Shown here in pieces: positions 1-42,526 of a DNA stretch of 42,526 nucleotides (position 1 is the stretch's first letter; each line of letters starts with the position of its first letter). Under the pieces are notes generated by a model. The model saw only the letters and a program-made list of their open reading frames with translations. It was not told where the DNA came from and did no database searches. The translations under genes and the position numbers were made by a program. Origin of the DNA: Deltaproteobacteria bacterium (GTDB lineage Bacteria; Myxococcota; XYA12-FULL-58-9); the NCBI GenBank assembly GCA_016218825.1, contig JACRCV010000078.1:1-42526 (forward strand). Direction: 5' to 3'.

Positions 1-120
1 CCCATCGGTAACCTGCTTCGTCCACGATGTACCCGGTTTTCGCATCTGCGCTCCCGCCAGCCACATCGCGGCCGGCCAACGGAGACAGATCACAAACGGA
101 CGATGTGTAGAAGAGTCAGC
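1..120. other. Contig-end segment, possible adapter remnant
   Basis: No gene is seen here. Bases 101-119 match 16 of 19 positions of the Tn5/Nextera mosaic end as I remember it, and bases 36-45 (GTTTTCGCAT) equal the first ten bases of a transposase-derived nanopore rapid adapter. The stretch does not have the codon-position GC pattern of the rest of the window. I infer that it is an error-rich adapter or low-coverage contig end, not chromosomal sequence. Confidence 0.45.
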
Positions 121-197
121 CCCCCGAGTGGGGGCGAGGGGCGCGGATCGGCCGGAGTGCGGCGCCCCGTAGCCTGGAGCGCTTTCGCGCACCCGTG

Positions 198-216
198 GCC
201 GCGGCAAAGCCGCGGC
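198..216 (-). terminator. Hairpin downstream of the FHA/LysM gene
   Basis: A perfect stem, GCCGCGGC-AAA-GCCGCGGC, lies about 30 bases past the stop codon of the FHA gene on the minus strand. There is no U tract, so it is a terminator-like or 3'-end stabilising hairpin rather than a canonical intrinsic terminator. The stem overlaps a copy of the intergenic motif CTGAYTCCCGnGC (bases 211-227, minus strand), which also follows other genes in this window. Confidence 0.4.
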
Positions 217-244
217 GCGGGAGTCAGTTCAAGTGCAGGGTGTC

Positions 245-1540
245 TCAGGGCTCAGTCGCGAGGAGCGGGATCTTCAGCGTCATGCCGACCGCGAGCGCGT
301 CCGGATCGCCGAGCACGTCCTTGTTGGCCGCGAGCAGTCGCGCCTCGGACGCCTCGCCACCGAGCTCGGCGGCGGCGATCGTGCCCAGGGAGTCGCCGCG
401 GCGCACCACGTATTCCGCGTGTCGCGGCAGCCGCACCTCGCTGCCGGCCGCGAGCGAATCGGTCGCCGCCTTGACCCCGGGGTTGGCGCCGGTGACCAGC
501 GCCAAGCGGCGGGTGCTGCCGTAGTGCTCGGTGGTGACGGCCTCGAGGGTCTTCGCCGCCGTCAGGCGGACGTAGAGATAGCCGTCCTCGTCCCGCGGCT
601 CCTTGGCGTCGAAGGGCGCCGCTGCCGCCGGCTCGGCTTCGATCGCCGCCGCCGCGGCGACGCCGTCACCGCCGGAGCGCGCATCACCGACACCGGTGTC
701 ACCACCACCATCGCCGGGCGCGCCGCCATCCCCGAGCGCGCTGCTATCCCCGGGCGCTGCTCCGTCCGCCTCGCTCGGCCGCAAGTCCGGGTAGCGGGGC
801 TCGCGGTTCGACGACTGCAGCACCGTGGCGACGATCACCAACACCCCGAGCCCGACACCGCCCAGGACGAGGTAGGTGCGCTTGCGGCTGGCGGCGCGCG
901 CCCGCTGTAACAGTGGATCGTTGTCGCTCAACGTGTCGTCCGGATCGGTCGCGCCCGTCGGCGCCCCGGACGGTGGCAGCCCCGGCGGCATCGCATATGA
1001 CGACGACGGCGGTGGCGCGGTGAACACCGGGAACACCGGCGCGACCGGGGGCATTGTCGGCGGCCCGGGCGGCGGCGCGAACGGTGACGGCGGCCGCGTC
1101 GGCCGGGCGAACGGCTGCCCGGGCACCATAGGTCGTGCCGGCATCGAGGGCGGCCCGGCAGAGGGCCGCGGCGGCGGCGACCCGGCCGCCTGATAGTAGG
1201 ACGCGGGTGACGCCGCGGGTGCGCCGGCACCATAGGTCTCGCCGATGGTGATCGCCAGCAGGGTCTCGCCGATGATGATCTGATCGCCGCTGTTGACCGG
1301 CGCCCGGCTCACCCGCGCGCCGTTCAAGAGCGTCCCCACCGAGGTCCCGAGGTCGACGAGGGCAATGCCGGTCGGCCCGATCTCGAGCACCGCGTGGACG
1401 CGCGAGGCGGCCGGATCTTCGACGCGGATCTGTGCGGTCGGCGAGCGGCCAATCTTGACGACCTTCTTCGTCAGATCGAAGGGATGCTCGGCCACCACCT
1501 GGCCACCGCGAACGACTTGAACCACCAACCCCAACGGCAT
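245..1540 (-). CDS. FHA domain - transmembrane - LysM protein
   Basis: This protein of about 431 residues joins a phosphothreonine-reading FHA domain to peptidoglycan-binding LysM modules. The FHA domain is at about residues 8-100, with GRS at 31-33, SRVH at 46-49 and the NG turn near 73. A Pro/Ala-rich linker runs to about 215, followed by one basic-flanked membrane segment at about 221-243 and an Asp/Gly-rich spacer. Two LysM-like modules end the protein: a weak one at about 323-373 and a clear one at about 377-427 (YVVRRGDSLGTIA). The predicted topology is FHA in the cytoplasm and LysM in the periplasm. I chose the ATG at 1540 because AAGGAG lies five bases upstream; an in-frame GTG at 1558 lacks such a site. 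No kinase gene is adjacent, but a PP2C phosphatase lies 9 kb away. Confidence 0.85.
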   Translation of the reverse strand: MPLGLVVQVVRGGQVVAEHPFDLTKKVVKIGRSPTAQIRVEDPAASRVHAVLEIGPTGIALVDLGTSVGTLLNGARVSRAPVNSGDQIIIGETLLAITIGETYGAGAPAASPASYYQAAGSPPPRPSAGPPSMPARPMVPGQPFARPTRPPSPFAPPPGPPTMPPVAPVFPVFTAPPPSSSYAMPPGLPPSGAPTGATDPDDTLSDNDPLLQRARAASRKRTYLVLGGVGLGVLVIVATVLQSSNREPRYPDLRPSEADGAAPGDSSALGDGGAPGDGGGDTGVGDARSGGDGVAAAAAIEAEPAAAAPFDAKEPRDEDGYLYVRLTAAKTLEAVTTEHYGSTRRLALVTGANPGVKAATDSLAAGSEVRLPRHAEYVVRRGDSLGTIAAAELGGEASEARLLAANKDVLGDPDALAVGMTLKIPLLATEP

Positions 1541-1606
1541 GCGCGCTCCTTGCCGCACCGAGCATAGGGGAAAGCGCCGTGTGGCTCAACCGCGGGGTTT
1601 GGTCAC

Positions 1607-4600
1607 TCAGGGCGCCGTCGGGCAGGTGGACCCCCACCAGCCGCCGTCCCAGGTCACGCTGCACAGGTAACCGACGATCTGCGGATCCGAGGGCACGTCG
1701 CTTTGCAGCGGCGTGACGAAGTGGCTGCCGTCGCCCTCCCAGACGATGTCGGCCACCGCCCAGATGTCGGAGACCGCGTCGCTGTCGCCGCCGTAGCCGA
1801 GCTCGCGCCGGTACTCCCCGGCGAGCTGGCCGCCGAGATAGATCCGGACGGTCTCGGTCGTCCGCGGCGTGTCGAAGTAGGCGAAGTGGTTGCCGGCGTA
1901 GTTCACGTAAACCCGATAGGTGCCCGGAGCCGGCCGATCGATGTTGAAGCTCTCCGGCCCGTGCCCGAAGGTGTCATCGATGTCGAGACGCGGGTTCTCG
2001 GCGAAGCTGCCGTACCAAGCCGGCAGCGGGTTCGCGTAGTAGCAGTCGTGATCTTCGAACAACCGCCGGTTGCCGCCGGGCGCGCTCCACCACACCACGT
2101 GCAGGTCCTGATCGTTGACGCCGTCGTCCCACACCAGCTGCACGTGCACGAAGCTCGTCGGGGTCGCGACGATGGTGCACCGCGACGCCTCGGTCGCGGC
2201 GCTGACACCGCCGCCGCTGTCGCTGACCAAGAGCTGCACCGTGTAGGTGCCGGCGATCGGCAACCACACCGAGTAGCGGGCGGTGCCGTTTCCCTGCGGC
2301 GCGAAGTCGCCGGGCCAGGCGCCTTCGGGATAGCCGACGACGTTCCAGGAATAGGAGACGATCGCCGCCGGGTCCGCGGGCGCCCGCGGGCTGTAGGAGA
2401 AGCTGCCGTCGAAGATCACCGTGGCGAGGGGCGAGATGTCGCTCACCGGCGGCGACGCCACCAGGCAGCGCGCCACCGGGACCGTCGCCTGGCAGGCGAC
2501 GTCGTCGACCTCGGCGGTGTTGTTGGCCTCGAGACACTCGGCGACCGCGCCGCCGCCGGCTCCGAGATCGACCCCGACCCGGAACGACAGCACCGCCGGA
2601 TCGCCCGCGGCCGGCGTGTAGCGGAAGGTCACCCACTCCCCCGCGCCCGGGGCGAGCGCCGCGGCGGTGGTCAGCGCGGCGACGACCCGCGGCGGCGTGT
2701 CCCACAGCGCGTACAGGTTGAGCGCGATCCCGGCTTGCACCCCGAGGGCGCCGAGGTTCACCACCCGGGCGTGAACGCCGACCTCCGGGCAACCCTGCAG
2801 ATCGGCGACCACGGCGGAGATCTGGAGATCGGGCGCGTTCAACGGCACGAAGCCGCGCACGTTCTTGCGATAGGTGTTGGAGTCCAGCCAGCTCGGGGTC
2901 TCCGCCGCCGGCACGCTCGCGGTGAAGGTCGCCGGATCGAAGTCGACGTCGGTGACGTGGTAGGCGTGCTCCGGCCACAGCGGGCGGGTCTTCACCCAGC
3001 GCTCGGAGGTGTCCCGGTACACCGTGACACCCGCCGCGCCGACGGTGCACTCGCGGCTGTGATCGGGGAAGGTCGTGAGGTCGCAGTAGCCGCCGGCGCC
3101 GGCCAGGTCGCTGTAGTGGAGGTAGGCGGCGTACGCCGGGTCGTTGTCGTAGTTCGCCACGCAGTGGTCGCGGGAGACCTGATCGTGGTTCGACACCAAC
3201 ACGATCTCGGACATCCGGTCGCCGTCGACGTCGACGACGATCGGGTACTCGGAGTTGGTCCGCGACGAGCTCGGTCGCTCGAGCAGCACGCCGCCGGTCT
3301 TGCCGTCGAACACCCGGAAGAAGCACTCGTCGTTGTAGAGCACCTCGTCGGCGCCGTTGCCGTCGAAGTCGAAGACGCTCGAGCCGGTGACCGCGGACGA
3401 GAAGTCCTGCACCTTGTAGTTCCACAACACGCCGACCATCGACGGATACGAGCCACAGCGGTCGACCGGCGGCAGCGCGCAGCCGGGCAGGGTCAGGACG
3501 TCGGCGCGGCGACCGGCGTCGTAGCCGGCGAGGCAGTCGAAGTCGTAGACCGCGTAGCAGCCGCTCCCCGCCGCGGCGACCTCGGGCCTGCCATCGCCGT
3601 CGAAGTCGGCGACCGTCGGCGGCCCACCGTGGTTGACGCCGGCGGCGCCGGCCGGCACCGGGATCGGCCCCGCGACCAGAGCGCCCGATGCGCCGTCGAA
3701 CAGGTAGAGGTTGCCGCCCGCCACGTTGACCACCTCGGGGGTGTCGACGCCGCTCGCGGTGGCGATGAAGTTGCCGACCGCCGTGAAGCCGCTCGGCACG
3801 TTGACCGCGGTGGTGTAGGCGGGGGGTCGCAACACGCCGGTCACGCTCTGCCACAGCGGCGTCATGCTCCAGCTGCCGCCGCTCTCCTCCACATTGTAAG
3901 CGCGGTTGCCGGTGATGAGCTCGGGCTTGCCGTCCAGATCGACGTCGGCGGCGATGCTGATCCAACCGCCGTCGAAGCGGCTGCCGCCGCCCTCGCGCGC
4001 CGCGGCGCCGGCCGGCACCGCGACGATGAGCCCGGTCTGGCCGTTCAAGACCGCGGCCCCCATGATCACCTCGGCGGCACCGTCACCGTTCAAGTCGACG
4101 ATCGCCGGCGCGCCGCCGTCCAGCGTCCGGTCGAGCGGGTAGGCGGTGGTCCGCCAGAGCACGGCGCCCGGCCCGTGCACCGGGTCGTCGAAGGCCACGA
4201 GTCCGGTCGCGGCCACCGCCACGATCTCGAGCTCGGGATCGGCGTCGAGGTTGCCGATCGCCTGATGCCCGGCCGCGAACAGCCAAGGGGCTCCCGGGCT
4301 GTCACCGTCGACCCAGAGCGCCGGCGGGCTGCCGGTGCCCGTGCCGTCGCCGCCGTCTTTGCCGTTCAACACCACGAGCGCCGAATGCGCCAGGTCGGCG
4401 GCGGCATAGGCCCGAAACACCACCTCCGGCACCCCGTCCCGCTGCAGGTCGGCCACCGTCGGTATGCTGAGGACGTTCTCGAACAGCGCCCCGCAGCTGC
4501 TGCCGGCCAAGACGCAGACGCCGTCCCGGCAGCGCTGGCTGCCGGCGACGCAATCGGCGTTGTTCTGGCAGGTGCAGCGCTGGTCGACGCACGCGCCCTC

Positions 4601-7180
4601 GCAGTCGGTGTCGGCGTCGCACGAGAGCGCGCACTCGCCGCCGCGGCAGTCGAAGGACGGCCGGCAGTCCGGCCACAGCCCGGTGAAGCGCCACTCCAGC
4701 GCCGGGTTGAAGATCTCCGCGGGTCGCGGATACTGGCACACCTGATCGCCGGCGACGTCGGCCGGCAGGCAACGACCGAGGGTCGGCTCGCAGTACTGGT
4801 TGTAGTCGCAGTCCAAGAAGTCGCGACAGCTGCCGCCCTCGGCGACGCACTGATCGTGGAGGCAGGTCTCGCCCGCGGCACAGCAGAGATCGGCGCAAGG
4901 TCGGGCCGGCGCCGCGCACGCGCGCCGACACTCGAGGGCCTCGGAGCAGACCTCGGTGCCGGTGCAGCACAGCTCGCCGCTGACGCCGCAGCGGATGCCG
5001 CTGTCGCAGCGCGGCACGCAGATCCCGTCACTGCGGCACTCGAGCCCCTGGTCACAGCAGAGCTGGTTGTTGTTGCAGCGCACCCGCGGCGCCGGACACG
5101 CGGGCACGCAGGTCTCGGCGTCGGGGCACTCGTCGCCGACCGGGCAGCACTGACCGGAGAATCGGCAGACGACGCCCGAGGCGCACGGCCCGAGACAGAA
5201 CCCGGCCTGGCAGGCGCGGCCGCCGCCGCAGTAGCCGTCCTCGGCCCCCGGGCTGCAGCGCGGCACGCAGGTGCCGAAGGTCGGCGCGCCGCTGCGATCG
5301 TCGCAGACGAACGCCGCATCGACGCAGGCACCATCCGGGTGCGAGGCGGCGCACTGCGCGCCGGAGAGCGAGCGACAGACGCCGTCGGCGCAGACGTAGC
5401 CGGGCGGGCAGACCCCGGAGTACGGCACCAGCGGTCCGCAGGTCGGGAACAGACACTCACCGGCGGCGCACATCAAGCCGTTCGGACACGTGCCGTCGGG
5501 GATCGCCGTGCTGCACGGCCGCAGCGCGCAAACGCCGTCGACGCAGACGCCGCCGTCGGCGCACGGGCCCTCGGGGTGGGCCACACCGCACGGCTCGACG
5601 CCGGGGGCGATCTGGCAACCGGTCGGGAAGTACACGTGGCAGACCATCCCGGAGGGGCACAGGCCGTCGGCCATCCATTCGGAGCAGACGTTGTCCGGGG
5701 TGATCTGCCGGCAGCCGCCATCGGCGCACCCCTGCCCGGCCGGACACCGCCCGTAGGGGTTGTTCGGCGCGCAGGGCGCGTCCTGGCCGACGGCGGCGAC
5801 GCAGTAGCCGGCGACACACTGATAGTCGCGCGGGCAGACGCCGGCCCGGTTGTCGAGCGTGCAGGCGACACCGGAATCGAGCGGCGTGCAGACCCCGGCG
5901 ACGCACACCGCACCGGTCGGACAGCGACCGGCCGGCAGGCTCACGGAGCACGCGTCCGGCAGCTCGGGGGCGGTGCAGCTCCCCGCCACGCAGCGCTCGA
6001 AGGCGTCACAGAAGCCGTCGGGGTTGAGCGCGCTGCACCCTTCGCCCGGCGTGACCGGCGTGCAGAGGCCACCGTTGCAGTATTCGCCGGCGCCGCACAC
6101 GCCCGCGGGGTTGTTCGGGTTGCAGAGCTCGGCGTCGCGCAGCGGATAACAGACGCCGTCCAGGCACAGCGAGGCCGCGACACAGGCCCCCCCCGGGTTC
6201 GTCGGCCCGCAGGCGTTGGCAGCGCTCGCCGGCGCGCAGCCGGCGTCGACACAGAGCTCGCCGGGCGGGCAATAGCCGGCGGGGTGCAAGAGCGAGCAGC
6301 GGGCCACCGCGTCGGCAGGCCGACAGGTGCCCTGCACACAGAGATCGGTGCAGTTGCCGCTGCACGGGCTCGCGTCCGGGCAGACACCTTCGGGATTCTC
6401 CGGGCTGCACGGCGAGCCCGGGCCGACGCGCGGGACGCAATAGCCGTCCACACAGAGACCGTCCTGCGGACAGAGCCCGGCGAGGTTCGAGGCGCTGCAG
6501 GCGTTGTCGTCATCGACCGGGGTGCAGCGGCCGTCGATGCACGCCTCGGTCGCGGGGCAGCGCCCGCTCGGCCGCTCCGGGGCACAAAGATCGGGCGGCG
6601 TGGCCGGCGTGCACTGGCCGGCGACGCACGCCTCGAACGCATCACACCGGCCGTCGGGGCGCTCGGGGCTGCAGCGCTCCGAGGCGGAGATCGTGACGCA
6701 GGCGCCGGCGTCACAGCTCTGCCCGGTCGGACAGACCCCGGTCAGGTTCGTGGGCGCACACAGCTCGGCATCGGCAACGGGGTAGCAGACGCCGTCGAAA
6801 CACAGCGCCCCGTAGCCACACGCGCCGGCGGGGTTGGCGGCCGAGCACAGCTCCTCCGGCAACGCGGTCTTGCAGGCACCGGCGACGCAGAGCTCGTCCG
6901 CCGGGCACCACCCCTGCGGATGCGCGGCGTCGCACGGCACCAGCGACGCCTGCTCGCGACAGACGCCGTCGACGCAGACGACGATCTCGCCGTCGGCTGC
7001 CGGGCAGACGCCCTGCGGTGTCGAGAAGCTGCACGCCTGGAGAAGGGGAGGAGGAAGAGGTTTCGTGAACGCCGCCCCGGGATGGCGGTCGCTGCAGCCG
7101 AAGGACTGAGCGACGATGAGCGCCGCCGCGGTCGCGAGCCTGATGCTGAAGACCCGAGCGCGATCTCTCCGACATCCCAT
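1607..7180 (-). CDS. Giant Cys-rich repeat, FG-GAP, PKD and DUF2135-like surface protein
   Basis: This 1857-residue exported protein has an N-terminal signal with a possible lipidated Cys29 (SFGC, a poor lipobox). About 20 Cys-rich units of 30-38 residues (C-x4-P-x-G-x-CP-x5-C-x-x-G-x-C) cover residues 40-640, followed by further Cys clusters to about 890. FG-GAP/VCBS repeats with D-x-D-x-D-G calcium loops occupy about 900-1330. After these come a CARDB-like domain (about 1445-1540), a PKD-like domain (about 1570-1670) and a C-terminal domain from about 1675 resembling YfaP/DUF2135 (LVWDDGVNDQDLHV). The role is probably adhesion or surface structure; the substrate is unknown. A purine-rich GGGGGCC precedes the ATG. 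The long open frame on the opposite strand is a high-GC shadow. Confidence 0.88.
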   Translation of the reverse strand: MGCRRDRARVFSIRLATAAALIVAQSFGCSDRHPGAAFTKPLPPPLLQACSFSTPQGVCPAADGEIVVCVDGVCREQASLVPCDAAHPQGWCPADELCVAGACKTALPEELCSAANPAGACGYGALCFDGVCYPVADAELCAPTNLTGVCPTGQSCDAGACVTISASERCSPERPDGRCDAFEACVAGQCTPATPPDLCAPERPSGRCPATEACIDGRCTPVDDDNACSASNLAGLCPQDGLCVDGYCVPRVGPGSPCSPENPEGVCPDASPCSGNCTDLCVQGTCRPADAVARCSLLHPAGYCPPGELCVDAGCAPASAANACGPTNPGGACVAASLCLDGVCYPLRDAELCNPNNPAGVCGAGEYCNGGLCTPVTPGEGCSALNPDGFCDAFERCVAGSCTAPELPDACSVSLPAGRCPTGAVCVAGVCTPLDSGVACTLDNRAGVCPRDYQCVAGYCVAAVGQDAPCAPNNPYGRCPAGQGCADGGCRQITPDNVCSEWMADGLCPSGMVCHVYFPTGCQIAPGVEPCGVAHPEGPCADGGVCVDGVCALRPCSTAIPDGTCPNGLMCAAGECLFPTCGPLVPYSGVCPPGYVCADGVCRSLSGAQCAASHPDGACVDAAFVCDDRSGAPTFGTCVPRCSPGAEDGYCGGGRACQAGFCLGPCASGVVCRFSGQCCPVGDECPDAETCVPACPAPRVRCNNNQLCCDQGLECRSDGICVPRCDSGIRCGVSGELCCTGTEVCSEALECRRACAAPARPCADLCCAAGETCLHDQCVAEGGSCRDFLDCDYNQYCEPTLGRCLPADVAGDQVCQYPRPAEIFNPALEWRFTGLWPDCRPSFDCRGGECALSCDADTDCEGACVDQRCTCQNNADCVAGSQRCRDGVCVLAGSSCGALFENVLSIPTVADLQRDGVPEVVFRAYAAADLAHSALVVLNGKDGGDGTGTGSPPALWVDGDSPGAPWLFAAGHQAIGNLDADPELEIVAVAATGLVAFDDPVHGPGAVLWRTTAYPLDRTLDGGAPAIVDLNGDGAAEVIMGAAVLNGQTGLIVAVPAGAAAREGGGSRFDGGWISIAADVDLDGKPELITGNRAYNVEESGGSWSMTPLWQSVTGVLRPPAYTTAVNVPSGFTAVGNFIATASGVDTPEVVNVAGGNLYLFDGASGALVAGPIPVPAGAAGVNHGGPPTVADFDGDGRPEVAAAGSGCYAVYDFDCLAGYDAGRRADVLTLPGCALPPVDRCGSYPSMVGVLWNYKVQDFSSAVTGSSVFDFDGNGADEVLYNDECFFRVFDGKTGGVLLERPSSSRTNSEYPIVVDVDGDRMSEIVLVSNHDQVSRDHCVANYDNDPAYAAYLHYSDLAGAGGYCDLTTFPDHSRECTVGAAGVTVYRDTSERWVKTRPLWPEHAYHVTDVDFDPATFTASVPAAETPSWLDSNTYRKNVRGFVPLNAPDLQISAVVADLQGCPEVGVHARVVNLGALGVQAGIALNLYALWDTPPRVVAALTTAAALAPGAGEWVTFRYTPAAGDPAVLSFRVGVDLGAGGGAVAECLEANNTAEVDDVACQATVPVARCLVASPPVSDISPLATVIFDGSFSYSPRAPADPAAIVSYSWNVVGYPEGAWPGDFAPQGNGTARYSVWLPIAGTYTVQLLVSDSGGGVSAATEASRCTIVATPTSFVHVQLVWDDGVNDQDLHVVWWSAPGGNRRLFEDHDCYYANPLPAWYGSFAENPRLDIDDTFGHGPESFNIDRPAPGTYRVYVNYAGNHFAYFDTPRTTETVRIYLGGQLAGEYRRELGYGGDSDAVSDIWAVADIVWEGDGSHFVTPLQSDVPSDPQIVGYLCSVTWDGGWWGSTCPTAP

Positions 7181-7271
7181 GGTGGCCCCCTGCCGGCCGC
7201 GGCCAGCCTGGGGAACTGTTCCACGACGCGCGGCGCCTGTCTACCGGGAGCGGAGATCGCTTAGCGGCAGC

Positions 7272-8189
7272 TCAGGCCTTGACGTTGCCGATGATGCCTT
7301 TGCGGGTGTCGTCCTGGGCCTTGAGGATGTTGCTCAAGACGTTCATCGCCTGCTGGTACTTCTCGGTCATCATCTGCAGCTTGAAGCCGTCCTGGGTGCT
7401 GATGGTCTGCAGCGCATCCTGCTGCCCCTTGAGCTTCGACAGCAGCGCGGCCGCCTGGTCCTTGGTGAGCTCCTCGTTCTTGTGCTCGATGACCTTGGTG
7501 GTGCCGTCGGGGTTGATCACCACCTCGCGCCAGGAGAACACCTGTTTGTCCTTGCCGGCGGGCCAGTCGGCGAGCATCCCTTCGAGCTCGGCGATGTCGG
7601 CGCGCATCTCGTTGGACTGGTTGGCCTTGGCCTGGATCTGGCCGAAGAAGCCGAACAAGGTGTTCTCGACCCCGGACAGGCCGAGCACCAACAGATCTTC
7701 GTTGGCGCCGTCGTTGATCTTGCCGCCGGTCGTCACCACGTAGGTCTCGTAGTTCTTGTCGGCGGCGTTCTTCAACCCGGCGCTGGCGCCGGTCACCCCC
7801 GGCACACCCGCAGATTCTTCGACCTCGTCCCACACCGCGTCGCCGAGCTCGTCGCTCGAGGCCTGCAGCCGGGCACGCTTGTCAGGGGTGAGCTTGGCGA
7901 GGATCGCCTCGACCTTGGCGCGGTCGTCGGCCGAGAGCTGCGGGATCTCCAGCACCGTCCCGTCCTGCAGCTGGTAGGTGATCGGCGCCGCGGTCGGGCT
8001 CGCGGCCGGCGTGGTCGCGCCTGCCTTCAGCGCCGAGAGATCGGCCTTGCCGATACCGGCGAAGGTGGCCGGGTTGCGCTCGAAGCTCGACCTGCCGTGG
8101 ACGTCCTTGCGGCGCCGCACCTGCTCGGCCGGCGTGGTCGTGGGCGTGAGGGTCTTCTGGCTGATCTCGTCGACGCGTACTTTGGACAT
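7272..8189 (-). CDS. Unrecognised helical protein
   Basis: I do not recognise this 305-residue protein. It has no signal peptide or membrane segment. The first 90 residues are rich in Thr, Ala and Pro and look disordered. The middle is helical, with a hydrophobic stretch LFGFFGQIQAK near residue 190. The last 60 residues form an amphipathic helix (KYQQAMNVLSNILKAQDDT). A disordered N-terminus, a central hydrophobic helix and a C-terminal coiled coil recall secreted helical filament proteins such as EspA of type III systems. That is only a resemblance, and no secretion genes are nearby. The ATG at 8189 has GGAG eight bases upstream; a longer in-frame start at 8225 is less likely. Confidence 0.7.
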   Translation of the reverse strand: MSKVRVDEISQKTLTPTTTPAEQVRRRKDVHGRSSFERNPATFAGIGKADLSALKAGATTPAASPTAAPITYQLQDGTVLEIPQLSADDRAKVEAILAKLTPDKRARLQASSDELGDAVWDEVEESAGVPGVTGASAGLKNAADKNYETYVVTTGGKINDGANEDLLVLGLSGVENTLFGFFGQIQAKANQSNEMRADIAELEGMLADWPAGKDKQVFSWREVVINPDGTTKVIEHKNEELTKDQAAALLSKLKGQQDALQTISTQDGFKLQMMTEKYQQAMNVLSNILKAQDDTRKGIIGNVKA

Positions 8190-8340
8190 GACACGGCTCC
8201 GTTCGATGCGACCGGCGGCGGACAAAGCTCCCGCCGGTTATCGATCTCGATGGTGACGGATCGATTATCGCCGGCACCGGCCGGCGGTTGCGTCAAACAT
8301 CACAATATCCTCCACCCCGAGGCTGGGCTATAGGGTCCCT

Positions 8341-8898
8341 ATGGCGAGACCCCCATGGCGCCCGGGCAACCGGCGCCCCCAACTGGAGCCCGAGCCCGAC
8401 CTGCCGCCGGGCGTCGAGGCGCCGCCGAGCCGCACGGAGAAGAAGACCGAGGCCCACAAGACCCGTGACCTCGCCGCCGAGCTCGTGGCGCTCGCCCTCC
8501 CGGACCTGGCTGCGGTCCCGCTCGAGCCGGCGCTGCGGGAGCAGGTCGAGCTGGCGCGCCGTATCACCAAGCACGGCGGTCGACGCCGGCAGCTGCAATA
8601 CGTCGCCAAGTACCTGCGCACCGTCGACACCGCGCCGATCCTCGAGGCCATCACCCGCCTCCGCCTGCACCGTCACGACCACACCCTCCGGACCCACGCG
8701 GTGGAGACCTGGCGCCGCCGCCTGCTGCGAGAGGGCACGGCGGCGCTGGACGCGCTCGTCGCCGAGTTTCCTGCCATCGACCGCGAGGCGCTCGAGACGT
8801 TGGTAGAGCAGGCGCAGCGCGAGGCGGCCGCGGGCCAGGAGAAGCGCCGGCAACGGGAGCTGTTCCGCGTCCTGGCGCCGTTCATCGGCGGCGGCTAG
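8341..8898 (+). CDS. darP: DarP/YjgA-like (DUF615) ribosome-associated protein
   Basis: This 185-residue protein matches the DUF615 family (E. coli YjgA, renamed DarP), a pre-50S-associated factor that helps late large-subunit assembly. Family features visible are SRTEKK followed by a helix, RRITKHGGRRRQLQYVAKYLR at about 77-97 (the most conserved part) and a C-terminal helix ending in RELFRVLAPFI. The basic Pro-rich N-terminus of about 30 residues is longer than in E. coli. The ATG at 8341 has only a weak TAGGG upstream. It is the first of five plus-strand genes with gaps of 25-97 bases that could be co-transcribed. Confidence 0.85.
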   Translation: MARPPWRPGNRRPQLEPEPDLPPGVEAPPSRTEKKTEAHKTRDLAAELVALALPDLAAVPLEPALREQVELARRITKHGGRRRQLQYVAKYLRTVDTAPILEAITRLRLHRHDHTLRTHAVETWRRRLLREGTAALDALVAEFPAIDREALETLVEQAQREAAAGQEKRRQRELFRVLAPFIGGG

Positions 8899-8954
8899 AG
8901 CGCCGCAACCAAGAGTTGCATCGACCCGGGAGGGATGTGGTAGAGGGAGGCGCC

Positions 8955-9242
8955 ATGTCCATCAAACGAACCAAGCAGCGAACGTTTTCCCCGCGACAAC
9001 GTGACGACGAGATCTCGCTGAACCCCCACAAGCCCGCGGAGCCGGACAAGAGCTGGGAGCAGCACGTCGCCGGCCAGGCGGACGACGCGTTCGCGCCCTT
9101 CTCGCTGAAGACGCGCTACGCCAAGGGGGCGCTGCTCGACCACGCGACCTTCGGCAAAGGCGTGGTCTTGGGCGCCGGCCCGACCGTCATCGAGGTCCTG
9201 TTCAAGGACGGCAAGAAGAAGCTGGGCCACGGCATGGCCTGA
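8955..9242 (+). CDS. Small protein with Tudor/SH3-like C-terminal fold
   Basis: This 95-residue protein has a polar, charged N-terminal half and a C-terminal half (about 53-93) containing YAKGALLDHATFGKGVVL and VLFKDGKKKLGHG. That pattern (HxxFGxGxV, then a short strand with F-x-x-G-x-K-K-L) is shared with the C-terminal Tudor-like domain of UvrD/PcrA helicases and with small stand-alone proteins in deltaproteobacteria. A role in nucleic acid or protein binding is inference. The ATG at 8955 has GGAGG four bases upstream. Confidence 0.75.
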   Translation: MSIKRTKQRTFSPRQRDDEISLNPHKPAEPDKSWEQHVAGQADDAFAPFSLKTRYAKGALLDHATFGKGVVLGAGPTVIEVLFKDGKKKLGHGMA

Positions 9243-9339
9243 GCCCGCCCTTGACTGCCCTCGGCGCCGACCCACCTTGTGGGTTGGTCCCCCCTCCCTC
9301 TCGAGGCTGGCCGCGTTGTTCGCCGTTTCGGAGCACACC

Positions 9340-9801
9340 ATGGCTTCAGCCGTTCCTCTCGCGGATCTCAGCCGCAAAGCCCTCGACGTTCACGCCCGCA
9401 TCTTCGCCGATCTGGCCCAGGTCTCGCGCGCCGTCGACGCGCTGCAACCGGACGAGCCCGACCCGCTGCTCTTCGAACAGGCCTGGGCGCAGATCGACAT
9501 GCTGGAGCGACAGGCCCGCGACCACTTCCGCAACGAGGAGGCCGCCGGGATGCCCGACCGCCTGCGGGCGCTGTTGCCGGACGCCGCGGCGGAGATCCTG
9601 GGCCTCCAGGTCGAGCACACCGAGATCCTCGACCTCGTCGACCGGATGCGCGACCGCAGCCGCCGCTGCAGCCCGCTCGCGGTGATGCAGCTCGCAGAGG
9701 ACGTCGCGCTGCTCTTGGACAAGATGTACGCCCACGAGGCGATGGAGGACCGACTGATGGCGGCGGCGCTCGCGTCAGCGGACACCGCGGTCGACCGCTG
9801 A
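9340..9801 (+). CDS. Hemerythrin (HHE)-like four-helix protein
   Basis: This 153-residue, all-helical cytoplasmic protein carries spaced His and acidic residues typical of hemerythrin-like di-iron proteins: His18 in helix 1, His62 and Glu66 (HFRNEE), His93 (EHTEI), and His132 with Asp137 (HEAMED). The second His of the usual HxxxH in helix 3 is replaced by Leu97, so the metal site may be altered or bind differently from O2-carrying hemerythrins. The ATG at 9340 has GGAG six bases upstream; an upstream in-frame start at 9277 lacks one. Its FAH-family neighbour starts 25 bases after it ends. Confidence 0.72.
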   Translation: MASAVPLADLSRKALDVHARIFADLAQVSRAVDALQPDEPDPLLFEQAWAQIDMLERQARDHFRNEEAAGMPDRLRALLPDAAAEILGLQVEHTEILDLVDRMRDRSRRCSPLAVMQLAEDVALLLDKMYAHEAMEDRLMAAALASADTAVDR

Positions 9802-9826
9802 CCGCCACCTCTGCTATGTGCCGCTG

Positions 9827-10480
9827 ATGCCGAGCTTCGCACCTCCTTCGAAGATCGTCGGTGTCGGCCGCAACTACCCGGCGCACGCCCGGGAGCACGG
9901 CCAAGCGATGCCCACCGAGCCGCTGTTGTTCCTCAAGCCGCCGTCGGCGCTCATCGCGGACGGCGAGCCGATCCGCCTGCCGCCGGCATCGGCGCACGTA
10001 GAGCACGAGGGTGAGATCGGCGTGGTGATCGGGCGACGCCTGTGCCGGGCGACGGCCGCGGCCGCCCGCGACGCGATCTTCGGCGTCACCTGCGTCAACG
10101 ACGTCACCGCCCGCGATCTGCAACAGCGCGACTCGCAGTGGACCCGCGCCAAGGGCTTCGACACCTTCTGCCCGGTCGGGCCGCGGGTGGTGCCGGTCGA
10201 CGCCGGCTTCGCCCTCGACACCTTGCAAGTCTGTTGCCGGGTCAACGGTGAGCTGCGCCAGCAAGGCGTGGCCGCCGAGATGGCGTTCTCGATCCCGGCG
10301 CTGCTCGCCTACATCTCGGAGATCATGACCCTGGAGCCGGGCGATCTGGTCGCGACCGGCACTCCGGCCGGCGTCGGGAGGCTCAACCCCGGCGACGTCG
10401 TCGAGGTGGAAATCCCGATGGTCGGGGTCCTCCGCAACCCGGTGGTCCGGGGTCAGGCCGCCGCTGCCGATTGTGGTTGA
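9827..10480 (+). CDS. Fumarylacetoacetate hydrolase (FAH) family protein
   Basis: This 217-residue protein shows the full FAH catalytic core: VGRNYPAHARE near the N-terminus, LFLKPPSA, the metal-binding EHEGEIGVVIGR, NDVTARDLQ, QWTRAKGFDTFCPVGP, and MTLEPGDLVATGTPAGVG near the end. The family includes acylpyruvases, oxaloacetate decarboxylases and 2-hydroxyhepta-2,4-diene-1,7-dioate isomerases. The short form without an N-terminal SH3 domain is closest to FAHD1-type enzymes acting on C-C bonds of small 1,3-diketo acids. The exact substrate cannot be read from sequence. Start choice is uncertain: the ATG at 9827 (MPSFAPP) and a GTG at 9818 both lack a clear ribosome site. Confidence 0.88.
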   Translation: MPSFAPPSKIVGVGRNYPAHAREHGQAMPTEPLLFLKPPSALIADGEPIRLPPASAHVEHEGEIGVVIGRRLCRATAAAARDAIFGVTCVNDVTARDLQQRDSQWTRAKGFDTFCPVGPRVVPVDAGFALDTLQVCCRVNGELRQQGVAAEMAFSIPALLAYISEIMTLEPGDLVATGTPAGVGRLNPGDVVEVEIPMVGVLRNPVVRGQAAAADCG

Positions 10481-10570
10481 TCACGCTCGCGCCTCGGGCT
10501 AGCACACCCCTCTGGCGGAGCGCCCTTTGCGGCGCACAGGACCCGAGGACCGCGGGCGAAAGATTCGACG

Positions 10571-11335
10571 ATGAAGATCCACTACGCGGCACGCACCCAT
10601 CTCGGCAAGCAGCGCACCAACAACGAGGACAACTACTTCGTGCTCCCCGAAGAGCACCTGTACGTGGTCGCCGACGGCATGGGCGGCCACTCGTCGGGCG
10701 AGGTGGCGTCGTTGCTCGCGGTGCAGGCGCTCGCCGATTTCTTCATCGACACCCAGGGCGGCGGCTTCGCGGACTGGCCCTTGGACCTCGACGTCGACCT
10801 GCCGTACGACGACAAGCGGCTGGCGACGGCGATCAAGCGCGCCAACGCCAAGGTGCACGAGGTGGCGGCCACCGCGGACCGCTACCACGGCATGGGCACG
10901 ACGATCGTGTCGTTGAGCCTCGGCGCCTCCGGGGCGACGTTGGCCCACGTCGGTGACTCCCGCGCCTACCTGTTGCGCAACGGCGACATCCGCCAAGTGA
11001 CCCGCGACCACTCGCTGCTGAACGAGACCCTCAAGATCCGGCAGCTGACGCCCGAGGAGATCAAGAACTTCGCCCACAAGAACGTCATCGTCCGGGCGCT
11101 CGGGCTGATGGAGAACGTGGACGTCGAGCTCACACCGCTCGATCCGCAGCCGGGCGACGTCTATCTGCTGTGCAGCGACGGGCTCTCCGACATGCTCGAA
11201 GACGCGGAGCTGTTGTCGGTGGTCGACAGCAGCCGCGACGACCTGGAGCGCGCCGCACAGCACCTGATCGAGCACGCCAACGACAACGGCGGCGTCGACA
11301 ACATCACGACGATCCTGGTCGGGATGACGAGCTGA
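10571..11335 (+). CDS. PP2C-family Ser/Thr protein phosphatase
   Basis: This 254-residue soluble protein is of the Stp1/PrpC type and removes phosphate from Ser/Thr in a metal-dependent reaction. All PP2C motifs are visible: RTNNEDN (about 16-22), VADGMGGHSSGE (about 33-44), GMGTTIVS, AHVGDSRAYLLRNG, CSDGLSDML and DNITTILV at the C-terminus. Asp residues in the ED, DGMGG, SDG and DN motifs form the metal site. In myxobacteria such enzymes counter Hanks-type kinases and could act on ligands of the FHA protein at 245-1540, but the link is only inferred. It ends 13 bases before the convergent mntP. Confidence 0.93.
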   Translation: MKIHYAARTHLGKQRTNNEDNYFVLPEEHLYVVADGMGGHSSGEVASLLAVQALADFFIDTQGGGFADWPLDLDVDLPYDDKRLATAIKRANAKVHEVAATADRYHGMGTTIVSLSLGASGATLAHVGDSRAYLLRNGDIRQVTRDHSLLNETLKIRQLTPEEIKNFAHKNVIVRALGLMENVDVELTPLDPQPGDVYLLCSDGLSDMLEDAELLSVVDSSRDDLERAAQHLIEHANDNGGVDNITTILVGMTS

Positions 11336-11348
11336 GCCTCGAGGCGCC

Positions 11349-11915
11349 TCACCCCGCGAGGTGCGCGAAGAGGATCTTGACGCCGACCAAGACCAGCACC
11401 AGCCCACCCGCGAACCGCATCCGCTGACCGAGCCGCGCCCCGAGCCTGGCGCCGACGACCATCCCGAGCGCCGTCAGCGTCGCGGTGACCAAACCGATCA
11501 CGACGCACGGCGTCCAGATCTGCACCTCGAGCATCGCCAGGCTCAACCCCACCGCGAGCGCGTCGATGCTGGTCGCCACCGACAACAACACCAGGCTCTT
11601 GCCTCGCGTCGGATCCGACCGCTCCCGCGCCGCGCCGTCTTCGGGTGTCACCGCCTCGTGCATGGCCTTGGCGCCGATCGCCGTCAACAGCACGAACACC
11701 AGCCAGTGGTCGACCGCCTGGATGTAGTGGATGAACGACCGCCCCGAGAGCCAACCCAACACCGGCATGAAGAACTGAAACAACCCGAAGTGAAACGCGA
11801 AGCGAAACACCTGCCGCGGCGTCACCCGGCCCAGGGCGATGCTGGTGCCGACCGCCACCGCGGTCGCGTCCATCGCCAGCCCCACCGCCAAGCCCACCGT
11901 CGTCAGCAGATCCAT
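11349..11915 (-). CDS. mntP: MntP-type manganese efflux pump
   Basis: This 188-residue inner-membrane protein has six predicted membrane helices and the two family repeats with key Asp residues: GLAMDATAVAVG near residue 16 and SIDALAVGLSLA near residue 120. MntP exports Mn2+ and protects against manganese excess. The ATG at 11915 has GAGGT upstream; an in-frame start seven codons earlier is less likely. I looked in the 120-base divergent leader for the yybP-ykoY manganese riboswitch that often controls mntP and did not find its core. Confidence 0.93.
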   Translation of the reverse strand: MDLLTTVGLAVGLAMDATAVAVGTSIALGRVTPRQVFRFAFHFGLFQFFMPVLGWLSGRSFIHYIQAVDHWLVFVLLTAIGAKAMHEAVTPEDGAARERSDPTRGKSLVLLSVATSIDALAVGLSLAMLEVQIWTPCVVIGLVTATLTALGMVVGARLGARLGQRMRFAGGLVLVLVGVKILFAHLAG

Positions 11916-12038
11916 TCGCACCTCGAGCGCCAACAAGCAGGCTGAGGGGTAGCAGGGTACGTCCCGACGGCCAAGGCCCGGGCGATTGGGGCAACTTTGC
12001 GTTCCTTTGGCCCGGAGAATTCGCTATGGTTCGCGCCT

Positions 12039-12596
12039 ATGTCCGTGGACCGATCGCCCGGGGGGCTCATTGGCTTGGTCGCGATGGGCGTCGTGATCGC
12101 CGCGCCCGCCCGCGCTGCGGCGCCGATCGAGCTCCAGGCCAAGCTGTTCTTCAAGATCGCGACCTACGACGAGAACCTTCCAGCCGAGGTCCTCAACGTC
12201 GGCGTCGCCTACCCCAGCGCCACCGCCGCCGCCCCGATCGTCAAAGCCTTTCGCGACCTCGAGAACATGAAGGTCAACGGCCGGCGCATCCAGACCATCG
12301 ACATCCCCTACAAGGTGCCCGCTGACATCGCCGCCGCCGCGACGAAGAGCCCGATCTACGGCCTGTTCGTGACCGCCGCTGCCACCGAGGCCGACGTGCG
12401 CGCGATCCGCGACCTGGCGAAGAAGCTCGGCGCGTTCACCTTCGCGCAAGACGAGCGTCACGTCGCGAGCGGCCTCACCGCCGGCGTCGCCGTCGAAGGC
12501 GACAAGCGCATCATCGTCTTGAACATGGCCGCGGCGATCGAGCAGGGTCGCAAGTACGACGGCAACTTCCTCAAAGCCTGCAAGATCATGAGGTAG
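12039..12596 (+). CDS. YfiR/HmsC-like (DUF4154) periplasmic protein
   Basis: This 185-residue secreted protein has a signal peptide (GLIGLVAMGVVIAAPARAAA, cleavage near residue 28) and a YfiR-like fold: ELQAKLFFKIATYDENLP, a strand giving LNVGVAYPS, NGRRIQTIDIP, YGLFVTAAA, and a C-terminal LNMAAAIEQGRKYD helix. In Pseudomonas, YfiR is a periplasmic repressor of the diguanylate cyclase YfiN. Here the partner four bases downstream is a chemoreceptor, which suggests the protein tunes that receptor. Only one Cys remains in the mature form, so the disulphide switch known for YfiR is probably absent. The start is uncertain, since no good ribosome site precedes 12039. Confidence 0.72.
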   Translation: MSVDRSPGGLIGLVAMGVVIAAPARAAAPIELQAKLFFKIATYDENLPAEVLNVGVAYPSATAAAPIVKAFRDLENMKVNGRRIQTIDIPYKVPADIAAAATKSPIYGLFVTAAATEADVRAIRDLAKKLGAFTFAQDERHVASGLTAGVAVEGDKRIIVLNMAAAIEQGRKYDGNFLKACKIMR

Positions 12597-12600
12597 GGCC

Positions 12601-14772
12601 GTGCACTCCGGAGCACCTTCAGGACCGGCCGCGGCACCGGTGCCGGCGAGGCGGCGCCGGGGCCTCGCCTTCTCCGAGCGTCTGAGCACGCGGGTGATGG
12701 CGCTGCAGCTCGCGGTGATCGCCGGGGCGTTGCTGTTCGCGTCCTGGCGCTTCCACCGGCAGCAGCTCGCCGAGGCCCAGATCACGCTCCGGGAGTCAGG
12801 CGACACCCTGGTGCCGTTCATGGTCCAGAGCATCAGCCCGGCCCTCGAGCTCGCGGTCGACTCGATGACCGGCGACGTCGACGATTCGATGATGCAGGAG
12901 CACATCATCGTCGCCGCCTTCGAGACCGCGAAGAAGAACCGGGATCTGGTCTACGCCGATCTCCTGCTCGCCGGCGAACGCCACGTCGGCACCTTCCTCG
13001 CTCCCGGCACCGACAAGCGCGACATCGACCGCCTGTTTCAACAGGCCGGCGACGGCCGGCCGCTGGTGATGCGGGGCGACCTCATCGGTCATCAGGGTGA
13101 CATCCTCGCCAAGGGCCAGAGCACGGCGCTCGGCACCTTGCGGGTGGCCCACTCGCTGGCGCGGGTCGAGGCGCGGGCCGAGGAGGCGCTCGCGACCACG
13201 GCCCTGATCGGCTTGCTGGTGTTCGCGGTCGCGGCGCTCTTGACGCTGGCGATGGGGCACACGCTGATCTACGCCCCCCTCAAAGGACTGCTGACCGCGG
13301 TGCAGGCCATCGCCTCCGGCAGGCTCGTGACCTCGGTGGGCTTCAAGACCGCGGGCGAGCTCGGGCTCCTCGCCGGCGAGGTCCGCGGCATGAGCGGCGC
13401 GCTCTCGGTCATTGTCTCCCGCATCCAGGAGACCGCCGCCGGTGTCACCGCGAGCGTGACGAACCTCGGCCGCCGCGCCGAGCACTCCCTCGCCGGCGCG
13501 CGGCAGCAGTCGGTGGCGCTCGACAAGATCTCGGGCGCGATGGACGAGATCGATCGGGCGTCGCGCGCCGTCGACGCCGACCTCGCGGCGCTGATGGCCG
13601 CCGCCAACCAGGTGGCCACCGACACCGCGGCGTTGAGCCAAGGGATGACGGCCCTCGAGCCACAGGTGGGCGAGTTCGCGACCTTCGTCCGCCAGACCGA
13701 CGACGCCATGCAGCGGATGGCCACCGGCGCCAGCGCCATCGCCGACAACGTCGCCGCGATGGCCGAGGCGACGGACGACGCCGCGACCACGGTGATCGAG
13801 TTCGAAGAGTCGGTGCGCTTGATCGGCGTCAACACCGACAAGGCCGCGGTGCTCTCCAAGGACGTCGAGCGCCGCGCCGACGAAGGCAAGCAGGCGGTCG
13901 ATCACAGCGTCGAGGGCATGCGCGCGGTCGCGAGCACCTTCACCGCCATCGCCCACGCCGTCGATGATCTCGGCAAGAGCGTCGACGCCATCGGCCGCGC
14001 CCTGTCGGTGATCACCGAGGTCACGCAGCGCACCCAGCTGTTGTCGCTGAACGCCTCGATCCTCGCGGCCCAGGCCGGCGAGCACGGCCGGGCGTTCGCG
14101 GTCGTCGCCGACGAGATCAAGGCGCTCTCCGCGCGCACCAGCGCGTCGACCGGTGACATCGCCCGCACCCTCGCGGCGCTGGCGCAGGGACGAGAGCGCA
14201 CCAGCGAGGCGATGGCCGCCGGCCTGAAGAGCGTCGAGGACGGCGAGAGGCTCGGCCAGAACACCCGCGACGCGATCACCGCGATCCTGGCGCTGTCGGC
14301 GCGCAGCCACTCGCAGATCGCCGAGATCGCGCGCGCCACCCAGGAGCAGATCGTCGGCAGCCGCCAGATCACCGCCGCGATCACCCGCATCGCCGAAATG
14401 GGCCGCGCCATCGGCTCGACGAGCCAGGACCAGAAGAGCGCCGCCGAGTCGGTCACCGCTCTCACCGCCCGCATGGTGACGACGCTGCAGACGGTCGAGG
14501 GCGTGATTCGCAAGGAGGTCGCGGCGAGCGTCAGGACCGCCGATCAGATCCAGCGGGTCCTGGAGATGGCGGCCTCGATCAGCCAGCAGTCGAGCAACCA
14601 GGAGGAGACCACCGCCGCCGCGGTCGCCGGGGTCGTCGAGGTGCGCGACTTCTCCGGCCAGGTGGTGTCGGTCGCCGAGACCGTGGCGGCCGAGGCCACG
14701 ACCCTGTCGGAGCAGGCCGAGAGCCTGCGCGCCAGCATCGCCCACTTCGAGGTCGACCGCAGCGACCGCTAG
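12601..14772 (+). CDS. Methyl-accepting chemotaxis protein
   Basis: This 723-residue membrane receptor starts at a GTG four bases after the YfiR-like gene, with GAGG upstream. It has a first membrane helix (about 33-52), a periplasmic sensor of about 150 residues, a second helix (about 200-222), a HAMP linker, and a long coiled-coil signalling domain. The hairpin tip (about 478-515) contains LSLNASILAAQAGEHGRAF followed by VVADEIKALS, the site that docks CheA and CheW. The fold and spacing are canonical. No che genes are in the window, so it must feed a pathway encoded elsewhere. Its stop codon TAG lies inside an intergenic repeat. Confidence 0.93.
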   Translation: MHSGAPSGPAAAPVPARRRRGLAFSERLSTRVMALQLAVIAGALLFASWRFHRQQLAEAQITLRESGDTLVPFMVQSISPALELAVDSMTGDVDDSMMQEHIIVAAFETAKKNRDLVYADLLLAGERHVGTFLAPGTDKRDIDRLFQQAGDGRPLVMRGDLIGHQGDILAKGQSTALGTLRVAHSLARVEARAEEALATTALIGLLVFAVAALLTLAMGHTLIYAPLKGLLTAVQAIASGRLVTSVGFKTAGELGLLAGEVRGMSGALSVIVSRIQETAAGVTASVTNLGRRAEHSLAGARQQSVALDKISGAMDEIDRASRAVDADLAALMAAANQVATDTAALSQGMTALEPQVGEFATFVRQTDDAMQRMATGASAIADNVAAMAEATDDAATTVIEFEESVRLIGVNTDKAAVLSKDVERRADEGKQAVDHSVEGMRAVASTFTAIAHAVDDLGKSVDAIGRALSVITEVTQRTQLLSLNASILAAQAGEHGRAFAVVADEIKALSARTSASTGDIARTLAALAQGRERTSEAMAAGLKSVEDGERLGQNTRDAITAILALSARSHSQIAEIARATQEQIVGSRQITAAITRIAEMGRAIGSTSQDQKSAAESVTALTARMVTTLQTVEGVIRKEVAASVRTADQIQRVLEMAASISQQSSNQEETTAAAVAGVVEVRDFSGQVVSVAETVAAEATTLSEQAESLRASIAHFEVDRSDR

Positions 14773-14806
14773 ACCGTTCTCGCCTTCATCTGATTCCCGC
14801 GCCGCC
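14769..14806. repeat. Intergenic repeat copy A (38 bp) between convergent genes
   Basis: The segment begins CTAGACCGTTCTCGCC and continues TTCATCTGATTCC, then CGCGCCGCC. It matches bases 29431-29468 with three mismatches in 38. It fills the whole space between the chemoreceptor and the convergent cytochrome gene. Its first bases CTAG supply the receptor's stop codon. Confidence 0.7.
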
Positions 14807-15235
14807 CTACTCGGGCGCGCCCTCGTTGACCCAGATCAGCAACAGATCGCGCGCGCCGCGCCCCAAGCAGGCGCTGATCGTCTCGTCGACCCCGACGGCG
14901 CCGGTGCAGCCGGCATCCCGAGGCATCAGGCCCTGCTCGACCAGCGTCAACGCGCATTGGTACTCGAGCTGCCCCGGACAACGGCGCGAGTCACGGAGCA
15001 TGTCGGCGTAGGCCACCGCGAAGTGCGTGTCCCCGTCACCCCGGCCGGCGTGGCAGGCGCCGCACTTGTCGAGGAAGATCGGCTGCAGATCCTCGGTGTA
15101 GGTCACGTCACCGACGTCGATCCCCGGGCCCCCCGAGACCGCCGCGCACGCGATCGCCGCGAGCCCCAAGAGCCCGGCCGCCGCAACCCGCGACCGTCGC
15201 CGTCGCCGCATGCCGTCGCCGCGCGCGCGTCGCAT
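14807..15235 (-). CDS. Monohaem c-type cytochrome-like lipoprotein
   Basis: This 142-residue exported protein has a very basic N-terminus, a hydrophobic stretch (about 17-29) and Cys30 as a likely lipidated residue. It holds one CGACH haem-attachment site (Cys58, Cys61, His62) in the context YTEDLQPIFLDKCGACH, which is typical of PSD1/planctomycete-like cytochrome domains in deltaproteobacterial lipoproteins. Four more Cys residues in the C-terminal half could form disulphides. No Met ligand is assigned with confidence. The ATG at 15235 lies four bases after the gatD stop codon, so it is probably co-transcribed with gatED. An alternative start at 15211 would shorten the basic leader. Confidence 0.75.
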   Translation of the reverse strand: MRRARGDGMRRRRRSRVAAAGLLGLAAIACAAVSGGPGIDVGDVTYTEDLQPIFLDKCGACHAGRGDGDTHFAVAYADMLRDSRRCPGQLEYQCALTLVEQGLMPRDAGCTGAVGVDETISACLGRGARDLLLIWVNEGAPE

Positions 15236-15239
15236 CCGG

Positions 15240-16664
15240 TTACTTCCAGTGCCGGTTGATGAACTCCTCCACCTCCGGGAGGCCGCCCTGCATCACCAGA
15301 TAGCCGTTGTGCGGCTCGCGCGGCGTGATCTCGTGGCTCACGGGCGCGAGCAGCCGCGCCCGGATCTCCTTCGGGTCGGAGGTCTGACCGAGCACCCAAC
15401 AGAGCTTCATGTAGGCGGTCTCGGGGAGCATGTTGTCGAGCGGGATGATGCCGAGGTCCAACAGATCGCGGCCGGTGTCGTAGACGTACATCTGCGCGTA
15501 GCCCCACAAGGTCTGCACCGTCATCACCACGGTGACGCCGGCCTCGACCGCGCGCCGCAACGCCGGGTACAGCGGCTTGTTGACGTGCCCGAGGCCGGTG
15601 CCGGCGATGACGATGCCCTTGTAGCCCTTGTCGACGAGCGCCTCGATGATGTCGGGGTTGAAGTTCGGGTAGTAGTACTGGATCGTCACCTTCTCCTCGA
15701 AGGCGGTGTTGACCACCGGCACCCGCGACGGGTCGCGACGGATGTAGTCGTCGGTCAGGTAGATGAAGTGCTCGCCGCGCTCGTTCTTCTGCGGGTGCAC
15801 GGTCGCGAGCGGCGTCGTGCCGATGGAGCGGAAGGTGCTCCGGTAGCTCGAGTGCATCTTGCGACAGCGGGTGCCGCGGTGCAGCAGATCATACTGATCC
15901 GAGGTCGGCCCGAACATGCACAGCATGACCTCGGCGATGTCGCACTCCGCCGCGGTGCGCACCGCGTTCATCAGGTTCAGCGCCGCGTCGGAGGACGGCC
16001 GGTCGGAGCTGCGCTGGCTGCCGACCAGCACGATCGGCACCGGCGACCGCTGCACCATGAACGACAGGATCGCCCCGGTGTGATGCATGGTGTCGGTGCC
16101 GTGGCCGACGACGATGCCGTCGACGCCGGCTTTGATCTCCTCGCCGATCGCCTTGGCGAGCCCGACGTACTGGCTCGGCCCCATGTTCTCCGAGAACACC
16201 CCGAAGAGCTTGTGGGTCGTGAGGTTGGCGATGTCCGCGAGCTCCGGCACCGCGCCGTAGAGCTCGCCGGGGGTAAACGCCGGGATCACCGCGCCGGTGC
16301 GATAGTCGAGGCGGCTGGCGATGGTGCCGCCGGTGCCGAGCAGGGTCACGTTCTTCTTCCCCGGATCGCGCGGAAACGCCTTCTCCGGGATCTTGTAGGT
16401 CGCCTTGCGGTAGCCGACCTCGCGCGCTTCCTTCACCCGCGACGCCAAGAGCCCGACGTTGTAGCCGGTGAACAGCTTGATGACGATGTGCAGGTCGTCG
16501 TAGGTCTCGCTGCGCGGCAGGATCACGCCGACGAACTTGGAGCCGGCGTCGTTGACGATCTCGACCTCGCTCCACACCCCGATCTGCAACGCCTCGAGCT
16601 TGGCCTTGGCGACGCCGCGATAGCCCTGGTAGACATCGGTGCGTTCAGTCGCCGTCGCCGTCAT
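15240..16664 (-). CDS. gatD: GatD, Glu-tRNA(Gln) amidotransferase subunit D (archaeal type)
   Basis: This 474-residue protein is the glutaminase subunit that supplies ammonia for converting Glu-tRNA(Gln) to Gln-tRNA(Gln). A Tudor-like N-terminal domain (about 10-100) precedes an asparaginase-type fold. The catalytic residues are visible: Thr114 in GTGGTIA, Thr190-Asp191 in GHGTDTMHHT, and Lys269 in CRKMHSSYR; SQRSSDRPSSDAALN is also GatD-typical. The Tudor domain and the RKMHSSYR context separate it from plain L-asparaginases. The ATG at 16664 overlaps the gatE stop by four bases (ATGA). GatDE is regarded as archaeal, so its presence in a bacterial gene set suggests lateral transfer. Confidence 0.93.
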   Translation of the reverse strand: MTATATERTDVYQGYRGVAKAKLEALQIGVWSEVEIVNDAGSKFVGVILPRSETYDDLHIVIKLFTGYNVGLLASRVKEAREVGYRKATYKIPEKAFPRDPGKKNVTLLGTGGTIASRLDYRTGAVIPAFTPGELYGAVPELADIANLTTHKLFGVFSENMGPSQYVGLAKAIGEEIKAGVDGIVVGHGTDTMHHTGAILSFMVQRSPVPIVLVGSQRSSDRPSSDAALNLMNAVRTAAECDIAEVMLCMFGPTSDQYDLLHRGTRCRKMHSSYRSTFRSIGTTPLATVHPQKNERGEHFIYLTDDYIRRDPSRVPVVNTAFEEKVTIQYYYPNFNPDIIEALVDKGYKGIVIAGTGLGHVNKPLYPALRRAVEAGVTVVMTVQTLWGYAQMYVYDTGRDLLDLGIIPLDNMLPETAYMKLCWVLGQTSDPKEIRARLLAPVSHEITPREPHNGYLVMQGGLPEVEEFINRHWK

Positions 16665-18577
16665 TGGGGCCCCTCCGGAGCCGTGCCAAGAACCGCTGCC
16701 GCCACCGCCTTGGCGGCGGCCTTCCCCTTGAGGGCGCGCACCGCGACACCGGTCGCCAGGCGGCGCTTTCTGTCGTCGGCCGGGTCGCCGGCACTCACAT
16801 CCGGCACCGTGAGGCGGGTGAGCTCGCGACGCCAGACGTCTTCGGGTGCGAGCGCATAACCCAGGGCCTGCATCGCGCCGGAAGCCGACAGCCCGGGCTC
16901 GGTCGCCATATGCCCGGCGACCTCGCGGATACCCTCGCGCGGCAGCTTGCCGTCGGTGTAGAGCCCGAAGATCTGCGCCCAGTCGTCGGCGCCGAGCCGG
17001 TCGGTCGGGATCCCGGCGCGCGCCAGCCACTTGGTCCGCTGCCCCATCTCGACGGCCGCGGTCTTCGGGTCGACGCCGGTCACCTTGACCACGTGCTCGA
17101 GCTGCGCCGCGCCGCCGCGGCGAATGAGGTAGGTCGCGGTCTCCTCCGGCACGCCCCAGGCGCGGTACTGCTCCAGACGCTTCCACGGCGGCGGCGGCAG
17201 ACCGGCCCTGAGCTTCGCCACCCGCTCGGCGGTCACCCGGGTGGGCGGCGAGTCGGTGTCGGGATACATCCGGTCGGGCCCGGGAAGGATGCGCTCGAAG
17301 GTGGTGTGGCCGCCGGGGAGCGACTTGCGGGTCTCTTTGGGCACGCCGAGGACGGCGTCCACGAAGCGCAGGCGGATCTCCTCGGCCGCGGTGCGACAGT
17401 CGGCCTCCTTGCCCCACACCAGGAAGAAGGCGTCGTGGTCGCCGATCTTCAACCTCTTCTTCAGCCGCTCGCGGGTCAGGTGGGCGTTGGGGAGCTCCGG
17501 CAAGCGCGCGCCGTCGACGACGTTCGGCAGCTCGTCGAGGCAGGCGATGACGCGAATGCGGCCCGAGAGCTCGTCCAAGAACGTCGTCTCCGGCTGCGTG
17601 GGGTGCGCCGCCAGATCGGCGATGCCGGCGACCTTGACGCCCATGACCTTGCCGCCGGCGTCGACCGCACGACGCACGAAGCCGAGCTCGACGTCGTGGA
17701 AGAGATCACTGACGTCCGCCACCCGAGTCTCGACGGCGCCGGGGTCCTTGAGCCCCCGGGCGTGCAGCTTGTCGCGCAAGCGCAGCAGGTTCACTTGGCG
17801 GATCGCCTCGTTGTGCACCAGCTTCACCGCGTAGGCGGCGCGCGCCACACCTTTGATCTCGACGCGGTTGCCGCCACGGACGCTCACATTGATATCCTGA
17901 CGCGCCGCGCCGATGCCGACCCGCGCGTGGCCGGTGCTGCGGGCGACCAGGCCGCACAACAAGATCGCGTCGCGGACCTCCTCGGGGGAGACGAGCTCCG
18001 GCCCGGTCACGGTCTCGGTGAGCGGCGTCCCCAGGCGATCGGTGCGGAAGGTGACCCGATGGCCGCGGTTCGCGACCTCGCGGCAGGAGTCTTCTTCCAC
18101 CGACAGGTGGGTCACGGTGAGCTTGCGCCCCTTGAAGGGGATGAAGCCGTTGACGCCGACGATCGCGGTGCGCTGAAAGCCGGTCGGGATCGAGCCGTCC
18201 AGGTACTGCTTTCGCGCGATGTGGACCTCGTCGATGATGTCCATGTGCATGAGCAGCGACAGCTCGATGGCGATGTCGATGGCGCGCTGGTTGACGAGGA
18301 ACGGCGGCGTGTCGTCCATCTCGTAGGTGCAGACGTTCTTGCCGTTCAAGAGGTAGACGATCTCCTTCTTGGTCTTGAACTCCATCAGCGCGGTGCCGTC
18401 GTACTCGCCGAGCTCGCTCAACGTCGGCCGCATGTGCCGCAGCACCTCGCCGTCGTGCGACTCGGTGTAGAGCCCGGCGGGGCAACGACAGAACAGCTTC
18501 TCGTCGGTCAAGAGCTGCTGGTGCACCTCGAGGCCGGCGACGAGCCCGACGCCCTGGTAATCGACCGCTTCTCTCAT
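16661..18577 (-). CDS. gatE: GatE, Glu-tRNA(Gln) amidotransferase subunit E (archaeal type)
   Basis: This 638-residue protein is the tRNA-binding, glutamyl-activating subunit of GatDE. The N-terminal cradle has GLEVHQQLLTDEKLFCRCP, which is the GatE form of the GatB/E signature. An AspRS-like insertion (GAD domain) sits at about 265-420, and PGPDRMYPDTDSPP near 440 is typical of archaeal GatE. A helical plus YqeY-like tail ends the protein. The length fits archaeal GatE (about 620-635) and exceeds bacterial GatB (about 480), which lacks the insertion. GAGAGCAAG precedes the ATG. It is divergent from glnS with a 92-base gap. Confidence 0.93.
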   Translation of the reverse strand: MREAVDYQGVGLVAGLEVHQQLLTDEKLFCRCPAGLYTESHDGEVLRHMRPTLSELGEYDGTALMEFKTKKEIVYLLNGKNVCTYEMDDTPPFLVNQRAIDIAIELSLLMHMDIIDEVHIARKQYLDGSIPTGFQRTAIVGVNGFIPFKGRKLTVTHLSVEEDSCREVANRGHRVTFRTDRLGTPLTETVTGPELVSPEEVRDAILLCGLVARSTGHARVGIGAARQDINVSVRGGNRVEIKGVARAAYAVKLVHNEAIRQVNLLRLRDKLHARGLKDPGAVETRVADVSDLFHDVELGFVRRAVDAGGKVMGVKVAGIADLAAHPTQPETTFLDELSGRIRVIACLDELPNVVDGARLPELPNAHLTRERLKKRLKIGDHDAFFLVWGKEADCRTAAEEIRLRFVDAVLGVPKETRKSLPGGHTTFERILPGPDRMYPDTDSPPTRVTAERVAKLRAGLPPPPWKRLEQYRAWGVPEETATYLIRRGGAAQLEHVVKVTGVDPKTAAVEMGQRTKWLARAGIPTDRLGADDWAQIFGLYTDGKLPREGIREVAGHMATEPGLSASGAMQALGYALAPEDVWRRELTRLTVPDVSAGDPADDRKRRLATGVAVRALKGKAAAKAVAAAVLGTAPEGPQ

Positions 18578-18669
18578 CTTGCTCTCGGCACCTCCGACGG
18601 CGAGAATGCGCGGCTGATGCTTGCCTCAACGCCCCGGGCAGTCAAGGGCAGCGCACCTAAGGAAACCGA

Positions 18670-20382
18670 ATGACCGCTGACGCCACCCCGCGCTCCGATT
18701 TCATCCGCGACAAGATCGAGAAGGACAACGCCTCGGGAAAGTTCGGCGGCCGGGTCGCGACCCGCTTCCCGCCCGAGCCGAACGGCTACCTCCACATCGG
18801 CCACGCCAAGTCCATCTGCTTGAACTTCGGCATCGCCCGTGACTTCGGCGGCGTCTGCCACCTGCGGATGGACGACACCAACCCGACGACCGAGGACGTC
18901 GAGTACGTCGACGCCATCGTCCGCGACGTCAAGTGGCTCGGCTTCGATTGGGGCGAGCACCAGTACTTCGCCTCGGACTACTACCCCTACCTCTACGACG
19001 GCGCGGTGCGCCTCATCGAGAAGGGCCTGGCGTACGTCTGCGACCTCACCCTCGACGAGGTCCGCAAGACCCGCGGCACGATCAAAGAGGCGGGGACGCC
19101 GAGCCCCTACCGCAGCCGCAGCGTCGCCGAGAGCCTCGACCTGTTGGCGCGCATGAAGAAGGGTGAGTTCGCCGAGGGCTCGCACACCCTGCGCGCCAAG
19201 ATCGACATGGCGTCGCCGAATCTGAAGATGCGCGACCCGTTGATGTACCGCATCAAGCACGCCCATCATTACCGCACCGGCGACACCTGGCACATCTATC
19301 CGATCTACGACTGGGCCCACTGCCTGTCGGACGCCAAGGAGCGCATCACCCACTCGATCTGCACCCTGGAGTTCGAGAACAACCGCGAGCTCTACGACTG
19401 GTACCTGAACGCGGTCGACGCCCCGTGGAAGCCGGGGCAGACCGAGTTCGCGCGCCTGAACCTGAGCTACACGGTGATGAGCAAGCGCAAGCTGTTGGAG
19501 CTCGTCGAGAGCAAGCTGGTCTCCGGCTGGGACGATCCGCGGATGCCGACCTTGGCGGGCTTCCGGCGGCGCGGCTTCACCCCGGCCTCGATCCGCTCGT
19601 TCTGCGACAAGATCGGGGTGGCGCGCGCCGACAACACCGTGGACGTCGCGCTCCTCGAGTACGCGATCCGCGAGGACCTGAACACCACGGCGCCGCGGGT
19701 CATGGCGGTCTTGAAGCCGGTGAAGGTCGTCATCGACAACTACCCCGCGGATCAGTCCGAAGAGTTCGAGGCCCCCTACCTCCCCGACGACCCGACCAAG
19801 CTCGGGGCGCGCAAGGTGCCGTTTTGCCGCGAGCTCTACATCGAGCGCGACGACTTCATGGAGGTGCCGGCGAAGAAGTTCCATCGCCTGGCGCCGGGCG
19901 CCGAGGTGCGGCTGCGCTGGGCCTACCTCATCACCTGCAGGAGCGTGGTGAAGGACGCCGCGGGCGAGATCACGGAGATCCACTGCAGCTACGATCCGGC
20001 GACCCGTGGCGGCAACACCCCCGACGGCCGCAAGGTCAAGGGCACCATCCATTGGGTGTCGGCGCGGCACGCCTTCAACGCCGAGGTGCGCCTCTACGAT
20101 CGGTTGTTCAAAGACGAGAAGCCCGGCGACGCGCCCGAGGGCACGCCGCTCGCGGCGCTGCTGAACCCGCGCGCCCTCGAGGTGGTGAAAGACGCCAAGC
20201 TCGAGCCGAGCCTCGTTGCCGCCGCCGCGGGCCAGAACATCCAGTTCGAGCGCCTCGGCTACTTCTTCGTCGACCCGGTCGACTCCAAGCCGGGAAAGCC
20301 GGTGTTCAACCGCACGGTGCCGCTCAAAGACGCGTGGGCGCGGATCGTCAAGGCCGAGGGCGCGGCGGCGCCGGCCGGCTGA
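18670..20382 (+). CDS. glnS: Glutaminyl-tRNA synthetase
   Basis: This 570-residue class I synthetase charges tRNA(Gln) directly with glutamine. HIGH is at residues 42-45 ([15 protein letters not shown]) and the KMSKS-like VMSKRK is at about 269-274. The catalytic-domain segments [17 protein letters not shown] and VKWLGFDWG identify GlnRS rather than GluRS, and the C-terminal anticodon-binding beta-barrels are present. The length is close to E. coli GlnRS (554). AAGGA lies just upstream of the ATG. Together with the divergent gatED it gives the cell two routes to Gln-tRNA(Gln). Confidence 0.96.
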
Positions 20383-20391
20383 TGCGGCCCG

Positions 20392-21315
20392 CTACTGTTT
20401 GTCGCCTTTGACGTCGCGGCTGAGATCGCAGCCCGTCGACTGGATGCGATAGGTGCCGTCGAAGTGCGTCGCCGACGTGAAGATCCCGGCGATGGTCTGT
20501 TGCATGCCCAACAGGCCGGTGTTGAGCGCTGAGAACTGCGTGCCGTCGAGGGTCCCCGAGTAGCGTACGTTGTTCGTGCCCGGATTCTCGATGATCTGAA
20601 TGGCGGTGCCGGTCACGGTGATGCCGAGCACCGAGGCGTAGAAGGTGCCGCAGAAGAAACCGCCGTCAGCGGTGCTCGGATCGACGAGGCCCCAGCTCCA
20701 GGTCCCGTTGTACGACGGCGGGGTCGCGGTGACGGTCACGGTCATCGTGTCGTCGTCCATGCCCCCCTGGTTGTCGGTGACCACGAGGCGGACGGTGTAG
20801 CTGCCGGCCGTAGCGTAGCTCTTGCTCGCGACCGTCGTGGTCGCGGTGGTGCCGTCGCCGAAGTCCCAGGCGTAGGCGGCGATGCTGCCGTCCGCATCGG
20901 TCGACAGGCCGGCGTCGAAGCTCCCCGCCGCGGCCACGCCGAGACTCAGGGGCGCGGTGATCACCGCGACCGGCGGCTCGTTCGGGATCTCGATGCTCAC
21001 CGTGGCGGCGGTCGTCGCCGTGGCCCCCGCGGAATCGGTGACGAACAGCACCACCTCGTAGCTGCCGACCGCCGTGAAGGTGTGACTCACCGAGGTGCCG
21101 TCGGCGGCGGCGCCGTCGCCGAAGGTCCAGGCGAGGGTCAGCGGGTCGCCGTCCGGATCGGACGAGGCCGCGCCGTTGAACGCCACCGGGTCGTTCACCG
21201 CGGCGCGCGACACACAATCGAGTCGCGCCACCGGCGGCCGGTTGTCCAGAGCCCGCAGCTCGTCGCCGCCGCATCCCGAGAACGCCAACACCAGCAGAAC
21301 CAAGAACCGACGCAT
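20392..21315 (-). CDS. Lipoprotein with two PKD domains
   Basis: This 307-residue lipoprotein starts at the ATG at 21315 (GGAG eight bases upstream) with a short signal, LVLLVLAFSGC, lipidated at Cys15. Two PKD (polycystic kidney disease) beta-sandwich domains follow at about 27-110 and 112-200, each with the WDFGDG-type motif (WTFGDG, WDFGDG) and an ending of SYxVxLxVTD. The last 100 residues form an unrecognised beta-rich domain with two Cys. PKD domains usually mediate protein or glycan contacts at the cell surface. It ends nine bases from the convergent glnS. Confidence 0.85.
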   Translation of the reverse strand: MRRFLVLLVLAFSGCGGDELRALDNRPPVARLDCVSRAAVNDPVAFNGAASSDPDGDPLTLAWTFGDGAAADGTSVSHTFTAVGSYEVVLFVTDSAGATATTAATVSIEIPNEPPVAVITAPLSLGVAAAGSFDAGLSTDADGSIAAYAWDFGDGTTATTTVASKSYATAGSYTVRLVVTDNQGGMDDDTMTVTVTATPPSYNGTWSWGLVDPSTADGGFFCGTFYASVLGITVTGTAIQIIENPGTNNVRYSGTLDGTQFSALNTGLLGMQQTIAGIFTSATHFDGTYRIQSTGCDLSRDVKGDKQ

Positions 21316-21475
21316 GTGAAGCTCCTCAACAGGCCCGGGTCCTAGCACATCGGACGCACGGTTGGCCATTGGTGCGCTGCGGGTCCCGGCGCAAGCGAGC
21401 CCCGGAGAGCGACGCCGGACAATTCGCAGGGAGTCTAGATTGCGGCCCCGAGAACGGCGCCCGCACGAACCCTCT

Positions 21476-21895
21476 TCAGCCGCTCCAGTCCACAACCCGC
21501 AGACCATGAAACATCTTGAAGTCCGACCCGTTGCGGGTCACGAGGGTGAGGTCATGCTCGACGGCGATGCTGGCGATTTGTCCGTCGACGAAAGACGGCG
21601 TGCGCCCTCTGGCGACGAGACGAGCACGCTCGCGCGCGTGCCACTCGCCGGCAGCGGCGGTGTACGCCAGGATCTGCAGCGACGGCCGCAACGCGGACGA
21701 AAGATAGGCCTCGATAGCGGTTCGTCGCTTGCCCGCCGCCAGGCGCGCCCACCCGAACCACATCTCGTGCCACACCGGCGCCGCGACGGCCATTTGCCCC
21801 TCGTGCTGCCGGATCTTGGCCATCACACCGCGGTCCGGCTCGGCCTTGAGCGGCTCCGCCAGAACGTTGGTGTCGAGAAGGAAGGCCAGACTCAC
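21476..21895 (-). CDS. vapC: VapC-type PIN-domain toxin
   Basis: This 139-residue PIN-domain ribonuclease carries the four expected acidic residues: Asp8 (LLDTN), Glu44 (WHEMWFG), Asp104 (FVDGQIAS) and Asp125. VapC toxins cleave tRNA or rRNA and are held in check by a cognate antitoxin. The GTG start overlaps the antitoxin stop by four bases (GTGA), the standard TA arrangement. The specific RNA target cannot be told from sequence. Confidence 0.9.
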   Translation of the reverse strand: MSLAFLLDTNVLAEPLKAEPDRGVMAKIRQHEGQMAVAAPVWHEMWFGWARLAAGKRRTAIEAYLSSALRPSLQILAYTAAAGEWHARERARLVARGRTPSFVDGQIASIAVEHDLTLVTRNGSDFKMFHGLRVVDWSG

Positions 21896-22167
21896 CGCTC
21901 GATCTCCACGTGGCGTCCTACGGCTCGATCACGCAGGCCATCGAAGGCGTCGCCGAGATCCACGTCGGGATACTTCGCACGAAACTCGGCCACGCCGTCC
22001 GTGAGACGCGGCGCCCTGCCCGAGAGTTGCGCGTAGTCGTCGATGGACACCACCACGGCAACCGCGCGCCCGCGTCTCGTGATCTCGACAGCCTGCCCGG
22101 CCTCGGCCTGATGAACGAGGCGCGGCAGCTGGTTCCGAGCGTCGGCGATGGAGTAGCTTCTTGCCAT
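21892..22167 (-). CDS. Phd/YefM-family antitoxin
   Basis: This 91-residue protein has the Phd/YefM fold: SIADARNQLPRLVHQAEAG at the N-terminus, EITRRGRAVAVVVSIDDYAQL, and a disordered acidic tail that would bind the VapC. Phd-type antitoxins paired with PIN toxins are well known. The ATG at 22167 has no clear ribosome site; an in-frame ATG at 22176 lies inside the palindromic operator. The longer reading up to 22257 would run through the operator and is rejected. Confidence 0.88.
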   Translation of the reverse strand: MARSYSIADARNQLPRLVHQAEAGQAVEITRRGRAVAVVVSIDDYAQLSGRAPRLTDGVAEFRAKYPDVDLGDAFDGLRDRAVGRHVEIER

Positions 22168-22172
22168 TCGAC

Positions 22173-22200
22173 ACATATAGCAATCTAGATGGCTATATGT
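22173..22200. promoter_or_regulatory. 28-bp palindromic operator/promoter of the toxin-antitoxin pair
   Basis: The arms ACATATAGC and GCTATATGT are perfect inverse copies around the centre A-ATCTAGAT-G, which is itself palindromic apart from its two outer bases. The site lies directly upstream of the antitoxin start and is strikingly AT-rich for this contig. It is probably where the Phd/YefM protein, alone or with VapC, represses its own promoter. Confidence 0.75.
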
Positions 22201-22320
22201 CAAACACCGGCACAGCCAGACGCCGGCGGTCGGCTCTCCCCCAGATTTCGCTGGCACCTCTCCCCCCTTTGACGCTAAGTCCCAAGGTCATCTCGGCGAT
22301 TCCCCCGCCGCGGGAGCACC

Positions 22321-23862
22321 ATGACCACAGCCGCCGACCTCACCTTGTCCCCCTTGAGCCCGGCGAAGCTCGACAAGGTCCTCACCCTCTTCGACAGCAC
22401 GATGATCGTCGTCGGCTCGATGATCGGCTCCGGCATCTTCATCGTCTCGGCCGACATCTCCCGGCAGGTGCAGAGCCCGGCGCTCCTCATCGCCGCGTGG
22501 TTGGTCTCCGGCCTGATGACGCTGTTGTGCGCCCTCTCTTACGCCGAGCTGTCGGCGGCGCTCCCGGAGGCCGGCGGCCAGTACGCGTTCTTGCGCACTT
22601 CGCTCGGGCCGTTGTGGGGCTTTCTCTACGGCTGGAGCATGCTGACCGTCATCCAGACCGCGACCATCGCCGCGGTCGCCATCGCCTTCGCCAAGTTCAC
22701 CGGCGTCCTCGTGCCCTGGTTCTCATCGACGGCGTGGATCGTGAAGCTCGGCACCTTCGGCCCCTTCGAGCTCTTCGGCTTCGCCCTCGGGCCCTACAAC
22801 GTCGGCCTCAGCACCCAGAACCTGCTCGCCATCCTCCTCATCATCTTGCTGACCTTCGTCAACAGTCGCGGCCTGAAGACCGGGGCCCGGGTGCAGAACC
22901 TGTTCACGGTGCTGAAGACCGCGGCGGTCCTGGGCCTCATCCTCCTGGCCTTCGTCTTCGGCACCGACCAGGCGCAGAGCCTGAACCTCGCCGGGTTCTG
23001 GGACAACGCCGGTCTGTTCGCCGAGCACGCCTACCGCGGCGGCGCCGAGCCGGTCATGGTGAGCGGCCTGACGCTGCTCGCGGTGGCGATGGTCGGCTCG
23101 CTGTTCTCCGCTGACGCCTGGAACAACGTCACCTTCACCGCCGCCGAGGTCGAGAATCCGCAGAAGAACCTGCCGCGGGCGCTGGCGCTCGGCGTCGGCC
23201 TGGTGACCGTGGTCTACGTGATCGCCAACGTCGCCTACTTGAACGTGCTGCCGCTCGTGGGCGCGGCCGACGGCGCCACCCCGATCGCGCGCGGCATCCA
23301 GTTCGCAGCCGAGGACCGGGTCGGGACCGCGACCGCCGAGGTGATCTTCGGCGCGCAGGGCGCGGTGATCATGGCGGTGGCGATCATGATCTCGACCTTC
23401 GGCTGCAACAACGGTCTGATCCTCGCCGGCGCCCGAGTGTACTACGCGATGGCGAAGGACGGCCTGTTCTTCCGCGCCATCGGCACCGTCAGCGACCGCC
23501 ACGTGCCGAAGGCCGCCCTGGTGCTGCAAGCGGTGTGGGCCTCGGTGTTGTGCCTCTCGGGCACCTACGGCCAGCTCCTCGACTTCATCATCTTCGCGGT
23601 CTTGCTGTTCTACATCCTCACCATCATCGGCCTCTTCGTCTTGCGGCGCCGCCGCCCCGACCTGCCGCGACCCTACAAAGTCATCGGCTACCCGTACCTG
23701 CCGGCCCTCTACATCGTGATGGCGGCGTTCATCGAGATCCAGCTCTTGCGCTACAAGCCGCAGTACACCTGGCCGGGGCTCTGCCTGGTGCTCGTGGGGA
23801 TTCCGGTCTATTACCTCTGGCGGCGGCGACCGGCGACGGCCGCGGCCAACCACCAAGCTTAG
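22321..23862 (+). CDS. APC-superfamily amino acid permease (LAT-like)
   Basis: This 513-residue transporter has about 12 membrane helices and the APC signature in TM1 (VVGSMIGSGIFIV) with the unwound GSGIF substrate site. ALSYAELSAALPEAGGQYAFL in TM2-3 and the TM6 region (SADAWNNVTFTAAEVENPQKNLPRAL) resemble the LAT family of amino acid exchangers and antiporters. The substrate cannot be assigned. GGGAG lies upstream of the ATG. A second, different APC transporter begins 29 bases after it, so the two are likely co-expressed. Confidence 0.9.
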   Translation: MTTAADLTLSPLSPAKLDKVLTLFDSTMIVVGSMIGSGIFIVSADISRQVQSPALLIAAWLVSGLMTLLCALSYAELSAALPEAGGQYAFLRTSLGPLWGFLYGWSMLTVIQTATIAAVAIAFAKFTGVLVPWFSSTAWIVKLGTFGPFELFGFALGPYNVGLSTQNLLAILLIILLTFVNSRGLKTGARVQNLFTVLKTAAVLGLILLAFVFGTDQAQSLNLAGFWDNAGLFAEHAYRGGAEPVMVSGLTLLAVAMVGSLFSADAWNNVTFTAAEVENPQKNLPRALALGVGLVTVVYVIANVAYLNVLPLVGAADGATPIARGIQFAAEDRVGTATAEVIFGAQGAVIMAVAIMISTFGCNNGLILAGARVYYAMAKDGLFFRAIGTVSDRHVPKAALVLQAVWASVLCLSGTYGQLLDFIIFAVLLFYILTIIGLFVLRRRRPDLPRPYKVIGYPYLPALYIVMAAFIEIQLLRYKPQYTWPGLCLVLVGIPVYYLWRRRPATAAANHQA

Positions 23863-23891
23863 GGCGACCGGCGCCGAGGCGCGGAGGAACA

Positions 23892-25490
23892 ATGGCATCA
23901 CCGCTGTTCGCGAAGAAGTCCATGAGCGTGCTCCTCGCCGAGGCCGGCGAGTCGGGCGAGAATACGCTGAAGCGCACCCTCGGCCCGATCTCGCTGACCG
24001 CGCTCGGCATCGGCGCGATCATCGGCGCCGGCATCTTCGTGTTGACCGGCCTCGGCACCCATTACGCCGGGCCGGGCCTGACGCTGTCGTTCGTGATCTC
24101 GGGGCTCGGCTGCGCCTTCGCGGCGCTGTGCTACGCCGAGTTCGCCGCGATGATCCCGCTCGCCGGCAGCGCCTACACCTACGCCTACGCGACCCTCGGC
24201 GAGCTGTTCGCCTGGATCATCGGCTGGGACCTCATCCTCGAGTACGCGATGGGCGCCTCGACGGTGTCGTCCGGCTGGTCCAACTACTTCGTGAAGTTCA
24301 TGCACATCTTCGGCGTCGACTTCCCGCTCTGGCTGGCCTACGACCACTGGACCGCAAACGGGGTCGCGACCAAGATCGTCGCCCGCGAGCTCGCGAAGGC
24401 CGCCGATCCGACCCTCGTCGAAGGCACCCGCCCCTTCCTCGACGCGGTGCAGGCGCTGGTGGCGACACCGCCGCCCGAGCTCCTCGCGCGGGCCCAAGCC
24501 CTGGTCGGCGCGCCCGAGGTCATGGGGGTGAGCATCGGCTTCAACCTGCCGGCGTTCGTGATCGCGCTCTTGATCACCGCGATCCTCGTGATCGGCATCA
24601 AGGAGAGCGCCGGCTTCAACGCCACCATCGTCGCCGTCAAGATCCTGGTGGTGCTGTTCGTGATCGTCGTCGGCTTCCAGTACGTCACCCCGGCCAACTG
24701 GGGCCTCGACGACTGGTCGCACTTCGCGCCGATGGGCATCAGCGGCATCGGCGCTGGCGCCGCCTACATCTTCTTCGCCTACATCGGCTTCGACGCGGTC
24801 TCGACCACGGCGCAAGAGGCCAAGAACCCGCAGCGCGACTTGCCGATCGGCATCATCGCCTCGCTCGTGGTCTGCACGGTGTTCTACATCCTGGTCGCCG
24901 CGGTCCTGACCGGCATGGTCCCTTGGGACCAGGTCAACATCGAGGCGCCGATCGCCCAGGCCTTCCTCGATCACGGCCTCACCAAGGCCTCGTTTCTCAT
25001 CACCGCCGGCGCGCTCGCCGGGCTGACCAGCGTGATGCTGGTGATGCTGCTCGGGCAGACGCGGGTGTTGTACTCGATGGCCAAGGACGGCCTGTTGCCG
25101 GCCGGCTTCTTCGCCGCGGTGCACCCGAAGTTCCGCACTCCCTACAAGAACACCATGCTCGTCGGGCTGGTCGCCGCCCTCGTCGGCAGCCTGACCCCGA
25201 TCGACGACATCGGCAAGATGGTGAACATCGGCACCCTGCTCGCCTTCGTGATCGTCTGCATCGCGGTGCTGGTGCTGCGGCGCACCAACCCCGGACAGGC
25301 GCGGCCGTTTCGCACCCCGCTCGTCCCGCTGGTGCCGCTGTTGGGCATCGGCTTCAACGGCTACATGATGTACAAGCTCGGGCTCGTCAACTGGCTGCGA
25401 CTCATCATCTGGCTGGTGCTCGGTTTGGTGATCTACTTCGCCTACAGCCGCAAACGCAGCCGGATCAGCAACTCGCCGACGCCCGGGTAA
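23892..25490 (+). CDS. APC-superfamily cationic amino acid transporter (CAT-like)
   Basis: This 532-residue transporter matches the CAT/YfnA family: LKRTLGPISLTALGIGAIIGAGIFVLTG in the first helix, YAEFAAMIPLAGSAYTYAYATLGE, and FFAYIGFDAVSTTAQEAKNPQRDLP in TM6. A non-membrane segment of about 65 residues (about 150-215), rich in Ala and charged residues, is inserted between TM4 and TM5; this loop is much shorter in the usual family members. GGAGG lies four bases upstream of the ATG at 23892. The protein ends with a short positively charged tail. Confidence 0.92.
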   Translation: MASPLFAKKSMSVLLAEAGESGENTLKRTLGPISLTALGIGAIIGAGIFVLTGLGTHYAGPGLTLSFVISGLGCAFAALCYAEFAAMIPLAGSAYTYAYATLGELFAWIIGWDLILEYAMGASTVSSGWSNYFVKFMHIFGVDFPLWLAYDHWTANGVATKIVARELAKAADPTLVEGTRPFLDAVQALVATPPPELLARAQALVGAPEVMGVSIGFNLPAFVIALLITAILVIGIKESAGFNATIVAVKILVVLFVIVVGFQYVTPANWGLDDWSHFAPMGISGIGAGAAYIFFAYIGFDAVSTTAQEAKNPQRDLPIGIIASLVVCTVFYILVAAVLTGMVPWDQVNIEAPIAQAFLDHGLTKASFLITAGALAGLTSVMLVMLLGQTRVLYSMAKDGLLPAGFFAAVHPKFRTPYKNTMLVGLVAALVGSLTPIDDIGKMVNIGTLLAFVIVCIAVLVLRRTNPGQARPFRTPLVPLVPLLGIGFNGYMMYKLGLVNWLRLIIWLVLGLVIYFAYSRKRSRISNSPTPG

Positions 25491-25527
25491 GACGCGCCGT
25501 TGCCGTTCACGGGGGACCGCCCGCCGC

Positions 25528-25662
25528 GAGAAGATCCTCGGCGAAGACAAGGCGTTGTGGCGCGGCTCGTCCCCCGTGTATTACGAGAGCCATCGTGATG
25601 ACCCCGTGAACGCTTACGACGCGCCGATCGTCGACGGGGTGGTGCACGTAACCGCGGATTGA
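25528..25662 (+). pseudogene. Possible 3' coding remnant without a start codon
   Basis: This reading frame of about 44 codons ends at TGA 25662 and gives a protein-like sequence (ALWRGSSPVYYESHRDD, then APIVDGVVHV). Codon third positions are mostly G or C, as in the real genes here, but no ATG or GTG start or ribosome site is present. It lies between the APC transporter and the convergent apbE. It could be the tail of a decayed gene or chance. Confidence 0.3.
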
Positions 25663-25693
25663 CGAGAGGCGTCACGCGGGCTGCCGCCCCGCC

Positions 25694-26764
25694 TCACTCG
25701 CTCGGCGGCCGAACCACACGAACCGCGGCCTTGAGCCCGTCGGACACCGTCACCTGGTTGCCGCTGTCGACGAACACCGCTTCGATGCCCGGCCGTGACT
25801 GCACGAGCTCCATGCCGGCCTCCGCGCCGAGCACGAACGCGGCGCGCGCCAGGGCGTCGGCGGTGATCGCGTCCCCGGCGATGACCGTGACGCTCCGGAT
25901 GCCGCGGGCCGGCCGGCCGGTGCGCGGATCGAGCAGGTCGTGGTAACGCTCGCCGCCCGCCTCGAAATAGGACTGGTAGTCGCCCGCCGTCGCCGCGGCG
26001 CGGTCTTTGAGCGCGACGACCGCGAAGTACCCCTTCGCCCGCGGATCTTGAATGCCGACCTGCCACGGCCGATCGTCGCGGCCACCGATCGCACCGACGT
26101 CGCCGTCGACAAACACCAGAGCGCTCCGATAGCCGCGCCCCCGCAGCAGCGCCAACGCCCGATCGAGCGCGTACCCCTTCAGGAGCCCGCGGGCGCTGAT
26201 CGCCATCCCCGCCACCGGCAGCCGCGCGGTCATGGCGTGATCGTCGACGACGAGCTTGCGGTCATCCACCAGGCCGAGCGCCGCCGCGATCTGCTCGGCC
26301 CCCGGCACCGCGCCCTGCCGCGCCCCGCCGTCGAAGCCCCAAGCCTTCAGCAACGCACCGGTGGTCAGCGCGAACCCGCCCGCCGAGCTGCCCGCGACCG
26401 CCAAGCCGGTCTTCAGAACCATCAAGGTCTCGGCGTCGATCTTGACGACGTCGCCACCGGCTCCCCGGTTCAGCCGGCCGATCCCGGAGTCCGCCTGCCG
26501 CTCCGAGAACATCGCCATCGTGCGCGCGATGTCGTCGAGCGCCGCGGCGACGCTGTCACGAGCGAGCCCGTCGTCCTCGGCAAACACCTTGACCTCGACC
26601 GGCATCTCCATCACCCGTCGCGCCGCCGCCACCACCACCGCCCGCGACCCCGGCGATCGAACCGGCGCGCCGCCCTCGCCGGCGACCGCCGGCGCCACCG
26701 CCGGCCCGAACGCGACGAACGCCGCCGCGAGACCGGGGGCGAGCGGCCAACGCCTCGAGCTCAT
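25694..26764 (-). CDS. apbE: ApbE-family FAD:protein FMN transferase
   Basis: This 356-residue exported enzyme covalently attaches FMN to Thr in target proteins such as Nqr/Rnf subunits. A signal peptide (about 1-28, ending VAPAVAG) precedes the ApbE domain. Motifs seen are FSERQADSGIGRLNR, ARGLLKGYALDRA (about 190-205; usually GxxKGxxxD), GDYQSYFE with YHDLLDPRTGRPA (about 260-280) and the metal-binding DAITADALARAAFVLG (about 292-308). GGAGG precedes the ATG at 26764. No Nqr or Rnf genes are nearby, so the acceptor protein is not in this window. Confidence 0.92.
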   Translation of the reverse strand: MSSRRWPLAPGLAAAFVAFGPAVAPAVAGEGGAPVRSPGSRAVVVAAARRVMEMPVEVKVFAEDDGLARDSVAAALDDIARTMAMFSERQADSGIGRLNRGAGGDVVKIDAETLMVLKTGLAVAGSSAGGFALTTGALLKAWGFDGGARQGAVPGAEQIAAALGLVDDRKLVVDDHAMTARLPVAGMAISARGLLKGYALDRALALLRGRGYRSALVFVDGDVGAIGGRDDRPWQVGIQDPRAKGYFAVVALKDRAAATAGDYQSYFEAGGERYHDLLDPRTGRPARGIRSVTVIAGDAITADALARAAFVLGAEAGMELVQSRPGIEAVFVDSGNQVTVSDGLKAAVRVVRPPSE

Positions 26765-26890
26765 GGTTGCCTCCAAAGGCCCACGGGGAGCCGATACCGA
26801 ACCGACGCCCTTGAGTTGTACCACAGCGACGGCCGAGGATACCTCGACGTCAGCCAAGACCGACGACCCCTTGAATGATAGACTCAACGG

Positions 26891-29434
26891 ATGGCCGCCA
26901 GCGGAGAGCACACGCGCCGGATGCGACGCAACGGGCGGCCGGTCGATCCGCGCGGGGCAACGCTGGCCCTGCTGATCGCGACCGTTGCCTGCGTGTCGGC
27001 GAGCGAGGTCACGGTGCTGGCATCGCCGACCGGCGACCTGGACGCCCCGTCCACGGACTGCACCGCCGCGAACGGCACGACGGTCCGATCAGGCTCGGAG
27101 CAGGAGTTCTTCGCAACCGCAACGGTACCGCTCGGCGCCGAGTGCGTCAGCGAGCTGCGCCGCTGCGAGGCAGGCGTCCTCTCGGGGTCGTTCACCTTCA
27201 GCGCCTGTGTGCCGATGTCGGCCGCCGACTGCGTCGGCCCCGACGCCGCGCTCATCCCCGACGGCGCCGGTCGCGCCTACTACGAGACCGCATCCGTCCC
27301 CTACGGCGCGAGCTGCGTCACCGAGGAGCGCACCTGCACCAACGGCAACCTCGACGGCGGCTACACCGAGCCGTCGTGCTCGGTCGCCGCGGCGGCCGAC
27401 TGCACCGGCCCCGGCGGCGGCGTCGTGAGCCATGCCGCCAGTCGCGTCTACTACCGTCATGCGGTGCTCCCCGCCGGCGCAGCGAGCTGCGTGTCCGAAT
27501 CTCGGACCTGCACCAACGGCACGCTCAGCGGCTCGTATACGAAAGCGGACTGTACCTCGTGCGGCAACGGCGAATGCACCGCCGGCGAGAGCGCTGTCAG
27601 CTGCGCGCTGGACTGCCCGGACACCAGCGGCGCGTCGGTCCCGCGAATGGCGTGGTACCTGTGGGGCTCGGCGAGCAACCGGTTGCTGACCCTCTACTGT
27701 GGCGATCCCAAGTCGGCGCCCGCCGCAGCTGACTGGAACGGAGACGGCCTTGCCGAGCCGGGCTTCGTGCGGCGCTACGTCTCGACCCTCTGGCGCGGAC
27801 CGCAATACGAGTGGCTGAGCTGTGACCGCGCCGGCGCCGCGCTGACGAGCCACGGCACCTACGGCGGTCCGGCGACCGACTTGCCGGTGCCGGGAGATTA
27901 CGACGGCGACGGCGTCGGCGAGCCGGCGGTGGTTCGGCCGTCGGGCGCGGCCGGGTGGTACCTCTACCCATCGGGTAGCGCGGTCACGATGGGGGCCTTC
28001 GTGCCCGATCCGTTCTTTGGCGCGCTCGCGGGAGAGCTCGCCGCAAGCTCGGCAGTGCCGGCGCCGGCCGACTATGACGGCGACGGCGAGACCGAGCTCG
28101 GGGTCTACTATCCGGCATACGAGATCTGGTCGCGAGAGGGGCAAGGCGACGTGGACCTGAGCGGCTGGGCGGCGACCGGCGAGGTGCCGATCCCCGCCGA
28201 CTACGACGGCGACGGCGCGGCCGAGCTGGCGTTGTGGCGGCGCAGCGACGCCCAGTGGATCGTGGAGGGCGTGCCGCAAGGAGCCTTCGGCGTCGAGTCG
28301 GACATCGCGGTCCCCGCTGACTACGACGGCGACGGGATCGCCGATCGGGCCGTCGTCCGCCCGAATCCCTGGATCACCTTCGGCGCCGCCGCGGCGCCGC
28401 TCTTCACCAAATCCGGCCACGCGTCGAGCGTGTCGTTCATCCGCGACGGCGACGGGACCTATTACCTGACGTGGTGCGGCTACCCCTTGGATCCCTTCTG
28501 GTCCAGCGACTCGGTCTATCATTCCTGGGCGACGAGCCCCACCGACGGGCCGGCCTTCTCGGCCAACACCGTGGTGCTCAGCAACTGGGGTTGCGCGGTC
28601 GGCGTGGTCAAGATGCCGGCGCCGTTGTTGCCCCCGACCGTGGTCGGTGACACCGCGGGCAACGGCGGCGTCGCGGGGTGCAACAGCTGCGCCGACGTCT
28701 ATCTGGCGTACTACGAGAGCTCCGGCTCGCTGGGGCTATCGAGCACCTGGTGCCAGGAGAGCCCGGCCAACCTCTACGTCTGCGCCCAGGGTAACACCTT
28801 CATGTTGAGCTGCACCTGCAACCCCAAGAGCGGATCGTGGCCCCGGGTCTCGACCAACGTGCTGTCGATCGAGCCCGCGGAGGTCCAGCCGTCGTGCTTC
28901 CCGAACGCCAACTTTTACGGTGTCGGCTACCCCGGCCCGATCTTCGACGCGGCGTCTGGCACCCTCTACATGTTCTACTACAAACACACCAACAACCCCG
29001 ACTGCTCGAGCGGCGCGCTGGGGACGTACCTCGCGACCTCCACCGACGGCGTCAATTTCACCCGCCGGGGCCCGGTGGGCGCCTACCTCTCGTCGCGGGT
29101 GCGCTATCTCGCCCGCTATCAGATCTTCGTCGGCGTCCAGTACGGCAGCTTCTTCTTCTCGCCCGATCCGTTGAAGCTCGGGCCGCCGTTCTTGCCCGGG
29201 CACCTGGGCCCCGCCGGCCTCGCGCCCTCGTTGCTCACCGCGCCGGTGCCTTTTGACTGCCACGTGAGCGACGGCCTGCTGTCGAACGCCTACGGCGTGA
29301 TCCCCGGCGCCACCACCGTGTACGTAAGCGGCGGCTGGAACAGCACACCGCCCGGCACCCAAAACAACTGCGATCCCTCGCCGGCGAGCCAACAAGGCGC
29401 CGAGATCTACGCGGTGCCGATTCAGCTCGACTAG
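26891..29434 (+). CDS. Secreted Cys-rich, FG-GAP and propeller-like protein
   Basis: This protein of up to 847 residues has an N-terminal signal (LALLIATVACVSAS). Three Cys-rich units of about 53 residues (ending CxSExRTCxNGxLSGSYxxxxC) lie at about 57-220, then CGNGECTAGESAVSCALDC. Five repeats with (A/G)D-Y/W-DGDG-x2-E/D-x-A/G (FG-GAP/VCBS-like) lie at about 275-495. The last 340 residues resemble a five-bladed beta-propeller of the GH43/GH32 type (LYMFYYKHTNN, TYLATSTDGVNFTRRG), but the usual catalytic acids could not be assigned. The start is uncertain: ATG 26891 or 26921, neither with a good ribosome site. Its TAG stop sits in the inverted-repeat element. It is probably an extracellular glycan-binding or glycan-cleaving protein. 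Confidence 0.8.
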   Translation: MAASGEHTRRMRRNGRPVDPRGATLALLIATVACVSASEVTVLASPTGDLDAPSTDCTAANGTTVRSGSEQEFFATATVPLGAECVSELRRCEAGVLSGSFTFSACVPMSAADCVGPDAALIPDGAGRAYYETASVPYGASCVTEERTCTNGNLDGGYTEPSCSVAAAADCTGPGGGVVSHAASRVYYRHAVLPAGAASCVSESRTCTNGTLSGSYTKADCTSCGNGECTAGESAVSCALDCPDTSGASVPRMAWYLWGSASNRLLTLYCGDPKSAPAAADWNGDGLAEPGFVRRYVSTLWRGPQYEWLSCDRAGAALTSHGTYGGPATDLPVPGDYDGDGVGEPAVVRPSGAAGWYLYPSGSAVTMGAFVPDPFFGALAGELAASSAVPAPADYDGDGETELGVYYPAYEIWSREGQGDVDLSGWAATGEVPIPADYDGDGAAELALWRRSDAQWIVEGVPQGAFGVESDIAVPADYDGDGIADRAVVRPNPWITFGAAAAPLFTKSGHASSVSFIRDGDGTYYLTWCGYPLDPFWSSDSVYHSWATSPTDGPAFSANTVVLSNWGCAVGVVKMPAPLLPPTVVGDTAGNGGVAGCNSCADVYLAYYESSGSLGLSSTWCQESPANLYVCAQGNTFMLSCTCNPKSGSWPRVSTNVLSIEPAEVQPSCFPNANFYGVGYPGPIFDAASGTLYMFYYKHTNNPDCSSGALGTYLATSTDGVNFTRRGPVGAYLSSRVRYLARYQIFVGVQYGSFFFSPDPLKLGPPFLPGHLGPAGLAPSLLTAPVPFDCHVSDGLLSNAYGVIPGATTVYVSGGWNSTPPGTQNNCDPSPASQQGAEIYAVPIQLD

Positions 29435-29557
29435 ACCGTTTTCGCCTTCATCTGATTCCAGCGTCGCCGATGCGGCGTCGCTCCCCACCCCCACCCCCTG
29501 AATCCCCCGCCTCCGAGTGGGGCGGGGCCGGATCACGTCCACCTGAAAACGGTCTAG
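29431..29557. repeat. 127-bp inverted-repeat element (copy B) between convergent genes
   Basis: The ends CTAGACCGTTTTC (29431-29443) and GAAAACGGTCTAG (29545-29557) are perfect 13-bp inverted repeats. Inside is a GC hairpin, CCCCGCC to GGCGGGG (29505-29527), that could act as a bidirectional terminator. Both flanking genes, which run toward each other, use the TAG within the outer CTAG as their stop codon. The left 38 bases recur as copy A at 14769-14806. No transposase is present; it could be a MITE-like or REP-like element. Confidence 0.75.
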
Positions 29558-31215
29558 GCGCTCGGCGCGCGTGCCGCCTCGTCCCGTCCCAAGAGCTCAT
29601 CGAGCGCCGCCACCAACTCGCTCGGCTGGTACGGCTTCTGCAAGAACGCCGTCGGCCCCCGCCCCGAGAGCTCCTCGCGGGCGTCCTGAACCCGATACCC
29701 CGACGACAGAATGATCGGCACCCGGGTCTTGATGGTCCGCAGAGTCTCCGAGACCTCGCGGCCGCTCAGCCCCGGCATCGTCAGGTCCAAGAGCACCGCG
29801 ACGATCTCCTTGGCGTTGGTGCGAAAGGCCTCCACCGCGCCGCGCCCGTCGCTCGCGGTCACCACCCGGTAGCCCGCCTGCTGCAACGTCACGACCGCGA
29901 CGGTGCGGACCGCGTCCTCGTCATCGGCCACCAGCACCGTCCCGGTCCGCGACGCCGCGGCTCGCGCCACCATCGGCCGCGCTGTCACCTCGACCGGTTG
30001 CTCGCGCCGCCGCCTCGCGGTCGGCAACAGGATCCCGAAGGTCGTGCCCAGGCCGCGCCCACTCCGCACCCGAATCGCGCCCTTGTGCCCGCGGACGATC
30101 CCCAACACCGACGCCAGCCCCAGCCCTCGACCGCCCCGCTTGGTGGAGTAGAACGGCTCGAAGATCCGCGCGCAGGTCTCGTCGTCCATCCCGACGCCGC
30201 TGTCGACGACCTCGAGGAGCACGTAGCGGCCGGGAACGAGCCCGTCACTGAAGCCGGCCGACGCCAGATACGCCGCGTCCACGTCCACCGCTCGGCCGCG
30301 GACGCTGATCGTGCCGCTCTGATCGCCCACCGCTTCGGCGGCGTTCAACAGCAGGTTCATCGCCACCTGCCGGATCTGCGTGGCGTCGGCGCGGATCGGC
30401 GGCAGCTCGGGCTCGAAGTCGAAGTGCAGGGTGATCTTGTGCGTCACCGACACCTGCAGCAGCGTCGCCATCTCGCGCAGCAGCGCGCCCAAATCGATGG
30501 GCTGCAGCACGAAGGTGCCGCCGCCCGCGAACACCAAGAGCTGCCGCGTGAGCTCCGCGGCCCGTTGCGCCGCGGTCTCGATGCCCTTGAGGCGCTCGCG
30601 GACCGGCGAGCCCTCCGGCAAGTCCCGCTCCGCGAGGCTGGCGTTCCCGAGCACGCCCAAGAGCAGGTTGTTGAAGTCGTGTGCCACGCCGGCGGCGAGC
30701 GCCGCCAGGCTCTCCTGCTTCTGGGCGGTCTGGATCTTGGCCTCCAACGCCCGACGCTCGGCCTCGGCGGCCTTGCGCTCGGTCACGTCGCGCACCGAGA
30801 CCAGGACCGCCTGCTCGCCGCCGTAGGTGATCGGCCGGGCGACAACCTCGCAGTCCAGGACCTTGCCGTCGAGGCGCACATAGCGCTGCTCGACCACCGG
30901 CAGCTGCCCGCTGTGCGGCGCCTGCTTCATCCGGGCGATCACCAGCTCCCGCGAGTCCGGGTGAACGAAGTCCAACACCGAGCGGCCGATCAGGTCCGCA
31001 GCGCTCTTTGCCCCGATCGCCTTCACCGTCGCCGGGTTGACGTACAACATCCGGCCGCCGCGGTGGATGACGATCCAATCCGCCGACTGCTCGACCACGC
31101 CGCGATAGCGCTCCTCGCTCTCTTGGAGCCTGGCGGCGGCGGCGACCGCCGCCGGCGCCGACGTCGCCCCGCCCCCGGCCTTACGCGCGCGCGGCGACCT
31201 CTTCCTCGTCGGCAT
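29554..31215 (-). CDS. PAS-containing hybrid sensor histidine kinase
   Basis: This 553-residue soluble hybrid kinase has no membrane helix. A PAS domain (about 33-155) contains ESEERYRGVVEQSADWIVI and VRDVTERK. HisKA follows with the phospho-acceptor His179 in VAHDFNNLL. HATPase_c (about 275-400) has N (NLLLNAAEA), G1 (DSGVGMD), F (FEPFYSTK) and G2 (GRGLGLASVLGI) boxes. A C-terminal receiver domain carries Asp477 (LLDLTMPG) and the Thr/Lys switch residues (LSSGY, KPYQP). There is no output domain, so it probably phosphorelays to a separate partner. GGAGG lies upstream of the ATG. Confidence 0.95.
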   Translation of the reverse strand: MPTRKRSPRARKAGGGATSAPAAVAAAARLQESEERYRGVVEQSADWIVIHRGGRMLYVNPATVKAIGAKSAADLIGRSVLDFVHPDSRELVIARMKQAPHSGQLPVVEQRYVRLDGKVLDCEVVARPITYGGEQAVLVSVRDVTERKAAEAERRALEAKIQTAQKQESLAALAAGVAHDFNNLLLGVLGNASLAERDLPEGSPVRERLKGIETAAQRAAELTRQLLVFAGGGTFVLQPIDLGALLREMATLLQVSVTHKITLHFDFEPELPPIRADATQIRQVAMNLLLNAAEAVGDQSGTISVRGRAVDVDAAYLASAGFSDGLVPGRYVLLEVVDSGVGMDDETCARIFEPFYSTKRGGRGLGLASVLGIVRGHKGAIRVRSGRGLGTTFGILLPTARRRREQPVEVTARPMVARAAASRTGTVLVADDEDAVRTVAVVTLQQAGYRVVTASDGRGAVEAFRTNAKEIVAVLLDLTMPGLSGREVSETLRTIKTRVPIILSSGYRVQDAREELSGRGPTAFLQKPYQPSELVAALDELLGRDEAARAPSA

Positions 31216-31339
31216 GCCACCCTCCCCGCCCTGCTTCAGGCGCGAAACCCCCGGGGCACTCTATGTCACGCAGATACCGATGGAAAGCTGGTGACGCCGC
31301 CCGCGACCGGCAACCCACGAGCCACCGCGACCTCGGACC

Positions 31340-33874
31340 CTAGGGCACGAGCGTGACGCGGTGATCGCCGGCGACGCTGACGTATTGCCATCGCCCGCCG
31401 TCACTCGCGGCGCAGCGCGGACAGCGCTCGAGCTCGCTGACGCCGACGGTGGGCACCACGCCCGCGGCGTCGCTCACCGCCAGACCCGCACCGCGCTTGT
31501 CCCAGGCGGCGAGATCGACCTCCCAGATCACCCGCCCGCCGCCGACGCCGCTCGCCGTCAGCGTCAAGCCAGTGCCCTCGAGCCGCGCCTGTAGCGCCCG
31601 ACCGTCCGCGAGCGCCACGGCCGCGTCCCCCGGGCTGACCCGCGCCCGCAGGTAGCCCTCCCGGGCAGCGTGGGTCACGACCCCGGCCGCGGTCGCCGCC
31701 GCGAAGGTATCGATGTCGGCGGCCGCGAGCGGCAGGATCGAGCTGCCGCGCACGAACAGCGGCGCCCTCGGCTCCGGGTCGGCGAGCGGTGCCGGCACGG
31801 TTGCCGTCGCCGGCCCGGTGTAGGACGTCCCGGTGAAGAAGTCGATCCAGGTGCCGGCGGGAAAGTAGACCTCGCGCGCGGTCGCCCCGGCGGTCAGGAT
31901 CGGCGCCACCAGCAACAGGTCGCCGACCATCAGCTCGTCGGCCACCGCCCAGGCAGCAGCGTCGTCGGGGAAGCTCAGCCCCAGGGCGCGCACCATCGGC
32001 CGGCCGGTCGTCGCCGCGCCCTGCACCAACTCGCGGAAGTAGTAGAACAGCTCGCCGTGCAGACGCGCGTAGCGCTTGAAGGTCTCGAGGACCCACGCCT
32101 CGGGGTAGCTCGTCGTGTCCCACGGGTTGTGGTGCGCGCCGCCGCCGCCGAGCTGAAACACCGGCAACAGCGCGCTGAACTGGATCCAGCGGCACAACGC
32201 CTCGGACTTCGGCATGCCGCCCCGGTAGCCACCGGTGTCGGAGGCCGAGTACGGGAAACCGCTCGCGGCGAGAGAAATCGCCGCCGTCACCGCCGCCGGC
32301 AGGCCGCCCACCAGGAGCTTGCCGCCGGCGCCGACGTCGAAGCGCCGCGAGAAGTCGTTGTCCAGATCCCCGGGCCAGATCACCGCGCCTACCGGCTGGT
32401 CGCCGTGCGACGCGGTGCGCGCGATGATCAGGCTGTCGGCGTCGCCGTGCACCTCGTTCAACAGCTCGCGAAAGGTCTGGTGGTACAACCGCCCGTAACG
32501 GTTGTGGAGCTCGATCGGCGCGCCGCCGGCGAAACCGAAGAGGGTGTTGACGAGCCCGGCGAGCTCGGGGCGCACGTCCTCGCCGAAGTCCAGCTTGAAG
32601 CCGCGCACCCCTCGTTCGACGAGGGGCCGCGCCAGATCCTTGTAGGCCGCCCGCGCCCGCTCCTGTGTGAAGTCGACCATGCCGCCGTGGCCGCGCGCCC
32701 ACGGCACGACGAAGGGCTGGCCCCGCAAGTCGGTCGCGAACAGCCCCTGCGCCGCAAACTCGTCGTACAGCGGCCGGGCGCCGAAGGGCGGCATCCCCGG
32801 CATCTGCCCGGAGTCGTCGGAGACGTCGAGGTAGTTGGTGGCCCAGGTGAGCACCCGAAACCCTTGAGCCGTGAGCGCGGCGAGCATCGCGTCTGGATCC
32901 GGGAACTGCAGGCTGTTGAACGCGAAGGTGTTGTAGCCGCTCTGCCACGGCGCATCGATCCACAACACGCTCGCCGGGATGTGCAAAGCGCGCAGCATCG
33001 CGGCGTCGGCGAGCAAGGTGTCCGCGCCCGAGGGGGTGCCCGACGAATCGACGTCGAGGCTGTTGCGCCACTGCTGCACCCCGAGCGCCCAATCGGGGAG
33101 CGCCGGCGGCAGCCCGACGCTGCGAGCATAGGCCGCGACCGCGTCGATCGGCGGCGCTGCGGTGAGCCCGACGACGAGGCGTCGGTCTTGATAGCGGACC
33201 TCCCAGACGTCGCTGCGGCTCAGGGCGAGATCGAAGGCGCCCGGCCGCTGGCTCTCGGCGTACAGCCCATAACCGCGGCTCGACACCACGAAGCTCACCG
33301 GGGCGTGGATCTCGTCGGTGCTGCCCTCGTTCTCGGTGTTGACCCGCAGCTGCATCGGCCGCGAGAGCCCCCGCGACTCCGGACGGTCGAAGTGCTCCCC
33401 GAGGCCGAGGTAGCGCTCGTCCGCGGGCGCGCCGAACGACAACGCCGTGAGCGCGTGCTCGATCGCCACCCCTCCGGCTTCGACCGAGAGCACCGCGAAG
33501 CCGGCGACGCTCTGCAGGTCGATCGCGATCGGGCCGGCGCCGCTGTCGTAGGTCAAGTGAAAGCCGCCGTCGCGCTCTTCGTACCCGATCAGCTTCTGCG
33601 GCCGATTGACGACCAGGGTCGCGGGCGGCGCCACCGGATCCAGGTAGACACCGGCGATCTCGGTGTCCGGCCGCACCCAAACGCCGAGCCCCTCCCCTTC
33701 GGGCGTCGCCACGACTTCGCGCCCACCGGCGTCGTAGAGCGAGAGCGCGAAGGGCTCGAGGCGCACCACCAGCTCGCCGCCGCCGGCCGGCAGGCGAACG
33801 TCCTCGGGGAGGGTCTTCGAACCACAGGCGGCCACGAGGCAGAGCGCCGCCGACGCGAGGGACTCTGAGCGCAT
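31340..33874 (-). CDS. GH31 family alpha-glycosidase lipoprotein
   Basis: This 844-residue lipoprotein (LVAAC, Cys17) has the N-terminal beta-sandwich, (beta/alpha)8 barrel and C-terminal beta domains of glycoside hydrolase family 31. The catalytic nucleophile is Asp429 in FKLDFGED, the KxDFGE form seen in YicI-like alpha-xylosidases, and the acid/base is Asp503 in WPGDLDNDF. Substrate choice among alpha-glucosides, xylosides or sulfoquinovosides cannot be settled from this. The ATG at 33874 lacks a strong ribosome site; an in-frame start at 33961 would put 29 non-signal residues before the signal. It is anchored on the cell surface or in the periplasm. Confidence 0.92.
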   Translation of the reverse strand: MRSESLASAALCLVAACGSKTLPEDVRLPAGGGELVVRLEPFALSLYDAGGREVVATPEGEGLGVWVRPDTEIAGVYLDPVAPPATLVVNRPQKLIGYEERDGGFHLTYDSGAGPIAIDLQSVAGFAVLSVEAGGVAIEHALTALSFGAPADERYLGLGEHFDRPESRGLSRPMQLRVNTENEGSTDEIHAPVSFVVSSRGYGLYAESQRPGAFDLALSRSDVWEVRYQDRRLVVGLTAAPPIDAVAAYARSVGLPPALPDWALGVQQWRNSLDVDSSGTPSGADTLLADAAMLRALHIPASVLWIDAPWQSGYNTFAFNSLQFPDPDAMLAALTAQGFRVLTWATNYLDVSDDSGQMPGMPPFGARPLYDEFAAQGLFATDLRGQPFVVPWARGHGGMVDFTQERARAAYKDLARPLVERGVRGFKLDFGEDVRPELAGLVNTLFGFAGGAPIELHNRYGRLYHQTFRELLNEVHGDADSLIIARTASHGDQPVGAVIWPGDLDNDFSRRFDVGAGGKLLVGGLPAAVTAAISLAASGFPYSASDTGGYRGGMPKSEALCRWIQFSALLPVFQLGGGGAHHNPWDTTSYPEAWVLETFKRYARLHGELFYYFRELVQGAATTGRPMVRALGLSFPDDAAAWAVADELMVGDLLLVAPILTAGATAREVYFPAGTWIDFFTGTSYTGPATATVPAPLADPEPRAPLFVRGSSILPLAAADIDTFAAATAAGVVTHAAREGYLRARVSPGDAAVALADGRALQARLEGTGLTLTASGVGGGRVIWEVDLAAWDKRGAGLAVSDAAGVVPTVGVSELERCPRCAASDGGRWQYVSVAGDHRVTLVP

Positions 33875-33968
33875 GGCGGAGGACCCTACCACAGCGGCAT
33901 CGGATCGAAAGCTCGCACCGGCGATCGAGTTCTCGGGCTTCGCCGATGTTGCCCGCCCCACCCGCCAT

Positions 33969-33991
33969 TGACAAGCGGCGAATCGTTGTCA
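33969..33991. promoter_or_regulatory. Inverted repeat TGACAA-11-TTGTCA upstream of the oxidoreductase
   Basis: Two perfect inverse 6-bp arms with an 11-bp spacer lie 55-77 bases upstream of the ATG at 34046. The left arm is part of TTGACA (33968-33973), a good -35 hexamer, although the matching -10 (ACTTTC) is poor. It could be an operator for an HxlR-, TetR- or MarR-type regulator, none of which is adjacent. Confidence 0.4.
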
Positions 33992-34045
33992 CTTTCACGC
34001 TCAGTCAAAAAACCGCGCCGCGCAGGCGCGCTGGAGGAGGCCATC

Positions 34046-34903
34046 ATGTTGATCGTCGTTACGGGTGCCACCGGCACCGTCGGCAGCAAGGTCATCGAGG
34101 AGCTCAGCCGCAAGGACGTGAAGATCCGCGCGCTGGTGCGCGACGAGGCCAAGGCGCGCCGCTTCGGCTGGACGAACGTCGAGATCGTCAAAGGCGATCT
34201 CGCCAACGAAAGAGGCTTGGAGACCGCGTTCGCGGGCGCCGACAAGCTCTTCCTCGCCTCCGGCTCGGCCCAGAATCAAGCGGAGCTGCAAGGCAACGCG
34301 GTGGTGGCCGCGAAGCGGGCCGGCATCAAGCAGATCGTCAAGCTCTCGGTGCTCGGCGCCTCCGCGACCTCGCCGGTGAAGCTGGCGCGCTGGCATTTCC
34401 AGAGCGACGAGGAGATCCGCCGCTCCGGCATCGCCTACACCATCCTCCAGCCGACCTTCTTCATCGACAACCTGCTCGGCTACGCCGACACCATCAAGAA
34501 GGACGGCGCGTTCTACGCCCCGATGAAGAACGGCAGAGCGAGCATGGTCGACGCCCGCGACATCGCCGCGGTCGCGGTGACCGCGTTGACCGAGCGCGGC
34601 CACGAGGGCAAGACCTACGAGATCACCGGGCCCGAGGCGGTGTCCTACACCGACATCGCCGAGACCCTGGGCAAAGAGCTCGGCCGCAAGGTGACCTACG
34701 TCGACGTCCCGCCCGAGACCGCGAAGAAGACCATGCTGCAGATGGGCATGCCCGACTGGTACGTCGAGGACATGCTGAAGCTCTCGGAGTTCTTCGCCTC
34801 CGGCGGCGGCGAGAAGGTGGCGCCGACGGTCGAGAAGCTCACCGGCCACCAGGGACACACCGTCGACGAGTTCGTCAAAGATCACGTCAGCGCTTACAAG
34901 TAA
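34046..34903 (+). CDS. NmrA-like NAD(P)-dependent oxidoreductase
   Basis: This 285-residue protein is an atypical short-chain dehydrogenase with a Rossmann fold: MLIVVTGATGTVGSKV, with the glycine-rich loop TGATGxxG at about 6-13. Segments such as VKGDLANERGLETAFAGADKLFLAS and YTILQPTFFIDNLL place it in the NmrA/QOR2-like group. These act as quinone or azo reductases or as NADP-binding redox sensors; catalytic Tyr-x3-Lys is not evident. The ATG at 34046 has GGAGGAGG five bases upstream. It converges on the RND operon end, with a nine-base gap. Confidence 0.9.
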   Translation: MLIVVTGATGTVGSKVIEELSRKDVKIRALVRDEAKARRFGWTNVEIVKGDLANERGLETAFAGADKLFLASGSAQNQAELQGNAVVAAKRAGIKQIVKLSVLGASATSPVKLARWHFQSDEEIRRSGIAYTILQPTFFIDNLLGYADTIKKDGAFYAPMKNGRASMVDARDIAAVAVTALTERGHEGKTYEITGPEAVSYTDIAETLGKELGRKVTYVDVPPETAKKTMLQMGMPDWYVEDMLKLSEFFASGGGEKVAPTVEKLTGHQGHTVDEFVKDHVSAYK

Positions 34904-34912
34904 CCTCTCCGC

Positions 34913-36337
34913 TCACGGCCCGACCGGCGTCGAAAACGGCACCGGTCGGCCGGCGGCGGCGAGCAGATCCAAGATCGCCATCGACTCTTTGAAGCGCGCC
35001 GCGAGCCCCTGCGCCTCGGACGCGAACACCATGGTGTTGGTGTCGATGATCTCGAGGTTGGTCGCCACTCCGGCGCTCTCGCTCGCCACCGCGAGGGCCT
35101 GGGTGCGGTGCGCCACCTCGAGCTGACGCTCGGCCAAGCGGCGCGCCGCCCGGGCGTCCTCGAGCGCCTGCGCCGCCGCCTCGACGTCGCTCTTGATCTT
35201 GGCGCCGAGGTCGAGGGCCGCGAGCTCCTTCTGCCGCCGCTGTGACTGCGCCAGCGACAGCTGCGCCTCGCGGATGCCGCCGTCGAACACGCTCCATCCG
35301 AGCGTCCCCATCACCAACCACGAGTACGGGTCGTCGTCGAAGCGCATCTCCTTGGCGTTGTCGGCCTTGCCCTGCGCGATGAGGTTGACGCTCGGGAAGT
35401 ACTTGGCCCAGACCTTGCCGACCTCGCGATCCGCGACCTCGATCTCGATGCGCGCCGCGATCAAGTCCTTGCGCTCGGCGTCGGCGACCCGCCGCCACTC
35501 GTCGACCGAGGCACCGGCGGCAGGGAGCGACACCGCCGGCTCCACCACCACGAAGTCGCCCTCGATGCCGCTGAGATATCGAAACCCCGCCTTGGTCTTC
35601 TCCAAGGTCGCCCGCAGCTCGGCAAGCTGGGACTCGGCGCGAGCGACCTCGAGCTCGGCGCGCTTCACCTCGAGCTGGGTGGCCGCTTGCAGGTTCGCTT
35701 TGACCTCGTTGGAGCGGAAGTGCTGCCGCGCCGACTCCAGCGAGCTCTTCCCGACCTCGATCATGCTCTGCAACGACAGCAGGCCGTAGTAGGCCTTGGC
35801 GACACCGAAGAGGAGCTGCTCGCGGCCGAAACCGATGCGCTGCACCGCCGCGTCGCGCGTCGACAATGCGCCGCGCAAGAAGGGGATCGCCTCGGGCGTC
35901 AGCACCGGCACCACCACGGTGAAGGTCGCCGACAGCATGTTGGCCGGGGGCACGAAGGCGTCGAAGGTGCTGCCGGCGTCGGCGCTCGACGCCTGCATGT
36001 AGGGCGCGAAGCGGGTCGCCTCGTTGGGATGCTCGGCGACGACCGCCTGCACCAGATCGCCGAGCAGCGCTCCCATGGTCGAGAACCCGGAGAGATCGGG
36101 CAGATGCCGATCGCCCTGGTGCACCCATTGGCCCTCCAGCTGCGCCTTGGGCAGGAACATCCCGATGCCGACGCGCTTCAGCGCCTCGGCCTGCTCGAGG
36201 TACTCGTCGAGGGACTTCCAGGTCAGGTTGCTCTGGCGCACGCCGTCGAGGGCGTCCGCCATCGACACGACTCGGGGCGCGGCGGCGCTCACGCAGGGCA
36301 ACAACAGCGACATCGCCAGCAGTAGACGCGTGCTCAT
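34913..36337 (-). CDS. TolC-family outer membrane efflux protein
   Basis: This 474-residue exported protein (signal about 1-20, ending VSAAAP) shows two OEP repeats with long alpha-helical barrels, for example ARQHFRSNEVKANLQAATQLEVKRAEL followed by VARAESQLAELRATLEKTK. It forms the outer membrane channel of the tripartite pump encoded just upstream. Its ATG overlaps the RND gene stop by four bases (ATGA), indicating translational coupling. It is the last gene of the operon. Confidence 0.93.
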   Translation of the reverse strand: MSTRLLLAMSLLLPCVSAAAPRVVSMADALDGVRQSNLTWKSLDEYLEQAEALKRVGIGMFLPKAQLEGQWVHQGDRHLPDLSGFSTMGALLGDLVQAVVAEHPNEATRFAPYMQASSADAGSTFDAFVPPANMLSATFTVVVPVLTPEAIPFLRGALSTRDAAVQRIGFGREQLLFGVAKAYYGLLSLQSMIEVGKSSLESARQHFRSNEVKANLQAATQLEVKRAELEVARAESQLAELRATLEKTKAGFRYLSGIEGDFVVVEPAVSLPAAGASVDEWRRVADAERKDLIAARIEIEVADREVGKVWAKYFPSVNLIAQGKADNAKEMRFDDDPYSWLVMGTLGWSVFDGGIREAQLSLAQSQRRQKELAALDLGAKIKSDVEAAAQALEDARAARRLAERQLEVAHRTQALAVASESAGVATNLEIIDTNTMVFASEAQGLAARFKESMAILDLLAAAGRPVPFSTPVGP

Positions 36338-39300
36338 GCGGCACCGCCCGCGGCCGTGGTGTGCTCCACGTGGGCCGGCGCCTCCTTGGGCGCGAACAGC
36401 GAGTAGACGACCGGCACCAGGAACAGGGTCAGGAAGGTCGCCACCGTGAGGCCGCCGATGACCGCCTTGGCGAGGCCGGCCCAGGTGGCGGCGCCTTGTC
36501 CGAGCCCGAGGGCGAGCGGCACCATGCCGAAGATCGTGGTCAGCGCCGTGAGCAGCACCGGCCGCAGGCGCTGCAGCGCGGCCTCGATCGCCGCCCGACG
36601 TCGATCCGGAAACTCGGCGCGTAGCTGGTTCGCGGCGTCCACCATGACGATGCCGTTGTTGACGACGATGCCGACGAGCATGATGACGCCGATGAGCGAC
36701 ATGATGTCCATGCTGCTGCCGGTCAAGGCGAACAGCGGCACGACGCCGATCGCCGCGAGCGGCACGGTGAACATGATGATGAAGGGCTCGCGGAACGACT
36801 CGAACTGGCTCGCCATCACCATGTAGACCAGGAACACCGACAACAGCAAAGCCAACGCGAGGTACTGGAACGACTTCATGAAAGTCTCGGCGGTGCCGCC
36901 GATGGTGAACGAGAAGTCCTTGGGCCAGTTGTAGGCGGTGAGGATGCCGCGGATCCTGTCGATCGACGCCCCCATGTCCTTGATGTGACGGTCGCCGCCG
37001 GCGTCCTGGTAGTCGGCCTTGAGGTAAACCCAGAGCCGACTGACGCGCCCTTGATCGAGGCGGCTGATGTCGACCGGCCCGAGCGCGGTCTGGACTTGGG
37101 CGACGTTGGCGAGCGGCACTGCCTGGCCCTGCATCGTCACCACCGGCATCTTCTCGAGCTCGACCACGTCGCGACGGTGCTCCTTGGCGTAGCGCACCAG
37201 GATGTCGTACTCGCTGCCCTGGTCGGAGAAGCGCCCCGCGGCCTTGCCCTTGAAGAAGGTGGAGATGGCGTTGGCGATGTTGGCGCTCGACAGCCCGAGC
37301 TGCGCGAGCTTCGGCCGGTCGAGGTTGACGCGCAGCTCCGGCTTCTGCTCCTGGATCGAGAAGCTCACCGCCGAGACGTCGGCGAGCGCCTGCAGGCTGT
37401 CTTTGAGCTCGAGCCCGACCTGACGCGCGACCTCGAGGTCGTGGCCGCGGATCTGGATCTCGACGTCGCCCTGCCCGCCCATGAAGTTCATCGGATCACC
37501 GACCGTCGCCTTGAGCCCCGGGATCCCCTTCAACGCCGAGCGGAGCGCGTCCTCGATGTCCTTCTGGCTGCGCTTGCGCAGCCCCGGCTGCACGAGAGGC
37601 ACCCGCATGTTGCCGGCGTGCACCCCCTGGCCGAAGAGCGACTCGAAGCCCTTGCCGACGCCGATGTCGAGGGCGATCAGACGGCGCTCCTCGGGCGCGA
37701 TGGCGCTCTCCACCTTGCCGATGGCTTCCTTGGCGACCGCGTAGGCCTCGTCGACGTTGTTGCCGACCGCGGTCTCGAGGCCGATGTAGATCTCGGAGTT
37801 GTCGTCGGCGTGAATGAAGTCGGTGGGCACGAACACCAGCAACAAGGCGGTGAGCCCCAGCAACCCCGCGACCCCGGCGCCGACCACCCAGCGGTTCCCG
37901 GGCTTGCGGCCGCGGATCGGCGACGGTCCGTGCATGATCCACTCGAGGATCGCGCGGTAGCGCACCCGCACCGCACGCAGCACGTCCTGCTCCTCGACCC
38001 GCTCGAGCACGACGGCGGCGCGCTTCGACGACAGCAGCCGCGAGGCGGCGAGCGGCACCAGGGTCAGCGACACCACCAGCGACGCGGTCATCGAGAAACA
38101 GATCGTGATCGCCATGTCCTCGAACAGCGCCCCGGCGATGCCGGGGACGAAGAGCACCGGGAAGAACACCGAGATCGAGGTCAACGTCGACGCGGTGACC
38201 GCGAGCGACACGCCGCGCGCGCCCTTGATCGCCGCGTCCCAGGCGCTCTCCCCCTGTTGCCGCAGCCGGAAGATGTTCTCGAGGACGACGATCGAGGTGT
38301 CGACCAGATGGCCGATCGCGAGCGCCAGACCCGCCATCGAGATGATGTTCAGGGTCATGTGCGCCCGGTCCATGATGCCGAAGGTGGCGATCACCGACAC
38401 CGGGATCGCGGACGCGACGATGAGAGCGCTGCGGAGCTCGCGCAAGAAGAACAACAGCGTCAGGAAGGTGATGATGATGCCGAGGATCGCGGTCTCCGAG
38501 AGGTTGCCGAGCGACTCGTTGATGTACTGCGCCTGGTTGAAGACCTCTTGGAACTGGACGTTGGCGCCGGTCGCGGCCTTGATCCCCGGCAGCGCGTCCA
38601 TGACCGCCTCGGCGGCGCGCACGGTGTTGGCGCCCGATTGTTTGCGCACCGAGATGATGATCGCCGGCTGGCCGTCGACCTCCAGGCGACGCTCGGCCTC
38701 GACGAACGAGTCGGCGACCTTGGCGACCTCCTTCAAGGTGATCGGCGTCATCCCCTGCAGTCCCGGCTTGACGCCGACCACGACCTCGCCGATGTCGGCG
38801 ACCCGCTGGTACTTGCCGTGAGTCTGGATGGTGAAGTCCAGCCGCCCTTGTTGTACCGAGCCGCCGGGGGCCTGGATGTTGCCCTGGTAGATGGCGCCGA
38901 CCACCGCGTTGACGTCGAGGCCGAAGGCCGCCACCTTGGTGGGGTCGAGGGTGACCTGAACCTCGCGCTCCAGGCCGCCGGAGACCTCGGCGCCGGCGAT
39001 ACCCGCCAAGCGCTCGAAGCGCGGCTGCATGTCCTTTTCGGCAATGCGCCGCAGCTCGTCCAACGGATAGGGGCCGGTCATCACCAAGACGACAATCGGC
39101 TGCAGCGCCGGGTCCATCGCGATCACCAGCGGCTCGTCGGCGTCGGTCGGCAGGTAGCGCTTCATCATGTCGATGGAGCGCCGGACGTCGGTCTCGGCCT
39201 GCGCCATGTCCTTGCCCCAATCGAACTCGGCCATGATGAGGGCCATGCCCTGCTTCGAGGTCGAGGTGACCTTCTCGGTGTCCTTCACCGCCGACACCGC

Positions 39301-39507
39301 CTCCTCGATCGGCCGGGTCACGAGGGTCTCGATGTCCTCGGGGGAGGCGCCGGTGTAGGTCGTGATCACGATCACCATCGGGAACGAGATGTCGGGGAAC
39401 ATGTCGAGCTGCAGGCGCGCGAGCGCGAACAGGCCGAAGCCGACGATGAACACGTAGATCATGCCGAAGGTGATGGCGCGCCGTACGGCCAGGCTCGCGA
39501 GCTCCAT
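36334..39507 (-). CDS. RND efflux permease (HAE1 family)
   Basis: This 1057-residue inner-membrane pump has 12 membrane helices and two large periplasmic loops. TM1 has FALARLQLDMFPDISFP; TM4 has GHLVDTSIVVLEN with Asp403, the equivalent of AcrB Asp407, while the second Asp (Asp408) is Thr here. TM10 has VVNNGIVMVDAAN with Asn where AcrB has Lys940, as in many HAE1 pumps outside the AcrB group. It exports hydrophobic compounds using the proton gradient. AAGGAG precedes the ATG at 39507. A 161-base gap with hairpins separates it from the adaptor gene. Confidence 0.95.
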   Translation of the reverse strand: MELASLAVRRAITFGMIYVFIVGFGLFALARLQLDMFPDISFPMVIVITTYTGASPEDIETLVTRPIEEAVSAVKDTEKVTSTSKQGMALIMAEFDWGKDMAQAETDVRRSIDMMKRYLPTDADEPLVIAMDPALQPIVVLVMTGPYPLDELRRIAEKDMQPRFERLAGIAGAEVSGGLEREVQVTLDPTKVAAFGLDVNAVVGAIYQGNIQAPGGSVQQGRLDFTIQTHGKYQRVADIGEVVVGVKPGLQGMTPITLKEVAKVADSFVEAERRLEVDGQPAIIISVRKQSGANTVRAAEAVMDALPGIKAATGANVQFQEVFNQAQYINESLGNLSETAILGIIITFLTLLFFLRELRSALIVASAIPVSVIATFGIMDRAHMTLNIISMAGLALAIGHLVDTSIVVLENIFRLRQQGESAWDAAIKGARGVSLAVTASTLTSISVFFPVLFVPGIAGALFEDMAITICFSMTASLVVSLTLVPLAASRLLSSKRAAVVLERVEEQDVLRAVRVRYRAILEWIMHGPSPIRGRKPGNRWVVGAGVAGLLGLTALLLVFVPTDFIHADDNSEIYIGLETAVGNNVDEAYAVAKEAIGKVESAIAPEERRLIALDIGVGKGFESLFGQGVHAGNMRVPLVQPGLRKRSQKDIEDALRSALKGIPGLKATVGDPMNFMGGQGDVEIQIRGHDLEVARQVGLELKDSLQALADVSAVSFSIQEQKPELRVNLDRPKLAQLGLSSANIANAISTFFKGKAAGRFSDQGSEYDILVRYAKEHRRDVVELEKMPVVTMQGQAVPLANVAQVQTALGPVDISRLDQGRVSRLWVYLKADYQDAGGDRHIKDMGASIDRIRGILTAYNWPKDFSFTIGGTAETFMKSFQYLALALLLSVFLVYMVMASQFESFREPFIIMFTVPLAAIGVVPLFALTGSSMDIMSLIGVIMLVGIVVNNGIVMVDAANQLRAEFPDRRRAAIEAALQRLRPVLLTALTTIFGMVPLALGLGQGAATWAGLAKAVIGGLTVATFLTLFLVPVVYSLFAPKEAPAHVEHTTAAGGAA

Positions 39508-39531
39508 GACTCACTCCTTGCGGAACTCCTG

Positions 39532-39667
39532 CTGATTCCCGGCGGGCGCTTCGCGCCCGTCCTCCGTGACCCCCACCCCGGAGCGTCGCCGGCGGCACCG
39601 CTCTCGGCCCGCCCCCGGGCGGGCAACATTTGGCACCGGCTCCGGCCTCCGGCCTCCGGCCTCCGAC
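39532..39667. other. Hairpin-rich operon gap with 7-bp tandem repeat
   Basis: The 161-base space between the adaptor and RND genes has two strong stems, CGGGCGC-TTC-GCGCCCG (39543-39559) and GCCCGCCC to GGGCGGGC (39607-39624). It also has four tandem copies of CTCCGGC (39640-39667, the last with one mismatch) next to the adaptor stop. The motif CTGATTCCCGGCG at 39532-39544 resembles the repeats at 14769 and 29431. These could tune the relative levels of the two proteins. Confidence 0.5.
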
Positions 39668-39668
39668 C

Positions 39669-40805
39669 TCAGTCGGCCGCGACCACCCGGACCTTCTGTC
39701 CGTCCTTCAAACCGTGTTGGCCGCGGACCACGACCTTGTCACCCTCGTTGAGCCCGGTCTTGACCTCGAAGAGCGAGCCCTTGCGCGCCGCGAGCGTCAC
39801 CTCGCGCACGTGGGCGACGCCCTGGGCGTCGACGACGAACGCCTTGCGCAGGGTCTCGCCGGTCCGTTGCTTGGCGAGGAGGTTGGAGTCGAGGAGCAGC
39901 GACGGCTCGGGCGCCACCACCCTGTCTTTGCGCAGCGCGACGACGATCTCGGCGGCGCCGTACATCCCGGCCTTGAGCGCCCGCATGCCGGTCGTCGGTT
40001 CCGCGGGGTTGTCGATCACGACCTCGATGGTGTTGGTGCGGGTCGCCGGATCCAGAAAGGGCATGATCGCGGTGACGCTGCCGGCGAACAGCCGGCCGGG
40101 GTAGGCGTCGAGCTTCAGCGACACCTGCTGTCCGAGGCGCACCTTGGCGACGTCGGCCTCGATGAGGCGCAAGGACGCCTTCATCTTCGTCAGGTCGTAG
40201 ACCTGGCACATCGGCGTTTGCGGCACCGCCAGGTCGCCGGTCTCGAGGTTCTTGCCGGCGATGACGCCGGCGATCGGCGCGGTGATGACGGCGTTGTTGG
40301 CGGTGACCGCGAGCTGGCCGCGGCCGGCCTCGAGCGCCTTGCGCTGCGCCTTGGTCGACAGGTACGAGGTCTGCACCTGGTCGAACACCTGCCGGGTGAT
40401 GACGCCGGCGGCGAGCAGATCCTTGGAGCGGGCGAGCTCGCTCTCGAGGTTGTGGATCTGGGCGTCCAGCGACTCCATCTGCGCCACCATCTGCTCGAGG
40501 CCCTTGTCGAGGGTCTCCTTGCGGATGAGGGCGATGGTCTCGCCGCGCTTGACCTCTTGGCCGTCCTTCCACGGGAAGTAGAGGATGCGGTCGGGGACCG
40601 GGGAGTAGATCTTGACCTCGGCGTACGGGCGCAGATCGGCGACGTAGCTCAAGACCTCGGCGACGTCCTCTTTGCCGATGGCGCTGACGATGACGCTCTG
40701 CTCCTCGGTCTCGTCCTTCTGCTCGGCCGCGGATTTCTTGCAGGCGGCGACGCTCGCGAGCCCGACCATCAACAGCGTGACGCAGCGCGGGTTCTCGTGT
40801 TTCAT
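39669..40805 (-). CDS. RND efflux periplasmic adaptor (MFP) lipoprotein
   Basis: This 378-residue lipoprotein (SVAAC, Cys22) has the adaptor layout: half-lipoyl (about 67-97), a helical hairpin (about 100-165), the second half-lipoyl (NAVITAPIAGVIAGKNLETGD), a beta-barrel and a membrane-proximal domain near the C-terminus (VVVRGQHGLKDGQKVRV). It bridges the RND permease and the TolC-family channel. Its ATG overlaps the stop of the PadR gene by four bases (ATGA), so regulator and adaptor are translationally coupled. Confidence 0.93.
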   Translation of the reverse strand: MKHENPRCVTLLMVGLASVAACKKSAAEQKDETEEQSVIVSAIGKEDVAEVLSYVADLRPYAEVKIYSPVPDRILYFPWKDGQEVKRGETIALIRKETLDKGLEQMVAQMESLDAQIHNLESELARSKDLLAAGVITRQVFDQVQTSYLSTKAQRKALEAGRGQLAVTANNAVITAPIAGVIAGKNLETGDLAVPQTPMCQVYDLTKMKASLRLIEADVAKVRLGQQVSLKLDAYPGRLFAGSVTAIMPFLDPATRTNTIEVVIDNPAEPTTGMRALKAGMYGAAEIVVALRKDRVVAPEPSLLLDSNLLAKQRTGETLRKAFVVDAQGVAHVREVTLAARKGSLFEVKTGLNEGDKVVVRGQHGLKDGQKVRVVAAD

Positions 40806-41470
40806 GACTTCACCTCGGAGGACTTGGGAGCTTTCGGGACCTCGGCTCCGTCCTCATGGACAAAGAAGCTCGGACCGTCGGCGGCGGCGAGCAGGCGGAG
40901 GGCGTCGCTCAGGAACTCGTGCTCGGCGCGGACGTGGCGGCGGAAGTGGTCGAAGAGGAGGTGCGCACCGAGCCAGTGGCACCGGTCGACGCCTTTGTCA
41001 TTGACGCCGGTCGCCGGCGGCGGGCCGCCGTGGAAGTGGGCGGCGTAGTGCTCGATCTCGGCGGCGGCCTTGGCGACGGCGGTGGCGCGCTCTTCGAGGC
41101 AGCGGACGACCTCGGCGTGCGGGCCGTTGGGGGCGAACGCCAGGCCCACCGACATCGCCATCTTCATCGGGGTCATGTCGGCCAGGAAGGTGACGACCCC
41201 ATTGGCGAGGGCGGCTTTGCCGGCGGCGGTGATCTCGTGGACCTTGCGGGCGGCCCCCTGTCCCCCCTGCACCAGGCGGCTCTGCACCAGGCGTTTGCGG
41301 GTCAAGCCGTCGATGACCCGGTAGATCGACGAGAAGCCGATATCGGCCCACTCGGCGATCCGGCGCGTGCGGATCTTCTGTTCGAGCCCGTACGCGTGGA
41401 TCGGCTCCTCGGCGATGAGACCGAGGAGGACGATCTCCTTCTGTGAGCTTTCGGTCTTTGCCTTCGCCAT
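40802..41470 (-). CDS. PadR-family transcriptional regulator
   Basis: This 222-residue regulator has a PadR winged helix (about 10-85): LLGLIAEEPIHAYGLEQKI, IGFSSIYRVIDGLTRKRLV and ARKVHEITAAGKAAL. The C-terminal helical part carries His-rich segments (EHYAAHFHGG, CHWLGAHLLFDHFRRHVRAEH) that may bind ligand or metal. As first gene of the operon it probably represses itself and the efflux genes and responds to an exported compound. AGG lies upstream of the ATG at 41470. The inverted repeats and palindromes upstream are its likely operators. Confidence 0.93.
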   Translation of the reverse strand: MAKAKTESSQKEIVLLGLIAEEPIHAYGLEQKIRTRRIAEWADIGFSSIYRVIDGLTRKRLVQSRLVQGGQGAARKVHEITAAGKAALANGVVTFLADMTPMKMAMSVGLAFAPNGPHAEVVRCLEERATAVAKAAAEIEHYAAHFHGGPPPATGVNDKGVDRCHWLGAHLLFDHFRRHVRAEHEFLSDALRLLAAADGPSFFVHEDGAEVPKAPKSSEVKS

Positions 41471-41525
41471 CGCCTGGTCTCAACCTTGACAGCTCGTCGA
41501 GCCCGACCGTGCTCCGGCCGCCGTC

Positions 41526-41583
41526 GCAGAAGTGGCTCGCAGAAGTGGCCGCAGAAGTGGCTGGCACTTCTAGGGGCACTTCC
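41526..41583. repeat. Array of five AGAAGTG-type repeats (three direct, two inverted)
   Basis: GCAGAAGTGGC occurs at 41526, 41539 and 41551 (12-13 bp period), followed by the inverse form GGCACTTC(T/C) at 41563 and 41575. The array lies 56-113 bases before the PadR ATG, between the AT-rich promoter and the gene, on the transcribed side. It could be a multi-site operator or a structured leader. Confidence 0.6.
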
Positions 41584-41608
41584 AGGGGCAATCACGGGCC
41601 GCCAGACA

Positions 41609-41642
41609 TCTCATATGAGAATATTCTCTGTCAACAATATTG
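41609..41642. promoter_or_regulatory. Overlapping palindromes in the AT-rich divergent promoter
   Basis: TCTCATATGAGA (41609-41620) and GAGAATATTCTC (41617-41628) are perfect 12-bp palindromes that share four bases; CAATATTG (41635-41642) follows. The surrounding 80 bases are far more AT-rich than the rest of the window. They lie between the PadR-RND operon and the divergent gene at 41724. A PadR operator overlapping the promoter fits the family. Confidence 0.6.
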
Positions 41643-41723
41643 ATGCTGTCAGATCCTCCTGTCATTTCTAATAGATATTAAGCAAGTTCGGTGCTACGTC
41701 ATGGCTATTGACGAGGCCCGACG

Positions 41724-41990
41724 ATGGCGAGCGTTGAGGACGGCGCGGGGATCGACCTGGTGGCGGCGCTGGCGGCGGTGAGGCAGCTGGTGGCGGAGCA
41801 GCGCGCCACGTGCCTGTGGTTCTTGTCGGAGGACTTCTTGCCGGCGGACGTCGGCGAGGCGATCCGTGCGTTGCGGTGGATCGAGCAGTCGGCGGACCGG
41901 GAAACCTACGTCAAGGCGAGGCGGCTTCGGGAATGGCTATCACACGACTCCAGCGCGACATCTGTCGGCTCATTGCGCAGACCCGCATAG
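41724..41990 (+). CDS. Small protein paired with a nucleotidyltransferase
   Basis: This 88-residue helical protein resembles small ORFs found just upstream of AbiEii-like nucleotidyltransferases: LWFLSEDFLPADVGEAIRALRWIEQSADRETY, then ARRLREWLSHDSSATS. It overlaps the next gene by 58 bases in another frame, a common toxin-antitoxin layout. An antitoxin role is inferred from position only. GAGG lies eight bases upstream of the ATG. It reads away from the AT-rich promoter region shared with the PadR operon. Confidence 0.7.
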   Translation: MASVEDGAGIDLVAALAAVRQLVAEQRATCLWFLSEDFLPADVGEAIRALRWIEQSADRETYVKARRLREWLSHDSSATSVGSLRRPA

Positions 41991-42406
41991 AAGGCGGCGA
42001 GAGCTACGTCGCCGGCGGCGTTGCCCTCAACACGCTCGTCGGGTCGGGTCGCATCTCGCGTGACCTCGACGTGTTCGCCGACACCCACGAGGCTCTGGCC
42101 GCCAGCTGGGATGCCGACCGCCGGCTCCTGGAGCAGAGCGGGTACGGCGTGGAGGTCTTGCGGGAGCGGCCCAGCTTCGTCGAGGCGAATGTTCGCGGGC
42201 AAGACGGGGTGCTGCTCGTCCAGTGGGCTTGTGACAGCGCCTACCGCTTCTTCCCGTTGGTTTCGCACGAGGACTTCGGCCTGGTGCTCCACCCGTTCGA
42301 TCTGGCGACCAACAAGGTCTTGGCGCTCGTCGGCCGCCTCGAGGTCCGTGACTGGGTCGATACCATCCTGGCGTGCGACCACATCCAACCCTTGATTCCG
42401 CCGTAA
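41933..42406 (+). CDS. AbiEii-like nucleotidyltransferase, 3' end lost
   Basis: This 157-residue frame has the nucleotidyltransferase core: GGVALN at 28-33 and the DxD pair Asp44/Asp46 in RISRDLDVFADT, then FGLVLHPFDLATNKVLAL and RDWVDTILACDHIQPL near the end. Related toxins are about 230-300 residues, so the C-terminal part is missing. The frame stops at PLIPP, 120 bases from the contig end. The loss may be real or caused by sequence errors near the end. The ATG lies inside the upstream small gene. Confidence 0.72.
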   Translation: MAITRLQRDICRLIAQTRIEGGESYVAGGVALNTLVGSGRISRDLDVFADTHEALAASWDADRRLLEQSGYGVEVLRERPSFVEANVRGQDGVLLVQWACDSAYRFFPLVSHEDFGLVLHPFDLATNKVLALVGRLEVRDWVDTILACDHIQPLIPP

Positions 42407-42465
42407 GAACCCCACTCGCGTTCGATCACCAGAAGGGGACCGGCTGATGCCTGGAGCCTGAAGGC

Positions 42466-42526
42466 CCTCCGCGGTGTGGTTCACCAGGGAGCGCGGTGCC
42501 GGAGGTCTTGGTTCGAACCCGTCGGA
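42466..42526 (+). tRNA. tRNA-Pro-like sequence, degenerate, at contig end
   Basis: The stretch reads GGTGTGGTTCACC, then AGCGC, GGAGGTC and GGTTCGAACCC, in the order found in bacterial tRNA-Pro (acceptor and D arm, variable loop GGAGGTC, T loop GGTTCGAA). The anticodon stem and loop are missing and the T stem pairs poorly. I infer an error-rich or truncated copy. It cannot be called a working tRNA. Confidence 0.3.

Follow-up and report, generated by a model that had tools for sequence, protein, structure and literature searches.

The window, as we call the whole stretch of 42,526 nt analyzed here (contig JACRCV010000078.1 of assembly GCA_016218825.1, from a Deltaproteobacteria bacterium assigned to Myxococcota), contains a pair of co-directional genes, arranged as in an operon, encoding an exported YfiR-like protein and a transmembrane methyl-accepting chemotaxis protein (MCP). 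With a probability of roughly two in three, we propose that this pair constitutes a front end of the YfiR-YfiN type with a chemotaxis output, in which the YfiR-like protein acts on the adjacent receptor. An earlier note made from the sequence alone had suggested a YfiR module with MCP output, and this is still the best reading in view of the CHASE8-like sensor domain of the receptor, the recurrence of the pair, and the placement of the first protein in DUF4154 via its relatives. According to the proposed mechanism, the exported protein, built of one alpha/beta lobe, would bind the periplasmic CHASE8/PAS-type domain of the receptor, and its binding or release would shift the HAMP domain and alter the activity of a CheA kinase, not the synthesis of c-di-GMP as in YfiN. 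By analogy with YfiR the sign of this action would be repression; the stimulus and the choice of CheA are likewise parts of the model that we infer, and the window's genome contains 4 CheA-type matches and 2 flagellin-like genes.

The YfiR-like (DUF4154-type) protein is encoded at 12039..12596 on the forward strand and comprises 185 aa counted from the ATG at 12039 (the mechanical ORF begins at TTG 11997). A signal peptide is predicted at about residues 1-26, where the sequence reads as a hydrophobic segment (6-24) followed by A-R-A/A, and the remainder (12117..12593, +) corresponds in the AlphaFold2 model to a single mature alpha/beta lobe. The junction between the genes (12588..12600, +) comprises the TAG stop codon (12594-12596) and a GAGG ribosome-binding-like motif before the GTG start of the receptor gene, with a gap of 4 bp. 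The receptor (12601..14772, +; 723 aa) displays a TM-periplasmic-TM-HAMP-MCP architecture, with hydrophobic segments at residues 28-46 and 201-219 that enclose the periplasmic sensor domain (12748..13185, +), a HAMP domain at residues 225-268 (13273..13404, +; 20.1 bits, under the Pfam cut-off of 25), and an MCP signaling domain (13855..14397, +; MCPsignal 103 bits, cut-off 34.6) with the hairpin tip QLLSLNASILAAQAGEHGRAFAVVADEIK. With two TM helices, HAMP and the signaling hairpin, it is a methyl-accepting chemotaxis protein, and both the arrangement claimed by the earlier note (an exported YfiR-like protein four bases ahead of a HAMP-containing chemoreceptor) and the chemotaxis-type output of the partner are borne out.

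Upstream of the pair lies a divergent gene with an MntP match below the cut-off, and downstream a convergent ORF of 142 aa on the opposite strand. No chemotaxis gene cluster was found among the scanned neighboring genes, and a scan of the locus for promoters and terminators found none. Further along, the window contains genes of an archaeal-type Glu-tRNA(Gln) amidotransferase, gatD (15243-16664) and gatE (16664-18577) on the reverse strand, both above the NCBIfam cut-offs, adjoined by a glutaminyl-tRNA synthetase gene (18670-20379, +). GatDE in a bacterium is unusual, as is the presence of both routes to Gln-tRNA in one genome.

Family and fold of the periplasmic protein

Submitted as a single sequence, the window protein matches DUF4154 neither in Pfam nor in NCBIfam, and a PF13689 scan of the window's genome gave no match. 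Among its 70 aligned relatives from Myxococcota, 62 match DUF4154 (best E 6.1e-13), and the failure of the single sequence is thus a limit of sensitivity. Placement in DUF4154 by profile, on which the earlier reading depended, fails for the window sequence alone and holds through its relatives. A scan of genome contigs with the single window protein retrieved the locus in the sister MAG only; this sister genome, of the same genus, encodes an orthologue with 45% identity as well as other relatives, and DUF4154 matches were obtained for several of the latter. When 10 relatives (the window protein included) were combined into a profile, it reached classical DUF4154 proteins with E-values of 5e-6 to 9e-4 and identified about 100 loci in 64 of 195 Myxococcota genomes. 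No paralogues were found in the window's genome, which thus carries a single YfiR-like gene; about ten are present in the sister genome (G001), a large gap within one genus.

The AlphaFold2 model of the region 12096-12593, built from a 70-row alignment, has a mean pLDDT of 95 and matches the crystal structures of YfiR (Foldseek: E about 4e-5; VIA: Z 14.4-15.0, rmsd 2.7-3.4 over 142-146 residues). The model thus exhibits the YfiR fold, but not exclusively, as lobes of substrate-binding proteins (SBPs) score as well: with both Foldseek and VIA, single-domain and two-domain SBPs obtain scores slightly above those of YfiR. Profile searches of the PDB gave only chance matches with 10 rows, and with 70 rows they reported SBPs (E about 0.003-0.006) above YfiR (E 0.85). 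YfiR itself has been noted to resemble 3LFT and 3LKV (PMC4655355), and the YfiR and SBP readings therefore describe one fold. Because 62 of the 70 relatives match DUF4154 and the model superposes on YfiR (Z about 15), the window protein is, judging from sequence and model, a divergent DUF4154/YfiR-like protein that falls between YfiR and the single-domain binding proteins.

Periplasmic binding proteins deliver ligands to Tar or LuxQ, and the window protein could similarly be a single-domain SBP that brings a small ligand to the chemoreceptor by direct binding, such that occupancy and not sequestration sets the signal. Its best structural matches are a single-domain SBP from Rhodothermus marinus (6k1x; Foldseek E 5e-8, VIA Z 16.6), 3lkv and CD0873; the R. 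marinus protein has the same length of 185 aa, and an MCP gene is found close to its gene (PMC10805632). The ranking of the family profile in the PDB points the same way, and the window pair is indeed a single SBP-like lobe encoded beside an MCP gene. However, most relatives of the window protein match the DUF4154 profile, the partners carry a CHASE8 domain of the YfiN type, one lobe is present instead of the two that enclose the ligand in classical SBPs, and soaking gave no ligand for the R. marinus protein (PMC10805632). Taken together, we regard delivery of a small ligand as unlikely, and favor a YfiR-like regulator.

The mature window protein contains one cysteine, C181, near the C-terminus, and retains none of the four canonical positions, in agreement with the earlier remark that the conserved YfiR cysteines are mostly gone. 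These four cysteines are not a requirement of the Pfam family DUF4154, and their absence argues against this protein sensing redox state in the manner of YfiR. We considered cysteine loss as a mark of rewiring and rejected it: 77 of the 92 YfiR-like relatives from Myxococcota possess 0 or 1 Cys, so the low content is general in this branch and says nothing about rewiring.

Sensor domain of the receptor

The periplasmic domain of the window receptor is probably a divergent member of the CHASE8/extracytoplasmic PAS type, with no direct Pfam match to CHASE8 (PF17152). The domain was identified in several partner MCPs and kinases of other YfiR-like loci, above the cut-off in L063, L065, L138 and L066. 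A profile made of the sensors from the window and from L013 detected the partner sensors with a score of 97.6% when the TM helices were included, and the periplasm-only profile detected the CHASE8-bearing partners with 93.8% (E 1.7e-7), compared with at most 10.6% for four controls. The structural model of the sensor (mean pLDDT 88.7) adopts an extracytoplasmic PAS/Cache fold, for which VIA reported LapD-type, WalK and CitA domains as the top matches (Z 10.5-12.1), while Foldseek reported nothing below E 0.001. According to the text of Malone et al. (PMC3375315), CitA served as the template for the PAS domain of YfiN. All this suggests that the periplasmic domain of the window receptor is CHASE8-like, i.e. 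of the YfiN sensor type.

The association of such sensors with YfiR-like proteins extends beyond the loci used for training: a phylum-wide search with the sensor profile gave 69 stronger hits outside the training rows. For 25 of these, a YfiR/DUF4154 gene is located at a distance of up to 2.5 kb, and about a dozen of these neighbors are classical DUF4154 genes. Pairwise distances between YfiR-like proteins and between sensors are correlated (r 0.72; for 13 representatives r 0.50, p 0.005), a value uncorrected for species relatedness.

The motif of YfiN proposed to bind YfiR is AAVVF in the text of Malone et al. (PMC3375315), where F70L is found among the YfiR-insensitive YfiN alleles. At the corresponding position partner receptors have APALDF; the window receptor has SPALEL there and that of L013 has KPAIDL, both without the conserved Phe of the YfiN motif and both followed by an insertion. 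Since SPALEL replaces the motif and F70L renders YfiN insensitive, the contact in the window pair must differ in detail from that in YfiN, and the known YfiR-YfiN interface is not simply conserved in the window receptor. The CHASE8-like sensors of two further MCPs have a long insertion at this position as well; their genes (L094, L101) are divergently transcribed and lie beside YfiR-like and NADH-dehydrogenase-like genes.

Recurrence of the pair and outer-membrane neighbors

The DNA around about 100 YfiR-like relatives was read for neighboring genes. A directly adjacent, co-directional MCP gene was found at 13 of about 93 YfiR-like loci (window, L013, L017, L020, L060, L061, L062, L063, L065, L080, L125, L138, L139), with a gap of -125 to 95 bp; L013 is counted although the end of its contig cuts the MCP before the signaling domain. 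These pairs come from 12 genomes (the window's included), 7 genera and 6 families, so the pair does recur in other genomes. For the window's own order, 5 adjacent pairs were observed versus 0.07 expected by chance (P about 9e-9), an expectation calculated from 16 YfiR-like genes and 60 MCPsignal matches. The density of MCP genes around the YfiR-like genes of the fetched loci (15 up to 3 kb away, 7 farther off; p 0.04) is a weak test, given the width of the zone and the greater length of several modules, and the relevant measure of recurrence is direct adjacency.

That no more than 13 of the roughly 93 YfiR-like loci have an adjacent MCP could be taken to mean that the two genes are mere operon neighbors whose products do not act on each other. 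With recurrence in 7 genera, adjacency far above chance, common CHASE8 sensors and correlated divergence of the partners all speaking against it, we consider this explanation very improbable. At 19 further loci the neighbor of the YfiR-like gene is a histidine kinase. When the MCP label is mapped onto the phylogeny of 92 YfiR-like proteins, at least 8 changes are needed, five of the changes being forced by well-supported branches, and the hairpin tips of the MCPs differ (SILAAQAGEHGRAF in the window, SIEAARAGEHGKGF in the g58 group, ALEGSRVGEVGKGF in L020). From these two observations it follows that outputs have been repeatedly exchanged, or gained and lost, among YfiR-like loci, and a shared YfiR/CHASE8 front end on which the outputs were swapped is, as far as sequence comparison goes, well supported.

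TonB-dependent receptors cluster near the YfiR-like genes (42 up to 3 kb away, 9 farther off; p 3e-7). Six of the YfiR-MCP loci (L013, L017, L060, L061, L062, L139) have such a receptor in the same gene run; plug domains were confirmed in four of the six, and in L013 the genes of the TonB-dependent receptor and the YfiR-like protein share 4 bp. This clustering, together with the six three-gene runs, points to an input from the outer membrane that would substitute for YfiB. We tentatively envisage a three-layer relay in Myxococcota, in which a TonB-dependent receptor would replace YfiB and capture or release the YfiR-like protein upon ligand binding, and the latter would act on a CHASE8-MCP (in sister systems, a histidine kinase). 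The window pair might then be the periplasmic and inner-membrane part of such a relay, its outer partner being lost or encoded elsewhere. For the window this proposal is doubtful: no TonB-dependent receptor gene lies beside the pair, and no clear orthologue of the L013 receptor was identified in the genome, where the matches are partial (31-40% identity) and fall mostly in the plug region. A literature search, which reached few subscription journals, found no publication that connects a TonB-dependent receptor to YfiR or DUF4154. If the triads are real relays, they would make signaling from outer-membrane receptors to chemotaxis amenable to testing.

At seven further loci (L066, L067, L068, L071, L072, L077, L090) probable outer-membrane barrel proteins of 430-545 aa are encoded directly upstream of the YfiR-like genes; the one that was scanned (L090) has no Pfam match.

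Comparison with known systems

The YfiBNR system of Pseudomonas aeruginosa consists of the repressor YfiR, the diguanylate cyclase YfiN and the lipoprotein YfiB. It shares with the window pair a gene for a periplasmic DUF4154-type protein located beside that of an inner-membrane receptor with a periplasmic PAS/CHASE8-type domain and HAMP. The window pair differs in that an MCP domain replaces GGDEF as the output, no gene of a YfiB-like OmpA/Pal-type lipoprotein is adjacent, the YfiR-like protein lacks all four conserved cysteines, and the binding motif of the receptor is altered.

MCP outputs for Yfi systems were mentioned in one sentence by Malone et al. (2012; PMC3375315), and the YfiR front end with MCP output is thus largely anticipated and not new in kind. 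As regards the divergent Yfi systems, the main text of that paper presents neither examples or details of MCP outputs nor Myxococcota or TonB-dependent receptors. Our analysis turns this remark into a defined set of 13 YfiR-MCP pairs in 12 genomes, alongside which CHASE8 kinases stand under the same kind of periplasmic regulator. The TonB-dependent receptor beside YfiR-MCP pairs may be a new element.

According to Nam (2023), genes of single-domain SBPs often lie near MCP genes, and the function of the R. marinus SBP is unknown (PMC10805632). That protein (5z6v, 6k1x) resembles the window protein in its length, single-lobe fold and gene location, but it was not put in DUF4154 by its authors, and its partner receptor is undescribed in their paper. 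The present analysis links YfiR to these single-domain binding proteins of unknown function encoded near MCP genes.

Finally, the LapD-LapG system offers a parallel to the proposed scheme: a HAMP protein uses its PAS-like periplasmic domain to control a protein of the periplasm, and VIA ranked the LapD-type domain 4u64 first for the sensor model (Z 12.1). The differences are that LapG has protease activity and that signaling proceeds from the inside out.
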